Shown: in pieces, positions 1 to 64,000 of the stretch
Layout: every line of letters begins with the position of its first letter
Numbering within the stretch: the stretch's first letter is position 1
Origin: Auricularia sp. M13
Lineage: Eukaryota > Basidiomycota > Agaricomycetes > Auriculariales > Auriculariaceae
Assembly (NCBI GenBank): GCA_037042915.1
Contig: CM073196.1
Coordinates: forward strand, 3,906,001 to 3,970,000
Length of the DNA: 64,000 bases
Reading direction: 5' to 3'
The notes under the pieces: generated by a model
What the model was told of the DNA's origin: nothing
The model's input: the letters and a program-made list of their open reading frames with translations, nothing else
Database searches by the model: none
Made by a program: the position numbers and the translations under genes

Positions 1-34
1 GGTGCGTAAAGTCGAACAAGATCACTCGTTTCGT

Positions 35-41
35 CCTTATA
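35..41 (-). promoter_or_regulatory. TATA box facing left, of an off-window cysteine-rich gene
   Basis: On the minus strand this reads TATAAGG. It is the exact counterpart of 5737-5743, which lies 53 bp upstream of the start codon of the gene at 5514-5684. The matching gene of copy 1 would begin about 18 bp left of the window edge. Confidence 0.5.
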
Positions 42-1018
42 CAGGTGGAATACGAGGGTGGGCAGGTGGGCCACGTGTACAAAGAACTACGGATGATGCG
101 AGAACGAGCATGGGGCCGCGAGGCACGGACGTTTTCCTTCCCATTGTGAGCGTGTGTCGGGATTCCGCGGAGCAACCAGCTCGAATTTCTATGGACAAAA
201 ATGACGACCATGGTATGGAACGCTCTGTGCAGTCTGCTCTCCGAGCTCTCCGTACGAACGAGATGTGACTGAAACATTGACATCGGAGTCGGTGCCGTAG
301 GAGACGCTGGTTCATTTCTCAATCATTTCTCGGGGATTTCCTCTGGGGTCCTTGAGCACGAAGCACGCAACCATTTCGGGCATGCGGCACGCGGGTTGCT
401 TCTTTCTCTCGGCTCAGCCAAATTGGTCAACGGAAACAATAGCCGCTGACAGGCTTCTCTCACACTTCGCAGGAAATTCGTCCGCTCATCCGGACTTCGC
501 CGGCGTGCACCGCCCATGATGTATTCTCGACGGGAACGTGCGTTCCTGCACCGATTTCAAGAATATATCCTGCGCGTTTTGCTGGATCCGCTTCCCTGGG
601 AGTCCAAACATGTCGCGCTCCCTCGTCCATGTGGACAGCGCGGACAAGCGCGATCGGGCGGTTCGCGATGTGTTCTCTCGCCAGCCGCTCGAGGGCTGGA
701 ACATGCGACAAAAAGGGAAAGAAATGAAGCCGTACTGTCAGTTGACGCATGCATGTGTCAGAAGTTATCCCGAATCCGGGCTGCCCCGCTCCATCGAAGC
801 AAGCAGAGCAGCTGCACATCCACCGAAGAGTTCATTTGCATCTACTCGGCGGCGCTGATACTGCGCAATTCTCGTCCCTTGCGATGCACCCGTCGAATTC
901 CGGGGTGGGTTCCTGTCTCACATGTGTGTCCTTCTGCGCGAAAGAAAGGCGCATAATATCTCTGACGCAACGATAGTATGCGGGACCCCGTGCGTCCCGC
1001 TTCACAGGTCCTGAAAGG

Positions 1019-1025
1019 TATAAAG
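1019..1025 (+). promoter_or_regulatory. TATA box of small cysteine-rich gene, copy 1
   Basis: TATAAAG lies about 70 bp upstream of the ATG at 1096. It is conserved in copy 2 (6721-6727). The short leader suggests a strong promoter, as in metallothionein genes. Confidence 0.6.
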
Positions 1026-1095
1026 GGTACGCTTAGAAACGGTTGAGACCCCATCTGCGACGCCCCGAACACATTTCTGACGCAACTCCCGCGCA

Positions 1096-1254
1096 ATGGC
1101 TATCTCCTCCGCTACCGCTCTCGTCGACTACTCCGCCAACAAGGGGGGCAGTAACGAGGTCCAGTGCTCCACTTGCGGAGTCTGCTACCCGTCGGGCCAC
1201 AAGCACGTCTGCAGCGGCAGCAACACTACCAACACTACGGCTCCCGGCACCTAG
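1096..1254 (+). CDS. Small cysteine-rich (metallothionein-like) peptide, type A, copy 1
   Basis: A 52-residue intronless ORF, MAISSATALVDYSANKGG onward. The core is CSTCGVCY followed by HKHVC, so four Cys in a CxxCxxC...C pattern plus two His, with an NTTNTT tail. It has a TATA box about 70 bp upstream and A at position -3 (GCAATGG). Its predicted protein is the same in copy 2 (6798-6956), although indels occur around it. The N-terminus (M-x-S-S-x-x-A-L-V-D-x-S) and the CxxCxVCY core match the divergent gene at 5514-5684, so the two define a family. A metal-binding or redox role is inferred from composition; no named family was recognised. No signal peptide and no CaaX tail, which argues against a secreted effector or a mating pheromone. 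Confidence 0.7.
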   Translation: MAISSATALVDYSANKGGSNEVQCSTCGVCYPSGHKHVCSGSNTTNTTAPGT

Positions 1255-1942
1255 TGTACGTCCCTCTCCTGCTCGACTCCATTCCATATGCATGTGCATT
1301 GCTGAAGTTCTTCAGTCGCTGTTATCAACCATCGTGGCGATGTCTTGTTCACATTCTGGACGCATGATATGGGGCTTTGTACTGTGTTCCATGTTCAATA
1401 GACATCGTGTTTAACTCGAGCTCCCACTCGCGAACGTGAAGAACTAGTGCCAGCTCTTCGATCGGATGCAAGTCTTTCTCTCTCTCATCAAATCATCACA
1501 TCGTGTTCAAAGTCGTCACCACATTGCCACATGTGGGCCTGAGACGACTTCAGCGAACCATCCCTGCCGTATCTTGGGCTCATGACGTCTAGCAGCCCGC
1601 TTCGACGGCGCGGAGTAAACGGGTGGGTCGTCGAGGATACCACTGAGGGCGGCATCTTGCGGGGTTACTGTAAGCTTTTTCTGTCTGCCCGCCATGTACA
1701 GTGAGAGTCAGGCGAAGTGACATTCTCCAACGTCGAGACCATTGTGGTCAAAATCCTTATCGGGACTGGCGGGCGTCCGGGCGCGCGACCCGAGCTCTCG
1801 TCTCACCCTTACCTACCACCATCCATCTACTAGGCGGGTGTCTAGGCCGACATGTTACTTGTAGCCGCCGAGCATACAGAAGACTCGCACCGTGCCGCAC
1901 GCGTAGCGTATACGCACTTAATGGCTGGCAGGCCGTCGGAGG
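1255..1942. other. Intergenic stretch, no gene seen (copy 1)
   Basis: This is the 3' flank of the small cysteine-rich gene followed by the 3' flank of the converging F-box gene. I see an AATAGA-like polyadenylation context near 1396 but no coding exon. The equivalent stretch of copy 2 is 6957-7644. Confidence 0.5.
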
Positions 1943-2724
1943 TCACTTCTCGGAGTTGGGGAACGCAGCAAAATCGGCGCAAAGAGGGAAAATGCGCGAT
2001 GTACGCGGAACGGGCTGTGCGTCATTTTGCTGGTCACAGCAATAGGTACAGAGATGCAGCTTCTCCACGGATTCTTTGAACAATAAAGCCCAACATACAG
2101 TATCAACGACATCTTGGAATGGAATTCGATGCTCGGTGACGCCGGCGCCACGAAGATGGATCCTGGACAGAGTCGACGATGGTCCGCTGTACGCAGAAGA
2201 TATCTGGAAAACCCGTTCCCCGGTCTTGAGGGCGTGTGTCGGTGCTGCGACGGCCCTCAATTTCCGACAGCGCGTCATGATCTCGACAAGCGCTGGTGTA
2301 TGGCCGTCGCGGTCGCCTAGCAGCTCGTGCGAGAGTTGGGCCCATGGAGAAAAGTACATCGGAGATGCGTCGCGCTTGCGAAGCATCGGCATGCCTAAGA
2401 GAGGAACGCCCGGAAGCTGCAATTCAAAACGCGATCCGCGAGGGCAGGTCGAGTGCGCAGTGTCCGAGCAAAATAATCGCATTGAGCAGGGGTAGACAGC
2501 CGAACATGCAAATATAGGACTTCCTGCCCAGCAGCAAGCCAATTCCTACAGGTCAGACACGAGCTGGCCAGAGTGCGAAGGTCGGCATGATGAATCCAAG
2601 GCTGGCCTTGTGGCTGGAGTTGTGTCAATATGATTATTAGAATTTCGGGAGGTAAAGCTCCAGCTAAGCTCTGGGGTTCCTGTTTCTCCTCGGGCTGTGA
2701 ATACGTGAAAAGGCGTTGAAGCAT
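1943..2724 (-). pseudogene. F-box protein gene, copy 1, frameshifted
   Basis: This is the counterpart of the intact F-box gene at 7645-8445. The N-terminal F-box (LPPEILIIILTQLQPQG, then the DLRTLASSCLTCRNWL helix) is intact. Near 2424 this copy lacks one G that copy 2 has (AATTCAAAAC against AATTCGAAAAC), which shifts the frame and ends the protein soon afterwards. The upstream ATG of copy 2 (8445) is also TTG here, leaving the ATG at 2724. A single-base assembly error cannot be excluded. Confidence 0.75.
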
Positions 2725-2838
2725 GCTGTTGGCTGAGTACAAGGTGCTGAGTCGGCAAGAAGCCGGATGATCGCCGGTTTCAGCTTTCCTTCGTCCCGAC
2801 GGTCGCGTACGTAGCTCGGCTTGAGCTCCTTTTCTCAC

Positions 2839-4219
2839 ATGCAACTACCCAGCGATTCCTGGAAAACGCCAGCAGAGCTGGTTGAACATTGGTCTAGTCC
2901 GCATAAAGCTTGGACCGAGGTCCCATTCGACGCGGTCGAACATCTTGGCGGCGGCCTTCGTTCACCACCTGTCGGCTGCCGGGCAAATCGTTCGAAATAC
3001 GCAGTGGGAGGAAACGCGATTATCATAGGTAAGAATAGCGTTCTTTCACCGTTGATAAGCCTTAAATCTTTTGACTCGGTCACAGAGCTTTTATTTGACG
3101 ATGGTGTAGTCTGGATAGCGAAGCTCTTCACATATCACTACGAACCATACGCGTTACCTATCAACGTCGTCCGTCAGAAGGTCCGCTGCGAGGTGGCCAC
3201 TCTAAAGGTCGTGAAAGAACGCACGTCGATCCCAGTCCCGACACCCTTCGGATTTTCAGCAACAGCCGATAATCCTGTCGGTCTGCCTTACATCTTTATG
3301 TCTGCCCTCATCGGACATAATCCCTTCGATGTCGGTATTCCTATGTGGGTTTCAGGCGAGCCAGTCACGCCCGAGGGGCAGCGTCTACTCGACACCTACT
3401 GCCTTTCACTCGCAAAGGTTCATCTGGAGCTGAAGAAGATTTCGGAGGACCGAATCGGCTGCTTCTACGTCGATGACCAGGATTCCTCTGTTTATTACCT
3501 TGGTCCAGACGCAGAGACTGGGATTGGTCCGTGCTCGACGTCAGCCGAATTCTATGCTTCGTATGGCCAATTTATTATGAAGGACGCACTTCGATCCGAG
3601 CCTCCCGGGAAACACGAAGATCGCCTCTTCGGTGTCTGGCTCTCTCGGCTTTTGCTCTCTGTCGCCTGTGATCAGGTAGAGGGGACCTCAGGGAGATATT
3701 ATTTGAAGCATCACGATTTGCATGCCAACAACATTCTCGTTTCTAAGGTGTGCGATATTCCAATGGTCTATTGTACCGGGATAGCTTATTCATATTGGAC
3801 AGACCGGCGAGATCGTCGGCGTAGTGGACTGGGACAGTGCTACCTGCGTGCCAGAGGAACTCTTCGCTGCCCAGGCTCTCGGGTTCTACAAGGATGTGGG
3901 TCGGCACAATGCAGATCAACTGGCATTGTTCGACGTATACAATCGTGCTTTGCGCGAGGCCGAATCCGGCACCCAGCTTCTACCGTCAGGTCGTTCGCTC
4001 GCGGAACTGCACAGCCTGACGCTAGTCCAAATGCTTGTGAGGCTCGAGATGATTATTGGTGGTGATCCTGCCATTTACGGCGCTCCTTGGTTCTGGGGGA
4101 TCCACTGCAGGCATCTGCTTGGAACCGCTGATTGGCAACCGATCAAAGAGTCGCCAATCTTTCAGGAATGGTTCTCGTCGTTGACACGGCATGCTGGGAC
4201 CAAGGGAGATGTACTATAA
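2839..4219 (+). CDS. APH-type (aminoglycoside phosphotransferase-like) kinase
   Basis: Three exons (2839-3028, 3086-3747, 3803-4219) join in frame to 422 residues. The phosphotransferase (APH/ChoK-like) fold is shown by the catalytic loop HHDLHANNILV, ending exon 2, and by VVDWDSATC (the DFG-equivalent, metal-binding Asp) opening exon 3. An LLFDDGVVWIAKL segment near residue 70 supplies the nucleotide-binding Lys. This lineage-expanded fungal family usually has unknown small-molecule substrates; antibiotic resistance should not be assumed. The first intron (57 nt) reads through without stops, but its removal restores a good beta strand. Two 5'-truncated relatives lie at 25062 and 35100, with an intron at the same position after the catalytic loop. 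Confidence 0.85.
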
Positions 4220-5513
4220 ATTCGGGCAGTGCACTCGCATAATGATGAGACAAGTACTGGGATGCATAGACGGCAACACCATGCTTATCTCCAGGTGACG
4301 ACGCGCCAGAATACCGTTAAAACTTGCTCAAATAACTGTTTTCCCTCAGCAACATGGAACGTGAAAACATACCTTCAGCATAGCAAGCCGCTCATTTGAC
4401 TATCAGACGCCGCAAGGCTGCCGTAATACACGGACGCATCAATCAGAGCGAGAGATTTCAACACCTTGAGCAAGGCATTGGCGCAGTGCCAGATGATTGC
4501 GACGTGACATCTGTAAACTCGCTTGACTCGGGAGCGGTCGCTTCCGGATCACCGGGAGCTCTGGCGGGATCGGTCGCGAGCACAGACATCAGGCTGCTCA
4601 ACACGGCGTTTGGCTCGTGTCGTGCTCCCAGCTGCCATACGCTGGTTGTTTTTTCATAGTTTTCTCACATGCAGTGCAGAAGTTTCGCACTCGCATAGCG
4701 CACCCGTAGAAAAGTGACGGCAGTATGGATGTGGCAAAGCGCTCCAGATTACCCAATGTGCATAGGCTTGCTGTCCCTGCTGAGCGTAGTCTCATAAGTA
4801 GGTATAGGCTAGAGCAGCCCTCAGAATCTTCCGCCGTTAACATCCATGGTCACAGATGATATGCATGCGGTACGATCGGCGTGAGCTTGTACAATAATTG
4901 CCGTCGCCCACGAGCTTAAGAACGTGGGTCGTAGCTACGTATTCTGGCTTCGGCTGCGGCAACCGTCAAAGCTGCTCAGCGAAACTCACGACGAATGCAA
5001 ACGAGCCATATCTCAAAATTTGTTCCGTTGCTTCTAGCCCCAGGACGAGCACTGAAACAGGTCGTTGGACGCCTTTTTCGGTGTGGAGAAGCCTGAGACG
5101 ACGACGATGCACACGTTGGTGACTTACTCTGCCCAGACGGGCGGCGGCAAAGTTTCATTCACAGGGCAAATATCACGCGCGCGACTCCCAGCCTGCCAGA
5201 CTCATCTTCCGGGCGGATGAGCCTTGCGTCGAGGGTACTGTAAAGACCTGAATTATTACCGCATCACGCGTCCCAGGGGTTGCGCGGCCCGGTAATAAAT
5301 GTATTTTTCAACAGGTCGCAGACCCTCGCCGGTAATAGGACTCAACCCCTGAAAGGACTCGCTGGCCCTAAGGTCAGATGAACAGGTTTGATTAACGAGG
5401 CGCAGTGACAGGGCTATGGGACATCATGGGTTGAAAACTAGCGTGCATCATAACGGCTTGGGCTGAGATGGCCCGCAACGGCAGGGAGCACATTCACTAC
5501 TAGGCCAGTGCCA
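4220..5513. other. Intergenic region, no firm gene
   Basis: About 1.3 kb between the APH kinase and the minus-strand cysteine-rich gene. The frames are short and show no family signature. The only item of note is a 37-codon ORF at 5107-5220, listed separately. Confidence 0.5.
5107..5220 (+). other. Short ORF resembling the N-terminus of the cysteine-rich family (doubtful)
   Basis: A 37-codon ORF beginning MHTLVTYSAQTGGGK. The segment LV-x-YSA-x-x-GG aligns with LVDYSANKGG of the type A peptide. The downstream part has a single Cys and no CxxCxxC core. It could be a decayed member or a chance match; no TATA box was seen at the usual distance. Confidence 0.2.
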
Positions 5514-5684
5514 TCAGTCAACAACGAATTGTGCGCGATGAGGCAAGGGAGAACAAACCGGGGTGCAAGCACAGGCATCGCACTTGGTGCCCGACTTGAT
5601 CTCCTTGTAACAGACGACGCAGAAATTGCACTTCTGAGGAGCCAATGAAGAGTCGACGAGGGCGTGGATAGTAGACGAGAGCAT
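5514..5684 (-). CDS. Small cysteine-rich (metallothionein-like) peptide, type B
   Basis: A 56-residue intronless ORF beginning MLSSTIHALVDSSLAPQK. It carries CNFCVVCY, then a linker, then CDACAC and a further Cys: eight Cys arranged CxxCxxC...CxxCxC...C. The ALVD motif and the CxxCxVCY core show common descent with the type A peptide. A TATA box (5737-5743) lies 53 bp upstream. It is transcribed away from the type A gene of copy 2 (6798), with about 1.1 kb of shared upstream DNA. A GT...TAG intron after the CDACACTP segment is possible and would end the protein at once, 14 residues shorter. Metal binding is inferred from Cys spacing only. Confidence 0.65.
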   Translation of the reverse strand: MLSSTIHALVDSSLAPQKCNFCVVCYKEIKSGTKCDACACTPVCSPLPHRAQFVVD

Positions 5685-5736
5685 CACGGCAAATGGTTTC
5701 GGGGTGCGTAAAGTCGAACAAGATCACTCGTTTCGT

Positions 5737-5743
5737 CCTTATA
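5737..5743 (-). promoter_or_regulatory. TATA box of the type B cysteine-rich gene
   Basis: TATAAGG on the minus strand, 53 bp before the ATG at 5684. Short spacing of this kind suits a strongly inducible gene. Confidence 0.6.
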
Positions 5744-6720
5744 CAGGTGGAATACGAGGGTGGGCAGGTGGGCCACGTGTACAAAGAACTACGGATGATG
5801 CGAGAACGAGCATGGGGCCGCGAGGCACGGACGTTTTCCTTCCCATTGTGAGCGTGTGTCGGGATTCCGCGGAGCAACCAGCTCGAATTTCTATGGACAA
5901 AAATGACGACCATGGTATGGAACGCTCTGTGCAGTCTGCTCTCCGAGCTCTCCGTACGAACGAGATGTGACTGAAACATTGACATCGGAGTCGGTGCCGT
6001 AGGAGACGCTGGTTCATTTCTCAATCATTTCTCGCGGGGATTTCCTCTGGGGTCCTTGAGCACGAAGCACGCAACCATTTCGGGCATGCGGCACGCGGGT
6101 TGCTTCTTTCTCTCGGCTCAGCCAAATTGGTCAACGGAAACAATAGCCGCTGACAGGCTTCTCTCACACTTCGCAGGAAATTCGTCCGCTCATCCGGACT
6201 TCGCCGGCGTGCACCGCCCATGATGTATTCTCGACGGGAACGTGCGTTCCTGCACCGATTTCAAGAATATATCCTGCGCGTTTTGCTGGATCCGCTTCCC
6301 TGGGAGTCCAAACATGTCGCGCTCCCTCGTCCATGTGGACAGCGCGGACAAGCGCGATCGGGCGGTTCGCGATGTGTTCTCTCGCCAGCCGCTCGAGGGC
6401 TGGAACATGCGACAAAAGGGAAAGAAATGAAGCCGTACTGTCAGTTGACGCATGCATGTGTCAGAAGTTATCCCGAATCCGGGCTGCCCCGCTCCATCGA
6501 AGCAAGCAGAGCAGCTGCACATCCACCGAAGAGTTCATTTGCATCTACTCGGCGGCGCTGATACTGCGCAATTCTCGTCCCTTGCGATGCACCCGTCGAA
6601 TTCGGGGTGGGTTCCTGTCTCACATGTGTGTCCTTCTGCGCGAAAGAAAGGCGCATAATATCTCTGACGCAACGATAGTATGCGGGACCCCGTGCGTCCC
6701 GCTTCACAGGTCCTGAAAGG

Positions 6721-6727
6721 TATAAAG
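6721..6727 (+). promoter_or_regulatory. TATA box of small cysteine-rich gene, copy 2
   Basis: TATAAAG about 70 bp upstream of the ATG at 6798; identical to that of copy 1. Confidence 0.6.
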
Positions 6728-6797
6728 GGTACGCTTAGAAACGGTTGAGACCCCATCTGCGACGCCCGAACACATTTCTGACGCAACTCCCCGCGCA

Positions 6798-6956
6798 ATG
6801 GCTATCTCCTCCGCTACCGCTCTCGTCGACTACTCCGCCAACAAGGGGGGCAGTAACGAGGTCCAGTGCTCCACTTGCGGAGTCTGCTACCCGTCGGGCC
6901 ACAAGCACGTCTGCAGCGGCAGCAACACTACCAACACTACGGCTCCCGGCACCTAG
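6798..6956 (+). CDS. Small cysteine-rich (metallothionein-like) peptide, type A, copy 2
   Basis: The predicted protein is identical to copy 1 at 1096-1254 (52 residues, CSTCGVCY core, HKHVC). Upstream DNA differs by single-C indels, yet the coding part is unchanged, which fits selection on the protein or a very young duplication. It forms a divergent pair with the type B gene on the minus strand, so the intervening 1.1 kb is a candidate shared control region. Confidence 0.7.
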   Translation: MAISSATALVDYSANKGGSNEVQCSTCGVCYPSGHKHVCSGSNTTNTTAPGT

Positions 6957-7644
6957 TGTACGTCCCTCTCCTGCTCGACTCCATTCCATATGCATGTGCA
7001 TTGCTGAAGTTCTTCAGTCGCTGTTATCAACCATCGTGGCGATGTCTTGTTCACATTCTGGACGCATGATATGGGGCTTTGTACTGTGTTCCATGTTCAA
7101 TAGACATCGTGTTTAACTCGAGCTCCCACTCGCGAACGTGAAGAACTAGTGCCAGCTCTTCGATCGGATGCAAGTCTTTCTCTCTCTCATCAAATCATCA
7201 CATCGTGTTCAAAGTCGTCACCACATTGCCACATGTGGGCCTGAGACGACTTCAGCGAACCATCCCTGCCGTATCTTGGGCTCATGACGTCTAGCAGCCC
7301 GCTTCGACGGCGCGGAGTAAACGGGTGGGTCGTCGAGGATACCACTGAGGGCGGCATCTTGCGGGGTTACTGTAAGCTTTTTCTGTCTGCCCGCCATGTA
7401 CAGTGAGAGTCAGGCGAAGTGACATTCTCCAACGTCGAGACCATTGTGGTCAAAATCCTTATCGGGACTGGCGGGCGTCCGGGCGCGCGACCCGAGCTCT
7501 CGTCTCACCCTTACCTACCACCATCCATCTACTAGGCGGGTGTCTAGGCCGACATGTTACTTGTAGCCGCCGAGCATACAGAAGACTCGCACCGTGCCGC
7601 ACGCGTAGCGTATACGCACTTAATGGCTGGCAGGCCGTCGGAGG

Positions 7645-8445
7645 TCACTTCTCGGAGTTGGGGAACGCAGCAAAATCGGCGCAAAGAGGGAAAATGCACG
7701 ATGTACGCGGAACGGGCTGTGCGTCATTTTGCTGGTCACAGCAATAGGTACAGAGATGCAGCTTCTCCACGGATTCTTTGAACAATAAAGCCCAACATAC
7801 AGTATCAACGACATCTTGGAATGGAATTCGATGCTCGGTGACGCCGGCGCCACGAAGATGGATCCTGGACAGAGTCGACGATGGTCCGCTGTACGCAGAA
7901 GATATCTGGAAAACCCGTTCCCCGGTCTTGAGGGCGTGTGTCGGTGCTGCGACGGCCCTCAATTTCCGACAGCGCGTCATGATCTCGACAAGCGCTGGTG
8001 TATGGCCGTCGCGGTCGCCTAGCAGCTCGTGCGAGAGTTGGGCCCATGGAGAAAAGTACATCGGAGATGCGTCGCGCTTGCGAAGCATCGGCATGCCTAA
8101 GAGAGGAACGCCCGGAAGCTGCAATTCGAAAACGCGATCCGCGAGGGCAGGTCGAGTGCGCAGTGTCCGAGCAAAATAATCGCATTGAGCAGGGGTAGAC
8201 AGCCGAACATGCAAATATAGGACTTCCTGCCCAGCAGCAAGCCAATTCCTACAGGTCAGACACGAGCTGGCCAGAGTGCGGAGGTCGGCATGATGAATCC
8301 AAGGCTGGCCTTGTGGCTGGAGTTGTGTCAATATGATTATTAGAATTTCGGGAGGTAAAGCTCCAGCTAAGCTCTGGGATTCCCGTTCCTCCTCGGGCCG
8401 TGAATACGTGAAAAGGCGTTGAAGCATGGTGTTGGCTGAGTACAA
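7645..8445 (-). CDS. F-box protein
   Basis: A 266-residue single-exon protein. Residues about 25-75 form an F-box: SLAGALPPEILIIILTQLQP, then DLRTLASSCLTCRNWLAAGQ and a beta strand EVLYLHVRL. The remainder has no named repeat but looks like the degenerate leucine-rich region of agaricomycete F-box proteins. F-box proteins link substrates to SKP1-CUL1 ubiquitin ligases; the target is unknown. The start could also be the second ATG (8427), because copy 1 lacks the first. This is the intact one of three related sequences in the window (1943-2724 frameshifted; 10118-10330 relic). Confidence 0.8.
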   Translation of the reverse strand: MYSANTMLQRLFTYSRPEEERESQSLAGALPPEILIIILTQLQPQGQPWIHHADLRTLASSCLTCRNWLAAGQEVLYLHVRLSTPAQCDYFARTLRTRPALADRVFELQLPGVPLLGMPMLRKRDASPMYFSPWAQLSHELLGDRDGHTPALVEIMTRCRKLRAVAAPTHALKTGERVFQISSAYSGPSSTLSRIHLRGAGVTEHRIPFQDVVDTVCWALLFKESVEKLHLCTYCCDQQNDAQPVPRTSCIFPLCADFAAFPNSEK

Positions 8446-8690
8446 TGTGCTGAGTCGGCAAGAAGCCGGATGATCGCCGGTTTCAGCTTTCCTTCGTCCC
8501 GTGTGTCATTCGAACGCTGCGACACGCCTTTCCGATGCTGCGCAGTAGCCGTGACCGTTAAATCAACAATATGAAGTCGTTTGCGATATGGGCCGGCCGC
8601 CGACGCGCGTTCACTGCACGCCGATGGAATTTAAGCACAACCTGTCGCGATGTTCTCCCTTTCGGACGCCATTAGCCCGTTGTCGTTTCG

Positions 8691-9989
8691 ATGCCTGATC
8701 CTACGCTTTTCCTGGCTTGTCTTGCGGCGGTTGCAATGGTCACGGCCATCCCTCAGCATGTCAAGCAGCGTCCTGTCACGGCTATTGCCAACGTCCGCGT
8801 CTTCAACGGCAACGAGATGTCCTCATCTCCCGAGACGGTCTATATAACGGCCGAAGGACGTATCAGCCACGCACGTCCTACCCACATCGATGTGACCCTG
8901 GATGGGAATCACAAATTTTTAGTCCCTGGCTTAATCGAAAGCCATGCCCACCCGTCGTCTACGGACGACTTAGCAGAGCTGGCTTCATATGGCGTCACGA
9001 CAGTCTTCGTCCTTGCAACGTTCAATTTTACGGAGTCCCTGGCACTCAAGAACCATCCTGGTCTGCCCGACGTTTTCGTGGCCGGAGTTCCCGCCATCGG
9101 CCGCAGCGCAGGGCACGCCAGGATGGCTGAGCAAGTACCAGGTACGGACCACTGGCTCCTGGAGTCCGACAGCAACCTCGCCGACTACGTCCAGTGGAAC
9201 TTCGGCAATGGCTCCGACTTCCTCAAAGTCGTCTCGCAGCCAAACGGGCCGACGCTCGACCAGCAGAGCGAAATCGTCCGCCTTGCGCGTGAGCGCGGCA
9301 AGATGGTCGCGACGCACGCCGTCGACCTCGAAGCTTACACCACCGCCGTCCGGTCGAACGCGCACTCGGTCCACCACAGCGTCGTAGATGCGCCGCTCGG
9401 TCCGGACATCCCAGCCCTGATGCGCGCGAACGGTCAGTTCGCCGTGCCGACCATCGTGCTCATGAAGATGGTGCGGAGCAACGCGCCACTGCGCGCCATC
9501 TTCCGCGGGATGGCGCACCCCGGCGCCTCGCTTGCCCAAACGCTCGCGAACGCCCGCTCTCTGCACGAGGCAGGCGTCCCACTCCTTGCGGGCACCGACG
9601 CGGTATCCTTCCTCGGCATCTCGATGCCGTTCGGCGTCACTCTGCAATGCGAGCTCGAACTCTTTGTCGAGGCGGGGCTGTCGCCGGCGGAGGCTCTGCG
9701 CGCGGCGACGACGGACGCGGCGAAGTGGCAGCGCCTTCCCGACCGCGGGGCAATTCTCGACGGCCTGCGCGCGGACGTTCTGCTACTGAGTGCGGACCCT
9801 ACACAGGATATCACCAACATCGCGTCGATTGACAAAGTTTGGATCGACGGCTTCGAGTTTGAAGGGCCTGTGGGGCGACCGGGCGGGTGTGCAAGCGTCA
9901 AGGTCGGCTTCAAGCCGTGGATGAGGGCCTTGGGCTTGCTTGTTACGCTCAAGGAGGCTGCGAGTAGAGTATATGGCATGATGAGGTGA
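8691..9989 (+). CDS. Secreted or membrane-targeted amidohydrolase (imidazolonepropionase-like)
   Basis: A single-exon gene for 432 residues. The N-terminus is a hydrophobic signal sequence (FLACLAAVAMVTAIPQ). Metal-ligand motifs of the amidohydrolase superfamily follow in order: ESHAHPS (HxH, about residue 85), FLKVV (candidate bridging Lys), THAVD, HSVHHS and LLAGTDAVS (catalytic Asp, about residue 305). The C-terminal GLRADVLLL and VWIDGFEFE strands rebuild the small beta domain. Related fungal proteins are hydrolases or prolidase-like enzymes of uncertain substrate. It starts about 190 bp after the right edge of the large repeat. Codon use is strongly GC3, unlike the flanking repeat DNA. 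Confidence 0.88.
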   Translation: MPDPTLFLACLAAVAMVTAIPQHVKQRPVTAIANVRVFNGNEMSSSPETVYITAEGRISHARPTHIDVTLDGNHKFLVPGLIESHAHPSSTDDLAELASYGVTTVFVLATFNFTESLALKNHPGLPDVFVAGVPAIGRSAGHARMAEQVPGTDHWLLESDSNLADYVQWNFGNGSDFLKVVSQPNGPTLDQQSEIVRLARERGKMVATHAVDLEAYTTAVRSNAHSVHHSVVDAPLGPDIPALMRANGQFAVPTIVLMKMVRSNAPLRAIFRGMAHPGASLAQTLANARSLHEAGVPLLAGTDAVSFLGISMPFGVTLQCELELFVEAGLSPAEALRAATTDAAKWQRLPDRGAILDGLRADVLLLSADPTQDITNIASIDKVWIDGFEFEGPVGRPGGCASVKVGFKPWMRALGLLVTLKEAASRVYGMMR

Positions 9990-10117
9990 GTCCCAGTCGT
10001 GTTCTGCCTTCTAGTTATCTCAGGTTGTCTCTGACGCTGTGAAAGTACTGGCTTAGGAAAAGCAAAGACCGAGCTCTAATCTAGATATGGCACATGATGG
10101 ATGTAAACCTCAGTGGA

Positions 10118-10330
10118 GACGCCAGAGTGCGGAGGTCGGCGTAATGAATCGAGGCTTGCCTTGTGGCAGGAGCTGTGCCAATATGATCACGATGATTTCC
10201 GGAGGTGATGCTCCAGCTAAGCTCTGAGGTTTCTCCTCGGGCAGCGAATTCGTGAAAACATGCTCAGGCTGAATCATACTGTACGGTTGAACGTTGAACG
10301 TTGATAGCAAGCTGCGGACTCGGCAATAAG
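10118..10330 (-). pseudogene. F-box gene relic (N-terminal fragment)
   Basis: The minus strand reads LAGASPPEIIVIILAQLLPQG, clearly related to the F-box of the gene at 7645-8445. Homology covers only the F-box and a short leader. The frame is lost after PRFITPTSALWRLH and there is no downstream C-terminal part. Confidence 0.75.
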
Positions 10331-10459
10331 CGTTGTCACCGACCAGCCGCGACATTCTTCCACTTCAACGTCTGCGGTGTGCCGCTTTTTCTACATCCAA
10401 CGGTTGCAAAAGGATTCATTGCCCGGAAACTCGGCGCAATTGGCGAACTTCGTACGAAG

Positions 10460-12360
10460 ATGGCCTCTATGTCAAGAATTTTCGCTAGCTTGCTGGTCCT
10501 GCGACGATCCCGCAAGTTCGTAACACTTGTCATGCTTGTGTCCATTGCATTATTCTGGGGATACCTGCATCACGCCTCTGGCCCGCGATACAACGCTTTC
10601 CTGCTATTTGCAAAGTCCTTATTACCAGACATGCTGTCCAGGCAATACACGCGCAGTTTCAACCGGCCAGCAGCAAGGTGCGTACGTCTCAAACGAGGCC
10701 AGCATCATTGACTTACTACATGCACAGACCTGCTCGTCTTACGATGTCCGAAAGCCTGTGGGGCATTGACCCAGAGTACGCCGAGAAAGAGCTCCAGAGA
10801 GACATTGAGGAGCACGGCGGCCACGACGACACCATCGACGCGAGGTCTGGAAAGTCCCCGTCCGATACCTTTCGAAACATAGTCGTTGCGCATCCAAGCA
10901 AGGACTATGAAGCGCTAGGCCCGCAGTTCCACGGCACGCATTGCCTCGACCGGTACCCGCTCGACGTGTGTCCATTCCCGGGACTCTGTCTACCTGCCCT
11001 GGACGCGCAGGACAGAGTCTCGCAGAAGCCTTGCGCCGTGTGGGGTGAAGGTCACCCAGCGAGCTTGCAGCGGTACTTGGCTGCCGGAGGGTTGCAGCGC
11101 AATAGCACCTTCCGTGAGGAGCCGTGGGATTGGGACGTCCCTGGCCGATGGATTGGGGATCTCTGGCATCCATGTACGTACAACTTTTTTCTGCGTGAGT
11201 ATAGCACTCTGAGTTGCTTCGCTGAAGACGGCGGTGCATTGCCGCCAAAGCGGGAATACCACTTCTTCACGCCTGAAGAGCTGCATCAATGCTTTCGTGG
11301 AAAGCGGATTGTATTTCAGGGCGACAGCATTGTACGACAAATGGTGCGTCGCTTGCATAGAGATCTGTAGACCGCTGACCTTGCGGAGTAGTTCTCGAGA
11401 CTTGTCCAGTACCTGCGCTTGCAGCCGACGATGTGCGAGAAGGTGTTTAGCTGGAGCACGGCTTCATACCAAGTATTCAAAGACGGCCACGGTGCGCACG
11501 ACTCTCCCGTCCCTTTGCCCATGCTGATAGTTGCTCGCCGCAGATAAATTCAACCCGGATTGCAAAGATCGCAAATGCACGTATCCGGAAGACGCCTTAT
11601 ACACGCTCATGTACGATTGGCACGAGCCTCAAGACGAATTGTGATTCACCGCCCTGCCCATCGCGTCATCGCAGTGCTGACTCTAGACCAGTAAAAACGT
11701 CGCGCGGTTTGTGGAGATGGAAGCAGACGCCGTGGTGCACGCGATCACGTACTGGATCGGCTCGGACGTCGACCTGGTGCAGTCGCGCGAGGCCCTCGAC
11801 AAGCTGTTCAAGGAGGGCAAGTGGAAGGGCCAGTTCTCGTGGCATCTCTCGCCCGAGAAGACTGTCGACTGGTACGACCAGTATGACTGGCGGAATGCGA
11901 ACATGCGCAAGTTCTTCGGCGATTGGAAGTACGTTCCGCCGCCATTCATCGCTGCGCGCGCTCCAGCTGACGCGATGCTGCAGGAGCAAGGGGAGGAAGG
12001 GACTAAACCTCGTTCCGATGGACCGTCTCGTCCGCACGAATAACGGCCGGCGGATTATTCGCGATAGACGGCCGGTAGACAGTGAATATGGTACGTACCG
12101 AAGCTATCTAAGCCCTGAAAATAGCCTCATTGCGGCGTAGACGACGTCCACTTTATGTGCGACTTCATCAACACCGACCTATACAGGCCTATAGAGGTAT
12201 GCAACTTGGTTTCTGTCCCCAGCGTGCAGTGGCTGATGGCTTGTGTTAGCCCGGCTTGCAAAATCTCAAAGCCCCGATGGACTTCGATGCGCGAGACGTT
12301 GTAAATCTTAACGCGATACAAGTCTGGGCCAATTCTATTTGTGATCCTGGCAAGGATTAG
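10460..12360 (+). CDS. PC-esterase / TBL-like acyltransferase, type II membrane protein
   Basis: Eight exons (10460-10677, 10728-11343, 11392-11491, 11544-11640, 11692-11928, 11984-12090, 12141-12196, 12250-12360) join in frame to 513 residues. One N-terminal transmembrane helix (FVTLVMLVSIALFWGYL) suggests a Golgi or ER type II protein. The catalytic block is YHFFTPEELHQCFRGKRIVF then GDSIVRQMFSRL, the GDS motif of the PC-esterase (trichome-birefringence-like) family. The matching C-terminal Asp/His block is DDVHFMCDF. Such enzymes move acetyl or other acyl groups on cell-surface glycans; the glycan here is unknown. All seven introns are 48-55 nt with GT-AG ends. The phase-consistent joins are strong support. 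Confidence 0.85.
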
Positions 12361-12464
12361 AGAGGAGGTACTGTAAATTATTCGTATACGCTTTGTCGAG
12401 CTTGCTATTTTACAATCGTACGGACACGGAGTTCACTTAGGCACCTGTGCGGCGTCGACTCGTC

Positions 12465-12665
12465 CTTCTGATAGAGCATCTCATACTCGAGGGATTTTTT
12501 ACTGTAATCGATCATGAATTTCCATATGGTGTGGTGGGAATTCCCGGAAGCTTGTCCACGCGGAGGCGGAGTTCAGACCGCGTAAGTTCTGAAGTTGACA
12601 GTGAGGCTTGCCGCTCGGAGTAAAACAGTCACATGCGAGAATATTTTGAGTATACTATGCTTCTT
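12465..12665 (+). repeat. Identical 200 bp repeat, arrangement A-B (circularly permuted copy at 37365-37561)
   Basis: Block A (12465-12582) and block B (12584-12665) both recur without visible mismatch at 37 kb on the opposite strand. There the order is B then A when read in the same sense. The shared 200 bp is thus joined head to tail differently in the two places. Confidence 0.85.
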
Positions 12666-12750
12666 AAAGTGTACATTTATTATTTCCCACTGAAAAGGGG
12701 GTGTCACACCAATTTGGGTGTCTCTCACCAGTATAAAGTGTGGGAACATC
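12655..12750 (+). repeat. Repeat C, left part (split by the MULE-like element; continues at 13802-13836)
   Basis: This matches the reverse complement of 24942-25061, starting CTATGCTTCTTAAAGTG and running through GGGGGTGTCACAC. The match resumes on the far side of the inserted element, so 24942-25061 shows the uninterrupted form. Confidence 0.85.
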
Positions 12751-13801
12751 AAGGGTCCCTCGTCGGCAAAATCCGATATCACGAGGCCGGGGGGAGGGGG
12801 GTCCATTTGAGAGCTTACTATAACCGGAATGGAAGCGGCCACTTTCGTGGTTTGTGTCCTTCCTCACCTCCCCTTCTTCTCGGCTCTTCATAGTCTCAAA
12901 GTGCATGTATTGAATGGTCGAAATTTACGAGGGCTTAATTTTTGAGGCAGCGTCCGTGTCTCTGGGGTCGTGCCGGTGTGATCACAGAAGTGGCCACTCA
13001 TTGATGGAACCGCACCAAGCTTTGCAGTTGCTCATGTTCCACTCACATTCGGGCCTTGAAACTTTCCAGGAATGTTTTCACATGCTATACCAAGGTATAT
13101 TTCCGTTCCTAGCTTGCTAGCTTGACATTAAGATGCACAATGCTCGAATGATGTCAGCCATTTTGAGATCAAAACTCATGATATGCGGTTCCAACCGCTC
13201 ATAGACCACAATGCCATTGCTAGTGCATCAGGATGCATGTATCCAAGGTCGAACTACCTTGGGTGAATTTCTCAAGATTTATGAACAAGCACGGCGGGAG
13301 GGAAAGGCGAAAAGTCCGAGTGGCCGCTTCCGTGAGGGGTGGCCGCTTCTATTCCGGTTATAGTATGAGAATTTTTTTAAGGCAAGAATTTTGGTGAAAA
13401 TCTGAGTGAATGCACTTGATCTTGGCTCAGAAATCCTGTTTTTGGGCACTAGACGCAGTCCTCAGGCCATTGCATCATTCATGAGCCATACAAGCCGAGA
13501 AGCACCTGAGGTTGGTGTTTGTGCGAGTGGGTGGTGCTCCGGAAGCATTTAGGCTCAGGATGCAGATTGGTTCCGGCTACTGGTAGTGGTATTAGTAGTA
13601 GTGGTGATGGACCTCTACAGAGCACCAATTGAGCAGTAACATACCATTCTGATGATTTTTCAATGAGAAATTTGCTTCCATATGGCTTTTGGCTTGGGAT
13701 GACTAAGCACCGGAAGCAAATAGGGGGGGGAGGGGGTCCATTTCAGGTCCTTATGAGAATTTTTGGCCCTGCGTTCCGAATTTTTTTTTCGAGGGACCCT
13801 T
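12751..13801. mobile_element. Non-autonomous MULE-like DNA element
   Basis: The ends are perfect 12 bp inverted repeats AAGGGTCCCTCG / CGAGGGACCCTT. Flanks are TGGGAACATC (left) and GGGGAACATC (right), a 9-10 bp target duplication typical of Mutator-like elements. The empty site is present in the related repeat at 24942-25061. The interior has no transposase and contains a second, TA-flanked element (12817-13363) plus G-rich runs repeated at about 12791 and 13723. Confidence 0.65.
12817..13363. mobile_element. MITE with 26 bp TIRs and TA flanks, nested in the MULE-like element
   Basis: Terminal inverted repeats CTATAACCGGAATGGAAGCG / its complement (one mismatch) bound a 0.55 kb AT-rich stretch without coding capacity. 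TA lies on both sides, as expected of Tc1/mariner-type insertion. It probably depends on a transposase encoded elsewhere. Confidence 0.6.
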
Positions 13802-13833
13802 GGGGAACATCACTTTTGACGTTCGGACACACT

Positions 13834-13861
13834 CAGGATAGGATAGGATAGGATAGGATAT
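13834..13861 (+). repeat. (GGATA)n microsatellite
   Basis: Five tandem GGATA units directly at the end of repeat C. Confidence 0.9.
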
Positions 13862-14889
13862 TTACATAAGACGGGGAGGTCCCACTTGGCAACGACCGCT
13901 CTGCGTGTGTCAATAACTTGAACACCGCAGACACCATTGTAGCCACCGCTCGGAAGTCCCACTGCTTCCTTCAAGCGCCGGCCATTGAAGGCAGGCCGTT
14001 GGGTAAAACTCAGCAGTGGATAAAAAACCCTGTGGGACCAAAAAACAACCACTGCGGAGAATGAGCAGCCGTTCTCAGCTAACTCATGTAACTCCCCAAC
14101 TGCCACGCTCTCCGTCTGCAACAGGTTGAACTCTCTACGGCAACCACAACGATGCTATTCATTACGCGCGAGCACCGAGCTCAAGCGGTACGACACATCC
14201 CATACATAGCGAAGTAAGAGGACTGCGAAGAGATCCCAGGATCATCTGCTCTGGCAAGAGCCTCAGTGCATCCTAGTTCTCCGGCCAGTACCTCAACTCA
14301 TTCAGGATAGTCTTCCGCCAGCCTGCTAGCTCGCGGTGGTCCTGCTCAGGCTCTTTGGTTGCAAGCCGGCAATGTCTGCAACGTGTGAGGTCGCCATCGA
14401 TGCAGCATGACGTGAACGCCGGCACAGGAGCCTCTCCTGACGGTCGTCCATGCCGCGATCGTTCGGTCGGCTTGCAAGCCTGAACTTGCACCGTCGCCCT
14501 GGTAGCACGTCGGTGCCGGCGCTAGCACCATCGGCCTGGCAACGCTGCACATATGACTTGGGCTCGACAGCGGCCAGGCAGGAGGGTCCGTTGCCGCTGC
14601 AGTCACTGACCAGCAGCCTGTGAGAACCGCGTACCACGACAGCGTCATGAGTACCAGTCTATCCAGCTCTGGAAAGTGCCGCGCGCGCTCGCGTCCGCTG
14701 CGGCGCTCGTGTCCGTGCCGCTGACTACCGCCATCAAGAACTCCAAGGCTGCACACGGCACCCGCACTAGCCACCGAACCCGGACGCCGCACAGCGCACA
14801 GCGAGTGTCGCGCGCGCTCAAACGTCCGCTTCGAGCACAAGCCGGCGCCGAAGCCCGTTCCTTCTGCGCACTACCCCGCTTGTTCAGCA
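13862..14889. other. Repeat-island DNA, no gene accepted
   Basis: About 1 kb, GC-rich from 14270. The long frames on both strands (for example minus 14346-14840) have arginine- and serine-rich composition without any motif, and overlap one another. I treat them as shadows. Confidence 0.5.
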
Positions 14890-17800
14890 CCCGTGTTCCG
14901 TTGCCGAGAAGGGCAAGGATAAGCCAAAGCGCTGTCCGGTCGGACAATCCAGCTCTTGAGCTCTCTTTTGCTAATTGAGAGCTCATATTGCGCTTCAATA
15001 TATATAAATGCTGTATGTGAAGTGCTGTGGCAGCAGGAGAGCAGGATGGGTCAGGAATGCCAACCGGAGGCAATCCGATCTAATCTTATCAGCAGAGATA
15101 TCAGACAAACCGTGAAGAAGGTTTTTGGTAAATAAATATGCATTTTTGAGCTCGAAATAAACTATTGAATGGTACAAGGGGCTTCCGGGATTCCACTGCT
15201 CGGTGAGATCCTCGATTTGGAGGAGCTCGGCCGTCTCCGAAGACTCGGATGAACATTCGGACTCCGAAAGACCCGCTCAGACTCCCCAGCTCCCTCCCTC
15301 CCTTCAGTGTGAAATTTCTCCAAATTGAAGTAATACTATTTATCCTTAATGTTTCGCAAAAATTTGAGCTATAAGAACATGGGAATTCTGTATTTTATAC
15401 TGCCATCAGCAGTCAATGGGTGGAACAATAGTGGTACCTAACTGTTCTCAGCAGAAGGACAGTGAGAATAATAGCACATATATTGATAAAAAACTGATTA
15501 TATTATGGGATGGAATTGATGGCAGCAACCTTGATGGGTGGATGTGGTGGCGAGCAGCAAACTGCTCATTGTCACGGTGACTGCTATATCACTCTCCGAG
15601 ACGACGCTCGAGGGGTAGGGATGAGTGGGGAGAGGGAGGCGCGGATAAGCGGTATGATAGACCAGACCAAACCTAAGGTACAAGAGGGGGCTCCGGCCCA
15701 AGTATATATACTACAGAAGCAAGGCCAAGGGGGCCTGCGGACCAATTGCGCCACCGACCGGGTGTCACGCGGGCGCCACAGATCAGGCCGAGAGAGACCG
15801 CCAGGGTGTCCTCTGCGAGACAGGAAACCCGGGATATAGAGCCCAACCAAACCAGAAACATCCCGTCGTATTACCCTTCTCCTGGGAAGAGACCAAAATG
15901 CTCGCCGAGCGGAGAGACCACTAGGACGCGCCAACGGAAGGGCTGCGGGGCCAGGCGCAAGGAGTTTGGGGCGCCCAAATGAAGTGCGAGGACCACGGGA
16001 CGGCGAAATGAAACAGCGGGGGAGGAGGGAGCCGACAAAGACCGCAACATAACCCCCCTTCTAGCCGTCCAGTGGCCGAGGTGAGGACGGCCCGAAGAGG
16101 TGCGGGTTAGATTGGGCGTGGAGAGACAGACCATAGCATCGCCGGGCCGAGCTCCATCCACCGCGGGATCAAACTCTAAGCGTCAGATGCCGCGAAGGGC
16201 TCGGCCGTCGCCGTACACGAACCGCGGTACTTCTCCCTCCTCGTCTCCTTGCTTCCTGCCACCGCCCAATATCCCATGACGCCCACTGCCGCCGACGGAC
16301 TGACGGCAAAGCCTCTCGGCAAACTTCGGGACCTCAGGGAGCAGGTGTTTACGCTGCATGCCTCGATCCAGCGCCAGCTGAACTTCGGGCACTACGCCGC
16401 GGACGCGGAGGAAGAGAAGGCGCGGTGCTCGCGTCTTGTAAACAGACCGGGTTTCGCTACGCTTCACCAGTACTTTCTAGTCTTTTCCATTGAGTCAGTA
16501 CCCTCGGTTGCCTTATGACTCAGTATGTTCTCGTGCATGTATAAATAGTTAGGTAGTTAGTTTACTGCAATTCGACCTTTGTTTGCCTTATCTCTACTTT
16601 GGCACATTGCCGGCCGCGTCTGATCCACGCCGCCCCGTCCCTCTCCGTTACCGCCTGCCGCCGGCCATTCGACCTGCCAGGCTCAGACTCCGCGCACCCG
16701 GGCGCCGCGTCTCGCTATTCCGATTGCCTGTTGGCCGCTCAAGGTTGAACCCGCGACCCTCATTCGCGAATACGCACGTTGAACAGCCAGGAAAGACTAA
16801 GACAATGAATACAAGAGTAGGGAGGAGCCGCAGATCAAAAGGGTGGGTGGGTGGAGTATACCCAACACACGAGAGAATAGATATAGAGGTAGAGGTGGAA
16901 TGGGAATAGGGTCTCGAGTGTGTATGATCAAAACCCGAGTGAGAATCACGAAGACGAGGTAGAACCCGAGTTCGTATTCGGAGAGCTAGAGACTACTCGT
17001 GAAGAGTCGTCTACGGGAGGAGGGTGCACGGGAGAGGAGGATTGTGAGACGGGAGTGCGTCTTTTCTTCGTCGCTGCACTGGCGAAGTCTATGACTGCGT
17101 GCGAACGCGACGAACAGAAGTAGCACGGTTCGGATGGAGAAGGCGTGGTAGGAGAAGAGGGAAGATGGTGTGCAATCACGGAAGTCGCGCCTAGGCACCG
17201 AGGGAGGGGGAAAACGGGACTTGAAGCCAACGGAGATGGCAGAGGGTGACTGAGACTTCGATTGCGTACGGACTAGAACGGAGGACGGGTGCGAGTATGA
17301 GAACTGAGCGCCGGAGTGCGCGATACTGAACTACTGGTGAGCCGGATGCTCGTGAGCCACTGTGCTGAGGGAAAACTACCTAACTACCTATCGCGTTTTA
17401 TACAGGAGAATGCCAAGCCAATCAAGACCATATTCCGAGCTGTACCGATAATGCCCATGCGATAGGAAGCGTTCCCGATTGTCACATGCGGACTGCGCGC
17501 GCCTGCGGGTTGCGCAATCCGTTCTCGGGAGCCAATGAGAGGCCGATTCTGTGAGCGTGTGATTCAGAGTTTGCTCCAAAGGAAAGACTACCGATCGTCC
17601 ACAAGTGTGCTGCGGCCTGCCCTGCCGTTTGGATGACGCCATAGACCGTGGGAAAGTGCGCTGCGATCACGATGACGGGATTCCCCTAGTATGGGTTTCG
17701 TGTTCCGCATTTCCCCGGTTTCTCAGGGTGCACATGCTCAGGGACAGTAGAGAGGAAGGATGCCCTAGACCCTGGTCTGGATATGGTCCGAGGTCGCAGC

Positions 17801-19326
17801 TGGTGACGTGTTCGTGAATGCGCAGGTGCCGATATCGATTTTGGGTGAATGAGTCAGGATCGTTCTCAGTTGCTGGTGATCCCTTGGAACCGGGGACAGC
17901 GGCGTCGAGAATATTCCTTCGCAGCCAGGGCGACTGCGCACCTTCGTGGTCGTGGTATCTTTGCCGGAGTAGCACGCGATCGGGTGCGGGGACACTTTTG
18001 GGAGGCGAACGCGGGGTGTTCTCACAGTGTCGGCCGGTCGGGCACATCGCGCAAGAGGGCCCGACCGGATGTTGACATTGACGGCGACGATGGGGACCGT
18101 CCGGACCAGGATGACGTGGTGGACACCGTCGGCTCGTCTGTGGCGCGGTCGCGCACCCGCCGAAGGCTTCGGTCACCGGGGACGGCCACCATGGCCGACC
18201 TCGAGGTCCTGGGCGACCACATTGTCCAGGGGTTCCAACTGTCCGTCTCGGCACTGCGGCGCGACCTTTGCAAATGGATGCAAGAACTCGTTGACGACCG
18301 GCAGGCTTACAAGATGGTGCGCCTTGTGTCGCCAGGCAGGAGCGACCACGATACCGAATCCAACGACGGCTGAGCGATGGAGGACGAGGCAGGGAGGTCG
18401 CCCATTGCCGCGCCGACTACCCCTGGCGTCTCGGGCGTGGAGACGGAGGCGCCGGCTGATTCTGTCGGCGTGCTCGCTGATTTCGGCGCCGACCTGGCCC
18501 TCCTCGGTGTGGTAGTGCCGGGGAGTGCGCGGCCGACACCCAGCTTCGCGTCGATGGGGTGTTGCGAGCATCGTTGCGAGCTGTTGCGAGCTCGCTGTGA
18601 TACCCCCCTATTGTGTGTGAGCAAGGTGCAATGCCACCTCCTCGCAACTGAAGCTACAATTCCGGCTTCTCATGCACTGTCACATTATCAGACATAAATA
18701 ACAGGCTTTTTCTTGACATATATTGCTTTTCAAGTCCTCAGGGGCGCTGATAGTATGCAGTTGAAGTTTCGCCCAGTTTCATACCTCCACTGTGACACCC
18801 AGTAGCACTGATAATATCTGTATGGAGATAAATTATCTTTGGTTTGCCTTTAATACCCTTACAAGTAATTCTCCAGATTGTGAAGGAAGGGAACCAAGTG
18901 CTTGGGGGGGAGGGGGGGGGGCTGGAGAGTCGGGGTGAGCGGGTCTTTCGGAGTCCGAATGTTCATCCGAGTCTTCGGAGACGGCCGAGCTCCTCCAAAT
19001 CGAGGATCTCACCGAGCAGTGGAATCCCGGAAGCCCCTTGTACCATTCAATAGTTTATTTCGAGCTCAAAAATGCATATTTATTTACCAAAAACCTTCTT
19101 CACGGTTTGTCTGATATCTCTGCTGATAAGATTAGATCGGATTGCCTCCGGTTGGCATTCCTGACCCATCCTGCTCTCCTGCTGCCACAGCACTTCACAT
19201 ACAGCATTTATATATATTGAAGCGCAATATGAGCTCTCAATTAGCAAAAGAGAGCTCAAGAGCTGGATTGCCCGACCGGACGGCGCTTTGGCTCATCCTT
19301 GCCCTTCTCGGCAACGGAACCCGTGC
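14890..19326. mobile_element. 4.4 kb element with about 420 bp terminal inverted repeats
   Basis: The left arm (14890-15303) matches the reverse complement of the right arm (18903-19326) at roughly 95 percent by eye. Shared landmarks include the AGAGAGCTCAAGAGCTGG end, TATATAAATGCTGTATGTG, and a final G/C homopolymer tract. The interior (15304-18902) is GC-rich and shows no recognised transposase, reverse transcriptase or integrase. The arms could be true TIRs of a non-autonomous DNA element or two inverted copies of a smaller repeat. Differences between the arms are mostly transitions. Confidence 0.6.
17849..18373 (+). other. Possible ORF inside the long-TIR element
   Basis: The second half of this 174-residue frame looks protein-like: an acidic linker (DVDIDGDDGDRPDQDDVVD), a basic patch, then an amphipathic helix pair around VLGDHIVQGFQLSVSALRRD and CKWMQELVDDRQAYKMV. 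The first half is low-complexity. I recognise no domain. It may be the C-terminal exon of an element-borne or captured gene. Confidence 0.25.
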
Positions 19327-19479
19327 CCGACCCAGACCCTCTGTAACACCCAGCAGTGCACCTCGGTGCCACTCTGTGGCATTGGGTAGGCGTCGGCACG
19401 CTGCTCGCGGTCTTCCTGATTAGGAAGGTAGTGGTAGAAGGTGACGGGATTTGTTGGAGTGTGGACACACTTTGTCAGC

Positions 19480-19550
19480 AGTGCCGACACTCCCATCAGA
19501 GTGCCGACACTCCATCAAGGTGCCGACAGTCCAATCAAAGTGCCGACACT
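19480..19550 (+). repeat. GTGCCGACACTCC minisatellite (left arm)
   Basis: Three to four units of about 19 bp (GTGCCGACACTCCATCAAG and variants). The inverted counterpart is at about 24868-24920. Confidence 0.8.
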
Positions 19551-19794
19551 CTTGCAGCTGGGTGGAACACCAAGTTCCCTCACCTCCCAGAACTGCTTCA
19601 AACACTAAGATATGGTTGGGGAGCATGCTCTGAATGCCTCCTCAGGGTCCAAATTGCCTTCTTTGGAAAAAATAATATTTAATTAAACTAGAAAAATAGC
19701 TTTAAATGCACTCTGAGCATGATTCCCAAGCATACTTGAGTGTTTGGAGCATGTCTAGGAGGTGAGGGAACTTGGTGTTCCACCCACCTGCAAG
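19551..19794. mobile_element. 244 bp MITE in the left palindrome arm
   Basis: TIRs of about 37 bp start CTTGCAGCTGGGTGGAACAC and end with its near-complement (GTGTTCCACCCACCTGCAAG). The right palindrome arm (about 24847-24866) preserves the empty site, joining GCCGACACT directly to GGATGCC when read in the same sense. Confidence 0.65.
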
Positions 19795-20383
19795 AGTGGA
19801 TGCCTTCCCGTACGCTATTCTATCCTCCTTACACTGTACAAATATCATTTTATCCAAAACCGAGTCCTCATCCTATTTTTGAAGGTACTTTCCAACAATT
19901 TACCCCAGCATCCAAAAATTTGCAAGGGATCCAAGCTGCAACACCTGTTATTCAGATCGATGTCACCGGATCCAGATTTGGTGCCGGCAATCCAAACTGG
20001 GCACACCCCAGATCCAAGAATTGCTTCCGGAGGTTCCAAGCCCAATCCAACCCAATTCTAAGTATTTTAAGCTGTCTCATGAAAAATCGAAGTCATTATT
20101 TCATTTATTCAGGGACTGGCAGAGTTGGCCGATTCTCTGGCCCGAAGGTCGGCAGTGTCGGTCGGACCCTCGGAGCAGCTCTATGGCTGAGGATCCGGAG
20201 CCTCCGGACCCTGCCGACCTTCGGGCCCGAGAATCGGCCGACTCTGCCAGGCCCTGAATAAATAAACAATGACTTCGATTTTTCGCATGAGACAGCTTAA
20301 AATACTTAGAATTGGGTTGGATTGGGCTTGGAACCTCCGGAAGCAATTCTTGGATCTGGGGTGTGCCCAGTTTGGATTGCCGG

Positions 20384-23300
20384 TGTCAGCATTATGCTGT
20401 ATACGTATCAGTCCGATGTACAGGAGTCAGTATTGTCCTGTATTTAGACTCCGATAACAACGGCTTTTACCCAGTCCATTACCGCGGCAGCCCGCTCGTA
20501 GCAGCGTCACAGCTACACGGGCTCGTCCCGACCCCTGAGCGGCCAGTGCCTGCTAACAGGTTATTGAGCCCCGCCCGAGCGGCACTTGTATGGGCACGGG
20601 CAGACGGCAGGTCGGCGGCGACCTGGCAACGGATGCACAGGCGCGCGCAGAACGACCAGAACGCTTTCAGCACCCCGGATTGCTCTATCTCGATGGCGCG
20701 CTCGGCGACAGGCTTGCTCAGGAGTTTCTAGGACTTCGTTCCGAGTTGGCAACTCGTAAAAATGGCCCAGTCTGTTACGAATGTACTCGCGATGATTGAA
20801 CGCGCACGATCAGTCTATTCGGCGACGATACATCGAATACGGTACAGCCCAGGCGACAGACGGCTCCGGAATCCCCACCTAGGCGACAGGGGGAGCCAGA
20901 CGGCGTACAGGTGGACAGTACGGCGGCACTAGCAGTTGTGCGCCGCGAACGCTCCTGGCGTCGTGCGAGCATGATACAGCTCTGCTCGGTCGGCGAGCTC
21001 TTCCCGGCATAGAGGATGGCGAAGGCGCGGAAGCGACATGTCAGCATCGAGACGTCGAAGCGGCGTTACGAGGGTCACGCACCTGCGGACCAGGACGACC
21101 GAGGACGGCCCCGTTTCAGCGCGCGAATACCGCGGCTGGAAGTCTTGTCAGGCGCGGAGTCAGGAAAGACGGCAGGCGCGCACGCACAGATCGTGGCGCA
21201 GGACGCGCGTTGGGACGCCCCGACGTGAGAAGTTGGACCGACGGTGGCCTCGTCAACCACCAGTACCGGCGGATGGGGGAGCGCCCATGAGGCGAGCTCT
21301 GTGCAGCGACCCCAAGCGCATGTGCGATCGGCAGAACGCCCACGACAGGCCCCGTAATCCGTGCGACATGACGTCGACGGAGGGCAGGTGCGGCCGAAGA
21401 TTGCGACGCGAAGATTAGCACCAGCAGACCCGGGCGACACGAACGTACACCCCGGCGAGTGGTGCAGCCCGACGACCAAGTCAGCAAAGGCGTCGGCGAC
21501 CCCGTGCAGGCCAGCAGCACGGCGAGGCGCGACTACGCGAGCGGTTGGCCGCCGGGTTAGTACGCAGCCAGCGGGCGTAGGACATCACGCACCGCAGAAC
21601 ACGAGACCCAACGACGGCCGGCGTATGCGAGTACCGGACCGCATTGGTGGCGAGCGCGCGAGCACGAGCGCAGCTCAACGACAGTGGCTGCAGAGCCCTG
21701 TCAGCGCGGAACGACTGGGCGACGTTACACACACCAGTATCCGCAGGACCACGCTCAGCATCGGGCACGCGCATAGCGCCGATGGCTGGAGCAGCAGCGC
21801 AACATACAGCGCTCAGCGCGACCTCAGGGAGGGCCGGGGTCAGCGCAGCAGAGGAGTGCAAGCAACACGCACCTCCGACCAATTCCTCGACGCCGCGACG
21901 GGCGATGCAGCAGCCCCGTACGCAAAGTCGAGCGGCGCGCAGGCACACGCGCGCAGTATGAACGCGACGGCCAGCAGCCTCCGCGAGCGCGCGGATGGTA
22001 GGCCAGATGTCAGCAGTTCACCGAGCGGCGGTCATCGACACGCACTGCACGCTTACAACGGCATTTCGGCGCGCAAGCACGGCGTGCATCACGACGACAA
22101 GAGGAACGCTGAATGCGCGATAGGGCCGTCAGGCAGTGGAACAACGGGCGGCGGTTGGGAACGCACCGCGCGCTCCGCCATGACATGAACTCGGCGCTGG
22201 TCGCGGAACACCACCAGCGCCCGACGGGTCTGCGTTTGCAGCAAGAGAAACGAGATCTGGACACGACGAACTCGACACAGGACGCTGGACGGCGTCGCGG
22301 CCGAGTGCAACATCAGAACGAGGCGGCGACCGGGCTTGGGACAACGCACCGGACCGCCAGCCAAACGACGACGAGCGCGACGGCCGTATACCACCGTACG
22401 CAGCTCAGGACCGCGCGCAACCGGCGCGGATGCCCGTTACTCGCCGAGGGCGGCGAGCAGCGGCGACAGGGCGGACGCAGCAGCGACAATCGCCGAGGAC
22501 GGCAATGCTTGCATACCCGACCGAGTACCTGCACCCCGCGCAGTCAAATTTCGACGGATCAGGACACCAGCGAGGCAGCTACAGGCCGTAAAGGAGTGTC
22601 AGCCGCCGGGGGAGCAGGGGGAGAGGAGAAGCGGCCGATGCTCACCGGCGCTTCCACCCCGACACTCAGCAGCGGACCACGACATGGGCCGACTGCAGGC
22701 AGCACGCGCACGCACGACGCGCGATGCTTAGCACGAACATCTGCGAGGATGACGGCGCACGCGTATGGGCGCGGCGCGACGCGCGTTTCCTTCGGGAGCG
22801 CGACTTTCGTTCGGACGACAGGCGGCGCAGGGAACCCGCGCACGCAGACGTCCCGGACAGGCGCAGGTCGCTCAGGACCTAGCGCGCAGACTCACGACTC
22901 ACCTGAGCGTGTGCAGCAGATCATTGCCGCCGACGCGGTGGACGCGCGCGATAGGCATAGTGGACCGCGGCGGCTTCAGGCCCGCGGCAGGCAACGTTCG
23001 ACACGGGCGGCGCAGAGTAGCGCGCATGCCAACGTTTCACGAGAGCGCGAGTCGACGACGACTCAGCGCAAACCGCACGGCTCTTCGGAGCGTGCAGAGG
23101 AACACGTCGGCGCGAGTGGTGCGCACGACAAGTGTCAATCGGTCCGCGGTGGGCTCAGCCCCGCGGTGATTCATTTCTTTTGAGGCAGACGACGCCTGCA
23201 GTGGACGACGCGACACAGCAACCCGCGCACACAGAGCGCACAGTACTCATCAAGACCTCGACGTCGGCATCGTATGACATGTACGACGGGATGAACACAG

Positions 23301-24049
23301 TCTGCAGCCAGCGCGCGATATGCTCCATGCAGAATTTTCTATTCGACCAGCTCATGCATCGAGCTAAGACTTCTACTCGGGCGCATCCCGCAGGGGGAGA
23401 GAGACGCAGGTTGCGGTCTCCGCGCCGAGTACTCAGTTTCATTCTTCTTTCGCAGTTTCGACAACTCTTCTCTCGTTCTCGCGTACGCAGTATCGACATG
23501 GGCGTATATTTTCGAAAGGGGGAGAAGAGGTACAGGACCCAAGCAGGGGCCTGACCGACCGCGTAGCGGAGAGGCCGACCAGGCCGGACCGCAGAGGCAC
23601 AATATCGGGACGGCCAGAGGCCACGATGCGCGACATCCCGAGCAGGGAAGGACTGCGGCGCCTAGCGCTCGGCGAACGCAACGCACGCATCAGTAGCACA
23701 GCAGTAGCGGCAGCAAGATGTGCACGCTTTCGATGCGCAACGGCGGCGACGCAGCTTGCATCGTGTTCTTGGTTTCAGGGGGAGTTGTTTCACATATGAG
23801 GATTCATTTCTTTCATGTTCCCACGCTCCCATGCTCGCTTTACGCTCATCTACGGACATCGTCCTGAGGGGGAGTGTCAGCATTATGCTGTATACGTATC
23901 AGTCCGATGTACAGGAGTCAGTATTGTCCTGTATTTAGACTCCGATAACAACGGCTTTTACCCAGTCCATTACCGCGGCAGCCCGCTCGTAGCAGCGTCA
24001 CAGCTACACGGGCTCGTCCCGACCCCTGAGCGGCCAGTGCCTGCTAACA
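20384..24049 (+). mobile_element. Non-autonomous LTR retroelement (copia-like ends)
   Basis: A fossil or parasitic copy of 3,666 bp. Two 175 bp LTRs (20384-20558 and 23875-24049), TG...CA-ended, look identical, and a GCCGG target duplication flanks the element (20379-20383 and 24050-24054). A polypurine tract GAGGGGGAG precedes the right LTR; the copia-style junction GGGGGAGTGT supports the family guess. The 3.3 kb interior shows no recognisable gag or pol, so it is a LARD-type element needing help from elsewhere. Identical LTRs imply a very young insertion. It sits inside the palindromic element. Confidence 0.8.
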
Positions 24050-24217
24050 GCCGGCACCAAATCTGGATCCGGTGACATTGATCTGGATAACAGGTGTTGC
24101 AGCTTGGATCCCTTGCAATTTTTTGGATGCTAGGGTAAATTTTTGGGAAGTACCTTCAAAAATTGGATGAGGGCTCGATTTTGGATAAAATAATTATTGT
24201 ACACGTTAAGGAGGATA

Positions 24218-24846
24218 CTATTCCGCTAAATCTGTGTGCTCCAAATTTCATCAAATGGATACATCCGAGAAATAGCGGGGGGTCCGCCAACCCGCAACGC
24301 ACTTGCATCAACGGACACCGCAGATCGGCAAGGCTGCCTCAAACTCTCACTTCCCCGTTATGTCCGTGCCATGTCTGACGGCCCGCATGCACATGGAGCT
24401 TCATGTCCAACCCTGCCCAATCCAGACGCTACCGCAAGAGCACAAAATAACAGCAGATGATCTCTCAGCATACCAGGATGGCTTTAAGAGACTGATTGTT
24501 TACTTAGAGTGAGAAATGTGCAAGAGAATGATACAGAACTTCCACCAGCATTCTCAGGCCTTGTCCAAGTGCACAAAAAAGTGCTCTCGGACTTCGAGTT
24601 ATTCTCCATTGCTGGGACATTTGACTTGGCATCGAGACGTTGTCGGGTGTTACGGCCGTAATCAGCGCGGTTCACATCAATTCAGGTTTGCGGGACCACA
24701 TTAAATCTGCGTGAGGGGGGTACCCCCCCTACGCAGACTTGCCTCTGGCCAGAGATTTACGCACGTCGACTTGGATCAAAGAAGCATGATGCCCTTGCCT
24801 GCGGACTTCTTCCGTCGGTTTAGGGCACGTAGATTTAGTGGAATAC
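24218..24846. mobile_element. MITE (or two abutting MITEs) in the right palindrome arm
   Basis: The outer ends are inverted: CTATTCCGCTAAATCTGTGTG at the left and CACGTAGATTTAGTGGAATA at the right. A nearly perfect inner palindrome near 24703-24741 (AAATCTGCGTGAGGGGGG, then CCCCCCTACGCAGA) suggests two related elements meeting end to end. No coding region is evident. Confidence 0.5.
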
Positions 24847-24941
24847 CGTACGGGAAGGCATCCAGTGTCGGCACTTTGATTGGAGTGTCGGCACCTTGAT
24901 GGAGTGTCGGCACTGCTGACTAAGTGTGTCCACACTCCAAC

Positions 24942-25061
24942 TGAGTGTGTCCGAACGTCAAAAGTGATTTCCCCACACTTTATACAGGTGAGAGACACCC
25001 AAGTTTGTGTGACACCCCCTTTTCAGTGGGAAATAATAAATTTACACTTTAAGAAGCATAG
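24942..25061 (-). repeat. Repeat C, uninterrupted copy
   Basis: A 120 bp inverted copy of 12655-12750 plus 13812-13836, including the site TCACTTTTGACGTTCGG. It abuts the APH kinase relic exactly at 25061/25062. Confidence 0.85.
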
Positions 25062-26005
25062 TTTTCAGCAACAGCCGACAATCCCATCGGGTGGCCATAT
25101 ATCTTTATGTCTGCTCTCATCGGCCACGATCCAAACGCTATCGGTGTTCCTGCGTGGGTTTCAGACGATCCAATTACGCCAGAGAGACAACGCCTGCTCG
25201 ACACCTACTGCCTTTCCCTCGCCAGGGTCCATGCAGAGTTAAAGAAGGTTTCGGCGGATCGCATCGGCAGCTTCTACGTCGACAACCAGGATTCCCCTGC
25301 TTACATCGGTCCTGATGCAGAGAGTGGCATCGGTCCCTTCACTACGCCAGGCGAATTCTATGCTGCATGTGGTGAATTTATGCAGAAGGACGCGCTTCGA
25401 TCTGAGCCTGTCGAGAATCACAAAGATCGCCTCTTTGGTGTTTGGTTGATGCGGTTGATGCTCTCCGCAGCCTCATTCCAGGCGAAGCACTCTCCGGGAA
25501 GATATTTTCTGACTCATCACGACCTGCATACCAATAACATTCTTGTTTCCGAGGTTTGAAACGTCCACCATAGTCTTCATCTGATTAGATAGCTAATTCG
25601 TCTTTACAGACTGGCGAGATTGTCGGCATACTCGACTGGGACAGCGCCAACTGCGTTCCCGAAGAACATTTTGCCTCGCAGGCCATCGGATTCTACAAGG
25701 AGATGGCTGGGAATAACGAGAAGCAATTGGCCTTGTTCCATGCGTACAATCGTGCTTTGCGCGAGGCCGAACCCGGCACCTTGCCGCTACCGTCTGGTCG
25801 TTCTCTCGCGGACTTGCACCAATCAACCGTAACGCAGATGCTTCTTAGGATTGACATAAGCCTCGGCGCAGACCCATTTTTCTATAGCGACCCCTGGTTC
25901 TGGGGGATCTTTTGCGTGCATCTGCTTGGAACTGCGGAGTGGCAGAAGGTCAAAGAATCGCCGACTTTTCAAGAATGGCTCTCGTCGTTGACCCAGCAGC
26001 CGTGA
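25062..26005 (+). pseudogene. APH-type kinase gene, 5'-truncated copy
   Basis: Homology to the intact kinase (2839-4219) begins at FSATADNPIG and runs to the stop. The catalytic loop THHDLHTNNILV and GILDWDSANC are present, with a GT-AG intron (about 25557-25610) at the same place. All upstream exons are missing and repeat C lies in their place, so insertion or rearrangement at the repeat removed the N-lobe. The remaining frame is open, suggesting recent loss. Confidence 0.8.
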
Positions 26006-27151
26006 GTGGCGCCGCGACCTGTGGCGTTCAGGTGCGCACTCAAATCACGTAGCCGTCTGTATTGACGAGGGCTAACATTTGTTCCAGCATTTTTCATTGT
26101 CGTTCGTGCGAGCAGCTTCCCTACGTTCGTATCATGTCGAGTCGTCCTCCATCACGAAATTGGGAAAAACTCGAAAGTCATCAGCCGGTGGCGATAAGAT
26201 CCCACATCGTCGACAAGCTCTCGTATCACTGACCAGTGATCCCAACGCTGGTCGGCAGAGTCGTGGACTCATTTGGCTGACTATTTAAGTCCCGTAAGCC
26301 TGACGATGCGCTCGTCGGAATGCCGTCAGAACGGTTCTGCTCTTGCCTGCGAAGCGCTGTTTGTGTCGGACGGTTATCGGACACGGGAGGACGCCCAAGC
26401 TCAACATCTATATGGACCCCCACGACATGCTCTCTCGTGGAATTCTGAGAATCGTCTCAGATTCCACGAAGGTTAGCATTGTTGCACCTTCGTAGAGCAC
26501 ACATTTCATTCTAGCTTTTGTACCTTCCCCATGCTGAACGAGTCGTTGTCGTTGATTCCCCGAAACTGCATTGCTACGAGTTCATGATTTCTCCTCGTAT
26601 GTGAGATTTTTTGTATTCATGCGGAAGAGAGATAGCTCCTCAGAAGGAACGAATCCAGCACCGAACGGACGGCGAAGGAGGTCCGCCGGCGGATCCGTCA
26701 CCTGTGTTCAGGCTCATGTGCCACTCCAATTCTCTTTAATATCCGAGGCCGGAGGCTGAGGCGCCCTAACAGGAGCCCATCTTGCGCCGCCGGTAGAAAA
26801 ACCAGTTTCTCAAAGAGAAGATATACCTTTCCTAGCCTCCGAAGACGTTTCTCGCTGCGGGAGCCTCGACAAACACGCGAGAAAGGCGCGGCCGCACGTG
26901 CCCGACGCGTGTTGTCGGTGATCACGAGACTACCGGTTGGCCGAGCCGAGGGTCGCGGTCATCCCCATTCGTCGGACTCAGCGCACAGTCCGGCCCAGCC
27001 CCGAGCGCCACTTGCACCTCGAGCTCCTCCGACCTCGCTTTTATGCTCCGCTTCTTGCCCTCCTGCTGCCTGCTGCCTGCCTGCTGAATATCCCCATACA
27101 CGAATCGACACCACGACTTGGCACGAAATTACACTATCGACAGTGGCTCGC
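26006..27151. other. Intergenic region upstream of the chitinase
   Basis: About 1.1 kb without an accepted gene. It contains a strong hairpin at 26436-26468 (CGTGGAATTCTGAG / CTCAGATTCCACG). The final 200 bp are pyrimidine-rich and fit a promoter and leader. Confidence 0.5.
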
Positions 27152-29314
27152 ATGTACCGCGCCGTCGCCGCCGTACTGGCCCTGGCCGCGCTCGCAAACG
27201 CGTTTTCAAACTCGCGGTTCGACAATGTCGTTGCGTGCGTCCAAACCGAGCTTGCGATGCTATAGACACCGAACTGAGCTTGTGCCGCAGCTACTGGGGT
27301 CAGAACTCGTGCGTGAGCTCATTCAGAACTATGCTTTCGGCTGAACTGGTGCCTGGAGGAACGGCGCGTTACACCCAGGCGATACGTCTGCGTACCAGGT
27401 GCGTCTCGAACTTGCACGCCGTGCGCACGTGACCAACGCAAAAACGCCCGCAATTTGAAGCAACGACTCGGCTTCTACTGCGGCGACGACAGCCCCGTCG
27501 ACGTCTTTCCACTTGCTTTTCTCAACACTTTCTTCGCCCAAGGTGGCCTGCCCGGTTTGGACCTCGCCAACGTACGTGCTCCTCATCCTTACTAGCTCGC
27601 TGACTCACAACGCTCCAGATTTGCTCCACGTCAAACCACGCGCCATTTCCCGGCACGTCGCTGCCAGACTGCTCCTTCCTGGCAGACGATATCAAGCAAT
27701 GTCAGGCCAAGGGCAAAATCATCACGCTCAGTCTCGGTGCGTCAATATCTTTTTCCGAGCTCACGACTGAGACGAATATACGATTCACAGGCGGCGCGAC
27801 GGCTAGCACGTCGTTCAAGTCTGATCAAGACGGCGCAGACTTTGGGCAGTTGCTGTGGGACTTGTTCCTCGGCGGTTCTAGCAAAACACGGCCTTTCGGA
27901 GAAGCCATTCTCGACGGGTGCGTATCACTGTACCCTCAAGCTGAAGATCTGACATGGGGACAGGCTTGACATGGACATTGAGGGCGGCGACAAGACGGGC
28001 CACATTGCTATGCTCAACAAGGTACGCGAGCTCGCGAAAGGCTCGTCAAAACAGTGCGTTCATGATATTCTCGATGATCCTTTTCACTCATGTGCGGCTC
28101 TACAGATATTATATTACGGCTGCCCCGCAAGTAGGCATCTCCCGGCGTTCGCGGAATACGCAAGGCTAATGACTGCCGCAGTGCCCATACCCCGACATGA
28201 ACCTGCAAAGCACGTTGAACCAAGCGGTGTTCGACGCGGTCTACGTGCAATTCTGTGCGTGCCGCCTCATACGCTCCAATTGTATTCGCTGATGGTTGTG
28301 GAAGATAACAACTACTGTTCGTTACCGAAGTACAACAGCACGGCGTTCAACTTCGGTGTCTGGGACGTATGGGGCAAGACCATCTCGCCCAACAAGGACA
28401 TCAAGGTGTACATCGGCGCACCCGGTTCGCAGGGTAGCGCTGGGTCGGGTTACGTGGACATCGACACGCTCAAGACGATTGCGGCCACCACACGCAAGGC
28501 CTTCCCGAGCTTCGGCGGGGTCATGTGTGAGTTGGCGGTTGCTCAACGATGCATACTGTAGTTGGCTGATGCGCGCGAAGTTTGGGACATGAGCTCATCC
28601 TATGGTGCGTGTGGACGTGCTAGCGATGGCAGCGGTGCTGAAAAGGGCGTAGCGAACGGACGCATGGACAAGCAGATCAAGCAGGCGCTTGTCGCTAACG
28701 GCGGCACGGGGTTCTCCTTCCCGTCGTGCAACGCGCCGGAGTACCAGAAGGGCCAGAGCTATGATCAGGGCAAGCAGGTCACTTACCAGGGGTGCGTGCT
28801 TGTCGTTGTTGGTGCTTTCTGTTCTGACGCACTGTGCAGGTACATCTGGGAGGTACGCGTTTACCGCACAGGACTCATTACCGCGCCCGAATTAACATGA
28901 CGTGCCATAAAGGCAAACTACTGGGCTTCGTCGACGCCTTCGATTGATGGTGCCGGAGAATGGACGCCAGGTGCGCGGTGGTGCAAATCGCGTTCTTCTC
29001 GAGACTGACAGCGGCGTGTAGTGAGCGCGTGCGGGGGCGCCAGCACCGGCGGCGGCTCCCCATCCCCAAGCGTGAGTACCCCGGCGGGCGGGGCAGAGAC
29101 ACCGCGTCCGCAGCCGTCGTCGAGTACCGCGCCCGCGCCCAACCCTTCGCGTCCGCCACACGATGCTGAACCGACTCCCCAGCCGTCCGACCCGGCGTGC
29201 AAGAACTGCTCGCCGGTGCCGCCGATCAACCCCGGGCTGGCGCCACAGAAGCCGCTGAAGGCGCGCTGCGTGGTGCGCCCGCGCAAGCGGAACACGACTG
29301 CTCAGGAGCTCTGA
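27152..29314 (+). CDS. GH18 class III chitinase with C-terminal chitin-binding module
   Basis: Fifteen exons join in frame to 477 residues. Exons: 27152-27234, 27291-27308, 27359-27398, 27461-27571, 27619-27736, 27791-27917, 27964-28053, 28106-28130, 28182-28254, 28305-28526, 28581-28604, 28653-28791, 28840-28852, 28913-28970, 29022-29314. A signal peptide (MYRAVAAVLALAALANAFS) precedes VVAYWGQNSNGALHPGDTS. The catalytic motif is DGLDMDIEGG (DxxDxDxE, Glu as acid/base). YYITAAPQCPYPD and FGGVMFWDMSSSYANG complete the barrel. A module with YQGYIWEANYWASSTPSIDG resembles CBM5/12 chitin binding, followed by a Ser/Pro-rich tail and KNCSPVPPINPGL. It acts outside the cell on chitin, in wall remodelling or nutrition. 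Introns are 46-62 nt. Confidence 0.9.
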
Positions 29315-29759
29315 GCGGAAGGCGGCGTTGCGGTTCTGGACCTGATCGGGCGACCTGGGCCCTGCGAGCGTCTTCGCCTTCCACTGCCGCCGTGGTGGCC
29401 TTGCTGTTGTGTGCACACACCACCATGTTGGCATGACCGACACTTGAGTGGGAGAGGGCGCTCCAGTCATGCCTGTGGGAGAATAACCCACTCTGCTTTG
29501 ATGGAACTGCTGTATCTATGTACGGATGTGGGAAGTTATTTCATGTGTTATATACGTCGCAGGCAGCAGGCACGTAGGTTTGCAGAATAGATTTGAGATA
29601 CTGAGACTCTGGACGTTCTGGAGACTGAAATTGTGAAGAAATCGGGATGGGCGCTCCGGCGGATAGCGTTCCCTTGAGGCGGGGTAAGAAATTGCGCCCT
29701 TTCTCGACGTTCCCGGATCCTCCGCTCTCGCTCGCCGTGGCCGCGCAGCGCACTCGACA
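29315..29759. other. Chitinase 3' flank and casein kinase promoter
   Basis: 445 bp with no gene seen; the region before 29760 is CT-rich, as expected of a housekeeping leader. Confidence 0.5.
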
Positions 29760-32358
29760 ATGGCGAGCCAGAACCCAGTCTCGTCGTCGATAGTCGGCGT
29801 ACACTACCGTGTGGGCCGCAAAATCGGCGAGGGCTCGTTCGGGATGATATATGAAGGCAAGCAATGTAGTTGAACGCTGCCAGCGGTGGAGCCCTGACAG
29901 CTTGGCTTAGGTGTCAACTTGACCAACAACCAGACAGTGGCCATTAAATTCGTAAGTCTGAATATTCCTTATATAATTCTGAACGCTGGTCCGGTGCTCA
30001 TTGCGTTACAGGAACCCAAGAAGTCGGATGCACCGCAGCTGCGAGACGAATGCAGGGCTTATAAAATCCTGCTAGGCTGCCGTGCGTAGCTACGCCTAGC
30101 CAACTGGCCGAGTACTGACCGCTTTGCAGCTGGCGTTCCTCAGATATATCACTTCGGCTCTGAGAACGCCTACAACGTTCTGGTCATCGACTTGCTGGGA
30201 CCCAGCCTCGAAGATTTATTCGACCGTTGCGGACGGCGGTTCAGCACCAAGACAGTATGCATGGTCGCTCGCCAGATGGTCAGTCGCTGCTGGCTGCTCG
30301 CAGTTTTGATCGTGGCGGCTGACCGGATAGTCTAGATCAGCCGCGTGCAGACCATTCACGAGAAGTCTCTCATCTACCGCGACATCAAGCCTGACAATTT
30401 CCTCGTCGGCCGCCCGGGAACGCGCAACGCCAACATGATCCATGTCGTCGGTCAGTGCGGAAACACGGAGAGCCGTACATCGCTGAAACGAACGTGCTTT
30501 CGCCAGACTTCGGCATGGCAAAGCAGTACCGGGACCCCAAGACGATGCAGCACATACCGTACCGCGAGAAGAAGAGCCTGTGCGTCCTCTTCCCCTGCCT
30601 CGTGTTGCGCATCTTCTGACCCTGCATCAGGTCGGGCACCGCGCGCTACATGAGCATCAACACGCATCTTGGCCGCGGTATGTGCTCCGCCCATCCTTGC
30701 GCAATGATGGGCTGACACAAGAGGCCAGAGCAATCAAGACGCGACGATCTCGAGGCGCTGGGTCACGTGTTTATGTACTTTGCCCGCGGCTCGCTGCCGT
30801 GGCAAGGCCTCAAGGCCGCGACCAACAAGCAGAAGTACGAGAAGATTGGAGAGAAGAAGCAGACGACGTCCATAAAGGAGCTCTGCGAAGGCTTCCCTGG
30901 TACGTCCCTCCACTTGCACCACCGGCTGAGTCCATATATCGCGCGGGATATGTCGTGCACGGTTTCCATTACGGGGCATCACAGTGCTCGCACCGAAATC
31001 CGCAACGAAATTCGCCGCGGGTCGATACGCTGCGACTCGAAACGCTCCCTCTTCACATGACATTTATTCCATCGTCCCCCACACCCATCCGTTTATAATC
31101 CATGCAGTAGGGGGGCATCACAGTGCTCTCAACGACTCGCATCGCGAAGTCGCTGCGAAATTGCGGCGTTGCGAGTCCGCGAGTCGCAAAGGCTCACAGC
31201 GGCTCGCAACGTCTACTCTCGCAGCGCTTGTTTCTGCAATGATCGTTGTCCCCTACACCATCCGTCCATACCCACGTATTCTTCCTCGTTTTCAGCGCTG
31301 GATATTCGCGGAGTGCGTGGCTTTGCGAGTAACGTTGCGAACAGCTTTGACAGCCCTTGCTCGCAGCGACGCTCGTAACGTTCCCGTCGCAACATTTCGT
31401 TGCGAGCAGTGTTGCGAACTCTTGCGGGCTCGCTGTGATGTCCCCTAAATTCCTGCATCGTTCTTTGCACCGTGTAACCATGATCTACGCGGCGTCACGA
31501 GTAACGTCGCGAGGGGTATCACAACTTCTGCCCGCAATGGCGTTCGCGCCGTTCCCGTTCTCGTCATGCCCGGCGCAACATTTGTTGCGGGTAGCGTTGC
31601 GAGCTCGCTGTGTTACCTTTGTTGTCCCTAATACGCGCCGCGGATGCATCTGTTACCTACCAGGGCAGGCAGCAGCGGTCCCATATCCCTGATAGGTGCC
31701 AGGTTGACTGAGCACGCATATCTGGGACATATTGTGAGCTGCGCACAGGATATTGTCGGACTCAGCCAGTGGTGTTGCGACCTATCAACTTTGCTCACTG
31801 CCCTTTGCAGAGGAGTTTGCGATCTATTTAAATTATGTGCGGAAACTGGGCTTCGAGGAGACACCGGACTACGATTTCCTGCGGGACCTGTTCAAAAAGG
31901 TGTTGAAGAACATCGGCGAGACCGACGACGGCTCGTACGATTGGCTGCTCGTCAACCAGGCCAAGGGATTCGACTCGGCCTCTGTGCACTCGAGTCTGCA
32001 GGTGAACCCGCAGCGGCCGTCGCGCGACCCGGGCAACCGGGGGTCGCGCAACTCGCCCGTGCCGCCGTCACCCGCGCTCGTGCGGCACGGGTCGCGGCGC
32101 AAGTCTCCACTCGAGGCGCCTGGTGCGCTGCTGTCCGGCAGCGTGCCCAACTCGGCGGTGGCACACCTGGGCGTGCCGGCGCCGCGGCGGCAGAGCATGC
32201 AGCAGCAGGAGTACGGCGGCACACCGCAGATGGTGTCGAACGGCGCTGCGCCGCCGGTGCTGAGCGACGTGCAGTACCAGCACCAGGACCTGCCCCAGCA
32301 GCAGGCGGAGGAGCAGCCGTCGACGCTGTGGAAGATCCTGACGTGCCGGTGCGGATGA
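29760..32358 (+). CDS. Casein kinase 1 (membrane-type, YCK-like)
   Basis: Nine exons (29760-29856, 29911-29951, 30012-30081, 30130-30278, 30336-30450, 30507-30579, 30631-30677, 30729-30899, 31811-32358) give 436 residues. Kinase landmarks: GEGSFG glycine loop, VAIKF lysine, [10 protein letters not shown] catalytic loop, [10 protein letters not shown], and the CK1-specific [15 protein letters not shown] and [14 protein letters not shown]. The tail is Gln/Ser/Pro-rich and ends ILTCRCG, a Cys cluster like the palmitoylation site of yeast Yck1/2, so plasma-membrane anchoring is likely. Intron 1 uses a GC donor (GCAAGC). The last intron is 911 nt and filled with small repeats, against 48-60 nt for the others. 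Confidence 0.92.
31110..31447. mobile_element. MITE in the last intron of casein kinase 1
   Basis: The ends are inverted: GGGGGGCATCACAGTG at left and CGCTGTGATGTCCCC at right, with TA on each side. Internal sequence is rich in GCGA/TCGC motifs. Fragments of the same family lie at about 30972 and 31531-31612 in this intron. A right end is seen at about 18555-18608 (GAGCTCGCTGTGATACCCCC). Confidence 0.6.
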
Positions 32359-32889
32359 GCCCGTTTCTCGCTTTCCCAGTTCTCGTCTCGTAGTCACGCT
32401 CGCCCCTGACGCCCTCATCACGACCCCCGCGCACGACCCCGCCACTCATAGCCATAGCCACACACACTCGTTACCCTAGTCTCTCGCACCCGCACCCGCT
32501 CCTCGCTCCTCGCTGTCCCGTTCTCGGTCGCTCGCAACACGACATTGTCTCCCTGGAACTCTTTCGCCCCCACTAGAACCCTCTCTTTTCTCTCACTCGG
32601 GTTATACCACGCTCGTTATGGTCGCTAATCGGTCTCTCCACAACACCTACACTCTGACTGTCACTCTCACTCCACTGTCTGTCGGGCCCGCGGGTTAATT
32701 CTGCATCCTCTGGTGATAGGCCTGCTAGCATCCTACACGAGATCTATTTATGTCATGCTCTCTGGACGTTTGAACATGAACCCGAATCGCCTCGCCCGTT
32801 CTTAGGAACGCGGTGACGACGTCAAGTAACGGAGTATAGTTCGTGTCGGAAGTTTTCAGATGTGCTGCACAACAAATCGCTTGACTCCC
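32359..32889. other. Casein kinase 3' region and convergent P450 3' flank
   Basis: 530 bp between convergent genes. It is C/T-rich on the plus strand, with no open frame of note. Confidence 0.5.
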
Positions 32890-34994
32890 TCAATCCAGAT
32901 GTGGCCCTAATCTCAGGAGGAGCTGCTTGTTTCGCGGCACGAATCGACAAAGAAACGGTTCGGGGCGCCTGCAGCGACAGTTTATGGTCAACACACAACC
33001 AAGAAGAGCACAACAAAGGGTTCGGACGAACGTCAATGCAGAATTCGTCCATCTGGGAATGGGGGGCACTTCATGACCATCGTCGTCCAGAGCCGGCCGG
33101 ATCGTGTAGGACGCCAGGAGCGATGCTATCATCACGAAGAGGAAGTTCTCCGCTACAGTCTGTCCCATGCATGCACGTCTCCCGATACCAAAGACATACG
33201 ACGATGGCAACTGTGGCGGGGACGCCGATAGGAAGCGCTCAGGATGGAACTCGTTCGCCGGGTAGCCAGAGCCGTCTTCCTGCCTTGCAATGGCCCTTGA
33301 AGGCATTGAGACGGCTGCATCGAGGGTGGACGAACGTCTTACCATGCGTTCGGGATGATGATAGAATCCCTGGGGATGTGATATCCTGCGTTCGAGACGT
33401 CCAATGGAGGTCAAAGCGGCAACTTGTCTCCGCTTACCTGCAATAACACTGTCCCGAGATGCCCTCCTGGGAATTCCTGTCGGCCTATGAGGTTTGGCGT
33501 CGCGATAGAAGATGCTTCATACCGAGGGGGGCAACAGGATGGTAGCGAAGGACCTCTTGTACCACTGCCATGACATAGGGCATGTTTTCTCGGTCCTCGA
33601 TGACGGGGAGCCGTTCCAGCCCTATCACCCGCTTGACTTCGTCAAAGGCGGTATCTTGGATTCGCGGGTGGATGCAAGCGAGAAGGACGAAGACTAAAAC
33701 TGTTGAATTTGTCTTACGGGACCCAGTATGAGCTCGGCGCATTGTATATGAATTTAACTGACCGTATCCACGCCGCCACCGTAAAGAGTACCACCAACGA
33801 TTCCGACCACTTCGTCTCCGCAGCGTTCGATCGTCCCGTTATCCATTTCTTCGATTATATTTGATGTGAATGAGGACGGGGCAGTACCACGGGCCTCGAG
33901 TGATATGTAAGACGGTAGCATTGGGTCCCGGGATCGACGTACTTACCATATCACGCTTTACGAGGGCTACAGACTCCTTGCATATGCTGAGGAATAGACT
34001 CCTGACAAGGAGAGCGTGCCGTTTGAAGCCTGCACCAGGGAGGGACTGTGGCACATGTTTCACTGCAGTCCGTCTTGCGTCAGTACTGTGCCGGAATACG
34101 AGATATGAAAATTGGTACGGACGGAGGGGGAACGTGTCGGCGAGAAACCGTCCAGGAGCAAGCGCTAGTCCTAAAGCCAAAGACGGGAATTCTGCGGCCG
34201 TCACAAACTGTAGAGATGCCGGCGTCAGGAAGTCGACAGAAGGTGCAGAGCACAAGGTACCGGATCCTCCAAGCTGTCGACCTTGAAGCCGTACGTCATT
34301 TGGACGATCGACCGAACGATGGCTCTGTGGAAGGGAGCTTCACATTGGGCGACGAACAATTGGTTTCACCCACAGTCGAATCTCTCTTGCGAAGACTCTA
34401 GCGGGAGCATGTCCCAGACGGAAGATGCAACGGTGAATGGCCTCGCGCTGTACTTCCTCAAATTTCCTCACTGCCGAAGGGTTGAGAGAGGTGTGAATTA
34501 ATCGTTTGTGACGTCGGAGGTCGGGACCCTCGTTTAATAGCAGCATTGACTATAAGCTATAAGCCGCGTTCTTCGTATTCAGGATACAGAATGAACTCGC
34601 CTGATCGAAACCCATGAGTTCCCCAGCAACCGTGTACTTCGGCCTGTCAGAGAACTGAACCATGCCCATGTTCTCAGAGATGAGGTCAAAGCTATTCAAA
34701 ACAATGAGGCGGCTTCCTGGAACGGCAAGCGAATAGATTGGTCCTGAACAAACATTTAGGCGCACTTCGCGAAAGCCATACATGAAACAACAATCACCGA
34801 CCGTATTCTTTGGACCATTCGGTGAACCGCAGCCAGGCCCATTGTTTTGGCATCTGAAACATATTACCGACGATAGGGAGTGCCTTTGGTCCGGGAGGAA
34901 GACGACCTGTCTTCGCTGAGCCATGATTGGCACGCAGCAAGAACGCCAGCAGCGCGATCCCCGCGAAAACGGCTAGCAGCGTGGACGAAGCCAT
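32890..34994 (-). CDS. Cytochrome P450 monooxygenase (one apparent frameshift)
   Basis: About 12 exons on the minus strand. The N-terminal anchor MASSTLLAVFAGIALLAFLL is followed by the proline hinge RLPPGPKALPIVGN. I-helix: GGGVDTT. K-helix: EVLRYHPVAPLGIPRRA, with the ExxR pair. Heme loop: FGIGRRACMG. The C-terminus is RPEPFLCRF after a last intron that removes an apparent shift. It is an ER-bound monooxygenase of the fungal group related to O-methylsterigmatocystin oxidoreductase; substrate unknown. Oddities: a GC donor (GCGAGT) at 34600, and in exon 3 the CTGGGACATG run (34413-34415 on plus) has one base more than the frame needs to reach DMLPLESSQERFD. That would make it a pseudogene unless it is a sequencing error. 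Confidence 0.75.
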
Positions 34995-35029
34995 CACACA
35001 GTGTCCAGAAGACGTGCGAGGACCTCGTG

Positions 35030-35036
35030 TTATATA
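35030..35036 (-). promoter_or_regulatory. TATA box of the P450 gene
   Basis: TATATAA on the minus strand, 36-42 bp before the start codon. Confidence 0.5.
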
Positions 35037-35099
35037 GCAGTCAACGGTGCGCGTCTTTCCGGCAGTGTCAGCTAACGAGAAGGGATGTGCGTTCGAGGG

Positions 35100-35866
35100 C
35101 CACATTTTCAGTGGATCGGATCGGCTGCCTGTGCGTTGACGGCCTGGATTCCGTCGTTTATGTTGGTCCAGACGTCACCAGAGACTGGTATCAGTCCCTG
35201 CGCCACGCCAGGCGAATTCTACGCTGCGTATGGCCAGTTCATCCTGCAGGACGCCCTTCGGGCTGAACCTGTCGAAAAGCATGAAGGTCGCCTCTTCGGT
35301 GTCTGGTTGATTCGGCTTTTGCTTTCGGCTGCCTCATTCGCTGCGGAGGGGTCTCCAGGGAGATATTTCCTAACTCACCACGAGCTGCATACCAATAACG
35401 TTCTTGTTTCTGAGGTCTGGACTGTCCCGGCATCTGCATAATATCCGCATAGCTGATCAATGCCTGACAGACCGGCGAAATTGTCGGCGTACTGGACTGG
35501 GACAGCGCCAACTGCGTTCCTGAGGAACACTTTGCCTCCCAGGCCCTCGGGTTCTACAAGGAAATGAGTGGGGACAACCCAAAGCAGGCGGCGTTGTTCG
35601 AAGCCTACAACCGTGCTTTGCGCGGGGCCGAGCGTGGCACGCAGCCTCTGCCATCCGGTCGTTCGCTGGCCGACTTGCACGGGTTGACCATCACCCAAAT
35701 ACTTCACAGGATTGATATCACTGTCGGCGGGGATCCTATATTCTATGGCCTCGATTGGTTCTGGGGGATGTTTTGCGTGCATCTGCTTGGGACTCGAGAC
35801 TGGCAAAAGGTCAAAGAGTCGCCGATCTTTCAGGAATGGTTCTTAGCATTGGCGCAGAATCCTTGA
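35100..35866 (+). pseudogene. APH-type kinase gene, second 5'-truncated copy
   Basis: Homology to the intact kinase starts near DRIGCLCVDGLDSVVYVGPD and ends at the stop. It retains THHELHTNNVLV (the first catalytic-loop Asp is replaced by Glu), the intron after VSEV, and GVLDWDSANC. A one-base shift lies near 35176. The N-lobe is absent and the P450 promoter adjoins directly. Confidence 0.8.
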
Positions 35867-36081
35867 GCGCGACCGGAGGTTTGCTTCAGCAGAGTTTCGC
35901 GGCACTGAAATTCGCCATTTGACCTGCTGGGGATAGGGCAGTACGATGTAGAATTACGCAAAGATAAACTGACGGGAAGTATACGGTGCGAACTTGATAA
36001 AATACCAGCATTAAGCGTAAATGTTGGATATCAGATCCCAAAATGACGCGGTTGCGTCGATCACGGCAAACGAGGGTCCGC

Positions 36082-37310
36082 CTAGTCGTCGGTAAGGTCT
36101 ATGACCTCTCCTTTCGCGAATACGCGGCCGTTAATGGGTTCAGGCTCGACCTTTACTGGTGCGCCATCGTCCGATGCGGATCCGTTCCTTTCCTGCAGTT
36201 TTGCCTCGAGCTCACGGATACGCGCCTGAATGCACCATAGCGTCGGTAATAGCAGGAACACGGAAGACAGTTGTGCAGGCTCACCCGCATGGCCTGTACG
36301 TCGTCTTCGTCCACGGGCTCCGGCTTAGACTTCTTAGCAACGCCGCTCGTAGGCTTACTCGCCGCCGCTTTGATTCTCTTTGCGCGTGGGACGTTTGTGG
36401 AATCGTTCAAGCCGGCCGGCTCGAGCGGCCGCTTGACGATTTGGGTGCGAGGGACAGGAATAATGTCCTGAGCCTGCAGGACCTCTTCGGAGAGCAAAGA
36501 TTAGATTAACGACTTTGCGACGGCCAATATAGTTGAACTACCTTTAGGTCTATAGCGGAATTCAAATTCCACACGCAGCTCGTGGTCCTTCACCGATATC
36601 ATCGTCTGAACCGGCACCGGCTCATCGAGTCCAAGCCTGTGTCGATGTTTAGGCGCGTAGGATAGCTTAAAGCGAGCAGCCTACGTTGTGCGATGGCCAC
36701 CCAGCTTCTTGGCGCGTTCATGGACAGTCAGATTTCGTTCGCCTAGCTTCCCCGATGCAAATGGCGCCCGCGTCACTGCAGACTCGCCAATGACAGTTGC
36801 ACGGAGGATCCTGACGTTAATTGTCCCCAAATTCGAAAGTAGCGTGCCATCCTTGATAGCGGTATCGTCGTCTTTGGCGATGTCAGAGGCAAGTCATCGA
36901 AATCGACGGATGGCTCACCGGACATGGCCAAGCTTGAAAAATAAAACTTCTGTCTCGTCGTCGCAGAAGTAACGCGACCGTCTATTGCGCCCACTCGGCT
37001 CGATAATGGGGGGAGGTTTCTTAGCAGCCTGCCTGCGATTGGCTCTCCGTCGACGGCCAGCCTCACGGCGACGTCCATACGCAGACTTTCGTCTACGAGC
37101 TTAAAATGAACCTCAAACGCCTAATGGAGAGGCTGCTCAGCGTAATGCAAGACCGAGTTGACGCAGACACACCTTCCCTGCTTCGCTCGGAATCCAGCAG
37201 GTAGCCTTGGTGCCCACGAGCTCGACATTATAGACCGGCAAAGCTTGGCCTTCGCAGGTCACCCAGGCTTCGAAGCCAATATGCGACAGAGCGGTGGGCG
37301 GAAAAGCCAT
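36082..37310 (-). CDS. DUF7918-domain protein with SUMO-interacting-like C-terminus
   Basis: Six exons (37173-37310, 36919-37120, 36685-36871, 36542-36636, 36285-36484, 36082-36225) join to 321 residues. The N-terminal FEAWVTCEGQALPVYNVEL and CWIPSEAGKAFEVHFK match the DUF7918 beta-sandwich of basidiomycetes, as do KFYFSSLAMSDDDT and GTINVRILRATV. Residues about 180-240 hold the HERAKKLGGHRT and FEFRYRPKEVLQAQDIIP blocks. The C-terminal third is Lys-rich (RAKRIKAAASKP), has a coiled segment (ARIRELEAKLQERN) and ends GEVIDLTDD, a classic SUMO-interacting motif. A nuclear role is inferred; the family's biochemical function is unknown. The upstream region carries the identical 200 bp repeat of 12.5 kb. 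Confidence 0.82.
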
Positions 37311-37364
37311 GGCTTTGGGGTCTTTGTGGCGGAGATGGTGGAGGTGAGTGTCACAGTGTGACAA

Positions 37365-37561
37365 CGCGGTCTGAACTCCGCCTCCGCGTGGACAAGCTTC
37401 CGGGAATTCCCACCACACCATATGGAAATTCATGATCGATTACAGTAAAAAATCCCTCGAGTATGAGATGCTCTATCAGAAGAAGCATAGTATACTCAAA
37501 ATATTCTCGCATGTGACTGTTTTACTCCGAGCGGCAAGCCTCACTGTCAACTTCAGAACTT
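37365..37561 (-). repeat. Identical 200 bp repeat, arrangement B-A (permuted relative to 12465-12665)
   Basis: On the minus strand this reads block B then block A, joined TATGCTTCT-TCTGATAGAG. It lies 55 bp upstream of the DUF7918 start codon and would form its promoter. Confidence 0.85.
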
Positions 37562-37734
37562 TGGCGCAAAGCAACCTCGCCGAGATTACATAAACACTGG
37601 CACGACTGTCGCGTTATGGCTCACGACAGTAAAGGTTCGCATTCCGTTCAGATCAAATTGTACAATGCATCGCCATCGCCATTCTGAGTCTACCCTGCTC
37701 ATATCTCTCTCGCTCTTGCCCCGACGACAGCAAG

Positions 37735-39960
37735 TCAGTCGCTATCAATCTCGATGGCATCGTCGTCATCCTGGTCCATACTGTCGTCGTAATAGTCCCA
37801 GTCGATCTCGGGACTCTTGGCGCGCGGGGGCGGCGGCTGCGCCTGCTTGTTGCCCGACGCGCTGCGCAGCTTGGGCGCGAGCGCCGCAGCGCCGGCGCTG
37901 AGCCCGCTGAGCGTCTGGCCGCCCGAGCCCCAGCCGTGCTCCGAGTTGCCAGCGGGCTTCTCAGCCGCCTTGTCCTTCTCCTTCTCCTTTCCCTTGCCCT
38001 TCGCGGCAGAGCCAGCAGGCGCGCGGCCCGACAGAGTGTTGCCTTGTCCCCCGAAGGACGGGCTCTGCGAACATTGATGAGAACAAAGCGAAAGCTATCA
38101 TATTTCACAACTTACAGATGGACCGCTTGGCGAGGAGGACGAGCCGGCCGTCGCGTTGGGCGTCGCGGGCGGCTTGTACGGCACGTAGTTGTACCCGAAG
38201 AACAGCTGGCCGAAAGGCAGATTGAGCGGGGCCGGCGCGCTGGTCGGCCGGTCGAGGTCGTCGGTGTGGACGATGCGGTGCTTGCTGAAGCAGAGCTCAG
38301 CAGCGAGCACAAATGAAACGCGAAGAAAGGAACGCACTCCGTGCGGTTGATCTTGCTTCCCTCGGCGACCTCCTCAGCCTTCTTGACACTGACGCCCTTG
38401 CCCTTCGTCTTACGCCCGGCCAGCGTCTCGCCACGGCCCTTGAAATGTTCCCAGCCAGTGGCCGCGCCAGCGCCGGGGGCGGCACCGCCGAGAGCAGAAC
38501 CCGGACGAGAGGACCCCGGTGTCGAGGCGTTTAGGTCGATCTTGAGCTTGGACGCCATCGTGGGCACGGGCGCCGGCGCGGGGCGCACAGGTTCAACGTA
38601 ACCTTTCGGCGCGGCGAAGTCGACCTGAGTTAGGAAAGTGACGAGTGAGCGACCACCTTCCACCTCGACGAACATAACGAACCTCGAGATCAGTGTCGAC
38701 GATTGCAATGCCGGGTCCTGGCGGCAGAATCTCCATGATGAGGATGGGGAAGGTAATGGAGTTATGGTTGATCTCGATGATGTCGCCTTGCGTCAACGTG
38801 CTGAAGTTGCGCAGTGCCTGTTCCAGACTGTGCGAAGAAGCGTCAGCCATGTGCGAGAAGAGTCGCAAACCGAACGAATAAGGTGATTCAAATGATTCCA
38901 CAGCTTGCAATGGCAGTGGAACACCGAGAGGCACAGACTTGCGACCCCAAAGAGTGCACCCTGTCGAAAGGTACAGCTGTCGAGACGGCCACGGTGATGA
39001 CACAAACCGCAACAGCACGTTCTTTGCTGCGCAAGCAAGCTACAGTGCAATGCACCGAACCGAACTACGGTTGCGGTAGACGAAGTTGCATTGCGACGGT
39101 CCGCGTTCTGACGAGATGTGCAAAGACTTACACTGCTTTGGGATCCGCCAACTCGAGGAAGTCCACCGTCTGAGGTTGCAGTTTAACGCGTTTGCCCTTT
39201 GGGAGGGTTGCGCCAGTGATGCGGATGGGATCGCCCTCCTCGAGACGCAAAGTCTTCATCATCTACATACCAGTCAGACGTCAGTTTCAGAGGACCATGC
39301 ATCTGAACGTACCCAGTAAGGCAAATGCACCACGCCCTCCTCGGCAATGAACTCCAGGACACCAGCATGAGTGGATGCCGCGGGATTGGCGGGGTTCTTG
39401 AGGGAGAATAACCACGGCGATTCAATTTCAAGTTGAGCTGATATCAATGCCATGAGCAATAATCCTAATGCAACTTTCGGAATGCTTACTGAGTTGAGCA
39501 AGTGCAGAAGGCGGAAGGATTACTATTGTAAATGTTGTTAGTTTGACGTGTCAAGATACGAACGAGCGAACGCACTCTTGCCGCCATATGACACATTGGC
39601 GCGCTCGCGATGAAGCATGGCCATGCTATACGCCTTGAAATATTCATCGTATGCTCTCGGGGGTGCACCGCGACCGTAGCCGCCGCCGAGGCCGCCACCG
39701 AGCCCGCTGTAGGATGGTGACGCGTCCCCGCAGGTAAATTCGCCACAAATATCGAAACATTCAAGAGCAGATGAGCAGGCGTGTTCATAGCGAGATCACG
39801 TCAGTGGATATTTAGAGGTATCAATTGGACACGTACGCTGCTAGCTGGGCAAAGAGGCCGCCTGGGCCGCCACCTGGCCCATTCTGGTTATACTGGCCTC
39901 CGAACTGGCGCAGACAGTTCAGTACGCGTCTGGTCGTGTTGAAAGGCCCATACGCACCAT
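37735..39960 (-). CDS. UFD1: UFD1, ubiquitin fusion degradation protein 1
   Basis: Ten exons (39958-39960, 39837-39904, 39576-39706, 39490-39522, 39313-39437, 39132-39262, 38683-38827, 38338-38624, 38116-38284, 37735-38064) give 473 residues. The conserved UT3 double-psi domain is clear: YDEYFKAYSMAMLHRERANV, LPPSALAQLTQLEIESPWLF, VLEFIAEEGVVHLPYWMMKT, QTVDFLELADPKAVLEQALR, NFSTLTQGDIIEINHNSITF. UFD1 with NPL4 recruits CDC48/p97 to ubiquitylated proteins in ERAD and the nucleus. The C-terminal half is Gly/Ser/Lys-rich with an acidic end (DQDDDDAIEIDSD). The model places the start codon alone in a 3 nt exon; a 304 nt intron lies at 38828-39131. Confidence 0.9.
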
Positions 39961-40219
39961 GGGTGTTGCAAATCAGAGGTGAAGACGGTTGTAATCTCCG
40001 GAGTCGTGAACGCGCAAGTCAGAGAGCAGGATCGGCAAAATGCGGAGGCGCGGACCGAGAACAACTCGAGCCAAAGTGGAAAACTGAAATCATTCTGAAT
40101 TATACTGCAATGACTTTATTGAAACGCAATCCAGATTTTCTTTAACTTTGCGATTGGAAAAGTGCATTCGGAAAGCTTACATAATGGTAGCATTGACAAT
40201 ACAGAATGAAAACGGTGTT

Positions 40220-40372
40220 CATCGCCCATTCCACGCTCCCAAAGCCATGGTCATCCAGAGCACGGTCAATAACACCCATCATGTAATACTTCTTCTCGTC
40301 CTCCCACCGCGATAAATTGCACTCCAACGGGAAAGCCTTGCATAAGTAATGTCGAAAAGTCCTCATCGCCAA
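40220..40372 (-). pseudogene. Amidase C-terminal scrap
   Basis: The minus strand contains QGFPVGVQFI in one frame and RWEDEKKYYMMGVIDRALDD in another. This parallels HGLPVGVQIVGKRWEDEKVL in the intact amidase at 49299-51667. Only about 150 bp is recognisable and it changes frame. Confidence 0.65.
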
Positions 40373-40990
40373 AGCTCCTATACTGTAGATTCCTCATATT
40401 GAGATTTCCCACGGGAGTTCAATGGGTGGTTCAATGGCAGTCTGAGAAGCAGCATTTCCCCAGCCTCATGTGACCGCCGCATCTTTGCTTCCAATTCAAG
40501 GTGGCGCGCGCTCTCGGGAAGAGCCGTTCCGCCCCTTTTCATCTCGCGCATACGTTCCAAAGTGAAAGCGCGGTTGCACGACTCATACGGCTCACAACGC
40601 ATATCTCAAAATAACGGCGCGTAAACGCCGGTTTGAATGGATGGTCCAAGGTACACCTATAATGCTGTATAAAATGCTGCTGGAGTCTCAATGACGTTGT
40701 GTCTGGCAGTAATGGCCACCGCTTCATCAGCCTCGAGCTGGCGGAGCGTATAAGGCGTGCGTATGGGCTTTGGACTCATAGGAAGTGCTTTGAAACGCGT
40801 TTTCTTGGATGCTGCTAGAGAATAAACCGGTGGTATGCGCGACGACGGCCAGCCTGCTTTCGACTCTCGCGGGTGCGTTTCCAGCTCCAGACTCGCGTTC
40901 TGCAAGCTTATTATGAAAATTACCAGGCTATCCTGTATGCATAGACCATCAGTTTCTCTGATTCGAGTCTTTCTCTAATTGCAACGGCAG
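40373..40990 (-). other. Unassigned stretch with protein-like short frames
   Basis: Two minus-strand frames, 40657-40905 (with PIRTPYTLRQLEADEAVAIT) and 40378-40602 (with TLERMREMKRGGTALPESAR), look protein-like and could be exons of one small gene. I recognise no family and found no convincing splice pair, so no gene is called. Confidence 0.25.
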
Positions 40991-42154
40991 CTCGACTCGC
41001 TGAAGAGCAGGTTGCAAGCGAGCCGCATGCCCGTGACAGTTCCCCGGGTACATTCACCGTCCTCGATATCATACATCAGCCAGCGCGCTAATGCTACTTA
41101 GATGGCGGCGACTGTGCTCCGCGAAGAAGGCATCGCAGGCTTTTTTCGCGGACTCTGGGTCCCGCTCTTCACCATCTCCGTCGTCCGCGCGACCTCGTTC
41201 AGCATATACAACAACACCAAGGAGCTGCTGCACGCGCACCACTGGTTTGACCGCCCACGAATACTCCATGTCGGCGCGTCTGGCGGCCTGGGAGGCGCGA
41301 CTGCGGGCGCGCTCATCTGTTTTGGTTCTGCCCGTGCGTCTCCTCTCCATCTTCATCTCCATACCCCACTAAACTCCTGACGTGGTCTATAGCATTCGAA
41401 CTCGTCAAAGTGCGCCGACAGCTGGAATACTCCATCGCGGAGGCCAAAGGCCTGCACCTCGAGAAACCGCCGTCTAACTGGCAGGCCGTCATGGACATCG
41501 TCAAAGTCGCCGGCGTGCGCGGGCTGTACTCCGGCTTTCCCCTGCATTTCTGTGCGCATTCGCATTCTCTACTCGTAGGCATTTCTCTCTCGTGCTGATG
41601 GCTGCGTAGTACGAGATACATCGGGCACAGCGCTGTACTTCTGGGAGTACGACAGCCTGCGCTTCATCCTGGGTCGCACGGCGAACGGCGAGCAGGGCCC
41701 GACGCCCGCGTGGCTCCCGCTCCCACCCAGTCTCGTGCCCTTCGCCTGCGGCTCGTTCGCCGGCGTGACTAGCTGGGCGCTGATTTACCCGCTGGACGTG
41801 TACGACTCACATCCCATTTCATTTCACCTGTCTCGCGCATTCTGACTGTTCTGGCCTTCGCTAGCGTCAAGACGAAAGTGCAGCAGCGCGCACTGAGCGG
41901 ACAGCGCAAACGCGGGATCATCGAGACCTTCACGCGCCTCATCCGGGGTGCGTCGCTCGTTTCCTCCGCCGCGCTCGTTGACCCCGCCCGCAGGCCCCGA
42001 CCCGAACAACCCGCGCTCGTTCGTTCATGGCATGGGCCGCCTATACCGCGGGCTGAGCGTCAGCGCGCTGCGCAGCGTCACCACGCACGGTCTGCTGTGG
42101 ACCATCTTCGACTACACGGGCGGCGTCATCGACCGCCTGCCCCGCGCCCCGTAA
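40991..42154 (+). CDS. Mitochondrial carrier family protein (5' end unresolved)
   Basis: Six exons are supported (40991-41032, 41102-41324, 41393-41551, 41610-41799, 41865-41947, 41994-42154), all joining in frame. Three carrier repeats are visible. The first ends LDSLKSRLQ...REEGIAGFFRGL, the second has the AFELVKVRRQLEY and VRGLYSGFPLHFLRDT blocks, and the third has YPLDVVKTKVQQRAL and GRLYRGLSVSALRS. The inner-membrane substrate cannot be told from the sequence. The exon coding the first transmembrane helix and the PX(D/E) Pro is not evident upstream of 40991, where the sequence is poor in coding signal. Either a short exon was missed or the 5' end is lost. Confidence 0.8.
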
Positions 42155-42416
42155 CTCTGCCCATGCCGCCCTGTGCGCCATAACCTTGCCCTGCGCGCCG
42201 TACTCTGCCCTCCGTGCGCCATAACTTTGCCCCGTGTGCCCGCCTGCATCATACTGTATCAAACCTGCATATCCATAGAGCCCGACTATTACATAGTGGT
42301 GAAAGCAAGCAATGAAGTCAATCCGATCCCCGTGCAATTGAAGGCGCGTGTGCGTCAAGGGTTCAACGTTCAACGTTCGATCATACAGCTACATCGTCAT
42401 GTACAATAATACAATT

Positions 42417-43717
42417 CTATGCTTCAACGGCAGCAGCGACAGCTGGAGCAGCCGGAGCAGGAGGCTGTGTCTTTTTCGCCTTGCCCCACCGCACGCCTAC
42501 GCGCTCGCCGTCCATGTCCAGGCCGTTCGCCCATGCTTCGGCGGCGCGTTCGGCTGCTGTGCGCGAGGTGAAGTTTACGAATGCACACCTACAGTAGATA
42601 CAGTGTCAGAGATGGGTAGACAAGACTTGCAACAGGCAAAAACATACCGCGTTTTCGCCACGTGCACGACAGACCGTATGGCATCTGGCTCGAGGAACGG
42701 CAGCGTGGAGTTTGCGAGGGTGCGTATGGATGCCTCTGTTGCACTCGCAGGGAGCGACGACAGGAAGAGCGATGTCTGTAACGGAGTTAGCAGACTCAAC
42801 GAAAGGAGTGCGGAGGTGGTGGTGCGTACTATAGACGCATCCTCCGGCGGCTTCAGGCCCTGGCTCTCCGCGTGCCGTGCAAGAATCTTATGCGCGACGG
42901 GGTCGTTCTTGCCGTGGAACCGGTCTTGGATGCTCTGTTTCGCGAGCGGGCCTTCTGTCGGCATTTCGTGCCTACAAAAAGCAAAATGTGAGAAGATAAA
43001 AGCGAGGTCATAGTCGGACATACCGGTATGGGCACTCATTTCCGCGCGTGCAGTTTCCTTTGACGAAGAACGAGCAGATCTGCGGCCGGTTGCGCTTGTA
43101 ATACGGGTCGGTGCGCGCGAGCTGCTTGAGCATCTCTTTCCCCGCGCTCGTCGCTTTGCGGCTACCTTCCAGCCCTTGATCCTACAGCCTCCATGAGTTT
43201 TTAATTCTAAAATTTTGCAAGAAGAGCGCGACAAACCTTGCCATCGTGGTTTTGCGCGTAATACTCGCGATTGATATCGCTCGTCGGCGCGCTGCGCTGC
43301 AAACCAAGCGCCGTATCGCGCACTTGCACGGGCAGGCCGTACTCGAGGTCCAGCAGGCACGTCTGGCAGATATTCTTGACCTTCGCGCACGTCTGGCACA
43401 CGACCGTCGACTTGGCGCGCGAGCCGGACTGCGCGCCAGGGTTCCAGCGGAAGACGGTGTACGGGCGCGCGCACGTGCCGCAGGCCTTGCCGAATTCTTG
43501 CTTCGTCTACACGTAGGCTCGCCGTTAGGATGCTGGCACTGTACACGCGAAATGAGCTGGGCGCACCATACGGATGTACGGGTTATCGCCCAGGCCTTAA
43601 ATTTTATTGTCAGTACGTCGAAACTGGTTGCGCAGAACGGGTGGGCTTACATGTCTCGCATAAAATGGGGAAATCACTTTGTTCCCAGCCGGCTTTGTTG
43701 ATATCGAGCTTGGGCAT
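42417..43717 (-). CDS. ECM2: Pre-mRNA splicing factor ECM2/SLT11 (RBM22-like)
   Basis: Seven exons (43651-43717, 43567-43595, 43237-43506, 43024-43181, 42830-42971, 42648-42775, 42417-42588) give 321 residues. Torus-type zinc region: [13 protein letters not shown], then [45 protein letters not shown] zinc finger follows, [19 protein letters not shown]. The RRM comes last, [20 protein letters not shown] and [20 protein letters not shown]. This order is diagnostic of the NTC-associated factor that contacts U6 and the pre-mRNA in the active spliceosome. It ends in an Ala/Pro-rich tail. Confidence 0.92.
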
Positions 43718-43883
43718 GGCAGCGGGAGGAAGGCAAGTTTGCTCGGACTTTGCCGCTGCGCGTCTTGTCCTCGTCCTCCTCAGTCGCCCACTCCGCGCAC
43801 GATGAGGGGTTTGTACACTCGCCGGGCTCTACTGGTGCTGTATCTACCTGGGGGGCTTTTAATATTTCCACTCTGGACACCGA

Positions 43884-45212
43884 ATGATCTTTCTGTGCGG
43901 CCCAATACAGCCGGCGTTGACATCGAGCGGACTTTTCCTGTGGCTCACTGCTTCATCCCTGGTCACTGCTTGCATCTCTGGTCACTGTTTGAATTCAGGC
44001 TTATGACTAACTGGCTCTGCATCTCGCTTGTGCTTCTGGCTTGGCGTGTACTCGACCCGTCCGCCCTTCTCGGGCGTTGCTATAACACCCTGGCACGCAC
44101 TGGGACAACTACTGAAACACCAGGGCGTCCAAGACTCTGGGGGCATTGGACGTCGCGGTCGTCTTGTTGTGAACTTACGGCGGCCACAAGCTTTCGAAAC
44201 CCCCTGAAGATCCATAGGGACGATTGCAGCGTCACTGACAGTTGCAGACACGCAGTACGTATGGATAAAATCCTTTATAACACCTGCACCCGTCTGGCCA
44301 CTCTCCATCTCTGGGTACGCGTTAGCATCACGTCTTGTGTCCGAGTCTGCAGTGCGCAGTATTTGTCTTGAAGCTTCAGGAGCTGGCATTTCGTGCCCTG
44401 AAGCGTTGCAGCTGTGCTCTTGGCGTACCCGGACATCGATGCTCACCCTGGTAAGCTACTGAATCTGCGTAAAATCTGTGTCTCCCTTGTAGGCCTTTGC
44501 AGTACACACCTTCCTCATCGTGGTCCTCAGCTGGAAAGCGCCACCAGGCCTAGCTATCCCGATAGTAGTCACGTCCTTCACATGGATCTATCGCGCCGCC
44601 TTTCTCGGTGTGGCAAGATTGCTGAGAAGCCTAACCTCCCGCTCTTCACTCCGACGCCGAACTGGTGTTGGATATCCGACTACTACGCCAAAGAACGCAT
44701 TTCAGTTGGCTATCTATGGCACTGGCTCTGCGTGGGGATCTCCGTTGTGCTCTACGTTCCTCTCTTCCTCTATATCTGCGGCAACTTGGACGTCCACCCT
44801 ATCAGACCTTGGGTTTCCCTGCGTCATGCTTCGGACATCCGGCTGACAGCAAGTTCTGCAACTCAAAGCATAGTCGAAAGATGTTGTTGTCCGTCTCAGT
44901 CCCCTATCGGAACGCTCATGATGAATATGCTTGACTAGGTACCCTGCGGTCTATATTGTCCTGATCGTCCCTTTCTCCGCCATGCGCTGGGCGGACAACT
45001 TCGCGGGGAAAGGAGGAATTGCGCCGCCTTGGTACTTCCTCTGCGTCAGCTTGTACTACCTTGGGGGTTTTGCGAACGTGCTGCTTCTCATGCTCACCAG
45101 GCCCAGCCTTCTCGGGCTCGCTCGAGAATCCGATCACCAGGTAAGCGATTGCGAAGCAGATGCAGACTTACCGGAGTTCCGCCGAACAGCTTCGGGCTCG
45201 CCTCGCGTCTGA
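43884..45212 (+). CDS. GPCR-like seven-helix protein, incomplete model
   Basis: The second half is recognisable. HTFLIVVLSWKAPPGLAIPI is a helix-4-like strand. TPTPNWCWISDYYAKERISV and WHWLCVGISVVLYVPLFLYI are the conserved extracellular loop and helix 5 of fungal cAMP-receptor/Gpr1-like receptors. KMLLYPAVYIVLIVPFSAMR and YLGGFANVLLLMLTRPSLLG are helices 6 and 7. Introns fit at about 44820-44864 and 44895-44939. Between FLGVA and KIAEKPNLPL (about 44611) the frame moves by one base with no usable intron. A first exon may start at 43884 (MIFLCGPIQP, then a hydrophobic helix), but the exons for helices 2-3 were not found. A decayed gene is possible. Confidence 0.45.
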
Positions 45213-46146
45213 CGGACTTGCATTTGCCTGCTGAACGTTTCAGCTCCTCGAATTTCCAGATTCCTCTGATAGGTGTGACCCACAGGCATTCTTGTAGCTT
45301 GGCTTTCAATCATGTATTTTGTCTACAAGCTCTCATATTGGAATCTCCTGGTGTATGGGTATGCCCTTTCATGTGAGCGAAATGTACCTGGGGTAGCCGA
45401 TAGAATGTGTCTCTGCGATTTGTACTGTAAGCCTCATGTACCCACTCAATTGGTTCGCTGCGTCTTCCACCGCCGTACAGTCTGAATCATCGACACTCAC
45501 GAACCAACGCATACCGCCAGCGTAAGCAGCTTATGTAGCGCGACATCCATGTCAGCCGTCGCAAGCGGCTCGACCGTTGGCAGGAAGACGATTCGCGTCG
45601 ATAAAAGCGCTGGAGACGGCACCACATCCTTCTTGCGGTATCCTATCTCCCACGGGCTCCCACAGTGACTGGCGCCTAAACGCCCAGAGCGATTGTCACG
45701 TCGCAACATTGTACAGCTTTGCACGGGCGGCCATCTCACCGCGCTTATCAAGCTGCACTTTCAGAGCGTCAGTTGAACTCGCTTCTTGAACGAAGCGATG
45801 GCGAGCGTTGCTACTTCAAGTTGAGGATTCATTGAAATACGGGAATGTACGACCTTCATTGGCTTACAGGATGAGACTATAGACGCCTGGTAGTGTCAAC
45901 ACCCCATTGGCCTCCCTATTTCCGTTGTCGCATTGACGCGCCGGAGCGGTGCACGTCACTGTCACCGTTGTGCGCGCACTTTCCTTCTCCGGCCATCGGC
46001 TTCGCGCGCTCTCACAGACTTGTGTTAGCATCCTCCGATAATCCCAGCGTCACGCCATTCGCGGTTTTGCAGATGACCTGCGCTTATATATACGTCGATG
46101 TTGCCGCCTCTGGACAACCCAGCATCCTGCGCCATCCTCGATCCTC
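45213..46146. other. Unassigned region between GPCR-like gene and cupin
   Basis: About 930 bp. A minus-strand frame at 45497-45751 contains VVPSPALLSTRIVFLPTVEP and could be an exon of a small unknown gene. Another at about 45720-45780 reads VQLDKRGEMAARAKLYNVAT. No family was recognised and no complete model could be built. Confidence 0.3.
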
Positions 46147-47156
46147 ATGGGCCTCATCTCGTTCCTGCAGAACTTCTTCTTCCCCAAGGTGCGTCGTCGC
46201 ATTCCTCGAGTCGCAAGACTGATCTCATATGCGGAATAGGTACCCCTTGTCCCGCCGAAGTTCGACGAGAACGGTTGGCGGATGGGCTTCGCGGGCGGGC
46301 GTCGTCACAAGACGCTCAAGATGACGCCGGAGGAGTTCGTCGTACGCTGCGTACGTGTACCAATGAGATTCTGGGCGGCCGGCTGACGCTCACGGCAGAT
46401 CTACTCCGTGAGCAACCCCTTCACGGGCAAGGGGCGCGCATCGCAGTCGAGCCCTCCGTTGCAGTGCGTTTTCTCATCATCTGTCTTTGGAGCTCGATTG
46501 ACGAAGCAAACAGCTGGCATCGGAGGCAAGCAGAGGAGTTCACGGTGCTCGAGGGCAGGCTGGGGTATCTCGTTGATGATGTGGAGCACTACGCGGACAA
46601 GGGGCAGACGATCACGCTGCATCCCGGACACATTCACACTGTAAGTCTTGCAGCGAATCGTCTCTCTGACAGCAGTCTCACGGAGTGACAGTTCTGGGCG
46701 GACCCGCGCCACCCCGATGACCTGATGATTGACATTGCGCTGCGCCCTGGCGTCGGGTGAGCATACAGTTTCTCATTTGATGGCATGTGCACTGAACTTC
46801 TGGTAGGCTGGACGAGGACTGGATCCACAGTCTCTACGGCTACTTCGACTCGGCATACGAACACGGCAAGGGACTAAGCTTCCTGCAGCTGATGGTGTTC
46901 TGGGACCAGGCGGACGGCGTGCCGGGCACCAAGCCGAAGTGGGTTGGGAGATTCCTCGTGTGGTTCTTCGGTCAGTTGTCCAGGGTCTCTGAAGATTGAT
47001 ACTGACGAAAGATTAGGCCGCTGGATTGGTCGTATGGCGGGTTACAAGGGCACATATGATATCTACGCGAGGGCCGAGCCCCCAGCACCTCCCGTGCGTC
47101 GCGACGCCCCGCTAAAAAGGGCGAAAGACCATGCCAATGGCTCTGCTCATAACTAG
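46147..47156 (+). CDS. Cupin-fold (RmlC-like) protein
   Basis: Seven exons (46147-46188, 46240-46341, 46399-46463, 46514-46640, 46692-46756, 46807-46970, 47017-47156) give 234 residues. The cupin core is HWHRRQAEEFTVLEGRLGYL, then DKGQTITLHPGHIHTFWADP: motif 1 has the two His and Glu metal ligands and motif 2 has the second His. MGLISFLQNFFFPKVPLVPP is a hydrophobic N-terminus, and GRFLVWFFGRWIGRMAGYKG near the end may associate with membranes. Such fungal cupins are of unknown function, perhaps an isomerase or dioxygenase relative. The neat in-phase joins through short introns support the model. Confidence 0.82.
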
Positions 47157-47424
47157 ACGAGCGGAAGGCTGCCATGCCGGGTTCTACTACATTTATCTTT
47201 GTGTTGTGGCTTTAGTAGCAAATGATCATCGACGTCCTGACATCGTGATTTGTGTTTTTGACCTTTTCCCAATGGAAATTCGTCCTCCGTGTAGAGTGCG
47301 TTCACATATTGCTTCATTGATTCAGTTGGTCCCGCAATCTCCGATTACAAGTCGGCGTTAATACGCATTCAAACTCCGGGGCGCTTCTTGTCCTTTCAAC
47401 CCTCCGCGCACTTCCTCACCGGAC

Positions 47425-49031
47425 ATGCAAGTTGCGCGCCTCCCGACCGAGCTCTATGAGGCTGTCGTTGACTTCTTAAGGGACGATGTTCGGACTATAC
47501 GGCACTGCGCGCTCGTCTCGAAGGCTTGGCATGTCCGCTCGCAGCTGTGGCTTTACCACACCATTCAAGTTATCGATGACATAGTCGGTGACTTTGATTA
47601 TATAAAGAGGCGCACGCCATATATTACCACGCGCATGCGTAACTTTGTGCCATTCGTCGATTCTGCGGACCCTCGGACGTCGTACATCCGGCGACTACGG
47701 ATCGCATGCTTCTGGCACGACGACGAAGGCTCGTGGTCTGACTACGTATCAACCTGGCTCGGACTTCAGATGGCTGCCCATCTCAAAATAGAGCATCTGC
47801 AGGTGTATGTGGCATCGCAACAAAATATGGGGTCTTTGCTGCAGGCGCTGGCCTTGCACTTCCCCAACGTCGTAACTCTTGATCTCCACGGGACGTTCGC
47901 GGAGCCCTCGGATATGGCGACTTGCATTTCGGCATTCTCAAGCGTGCGGTCGCTGACCTTCGAATGGGACGGCGTTATGCGGTCCGCAGTGCGCGAGGTC
48001 TGGCTCGCGACGCCGCAGGTCCTTCCTCGCCCTCCCTTCGCAGCATGTCGCCTGACTGTGGACTTGGCAACTCTCCCGCTCATGTTGCGCTGGTTCTCCG
48101 CGGATTACACGCGCGTGAAGTGTATCTCCGTCGACAATCTTTCGCCCGCGCGACACGCGCGCGACATCGACGATTTGGCCGACGAGCTTCTGGAAATGCC
48201 GTATTTGGAGAGAATTCAAATACGGGGATTGCATATAACCGCCGCGGACGGGGGCACAGGTAGCGTTTTCGAGTTTTTGCGCAATTGTTTCCATTTTCTA
48301 ATGCACATCATGATCGTATTTCAGTGTCGACAGCCAGTTGGCGCCGGACTCAGCGTGCCGTCAGAGAACTTCCAAGGCTTGCCTACATCAAATTTTCTAC
48401 CAGCTACACGGCCGACACAGAGACTGAGGACCGCATCAAGGGCCTCAAGGCTGTTCCGGGCAGCCACGCGTACGATCCGATTCACCAGATCACCCACATG
48501 TTCACCATACGCTGGAACACAGAGCGGACTGACGAGCGGTACACGGCACACTCGCTACAAATGCTTGTTATCGAGCTTCAGCTTCCAGCTGCAGACATCT
48601 CCGCGCTTTTGCATCACAACTGGGCGATGCTCGACCGGACGTTCTCCTCAGATCAATGGTCGAATGTGCACACCCTCGTTGTCTCTGTTTGCTTAATGGA
48701 ATGCGAGGATGTTGGAATGACCCGCGACGTTGCGCGTTTCATTCGCAGCAGCATGCGAGCTTGCGACAAGCTCGGTCTCCTTTCCGTCCGAACCTCTCGT
48801 ACGTTTTGACTATGTATAATTTGCCTCTTGAGTTACCACTCATGAAGTCTTTCAGATGTTCCTCCTCAATGCCTCAAAAAGCGCTCCTTCATCAAGGAAG
48901 GGACGATATTGACCGAGGAAGGCTTCGTCAGGTTCTCACGGACGGACTTCGCGGATTCGGGTCTTTCTAGACTCATCGATACCTTCCTCCCGAGCCGCGC
49001 GCGCGGTTCCGTGACCCCGGATCGCGATTAA
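47425..49031 (+). CDS. F-box protein (LRR-like C-terminus)
   Basis: Three exons (47425-48259, 48325-48798, 48856-49031) give 494 residues. The N-terminal F-box reads VARLPTELYEAVVDFLRDD, then RTIRHCALVSKAWHVRSQLW. The remainder has spaced hydrophobic strands (HFPNVVTLDLHGTF, SSVRSLTFEWDG, MPYLERIQIRGLHIT, NVHTLVVSVCLMECEDV) typical of the degenerate leucine-rich repeats in agaricomycete F-box families. It is unrelated at sequence level to the F-box family of the large repeat. It probably acts as an SCF substrate receptor; target unknown. Confidence 0.85.
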
Positions 49032-49298
49032 GATGTTCCACGCTTTGACGACCATGAGGGACAGTTGACAAGCGTGTCGCAGTTCAGGGCAGTCCTCATT
49101 TGTAACTCTATATTGGTTCGATTGTTTATGGTACCGAGGAGCGTTGGAAGGAAGACTCGTAGGGCCTGCGTAGAGCCGTCTTCAACTGCCATACGATTAT
49201 CTTGCCGACAACTGACCCGGCGTCCCGGCGCACGGAAGCAGCCGCTCCTGAGCCGCTCGCACTCTCTTTCTCTCCTGTTTCTCAACGTGTACACGCGA

Positions 49299-51667
49299 AT
49301 GTGGCCATTTAGTTTGAGCAACTGGAGGGCCATTGCTCAGGCTAAGCAAGACCAGCGCGCTGCTGCTATCGACGAAGGCCTGGCGCTGGCAGGGCCGCCA
49401 ACCGCGCAGGATGCTGAGTACTTGAGGGCAACCGGTACGTGCAACCAGGTAGCTTGCAGCTCTCGTGAACTGTTAATGACATGGAACGTAGCCTGTGATA
49501 TTACGGAGCGAATCCAGGCTGGTCACTGGACCTCCGGGGCAGTGGTCAGGGCGTACATTCGCCGCGCTGCTCTCGTACATGCCAGGCATAACTGTCTGAC
49601 CGAAGGTGCGGTTTTATGGCTTCACTATGCGCCCGCCCAGCTACTCAACCGCTGTGCAACGGTGATCCATAGTCAGGTTCAAAGCAGCGATTGAAGAGGC
49701 AGACAGGCTGGACGAGGAGCACGCTTCTACCAAGACGCCCCGCGGCCGTTTGCATGGCGTCCCTATCAGCGTGAAGGAGCAGTGTGCGCTGTATATTGGT
49801 TAGCCCTTGAATGATGACTAACGTTGGTTTCGCAGTTCATATCACGGGCCTAGACACTTCGAATGGATATTCAAGATACACCAACAGCCCTCAGAAAGAA
49901 GACGCAACGGTGCGGACTCCAGTACGGAAGATAATGTTGATTTATTAACCCACTCTTGCAGCTGGTGCAGATTCTACGCTCTGAAGGTGCCATTATCATC
50001 GCCAAAACCAATGTTCCTCAGACACTGTGCGTCGCGATGGTTCGTCGAGCTTGTCTACAGCGTATTGAAACAGTGAATACGACAGCCTCTTCTTTGAGTC
50101 AACGAATCCGGTGTTTGGCAGGACTAGTAATCCCTGGAACGACAAGCATGGCTGTGGGGGCTCATCGGGCGGCGAAGCTGCCCTCCTCGCTGCAGATGGT
50201 AGTGCACTCGGACTTGGAACAGGTGAGCATGATGCCATCTTCCTATAGATTTTTCTAAGGCGGTCAAGATGTCGGCGGAAGTCTGCGCATTCCCACATTC
50301 TATTGCGGCATCTACTCCCTCAAACCGACTGGTGGACGCATTACAGTAACAGGAGTGGGTGGTGGGTCGCGAAGCTCATTCCCAACTTATTACTGATACA
50401 TACTGTAGATCCATGCCCTGGATTCAAGTCAATACCTTCTGTCAGCGGCCCAATGGGTCGGAGCGTCCGAGACGTGGACCTTGTCGCGCGCATCGCGTTC
50501 GGTCGCTCGACGCCTTCGTCACAGTGGGAAGGACTGCCACCCGTCCCGTATCGCGAACTTCCCGCCGCGGGCCAACAGCGCTTGAGGTTCGGCTACTACA
50601 CTTTCGATGGCTGCGTCCGATCATCGCCCGCAACCGCGCGAGCTGTACTGGAAACTGTGGAGGCTATGCGTGCTGCAGGTCACGAAGTTGTCGAATTTGC
50701 ACCGCCGGATGTACATCGTTCTGTGCAGCTTTTCGCAGGTATCACCTCTGCGGACGGGTACGAGACCATCACGGACCCCATTGGGACCGATCCGACGGTA
50801 CTGTGGCCTCCTGCGACTAATACCTGCGACGCTCATTGTTTGATAACAGGAGAAGGAACTGTTTCTCATCACCCTTGGGCCTAAAGTGCCCGGTACGTAT
50901 TCCGAGCTATGTCACTATCTCCTCGACTCATCGATCTCAGGTGTCATCCGCTGGATCGTCGGCTGGATGGTGGAGAAACTTTTTGGAGACTCATACTTCC
51001 GCGCGGACATCCAGTCGTCGCGGAAACGAAGCGCTAAGGAGCTGATAGCACTTCAAGCTGCTCGAGATGAGTATATCAAGATGTGGTATAAGGAGGTACG
51101 ACAGAGGTTTCGTATTTGATTTGTTCTTTCAGTGGCTGAACGTCGGCTCGAGGTTTGGGATCGACACGGATTCGACGGTATCATAGCGCCCTCTCAGGCT
51201 ATCCCTGCTCCTCCGCACGGGTATGTCTGTCAACCTTTGCGTGTGAAGGAGATGCTTACATTCCATCTCCTCAGACGAACAGCGATGGTACCGCAAATCG
51301 CACTCTCAACCTTCTTGTACAACATACTTGACAGTGCGTTGAGACTGGCCTGCACCGCGTCACCCCCCTCTGATCAGTTCGCATAGCACCGGTCGGTGTT
51401 GTCCCCGTCACGCGCGTCGATGCTGCCAAGGACGCATTAACCGTAGAGTGGCTAGTGAAGGAACCGCGCGGGGGAATGGTTATGGTCGAGCGCGAGTTGT
51501 ACTATGGTAAGGCTCCTGTGTATGATGCGCAGCGCATGCATGGCCTGCCCGTCGGAGTGCAGATTGTTGGAAAAAGATGGGAGGATGAGAAGGTGCTTCA
51601 AATGATGGATGTAGTCGACCGCGCCCTCGGAGACCGCGGATTCGGCCCTGGGGCGTGGAAGGAATGA
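49299..51667 (+). CDS. Amidase-signature family protein (fatty-acid amide hydrolase-like)
   Basis: About a dozen exons from MWPFSLSNWRAIAQAKQDQR to the stop at 51667; I resolved most joins but not every boundary. The Ser-Ser-Lys triad is visible: Lys in GVPISVKEQ, cis-Ser in HGCGGSSGGEAALLAADGSA, nucleophile in GTDVGGSLRIP. N-terminal ITERIQAGHWTSGAVVRAYI and C-terminal HGLPVGVQIVGKRWEDEKVL complete the fungal acetamidase/FAAH pattern. It hydrolyses amides to acid and ammonia or amine, in nitrogen use or lipid-amide turnover. Neighbour genes give no pathway context. A decayed scrap of a paralogue lies at 40220-40372. Confidence 0.85.
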
Positions 51668-51866
51668 AATGTGTCGCCTTCGGTACTGCTTAGCTTTCAT
51701 ACACAATTGCAAGTGCTGTCAATCATAGAAATAGGAGCGCAAGCCAGAAAGTGTAAGCTGCAATGTTTCTCATCGCACGTCCGGCCGTACGACGTGAAAT
51801 GAATGCTTTGCGGGAACAACGCGATCATGGCCAACGGCTGATTCCGGCCTTTGCCTCCTGCTGCTC

Positions 51867-53178
51867 ATGTCGCGACCTGAACTCCAAGCGCCTCCTGAAA
51901 TCGTACGCCTACAGTGCACAACGTGTGCGGGAATTGACGCGTTGCAGTACTATGGCGATGCTATCGCAAAAAAATACACCACAAAGTGTGTAACGCCCAT
52001 GCTTTGACTATCCTCGTACTCATGATCATTGCCCCGCATTGGCATCTTCATTCGGCTCAACCGTCACAACCACGCACTGTCATCCCTCTCCACGCTTTGA
52101 CCTCACCTTCCGTCTTACCGGATATGCGAACGCGTCTGCTGCTGCATTTTTCGCTGCGCGCTTGGCCCTACCTAAACCTGCTCGTTTCCAATACCGTGCC
52201 CACCGGATAGCACGCGCGTGCAGCGTATCCAAGCGGAAATGACGAACCGCGCGGTCGAGCTGCTCAACCTGCCACCGGACGCGCCTCCACAATTATTACT
52301 AGACATTGGTTGCGGCTCGGGACTCAGCGGCGAGATATTAGACGAAATGGGCCATGTATGGATCGGCATGGACGTTGCGCCGAGTATGCTTGGTATGTAA
52401 ACTGTTCAGCTACGTCCCAGATAGTGCGACTGACGCGTTGCAATTAGAAATTGCACTAGAACGCGAAGTCGAGGGCGACTTGTTCCTGCACGACATCGGG
52501 CAGGGGTTCCCATTCAGACCCGGCGTGTTCGACGGCGCGATAAGGTCTGTCCATGCTCCAGGCCCGCCATACTCTGTAGGAAGCTGTCTGACTTATTTTC
52601 CTTCAGTATATCCGTCCTCCAATGGCTCCTCAACGCCGAAACGTCGTCAGAGGTGAACGCCCCGCCCGCGCGTCTATCGCGCTTCTTCCGCACACTACAC
52701 GCGCTGCTGCGCAACCCGTCGCGGGCAGTGCTGCAGTGGTACCCGTCGTCGGACGACCAAATCGCGCTGGTCACGAGCGCGGCGCGGCGCGCGGGCTTCG
52801 GCGGCGGCATCGTGGTGGACTACCCGAACAGCAAAAAGGCGCGCAAGGTCTTCCTGTGTCTCTTCGTCGGCACCGGCAACGCCAATGCCAGCGTGCCGCA
52901 GGGCCTGGACGGCGAGGTCGAGGACGAGGGCGACGCCGCCGACGCGCGGTTTGAGAAGCGGAGACAGCGCTTGAAGGAGCGCAAGGGGAAGAAGCGCAAG
53001 AGCATCAAGGACCGCGATTGGATCCTCAAGAAGAAGGAAGTGAGTTTGCCTTTGCTTTCATTGCCTGTCTCAGGGCGTCGCTGATGTATGCCGCTCGCAG
53101 AAATACCGCGCGAAGGGCAAGGAGGGTGTGCCGCGCGATTCAAAATTCACGGGCCGCAAGCGCAAGATTACTTTCTGA
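51867..53178 (+). CDS. BUD23: BUD23, 18S rRNA (guanine-N7) methyltransferase
   Basis: Six exons (51867-51902, 51948-51985, 52211-52392, 52448-52544, 52607-53039, 53101-53178) give 287 residues. It begins [20 protein letters not shown]. The SAM-binding motif is [20 protein letters not shown], with the acidic ligand in [12 protein letters not shown] and the post-motif [28 protein letters not shown] and the Lys/Arg-rich tail ([20 protein letters not shown], ending TGRKRKITF) are specific to BUD23/WBSCR22. It methylates 18S rRNA in the pre-40S particle, with TRM112 as partner. Intron 2 is 225 nt, the others 45-62. Confidence 0.92.
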
Positions 53179-53815
53179 GCCCTGCGCCTGCCCGCTTTCG
53201 CATTGCATTTATTGGCTATCGCTGTCGTGTAGAACTAATAACTATGTCGCTAATTGGATCACTGAGGGCAATGCATGATGGTCGATGTCTTGTACAAGCT
53301 CGTCCTTTGCAAGTCATCTGCCGGTGCCGTTCTGCTGCTGTGGTTTACCACCGCATTCAACACGGGCTTGTCTTCCAGCCATAATTTATTCACCCCGCCC
53401 GCAGCGACTCCGACGCCGGATCGTTCCAATGCAAGTGGAGAACTACCATATTATACAGCTGAAAGCGGGCTGCCAATGGATGACTCGAAATCTGAATAAT
53501 GGCGCCAGTTACTCTCAGAGCTCGAGCTCGGGCGCCGAGGATTGAAGATACATCGGTGACACTGAGGACACTCAATGTCATGACGGCGCATGTGGCAGGG
53601 TACTGCATTTCTTTGAAGGTGAAACGCCTCCGAGTCGATGTCCTCCCCTGGCCTTGTTCTCCCCTCGATGAACTTGTGCATTTAAATCATCCAGACCCAT
53701 GAGACAACGAGTAATGTCAAGTCAGGGTAAAGGGTACGCCAAGGAGGAAGCGGACAGGCTCATGTGGAGGATGTCCACCATTGCATGGATAAGACTTTAA
53801 CAGGCTGCGTGTATC
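53179..53815. other. Intergenic region between BUD23 and tRNA-Glu
   Basis: About 640 bp. A minus-strand frame at 53451-53681 contains ECPQCHRCIFNPRRP and could encode a small Cys-containing peptide, but it lacks a recognised family or clear promoter. Confidence 0.35.
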
Positions 53816-53887
53816 TCCTTCGTAGTCTAACGGCTAAGATACGTGTCTCTCACACACGCGACCCGGGTTCGACTCCCGGCGGGGGAA
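53816..53887 (+). tRNA. tRNA-Glu (anticodon CTC)
   Basis: The acceptor arms TCCTTCG / CGGGGGA pair (two G-U pairs). D arm: TAGTCTAACGGCTAAGAT (A box). Anticodon stem CGTGT / ACACG encloses CTCTCAC, with CTC in the middle. The T arm contains GGGTTCGACTCCC (B box). No intron; a TTTT run about 15 bp downstream is a fitting Pol III terminator. Confidence 0.92.
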
Positions 53888-54579
53888 TTATTTACGGCTA
53901 GCTTTTGCCACCGAGCGAAGTTGTATAACGTAGATAAAATATTTTTGTTGTCCTGCCCGAAGGCTAAGTGTTTATTTAAATTTATTGATGTACTGGATAT
54001 TACTTGTTTGCACGAGGACTGTCAGTGCACGCTCGCGATTGAAGTCATAGATTCGACTGCGGTATAGACTACCATCGACAAAGGGTGTGGTAGTCTGATC
54101 CGCAAAGAACTCCCTCGGCGTCCCGAAGGACTTACACAGTCTGAACGTGCCTCCCACGTTGTCCTCGGAGCTCGCCTAACAGTTCTCCGCGGCACCGATA
54201 TGGGTTGATGACTAATGACTCATCTGAGAGCAAGTCTTGACTTGGTGGCTTAACTGAGACTCCGAAGGCGCGGGACCGCGTAAAGCGATGAGATGAGGGC
54301 GATTTGGGCTCCCGGGCACTCTGAGGAATGGAGAGACTGGTTAGGATTGGGAGGGAGATGAGGTGGCCGGCGGCTATCGACAAGCCCATCGATACGCGCG
54401 ATCGCGGGCCATCGGACGCGATTGGGGCGTGCCAGCACGCGCCAGGCAGGAGTCAGACGCGGCAGGAGGAGATGGTTGAGTCGGGCTGTGAAACGCGGAG
54501 CCAACTCGCGGGTTTTTTTACCAGGACTCAGTCACTCGGCTCAGCGCGCGCCACTCTTTCTTGCACCTGTACGACCATC
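53888..54579. other. Upstream region of the Ran GTPase gene
   Basis: About 690 bp; nothing coding was accepted. The last 100 bp before the ATG carry CTTTCTTGCACC-type pyrimidine stretches expected of a highly expressed fungal gene. Confidence 0.5.
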
Positions 54580-56503
54580 ATGTCCACCGACGCCCAGGCG
54601 ACCATCCCCACCTTCAAGCTCGTCCTCGGTAAGCATACCCGCTACGTCCGATCGCCCGCCATCGCGCTCACCGGTTCGCGCTTGCCCTGCCTCCTTTCGT
54701 CGCGTCGTGCCACGCTGTCGCTGCTGCAGTCGGCGATGGCGGCACTGGCAAGACGACGTTCGTCAAGGTACGTTGTCTTTTCATCTTGGCTCCATCCTCG
54801 CTGACCCCGCCCACAGCGCCATTTGACGGGCGAGTTTGAAAAGAAGTACATCGGTGGGCCATCCCTCCTCGCACTGTCACGCAAAATCCCAGGATATTAA
54901 GATCGCATCTTAGCGACGCTGGGCGTGGAGGTGCACCCGTTGCAGTTCTTTACGAATTTCGGGACGATCTGCTTCAACGTCTGGGACACGGCGGGCCAGG
55001 AAAAGTTCGGCGGCCTGCGCGACGGGTACTACATCCAGGGCCAGTGCGGCATCATCATGTTCGACGTCACCTCGCGCATCACCTACAAGAACGTCCCCAA
55101 CTGGCACCGCGACCTCGAGCGCGTCTGCGAGAACATCCCCATCGTCCTCTGCGGCAACAAGGTTGATGTCAAGGTTGGTCCGTTATCTCATTATCCTGGA
55201 CGTATTACTGATCCCTGCGATGACATGACAGGAGCGCAAGGTCAAGACCGGCGCCGTCACCTTCCACCGAAAAAAATCGATCCAGTACTTCGAGATCTCG
55301 GCCAAGTCGAACTACAACTTCGAAAAGCCGTTCCTCTGGCTCGCCCGCAAGCTTGTTGGGTGCGTATATCTTCTTGCGATCGTATCTTCATCCAGCCCTT
55401 TTGCTTCGTTCTTTCATCCTTGTTCCACGCGCCACCCCTCCGATCTTTGCTGCATCCATCGGCAGAAGATTCCAACCCAAACGGCCGTCTTTGTTCTTTG
55501 TCTTCCGTCTTGTCCTTACCTCCGCGACCGTTCTTTCCTTGTGATCTGCGCATACCCGCGTCATCTGCTAGCGCTCCATATGCAGCACGCGGCGCGCCTA
55601 TCTTGCCGGTGTTATCGTGCGACGCTGTCGAAGAAGATCGCGCAGCGCACTCGGGTCTGCGCCGCCATGCTAGACGCAGCGGTCGTATTGCGGGACGCTT
55701 TTCCTGTCTTGCTCCGACCTTGCTTGCTGCCGCATGTCTACATCGTACACTTGCTTCCATTCCCTTCCATCCTGCCCCAATCGCAGCATCCGACATTGCG
55801 ACGAGCCGTCGCTCGTCCATCCCGCGCGCTGCCTGTCTGTTGCGTCCATCCATCTCTCCATCCATCCGTCCCCAGCCTGATCCCCTTTCACCGTTTCTCC
55901 AAGTGCAGTTCTAGGCACTTGTTTCCCCGTCTTTTCGACCCTTCGTCCTCGCACCGAACGCCTCCTGAAAACGCACTCTCTTTACGTTCATTACCCCAAT
56001 CCTCATCCCTCTTCCCAACCGCCACCCTCCTTCCCGCAACTACTGCAGAACCGCCCTCTATGCATGGCTTGCCATCATCTCCCCGCTCTTTCCCCGCCTT
56101 GCAGAAGGTCGACATTGCGGCGTGCATCCCGCGCGCTGTCCATGCCCATATCCGATCCCGGCGGCGGGGTCCGGACTCGCGCTGCGGTCCTCGCGTGCAG
56201 GGGGCGAGTCTTGCTCTGCCTCGCCCGTTCGCCGCTTCTCCGACGCGACTCGTGGTGGCACCTTGTTTATCTTCCCCGACCCCCTTTTCGTGTTCCGGCT
56301 CCTTCCCCCTCATACATCACCCCCACCACACCGACGACGACGCTGACGCGAAAACCCACAGCAACACCAACCTGGAGTTCGTCGCGGCGCCCGCGCTCGC
56401 GCCGCCGGAGGTGCAGGTCGACGAGGAGCTGATGAAGCGGTACAACGAGGAGCTCATCATCGCCGCGCAGGCGCCGCTGCCCGAGGAGGACGAGGACCTC
56501 TAG
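54580..56503 (+). CDS. GSP1: Ran/GSP1 nuclear transport GTPase
   Basis: Six exons (54580-54628, 54730-54767, 54817-54853, 54914-55173, 55232-55359, 56362-56503) give 217 residues, the usual Ran length. G1 [12 protein letters not shown]; switch [22 protein letters not shown]3 [21 protein letters not shown]4 GNKVD; G5 [20 protein letters not shown]; acidic C-terminus EEDEDL. Ran directs import and export through nuclear pores and spindle assembly. The last intron is 1,002 nt, extremely pyrimidine-rich on the sense strand, and about ten times longer than any other intron of the gene. Confidence 0.95.
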
Positions 56504-57232
56504 ACGGCCGCTGGGATACTCTACCTTGTCGTCCGGGACCTCCTTGCTCCTAGATGTAACGACGTGTCAAGCCAATCCGATTTCTTCTCCTGTTCCGCTT
56601 GTCTTGTGAAATTCGCTGCTTACTGTATACCGACCCGACCCCCCCGCCGCATCGTCCCCGCCTGTGTTGTCCATCCATCCATCCATACTTGTCGATCTCA
56701 CCGCCTGTCCTGACTTGAAATATATACGTCTTGTTGTCTGAACGAGTTTGGAGGACTCACGGTGCGTTGGGTGCAAGTTCGCATTGGAGTTCAGACAAGC
56801 CTGTGTGGAAGCTGGAGGACTGATGTGCGTGTTTAACTCGATGTGGCGTATGTGGGCACACTCAGGCTCATTCGCAACACCTCATTGAGGCCTCAGGCCT
56901 CGGTTCTGGGAGTCAATATCAAGACGCCTACGGAAATTTCGAAACAGTTTCTCTAGACGGACGAACCGTCCTCCTGTTAGTATGTGCCAAATCGTCATAG
57001 ATGCATTTCTCGACGATGCCTACTGTATATCTATCGCTACAGGGCAAAGACGTTCAGATCTGGTCTTGCGGAGGCGGGACACAAAGACAAAGTCCATGAT
57101 GTACACGCGCGCCGTCCAAACGGCGCATTTTTCATTCTATCAGTATGTATGTAGATGTATGTAAACGTAGATGCAGCATCCCGATTCCCGATTCCCAAGC
57201 GACGCGCCGCCAACACTCGTACTCAGCACCGA
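56504..57232. other. Convergent 3' region of Ran and RUVBL1
   Basis: About 730 bp of 3' flank with no open frame of note; a CCATCCATCCATCCAT run lies near 56671. Confidence 0.5.
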
Positions 57233-59055
<1,823 letters not shown>

Positions 59056-59430
59056 GGTATGGGCGGAGACAAAAGCGCGTTCGACTTCGTTCGGACGCGC
59101 CCGATCGCGTAGGTTCGTGATTAAATTTTTGTTCCAGCGTCATCTCATATCCCAGTAATACTGGGTAATCACAGAGGATGATTTTTGCGTGTGTCTCTCA
59201 CCACGATCCAGCCATTCCTTGTGCTCAGGCGCGTCCTCAGCGGCGGCTCAGTCTGATCGCGGTCTTTCTTGGTCGTCTATGCTCAGTCATGCAGGCATAC
59301 TCTAACAGTTTGCCACATTTTGGAGGTATGAATGACTCAAATGGGCGCGTATCCCTTTAGTCAGCCCTCAGACGCGGTGTAACAGGCTGGTTGTGGCAGC
59401 GGTCTCACGCAACATTCAACTGGTCCCAAG
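59056..59430. other. Divergent promoter between RUVBL1 and the SDR gene
   Basis: 375 bp between two start codons on opposite strands; no further gene seen. Confidence 0.5.
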
Positions 59431-61300
59431 ATGTCTCCTGTCATCATAATTACTGGGGCTTCCAGGTGAGACCATCATCATCCTTGCACGCTTCCCGGAA
59501 AGTGCTGACGGAGAGGATGGCATGGGCAGAGGCATCGGCCTCGCCACAGCGCATTTCCTGCTCGCTGACGGGGCACACGTCGTCGCCGTCCAGCGTTCAA
59601 CTACGCCGGAACTCAATGCGCTGGCTGAGAACTATCCCGAGAGGCTTCGCGTGGTCCAGGGCGATTGGTGAGCGCGGCCGTATGAATCAGTGCCAGAAGA
59701 ACTGCGAGCTCATTGTTTCTTCTCCCGCGCGCCGAACCCAGCACCTCAGAGGAAGTGATTACACGCGTCATCTCCTCGGCCCTCAACTCGTTCGGCAAGA
59801 TCGACGGCGTAGTGTTCAACGCTGCGACGAACGCACACGGCGTCGGGCCCGTTGCGAGTGTTCCCCTGGAGGGCTGGCAGCGGACGTTCGACGTCAACGT
59901 CTTTGGCGTCGTGCGATTTCTCCAGGCGGTCCTTCCGGTCTTGGGAGAAGGCGCGCGGGTCGTGTTCGTCAGCTCCGCAGCCGCCGATCACGGCGTCGTC
60001 GCGGCTGGTCCGTACAGCGCGTCGAAGGCTGCGCTGAACAGCATCAACCGGTGAGATACTCTACGTCGCATAGAAGCATTCAAGTTCTGAACGATGGTGG
60101 TGGCAACTCGATTCTGGAACTTCGAATAAAGTACGGTCGCAGCAGAACATCCAGGCAAGATCTTCGTTGCCCTGCATCCCGGAGCAGTCAGAACCGAGGC
60201 AAGCACCAGCGGAGTCCCGCTGAGACTCGGCTGAGCACGCAGGCTGAGCCTTGCGGATGGCAGATGCAACATGACTTCACAGTGGACGCCCGGCTCTATG
60301 TCCCCGAAAGCGTCATGAACACGCTCTACGCGACGCTGCTCGAGCCCGAAGAGCCTGTGTCCCAAAAATCGCAAATCGGTGATCAGCGATTATGCTCTTA
60401 TCAGAGCTCTATGTATCGTGATACATGCCTATATGCACCTATGAGATGCCTTAAGCGCCTATAAGACCTGGCAAGTACTGATAACTCGTCATTGTGGAGT
60501 GATAAGCGGTGACCTGCGCTGAACAAGGCCTGATCAGAGCTCTGCGGCCTGGGATAGGGCCTGATCAGAGGTGATCAACCCTCACCAGCAACAAGTACCG
60601 CCAGCACCTGTTCACTCAAGTCCCAGCTACTGAGAGGTCAGGCCAGCCATGGGATGGTGCTTGGAGGGCCTCCAGATGGAAGGGGAGCCGCAGTTTTATG
60701 GAGCGGAGGTCCGGTGGAGCGGTGGAGCGGGCATGTATACTTTGCTCCACCATTGCAGACAATTGGCGGAATAGCCTAGCTGGTAGCTCGCGCGAGGGCG
60801 CGTGTGGCCAGCAGGCAAGCCGTCGGTTCAAATCCAGGCTAAGTTAGAAAAGTATACAAGTCATGTACAACCTGGAGTAAGTTTAGAAAATGTACACCGG
60901 TTAGTATTACGAGTAAGTAGTAAATGTACAAATGTAAATACATAAAGTAAGACCCAGCTGCCGCATAGGAGCGGTAGCTGGGGGAGTTTTCATAATATCG
61001 GGCGGGGTGGCTGATCAGCTCTTATCCGCCTTGTCCGCATTATAAACTTGTATCGTCCTTGTCAGCCGTATAATAGGCCTATAAGCGAGTATACCCCCTG
61101 AAGCTGTTTGATCAGGTAGGGGGTGGGCTGACCCTGTTATCAGGACTTATCACGCTTTGTCAATCCTCATAGCCAACTTGCACTTTTTGGGACATGGACG
61201 CGTCATTGCCGACCTTGCGCTAAACGCAGGCCCGGAGCTCAGTGGGAAGTACTTGCACTGGAACGATCCATGCTTGGCTTCTCTCCGCGTCAAGGTTTAG
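59431..61300 (+). pseudogene. Short-chain dehydrogenase/reductase gene split by a transposon
   Basis: Five exons: 59431-59465, 59530-59667, 59742-60050, 60132-60198 and 60264 onward. SDR motifs: VIIITGASRGIGLATA (TGxxxGxG cofactor loop), VVFNAATNA (NAG-equivalent), SSAAADHGVVAAGPYSASKA (Ser...YxxxK catalytic set), FVALHPGAVRTE. Exon 5 reads to ATLLEPEEP at 60357. After an 837 bp insertion the coding sequence resumes at 61197 as GRVIADLALNAGPELSGKYL and stops at 61300. Read straight through, the element brings an early stop after about 35 foreign codons. The catalytic core is complete, so a shortened enzyme may still form. Intron 4 has a GC donor (GCAAGC). Confidence 0.85.
60358..61194. mobile_element. 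837 bp TIR element in an SDR exon, with internal tRNA-like promoter boxes
   Basis: The ends are inverted: TGTCCCAAAAATCGCAA at left and TTGCACTTTTTGGGACA at right. TG flanks each side, and removing the element plus one TG restores the SDR frame. No open frame of note. Within it, 60766-60845 contains an A box-like TAGCCTAGCTGGTAG and a B box-like GGTTCAAATCC about 50 bp apart, without matching acceptor arms. This suggests a tRNA-derived segment. Confidence 0.75.
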
Positions 61301-62089
61301 TGGGAGAATCGCGGGAATCATGGACGTTGCTGCCAGTCGAACGCCGATACCGTCAGATAGATGCATGTATGACGATCTGGCTCTAATGCGCACCTTGAGG
61401 CCGATCTTGTCTACACAATCCCCTCGTTCAAAAGAGTCCGCTGCCATTGCCAGGAAATTTCAACTTGCGTGGTTTGCCTGGGGATGATGCTTAATCAAAT
61501 CGACGGGCGTCCCCGTCTTCGACGTCAGGGAGAATATTAACCGGACTTTGTCTCAAGTTGTGGACTCGCACGCACAACCCTTACCGCTCACGCGCTCACG
61601 AAGTTGGTGTTTGATGGAGTTCTGAGCGGTTGGAGAAGCCCTTTGCGTAGGATGCATCTTGCTCTCACGAAAGGACGTGCGATAAATTTGGCGAGGAAGA
61701 ACGGTGGAGTGGTGGCACTCCGAGTCCTTCGGAACTGTGATGGATGGAATTGTCCTTAACTCAGGCGACGCTGCTAGGAAGCACAACTTAAAAAGGTAAG
61801 CTGGTACTGAGCGTTTTTTGGTTGGGTTACTGCTTGCGCGACGCTCGCAGCGGACCCGGCACGTGTATGCACTTCGAGTTGATTCAGGGCGTTCTGAAGC
61901 TAAGTACACTGAGAGAACGAATCGTACGAGGAAGCCGATCGCGTTTATAGAAGGGTACTTCGAATGCTATGAATACGATTATGGTCCATGAGATGGAGGA
62001 GTGCGGTCCGCGGAGAGTATCGTAGTTACTGTATTCCCAGACACTGGCACTGTGGCGATGACCACTGTGCTGTCCCTGCAAGTCCTTGC
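61301..62089. other. Intergenic region after the SDR gene
   Basis: About 790 bp of mixed short frames on both strands; no gene accepted. Confidence 0.45.
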
Positions 62090-62560
62090 CTATTCCAGTC
62101 CTTCCGCGTCCACGACAGTTGTCCATATGCCCTCCTCGTCGTCCGCATGACCATCGACATCGTCCGCCGCCTGCAATCCAACGCGTCGCAGGAACTTCGT
62201 AGCCTTCCGTGTTTGTTCCGGGAACGCGTCCTGCCCAATCCAACATCGACACCGTCGATCTTCAGAACTTGCGTCCAACTGCAATTCCAGGCTTCCGAAG
62301 CACGTGCAGGACTTTTTCCAAATAGCCACGATGACGCTGCGTGCGCGCGGAGAAGAAGGCGGGAAGCTCAGCGCGACGAAGTCGACGGCGCGCTCGGCGG
62401 GTGGGTGAGACGCCAGCCACTCTTCGACCCGGCGCGGCAAATCGAGCGAGTTGGGCGACGTAGGCTCCGGCACGAAGTCCAGCGGGAGCAGCTGTCGCTG
62501 TTTGGCCCAGGCGGAGAGATACGTCGTCGAATACAGAAACCCCGCGGTCGCGACGGCCAT
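62090..62560 (-). CDS. Hypothetical protein
   Basis: A 156-residue frame starting MAVATAGFLYSTTYLSAWAK. The first 60 residues look genuine (LPLDFVPEPTSPNSLDLPRR, VEEWLASHPPAERAVDFVAL) with a hydrophobic start that could be a signal or membrane anchor. Later parts include CTCFGSLELQLDASSEDRRC and an acidic end (ADDVDGHADDEEGIW). No family was recognised. The reading frame may continue through an intron at either end. Confidence 0.35.
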   Translation of the reverse strand: MAVATAGFLYSTTYLSAWAKQRQLLPLDFVPEPTSPNSLDLPRRVEEWLASHPPAERAVDFVALSFPPSSPRARSVIVAIWKKSCTCFGSLELQLDASSEDRRCRCWIGQDAFPEQTRKATKFLRRVGLQAADDVDGHADDEEGIWTTVVDAEGLE

Positions 62561-64000
62561 CGTTCGTTAAACTTCGATTTCGCAGACTCAGAAGACAGCT
62601 CCAGGTGGGAAAACGCGGCCAGAAGTCATCGAGGACAAGAGAGACCAAATCGAGCAACAAGATACCGCAACCGCAAGCGGGGCGCCCGCCGGCGCTTACT
62701 TACGCGAGACGTACGCCGTCCGTGGGTGCTGAGATTGCCGGTCGCGTACCTGTACAAGCGAGATTGCGAGGCGATGCCGCCCGCCCGTTGGGCGCGGCCC
62801 CGAGATCCAGATCCAGCATGCATTCAGTCGTGCAGCTTGAATCGGCGGACCGCTTGCAGCGTTTGCACCGCCGTTCCCAAATATTTTAGGAGCAGAGCGC
62901 CCGCTAACGGACGTCCGAGATCTGGAGGTGCGCTTGAGGAGCCGGGATCGGGATCGACAGCATCGAACCTCCGAGTCGACGCCCCTGCGGTCCATGGCTA
63001 GCTGAGCTCCCCGCGTTGATTGCAAGCGCAACCGTCTGGACCCTGTCGCGAGCAATTCAGAAGTTTTCCTTGAAACATCGGCCTTTCGGGTACGAACTTC
63101 GATGTCGTCTTCATCAGTGGGGCGGGCTTGTTCCAGGCTTGTTCTCTACTTTGGGATGTATGACCCGGGATCAAGGTACCAAGCGCAGCTTATATGCGCA
63201 TATAGCAGCATATAGCTCACGCTGACGATGACAGCAGGTATATTTGTGCGGCCCCTATTGCGGTTCTCGACGCTGCAATCATGCCGGTAACTATCCTTCC
63301 TCGCGCTCGACATATCCCCGTAATATCATTCTGATGAAGACCATTGCTTGGCAGTAACACATCCACGCGGAGCATCCGTCTCGATTTACCACTAGAATGG
63401 ATCCCAAGATAGACAGCAGCTCAACAGGTGCAGGCCCGCAGTCCTTGGTATCCGGTTAGATTTCAATTCTGATGCCCAAGAACATAATACAACAGCAAAA
63501 AGTGCAGGGAAACGAATGTGGTATTGCGCTCGCTCTTTGCGAGTATCGGTGGCGTTGGCTACGCTGAAAGGAGCGTGAGGAAACGCCTGTTAACGATTAC
63601 GACCCATGTACCGAGACGCTCGACGCGACGGCAGGGTAAACCACGAGAGAGTATGTTAATTTTTGTGGCGCTCTCCATACGCCTCTATGCGAATCGCCGC
63701 GCACGGCGTACAGACATCCAGACCGTTCAGACCTGAGGGAACTAGGAGGTTATGAGACAAGTGCCAAATGTCACAAACGACCTGAACGTACATGAGACTT
63801 CTTATCGCCCTCTGATTCCCAATCATCTGCATGCACCGTTACGTTCTCCCTAAGCGAGGCTAAGTTTATGCTGCGGATGTGCCAGACGAAACGGAACGTA
63901 CGATACGTGGACGACGGGCGGACCGCCGGCGCTGCGGGTGAAGTGCCCGGAGCGCTGGTATGACAAGTTGTTGAGAGAGATTTCCCGTCCGCTTGTCTCG
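62561..64000. other. Window end, no confident gene
   Basis: Several overlapping Arg/Ser-rich frames at 62600-63060 on both strands resemble shadows of GC-rich DNA. From 63060 onward the frames are short. The final bases may belong to a gene beyond the edge. Confidence 0.4.

What the first reader, a model, noticed from the sequence alone, without database searches (positions are those of the whole stretch)
5514..6956. Divergent pair of tiny cysteine-rich peptide genes forming an unrecognised family
The minus-strand 56-residue peptide (CNFCVVCY...CDACAC) and the plus-strand 52-residue peptide (CSTCGVCY...HKHVC) share M-x-SS, ALVD and CxxCxVCY. Each has a TATA box 50-75 bp upstream, no intron, and a shared 1.1 kb control region. 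The spacing differs from the CxC pattern of known fungal metallothioneins. Both are below usual gene-calling cut-offs, so they may be unannotated. A divergent, duplicated, Cys-rich pair suggests a metal- or stress-induced system.
Basis: partly seen in the sequence, partly recalled or inferred. Interest (0 to 1): 0.75.

Follow-up and report, generated by a model that had tools for sequence, protein, structure and literature searches.

The report
Triplicated pair of tiny cysteine-rich genes
Two very short, probably real fungal genes for small cysteine-containing peptides face away from each other inside a stretch of DNA that was recently copied three times in a row; what the peptides do, perhaps binding a metal such as zinc, is untested.

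Summary
The two ORFs exist as described: minus 5514-5684 (56 aa) and plus 6798-6956 (52 aa), start codons 1,113 bp apart. Both are probably real genes. The plus ORF has the best codon adaptation of 329 short ORFs in the window. The minus ORF is biased only over codons 1-42; exactly there a good 59-nt candidate intron begins, followed by a stop codon, so the product is probably 42 aa with 6 Cys, not an intronless 56 aa. Similarity of the two peptides is moderate (shuffle P about 0.002-0.008, weaker with Cys fixed or masked). Each unit also carries an APH-like kinase gene and an F-box-like gene; hybrid F-box copies point to unequal crossing-over. No third family member was found in this genome. 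The peptides lack the heptaCys motif of agaricomycete metallothioneins and any hydrophobic leader, and the intergenic region shows no excess of the metal or stress motifs tested. Best reading: short intracellular zinc-knuckle-like peptides whose dosage was raised by a recent triplication. Metal function is inference; no fungal genome collection was available to test conservation.

The parts
5497..5684 (-). minus gene as I model it: exon 5559-5684 (codons 1-42), candidate intron 5500-5558, stop codon TAG 5497-5499; without splicing the ORF is 5514-5684 (56 aa)
   Evidence: codon bias stops at the donor site; donor, branch-point-like and acceptor motifs present; identical in all three array copies. 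Splicing itself not shown.
6798..6956 (+). plus gene, 52 aa, no intron candidate found; C24 C27 C30 C39, H35 H37
5685..6797 (.). intergenic control region, 1,113 bp, TATA-like boxes at 5743-5738 (minus) and 6721-6727 (plus)
   Evidence: promoter function not shown
1096..1254 (+). copy of the plus gene from array unit B (its minus-gene partner lies just left of the window at C4 3905813-3905983)
1974..7675 (.). array unit C, 5,702 bp, third full copy of the tandem unit; units A and B lie left of it (C4 3896570-3907973)
   Evidence: 13 variable columns of 5,582 among the three units, none inside either ORF
7676..8501 (.). partial unit D, right end of the array
2839..4219 (+). APH-like phosphotransferase/kinase gene, two overlapping frames with an intron near 3750-3790 (not resolved); Pfam PF01636 below cut-off
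   Evidence: frame of 416 aa open in all three units
1943..2844 (-). F-box-like gene of unit C, split into two frames by a one-base loss near 2425
7645..8427 (-). F-box-like gene of partial unit D, open, 260 aa, with a shorter 3' end than the 434-aa copy in unit A

Best explanation
Two real, short protein-coding genes encode intracellular peptides built around a zinc-knuckle-like core, C-x2-C-x-V-C-Y ... S-G-x-K-[C/H]...C: the minus peptide (42 aa, Cys 19, 22, 25, 35, 38, 40) and the plus peptide (52 aa, Cys 24, 27, 30, 39 and His 35, 37). They are expressed from two TATA promoters facing apart, the plus gene probably strongly. Each peptide most likely folds around one zinc ion (or another thiophilic metal) and acts as a small structural or regulatory knuckle rather than as a many-metal buffer. 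Their dosage was recently tripled when unequal crossing-over between two flanking F-box-like genes repeated the 5.7-kb unit. Shown: ORFs, codon bias, array, hybrid F-box copies. Inferred: splicing, expression, metal binding, fold, function.
For: Codon adaptation and loss of it exactly at the candidate donor site; colinear shared residues; the only places of this kind in the genome are the array copies; paired CxxC knuckles, one CxC in the minus peptide and none in the plus; no hydrophobic leader (maximum Kyte-Doolittle mean over 11 residues 1.00 and 1.27); three near-identical units; F-box 3' end of unit A differs (92 of 128 columns identical to unit C) and 5' end of D differs at 7 sites, while B and C combine the A-type 5' end with the D-type 3' end, as unequal crossing-over predicts (mechanism of Fig. 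1B in PMC4232551, abstract and introduction seen).
Against: No Pfam zinc-ribbon or other curated family over its cut-off (plus only zf-C2H2_11 at 16.4 bits against a cut-off of 27). AlphaFold models are of low confidence (pLDDT 52.7 and 52.8). No solved relative (best E 0.52). Relatedness of the two peptides weakens when Cys are fixed or masked. No relatives outside this genome could be tested except non-fungal collections, which gave none. Copies are too alike for a test of selection.
Confidence: 0.45

Rival explanations
1. Metal or thiol buffer, working like a metallothionein without being a member of the known agaricomycete family: the peptides bind several Cu, Zn or Cd ions, and the tandem triplication raises tolerance by dosage, as CUP1 arrays do in yeast.
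For: Cys content 6 of 42 and 4 of 52 plus 2 His; strong codon bias in the plus gene; tandem amplification as in CUP1 (PMC4232551 abstract and introduction); small size as in the MTs of PMC12508003 (32 and 49 aa).
Against: Cys density is low beside AcMT2 (7 in 32) and AcMT1 (10 in 49); heptaCys and half-heptaCys motifs absent, CxC only once; no excess of MRE, ACE1-like or zinc-type motifs; the amplified unit also holds a kinase gene that could be the selected part.
Confidence: 0.27
2. The peptide genes are real but only passengers: the array arose by neutral unequal crossing-over between F-box genes, or was kept for the kinase, and the two peptides are unrelated small genes that look alike by chance and by sharing Cys.
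For: Similarity of the pair is moderate; Cys-masked global score is not significant (1333 of 5000); 6 of 1646 neighbouring short-ORF pairs score as high; hybrid F-box copies give a mechanical origin; kinase paralogues also lie at window 25059 and 35175.
Against: Shared residues are colinear over the whole N-terminal half, and both frames carry codon bias.
Confidence: 0.2
3. Chance ORFs, not genes, in a recently amplified segment.
For: Short; 56-codon minus ORF as a whole is not significant in codon bias (P 0.17); no homologues found.
Against: Plus ORF 0 of 5000 in codon resampling and top of 329; minus core P 0.0096; other frames of the same DNA have CAI 0.20-0.30; TATA boxes at both ends.
Confidence: 0.06
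4. Mating pheromone precursors or secreted cysteine-rich effectors.
For: Small size and Cys only.
Against: No C-terminal CaaX on any of the three forms checked and no hydrophobic leader.
Confidence: 0.02

Closest known systems
Agaricomycete metallothioneins (AcMT1/2 and relatives, PMC12508003)
   Same: small Cys-containing fungal peptides; short introns of about 50 bp; paralogue pair
   Different: no C-x4-C-x-C-x2,3-C-x-C-x4-C-x-C motif; mostly CxxC instead of CxC; fewer Cys; two His in the plus core
Yeast CUP1 tandem arrays (PMC4232551)
   Same: head-to-tail array of a small Cys-rich peptide gene, with copies nearly identical
   Different: sequence unrelated; CUP1 arrays arose by non-homologous events, this one looks like homologous exchange between two F-box-like genes; no copper link shown here
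Zinc ribbon / zinc knuckle (recalled; typical CxxC-KEI-xxG-xK-x-CxxC)
   Same: minus core CVVCYKEIKSGTKCDAC resembles the recalled pattern with one residue less between knuckles
   Different: no Pfam zinc-ribbon match; an extra CxxC before and CxC after; plus peptide has H in place of C and one residue less

Membership tests
Agaricomycete metallothionein | heptaCys motif C-x4-C-x-C-x2,3-C-x-C-x4-C-x-C | tested here: not met
   pattern scan of 42-, 56- and 52-aa forms; motif from PMC12508003 section 19
Agaricomycete metallothionein | induced by or protective against Cd, Cu or Zn | not testable with these tools
   no expression data; promoter motif counts at or below expectation
Pfam zinc finger / zinc ribbon families | match over the curated cut-off | tested here: not met
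   minus 56 aa: none; minus core: Microtub_bd only, 11.6 bits against 27; plus: zf-C2H2_11 16.4 bits against 27
Zinc-knuckle peptide (by mechanism) | paired CxxC or CxxC/HxxC ligands | tested here: met
   minus C22-x2-C25-x9-C35-x2-C38; plus C27-x2-C30-x4-H35-x3-C39 or C27-x2-C30-x6-H37-x1-C39; positions. The second plus knuckle is irregular.
Zinc-knuckle peptide (by mechanism) | folds round a bound metal | tested here: inconclusive
   AlphaFold pLDDT about 53 for both, strands 22-28 and 35-40 in the minus core, 21-23 and 30-32 in the plus; no fold search was run on such models
Basidiomycete pheromone precursor | C-terminal CaaX | tested here: not met
CUP1-type tandem array | head-to-tail repeats of a segment holding the peptide gene | tested here: met
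   three full units and one partial
CUP1-type tandem array | copy number varies among strains and gives metal tolerance | not testable with these tools
   one genome only

The most novel reading that the evidence does not exclude
A CUP1-like dosage array built not on a metallothionein but on a divergent pair of zinc-knuckle micropeptides of an undescribed family: two paralogous genes share one control region, and copy number of the whole two-gene module changes quickly through exchange between flanking F-box genes, so that one crossing-over retunes both peptides together.
Probability: 0.2. Interest if true: 0.6.

Novelty: new variant of a known kind. Interest (0 to 1): 0.4.

Why it matters
Genes this short are hard to call, so small metal-binding or regulatory peptides of mushrooms-like fungi may be under-counted. 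If the peptides prove to be passengers, the locus is still a clear example of tandem amplification by exchange between hybrid F-box genes.

Tried and rejected
Profile search of the own genome with the alignment was not accepted; a hybrid protein query made from both peptides was used instead and found only the six array copies. A weak match at C7 1282870 (34% identity, E 0.025, a stop inside) shares STIH-LV and CGFC with the minus peptide but has no start codon and no knuckle region in the stretch I translated; taken as chance, not excluded as a remnant. Eleven other genome places with the core DNA pattern were read one by one by eye; none shows SS, ALVD or SG-K beside it, and the reversed control pattern gives as many hits (17 against 17). 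Scans of viral contigs (48 pattern stretches) and of bacterial/archaeal genomes (61) gave no relative by tblastn. Solved structures: only E values of 0.52 and above. AlphaFold models too weak for a fold search, which was not run. Rfam: nothing at gathering score in window 1900-8600. Promoter motif scan: nothing in excess but TATA. Paper searches: nine of ten used; two searches found no paper; none of the listings that I saw names such a peptide pair, but subscription papers and fungal sequence databases were not searched. Papers opened: PMC12508003 (abstract, section 19, passages) and PMC4232551 (abstract and part of the introduction); all others seen as listings only. Selection test (dN/dS) rejected as pointless: no variable column falls inside either ORF.

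Full report
Where it lies. The window is bases 3906001-3970000 of contig C4 of an unnamed 52.1-Mb genome in 14 contigs. No fungal collection could be searched.

The observation. Both ORFs are there: minus 5514-5684 and plus 6798-6956. TATA-like boxes stand 59 and 77 bp before the start codons, and two TATAA[AG] in the intergenic 1,113 bp are more than expected (0.18, P 0.019).

Are they genes? I built a codon-adaptation reference from 557 codons of EF1-alpha-type and histone matches of the same genome (6 of the 16 loci fetched; the histone rows are partly redundant and one row starts with a stretch that may not be histone). The plus ORF scores 0.665 and ties only with its own array copy as the best of 329 ATG ORFs of 35-80 aa in the window. 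Resampling synonymous codons from 1,858 codons of four longer frames nearby reaches that score in 0 of 5000 trials. The minus ORF as a whole is not remarkable (0.448, P 0.17; 9 of 329 at or above it), but its first 42 codons score 0.576 (P 0.0096) and its last 14 only 0.215 (P 0.96). The break falls exactly on GTTTGT, the start of a 59-nt candidate intron with GACTGAT and CCTAG; the codon after it is TAG, and with the next AG it would be TGA. Such candidate introns are found 19 times on both strands of the whole window, real ones included. So the likely product is 42 aa with six Cys. The cut at codon 42 was chosen after seeing the intron, so its P value is somewhat flattering. Splicing is inferred.

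Are the two peptides related? They share, in the same order, ALVD, CxxCxVCY and, with one gap choice, SG-K followed by Cys. Alignment scores beat shuffles at P about 0.008 (local) and 0.002 (global), but only 0.07 and 0.02 when Cys are kept in place, and 0.03 and 0.27 when Cys are masked. The best local alignment and a second MAFFT alignment do not place the C-terminal half alike, so homology is likely over the N-terminal half and the core and open beyond it. BLASTP gives E 0.004 for the single comparison, and one of its two alignments is out of register.

A pattern search found the core of both genes three times, 5.70 kb apart. Self-comparison shows three full units and a partial fourth from C4 3896570 to 3914501, 17,932 bp, 99.2-99.5% identical over long matches. 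After the first 128 columns units A, B and C differ at 13 of 5,582 alignment columns, 11 of them gaps; none lies inside either ORF, and the minus gene with its intron and the plus gene are each letter-identical in all three units. No other copy of this DNA exists in the genome, and no N lies in the array. Single-base gaps could be sequencing errors; reads were not available, so the copy number rests on the assembly.

How the array arose. Each unit ends in an F-box-like gene on the minus strand (PF12937, below cut-off). Unit A keeps a long intact frame (434 aa matched, 462 aa open). Its 3' end differs from the other copies (92 of 128 columns identical to unit C), and partial unit D differs from A at 7 sites towards its 5' end, whereas B and C join the A-type 5' end to the D-type 3' end. 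That is the mark of unequal crossing-over between two related F-box genes that once flanked a single unit. B and C F-box frames are broken by one lost base, D is open but shorter. The kinase-like frame of 416 aa is open in all three units; its Pfam APH score is below cut-off (13.7 against 23.2 bits). As copies are so young, intact frames say little about selection.

What the peptides may do. The ligand pattern is C-x2-C-x2-C-x9-C-x2-C-x-C in the minus core and C-x2-C-x2-C-x4-H-x-H-x-C in the plus peptide. Agaricomycete metallothioneins have C-x4-C-x-C-x2,3-C-x-C-x4-C-x-C (PMC12508003 section 19); neither peptide has it, nor its inner half. Cys density is lower than in those proteins. CxxC pairs with spacing near 9 and a KEI-SG-K stretch recall zinc ribbons, from memory; Pfam does not support it at its cut-offs, and AlphaFold models are too weak to use. 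No leader peptide and no CaaX end was found. I therefore favour a small intracellular zinc-knuckle peptide (0.45) over a metal buffer (0.27), passengers (0.20) and chance (0.06). Metal or stress induction has no support in the sequence motifs tested.

Novelty. Nothing in the libraries used matches these peptides. That does not show them to be new, as fungal proteomes were out of reach. The pairing of an undescribed divergent micropeptide pair with a young tandem array is unusual but each element is of a known kind.

Noticed in passing
Ten copies aligned share the left boundary, as for a transposon end.
   Followed up: partly
window 25059-25529 and 35175-35390: Further APH-like kinase copies, 69% and 67% identical to the array's kinase, the first with a stop inside: a local kinase cluster.
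   Followed up: no
window 14895-15302 and 18908-19320: 413-bp inverted repeat, 97% identical, arms about 3.6 kb apart.
   Followed up: no
window 32197-32358 (+): 53-aa ORF with very high codon adaptation (0.626), Gln-rich and ending in WKILTCRCG; another possible short gene or first exon.
   Followed up: no
window 10121-10258: 137-bp relic, 81% identical to the 5' part of the F-box gene of the array (protein match C4 3916149-3916280, 71%), between an amidohydrolase gene and a PC-esterase-like gene.
   Followed up: no
genome contig C5 2707519/2712378 and 3211352/3216067: Two EF-1-alpha-type matches recur as a pair about 504 kb away on the same contig: a duplicated segment or an assembly effect.
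   Followed up: no
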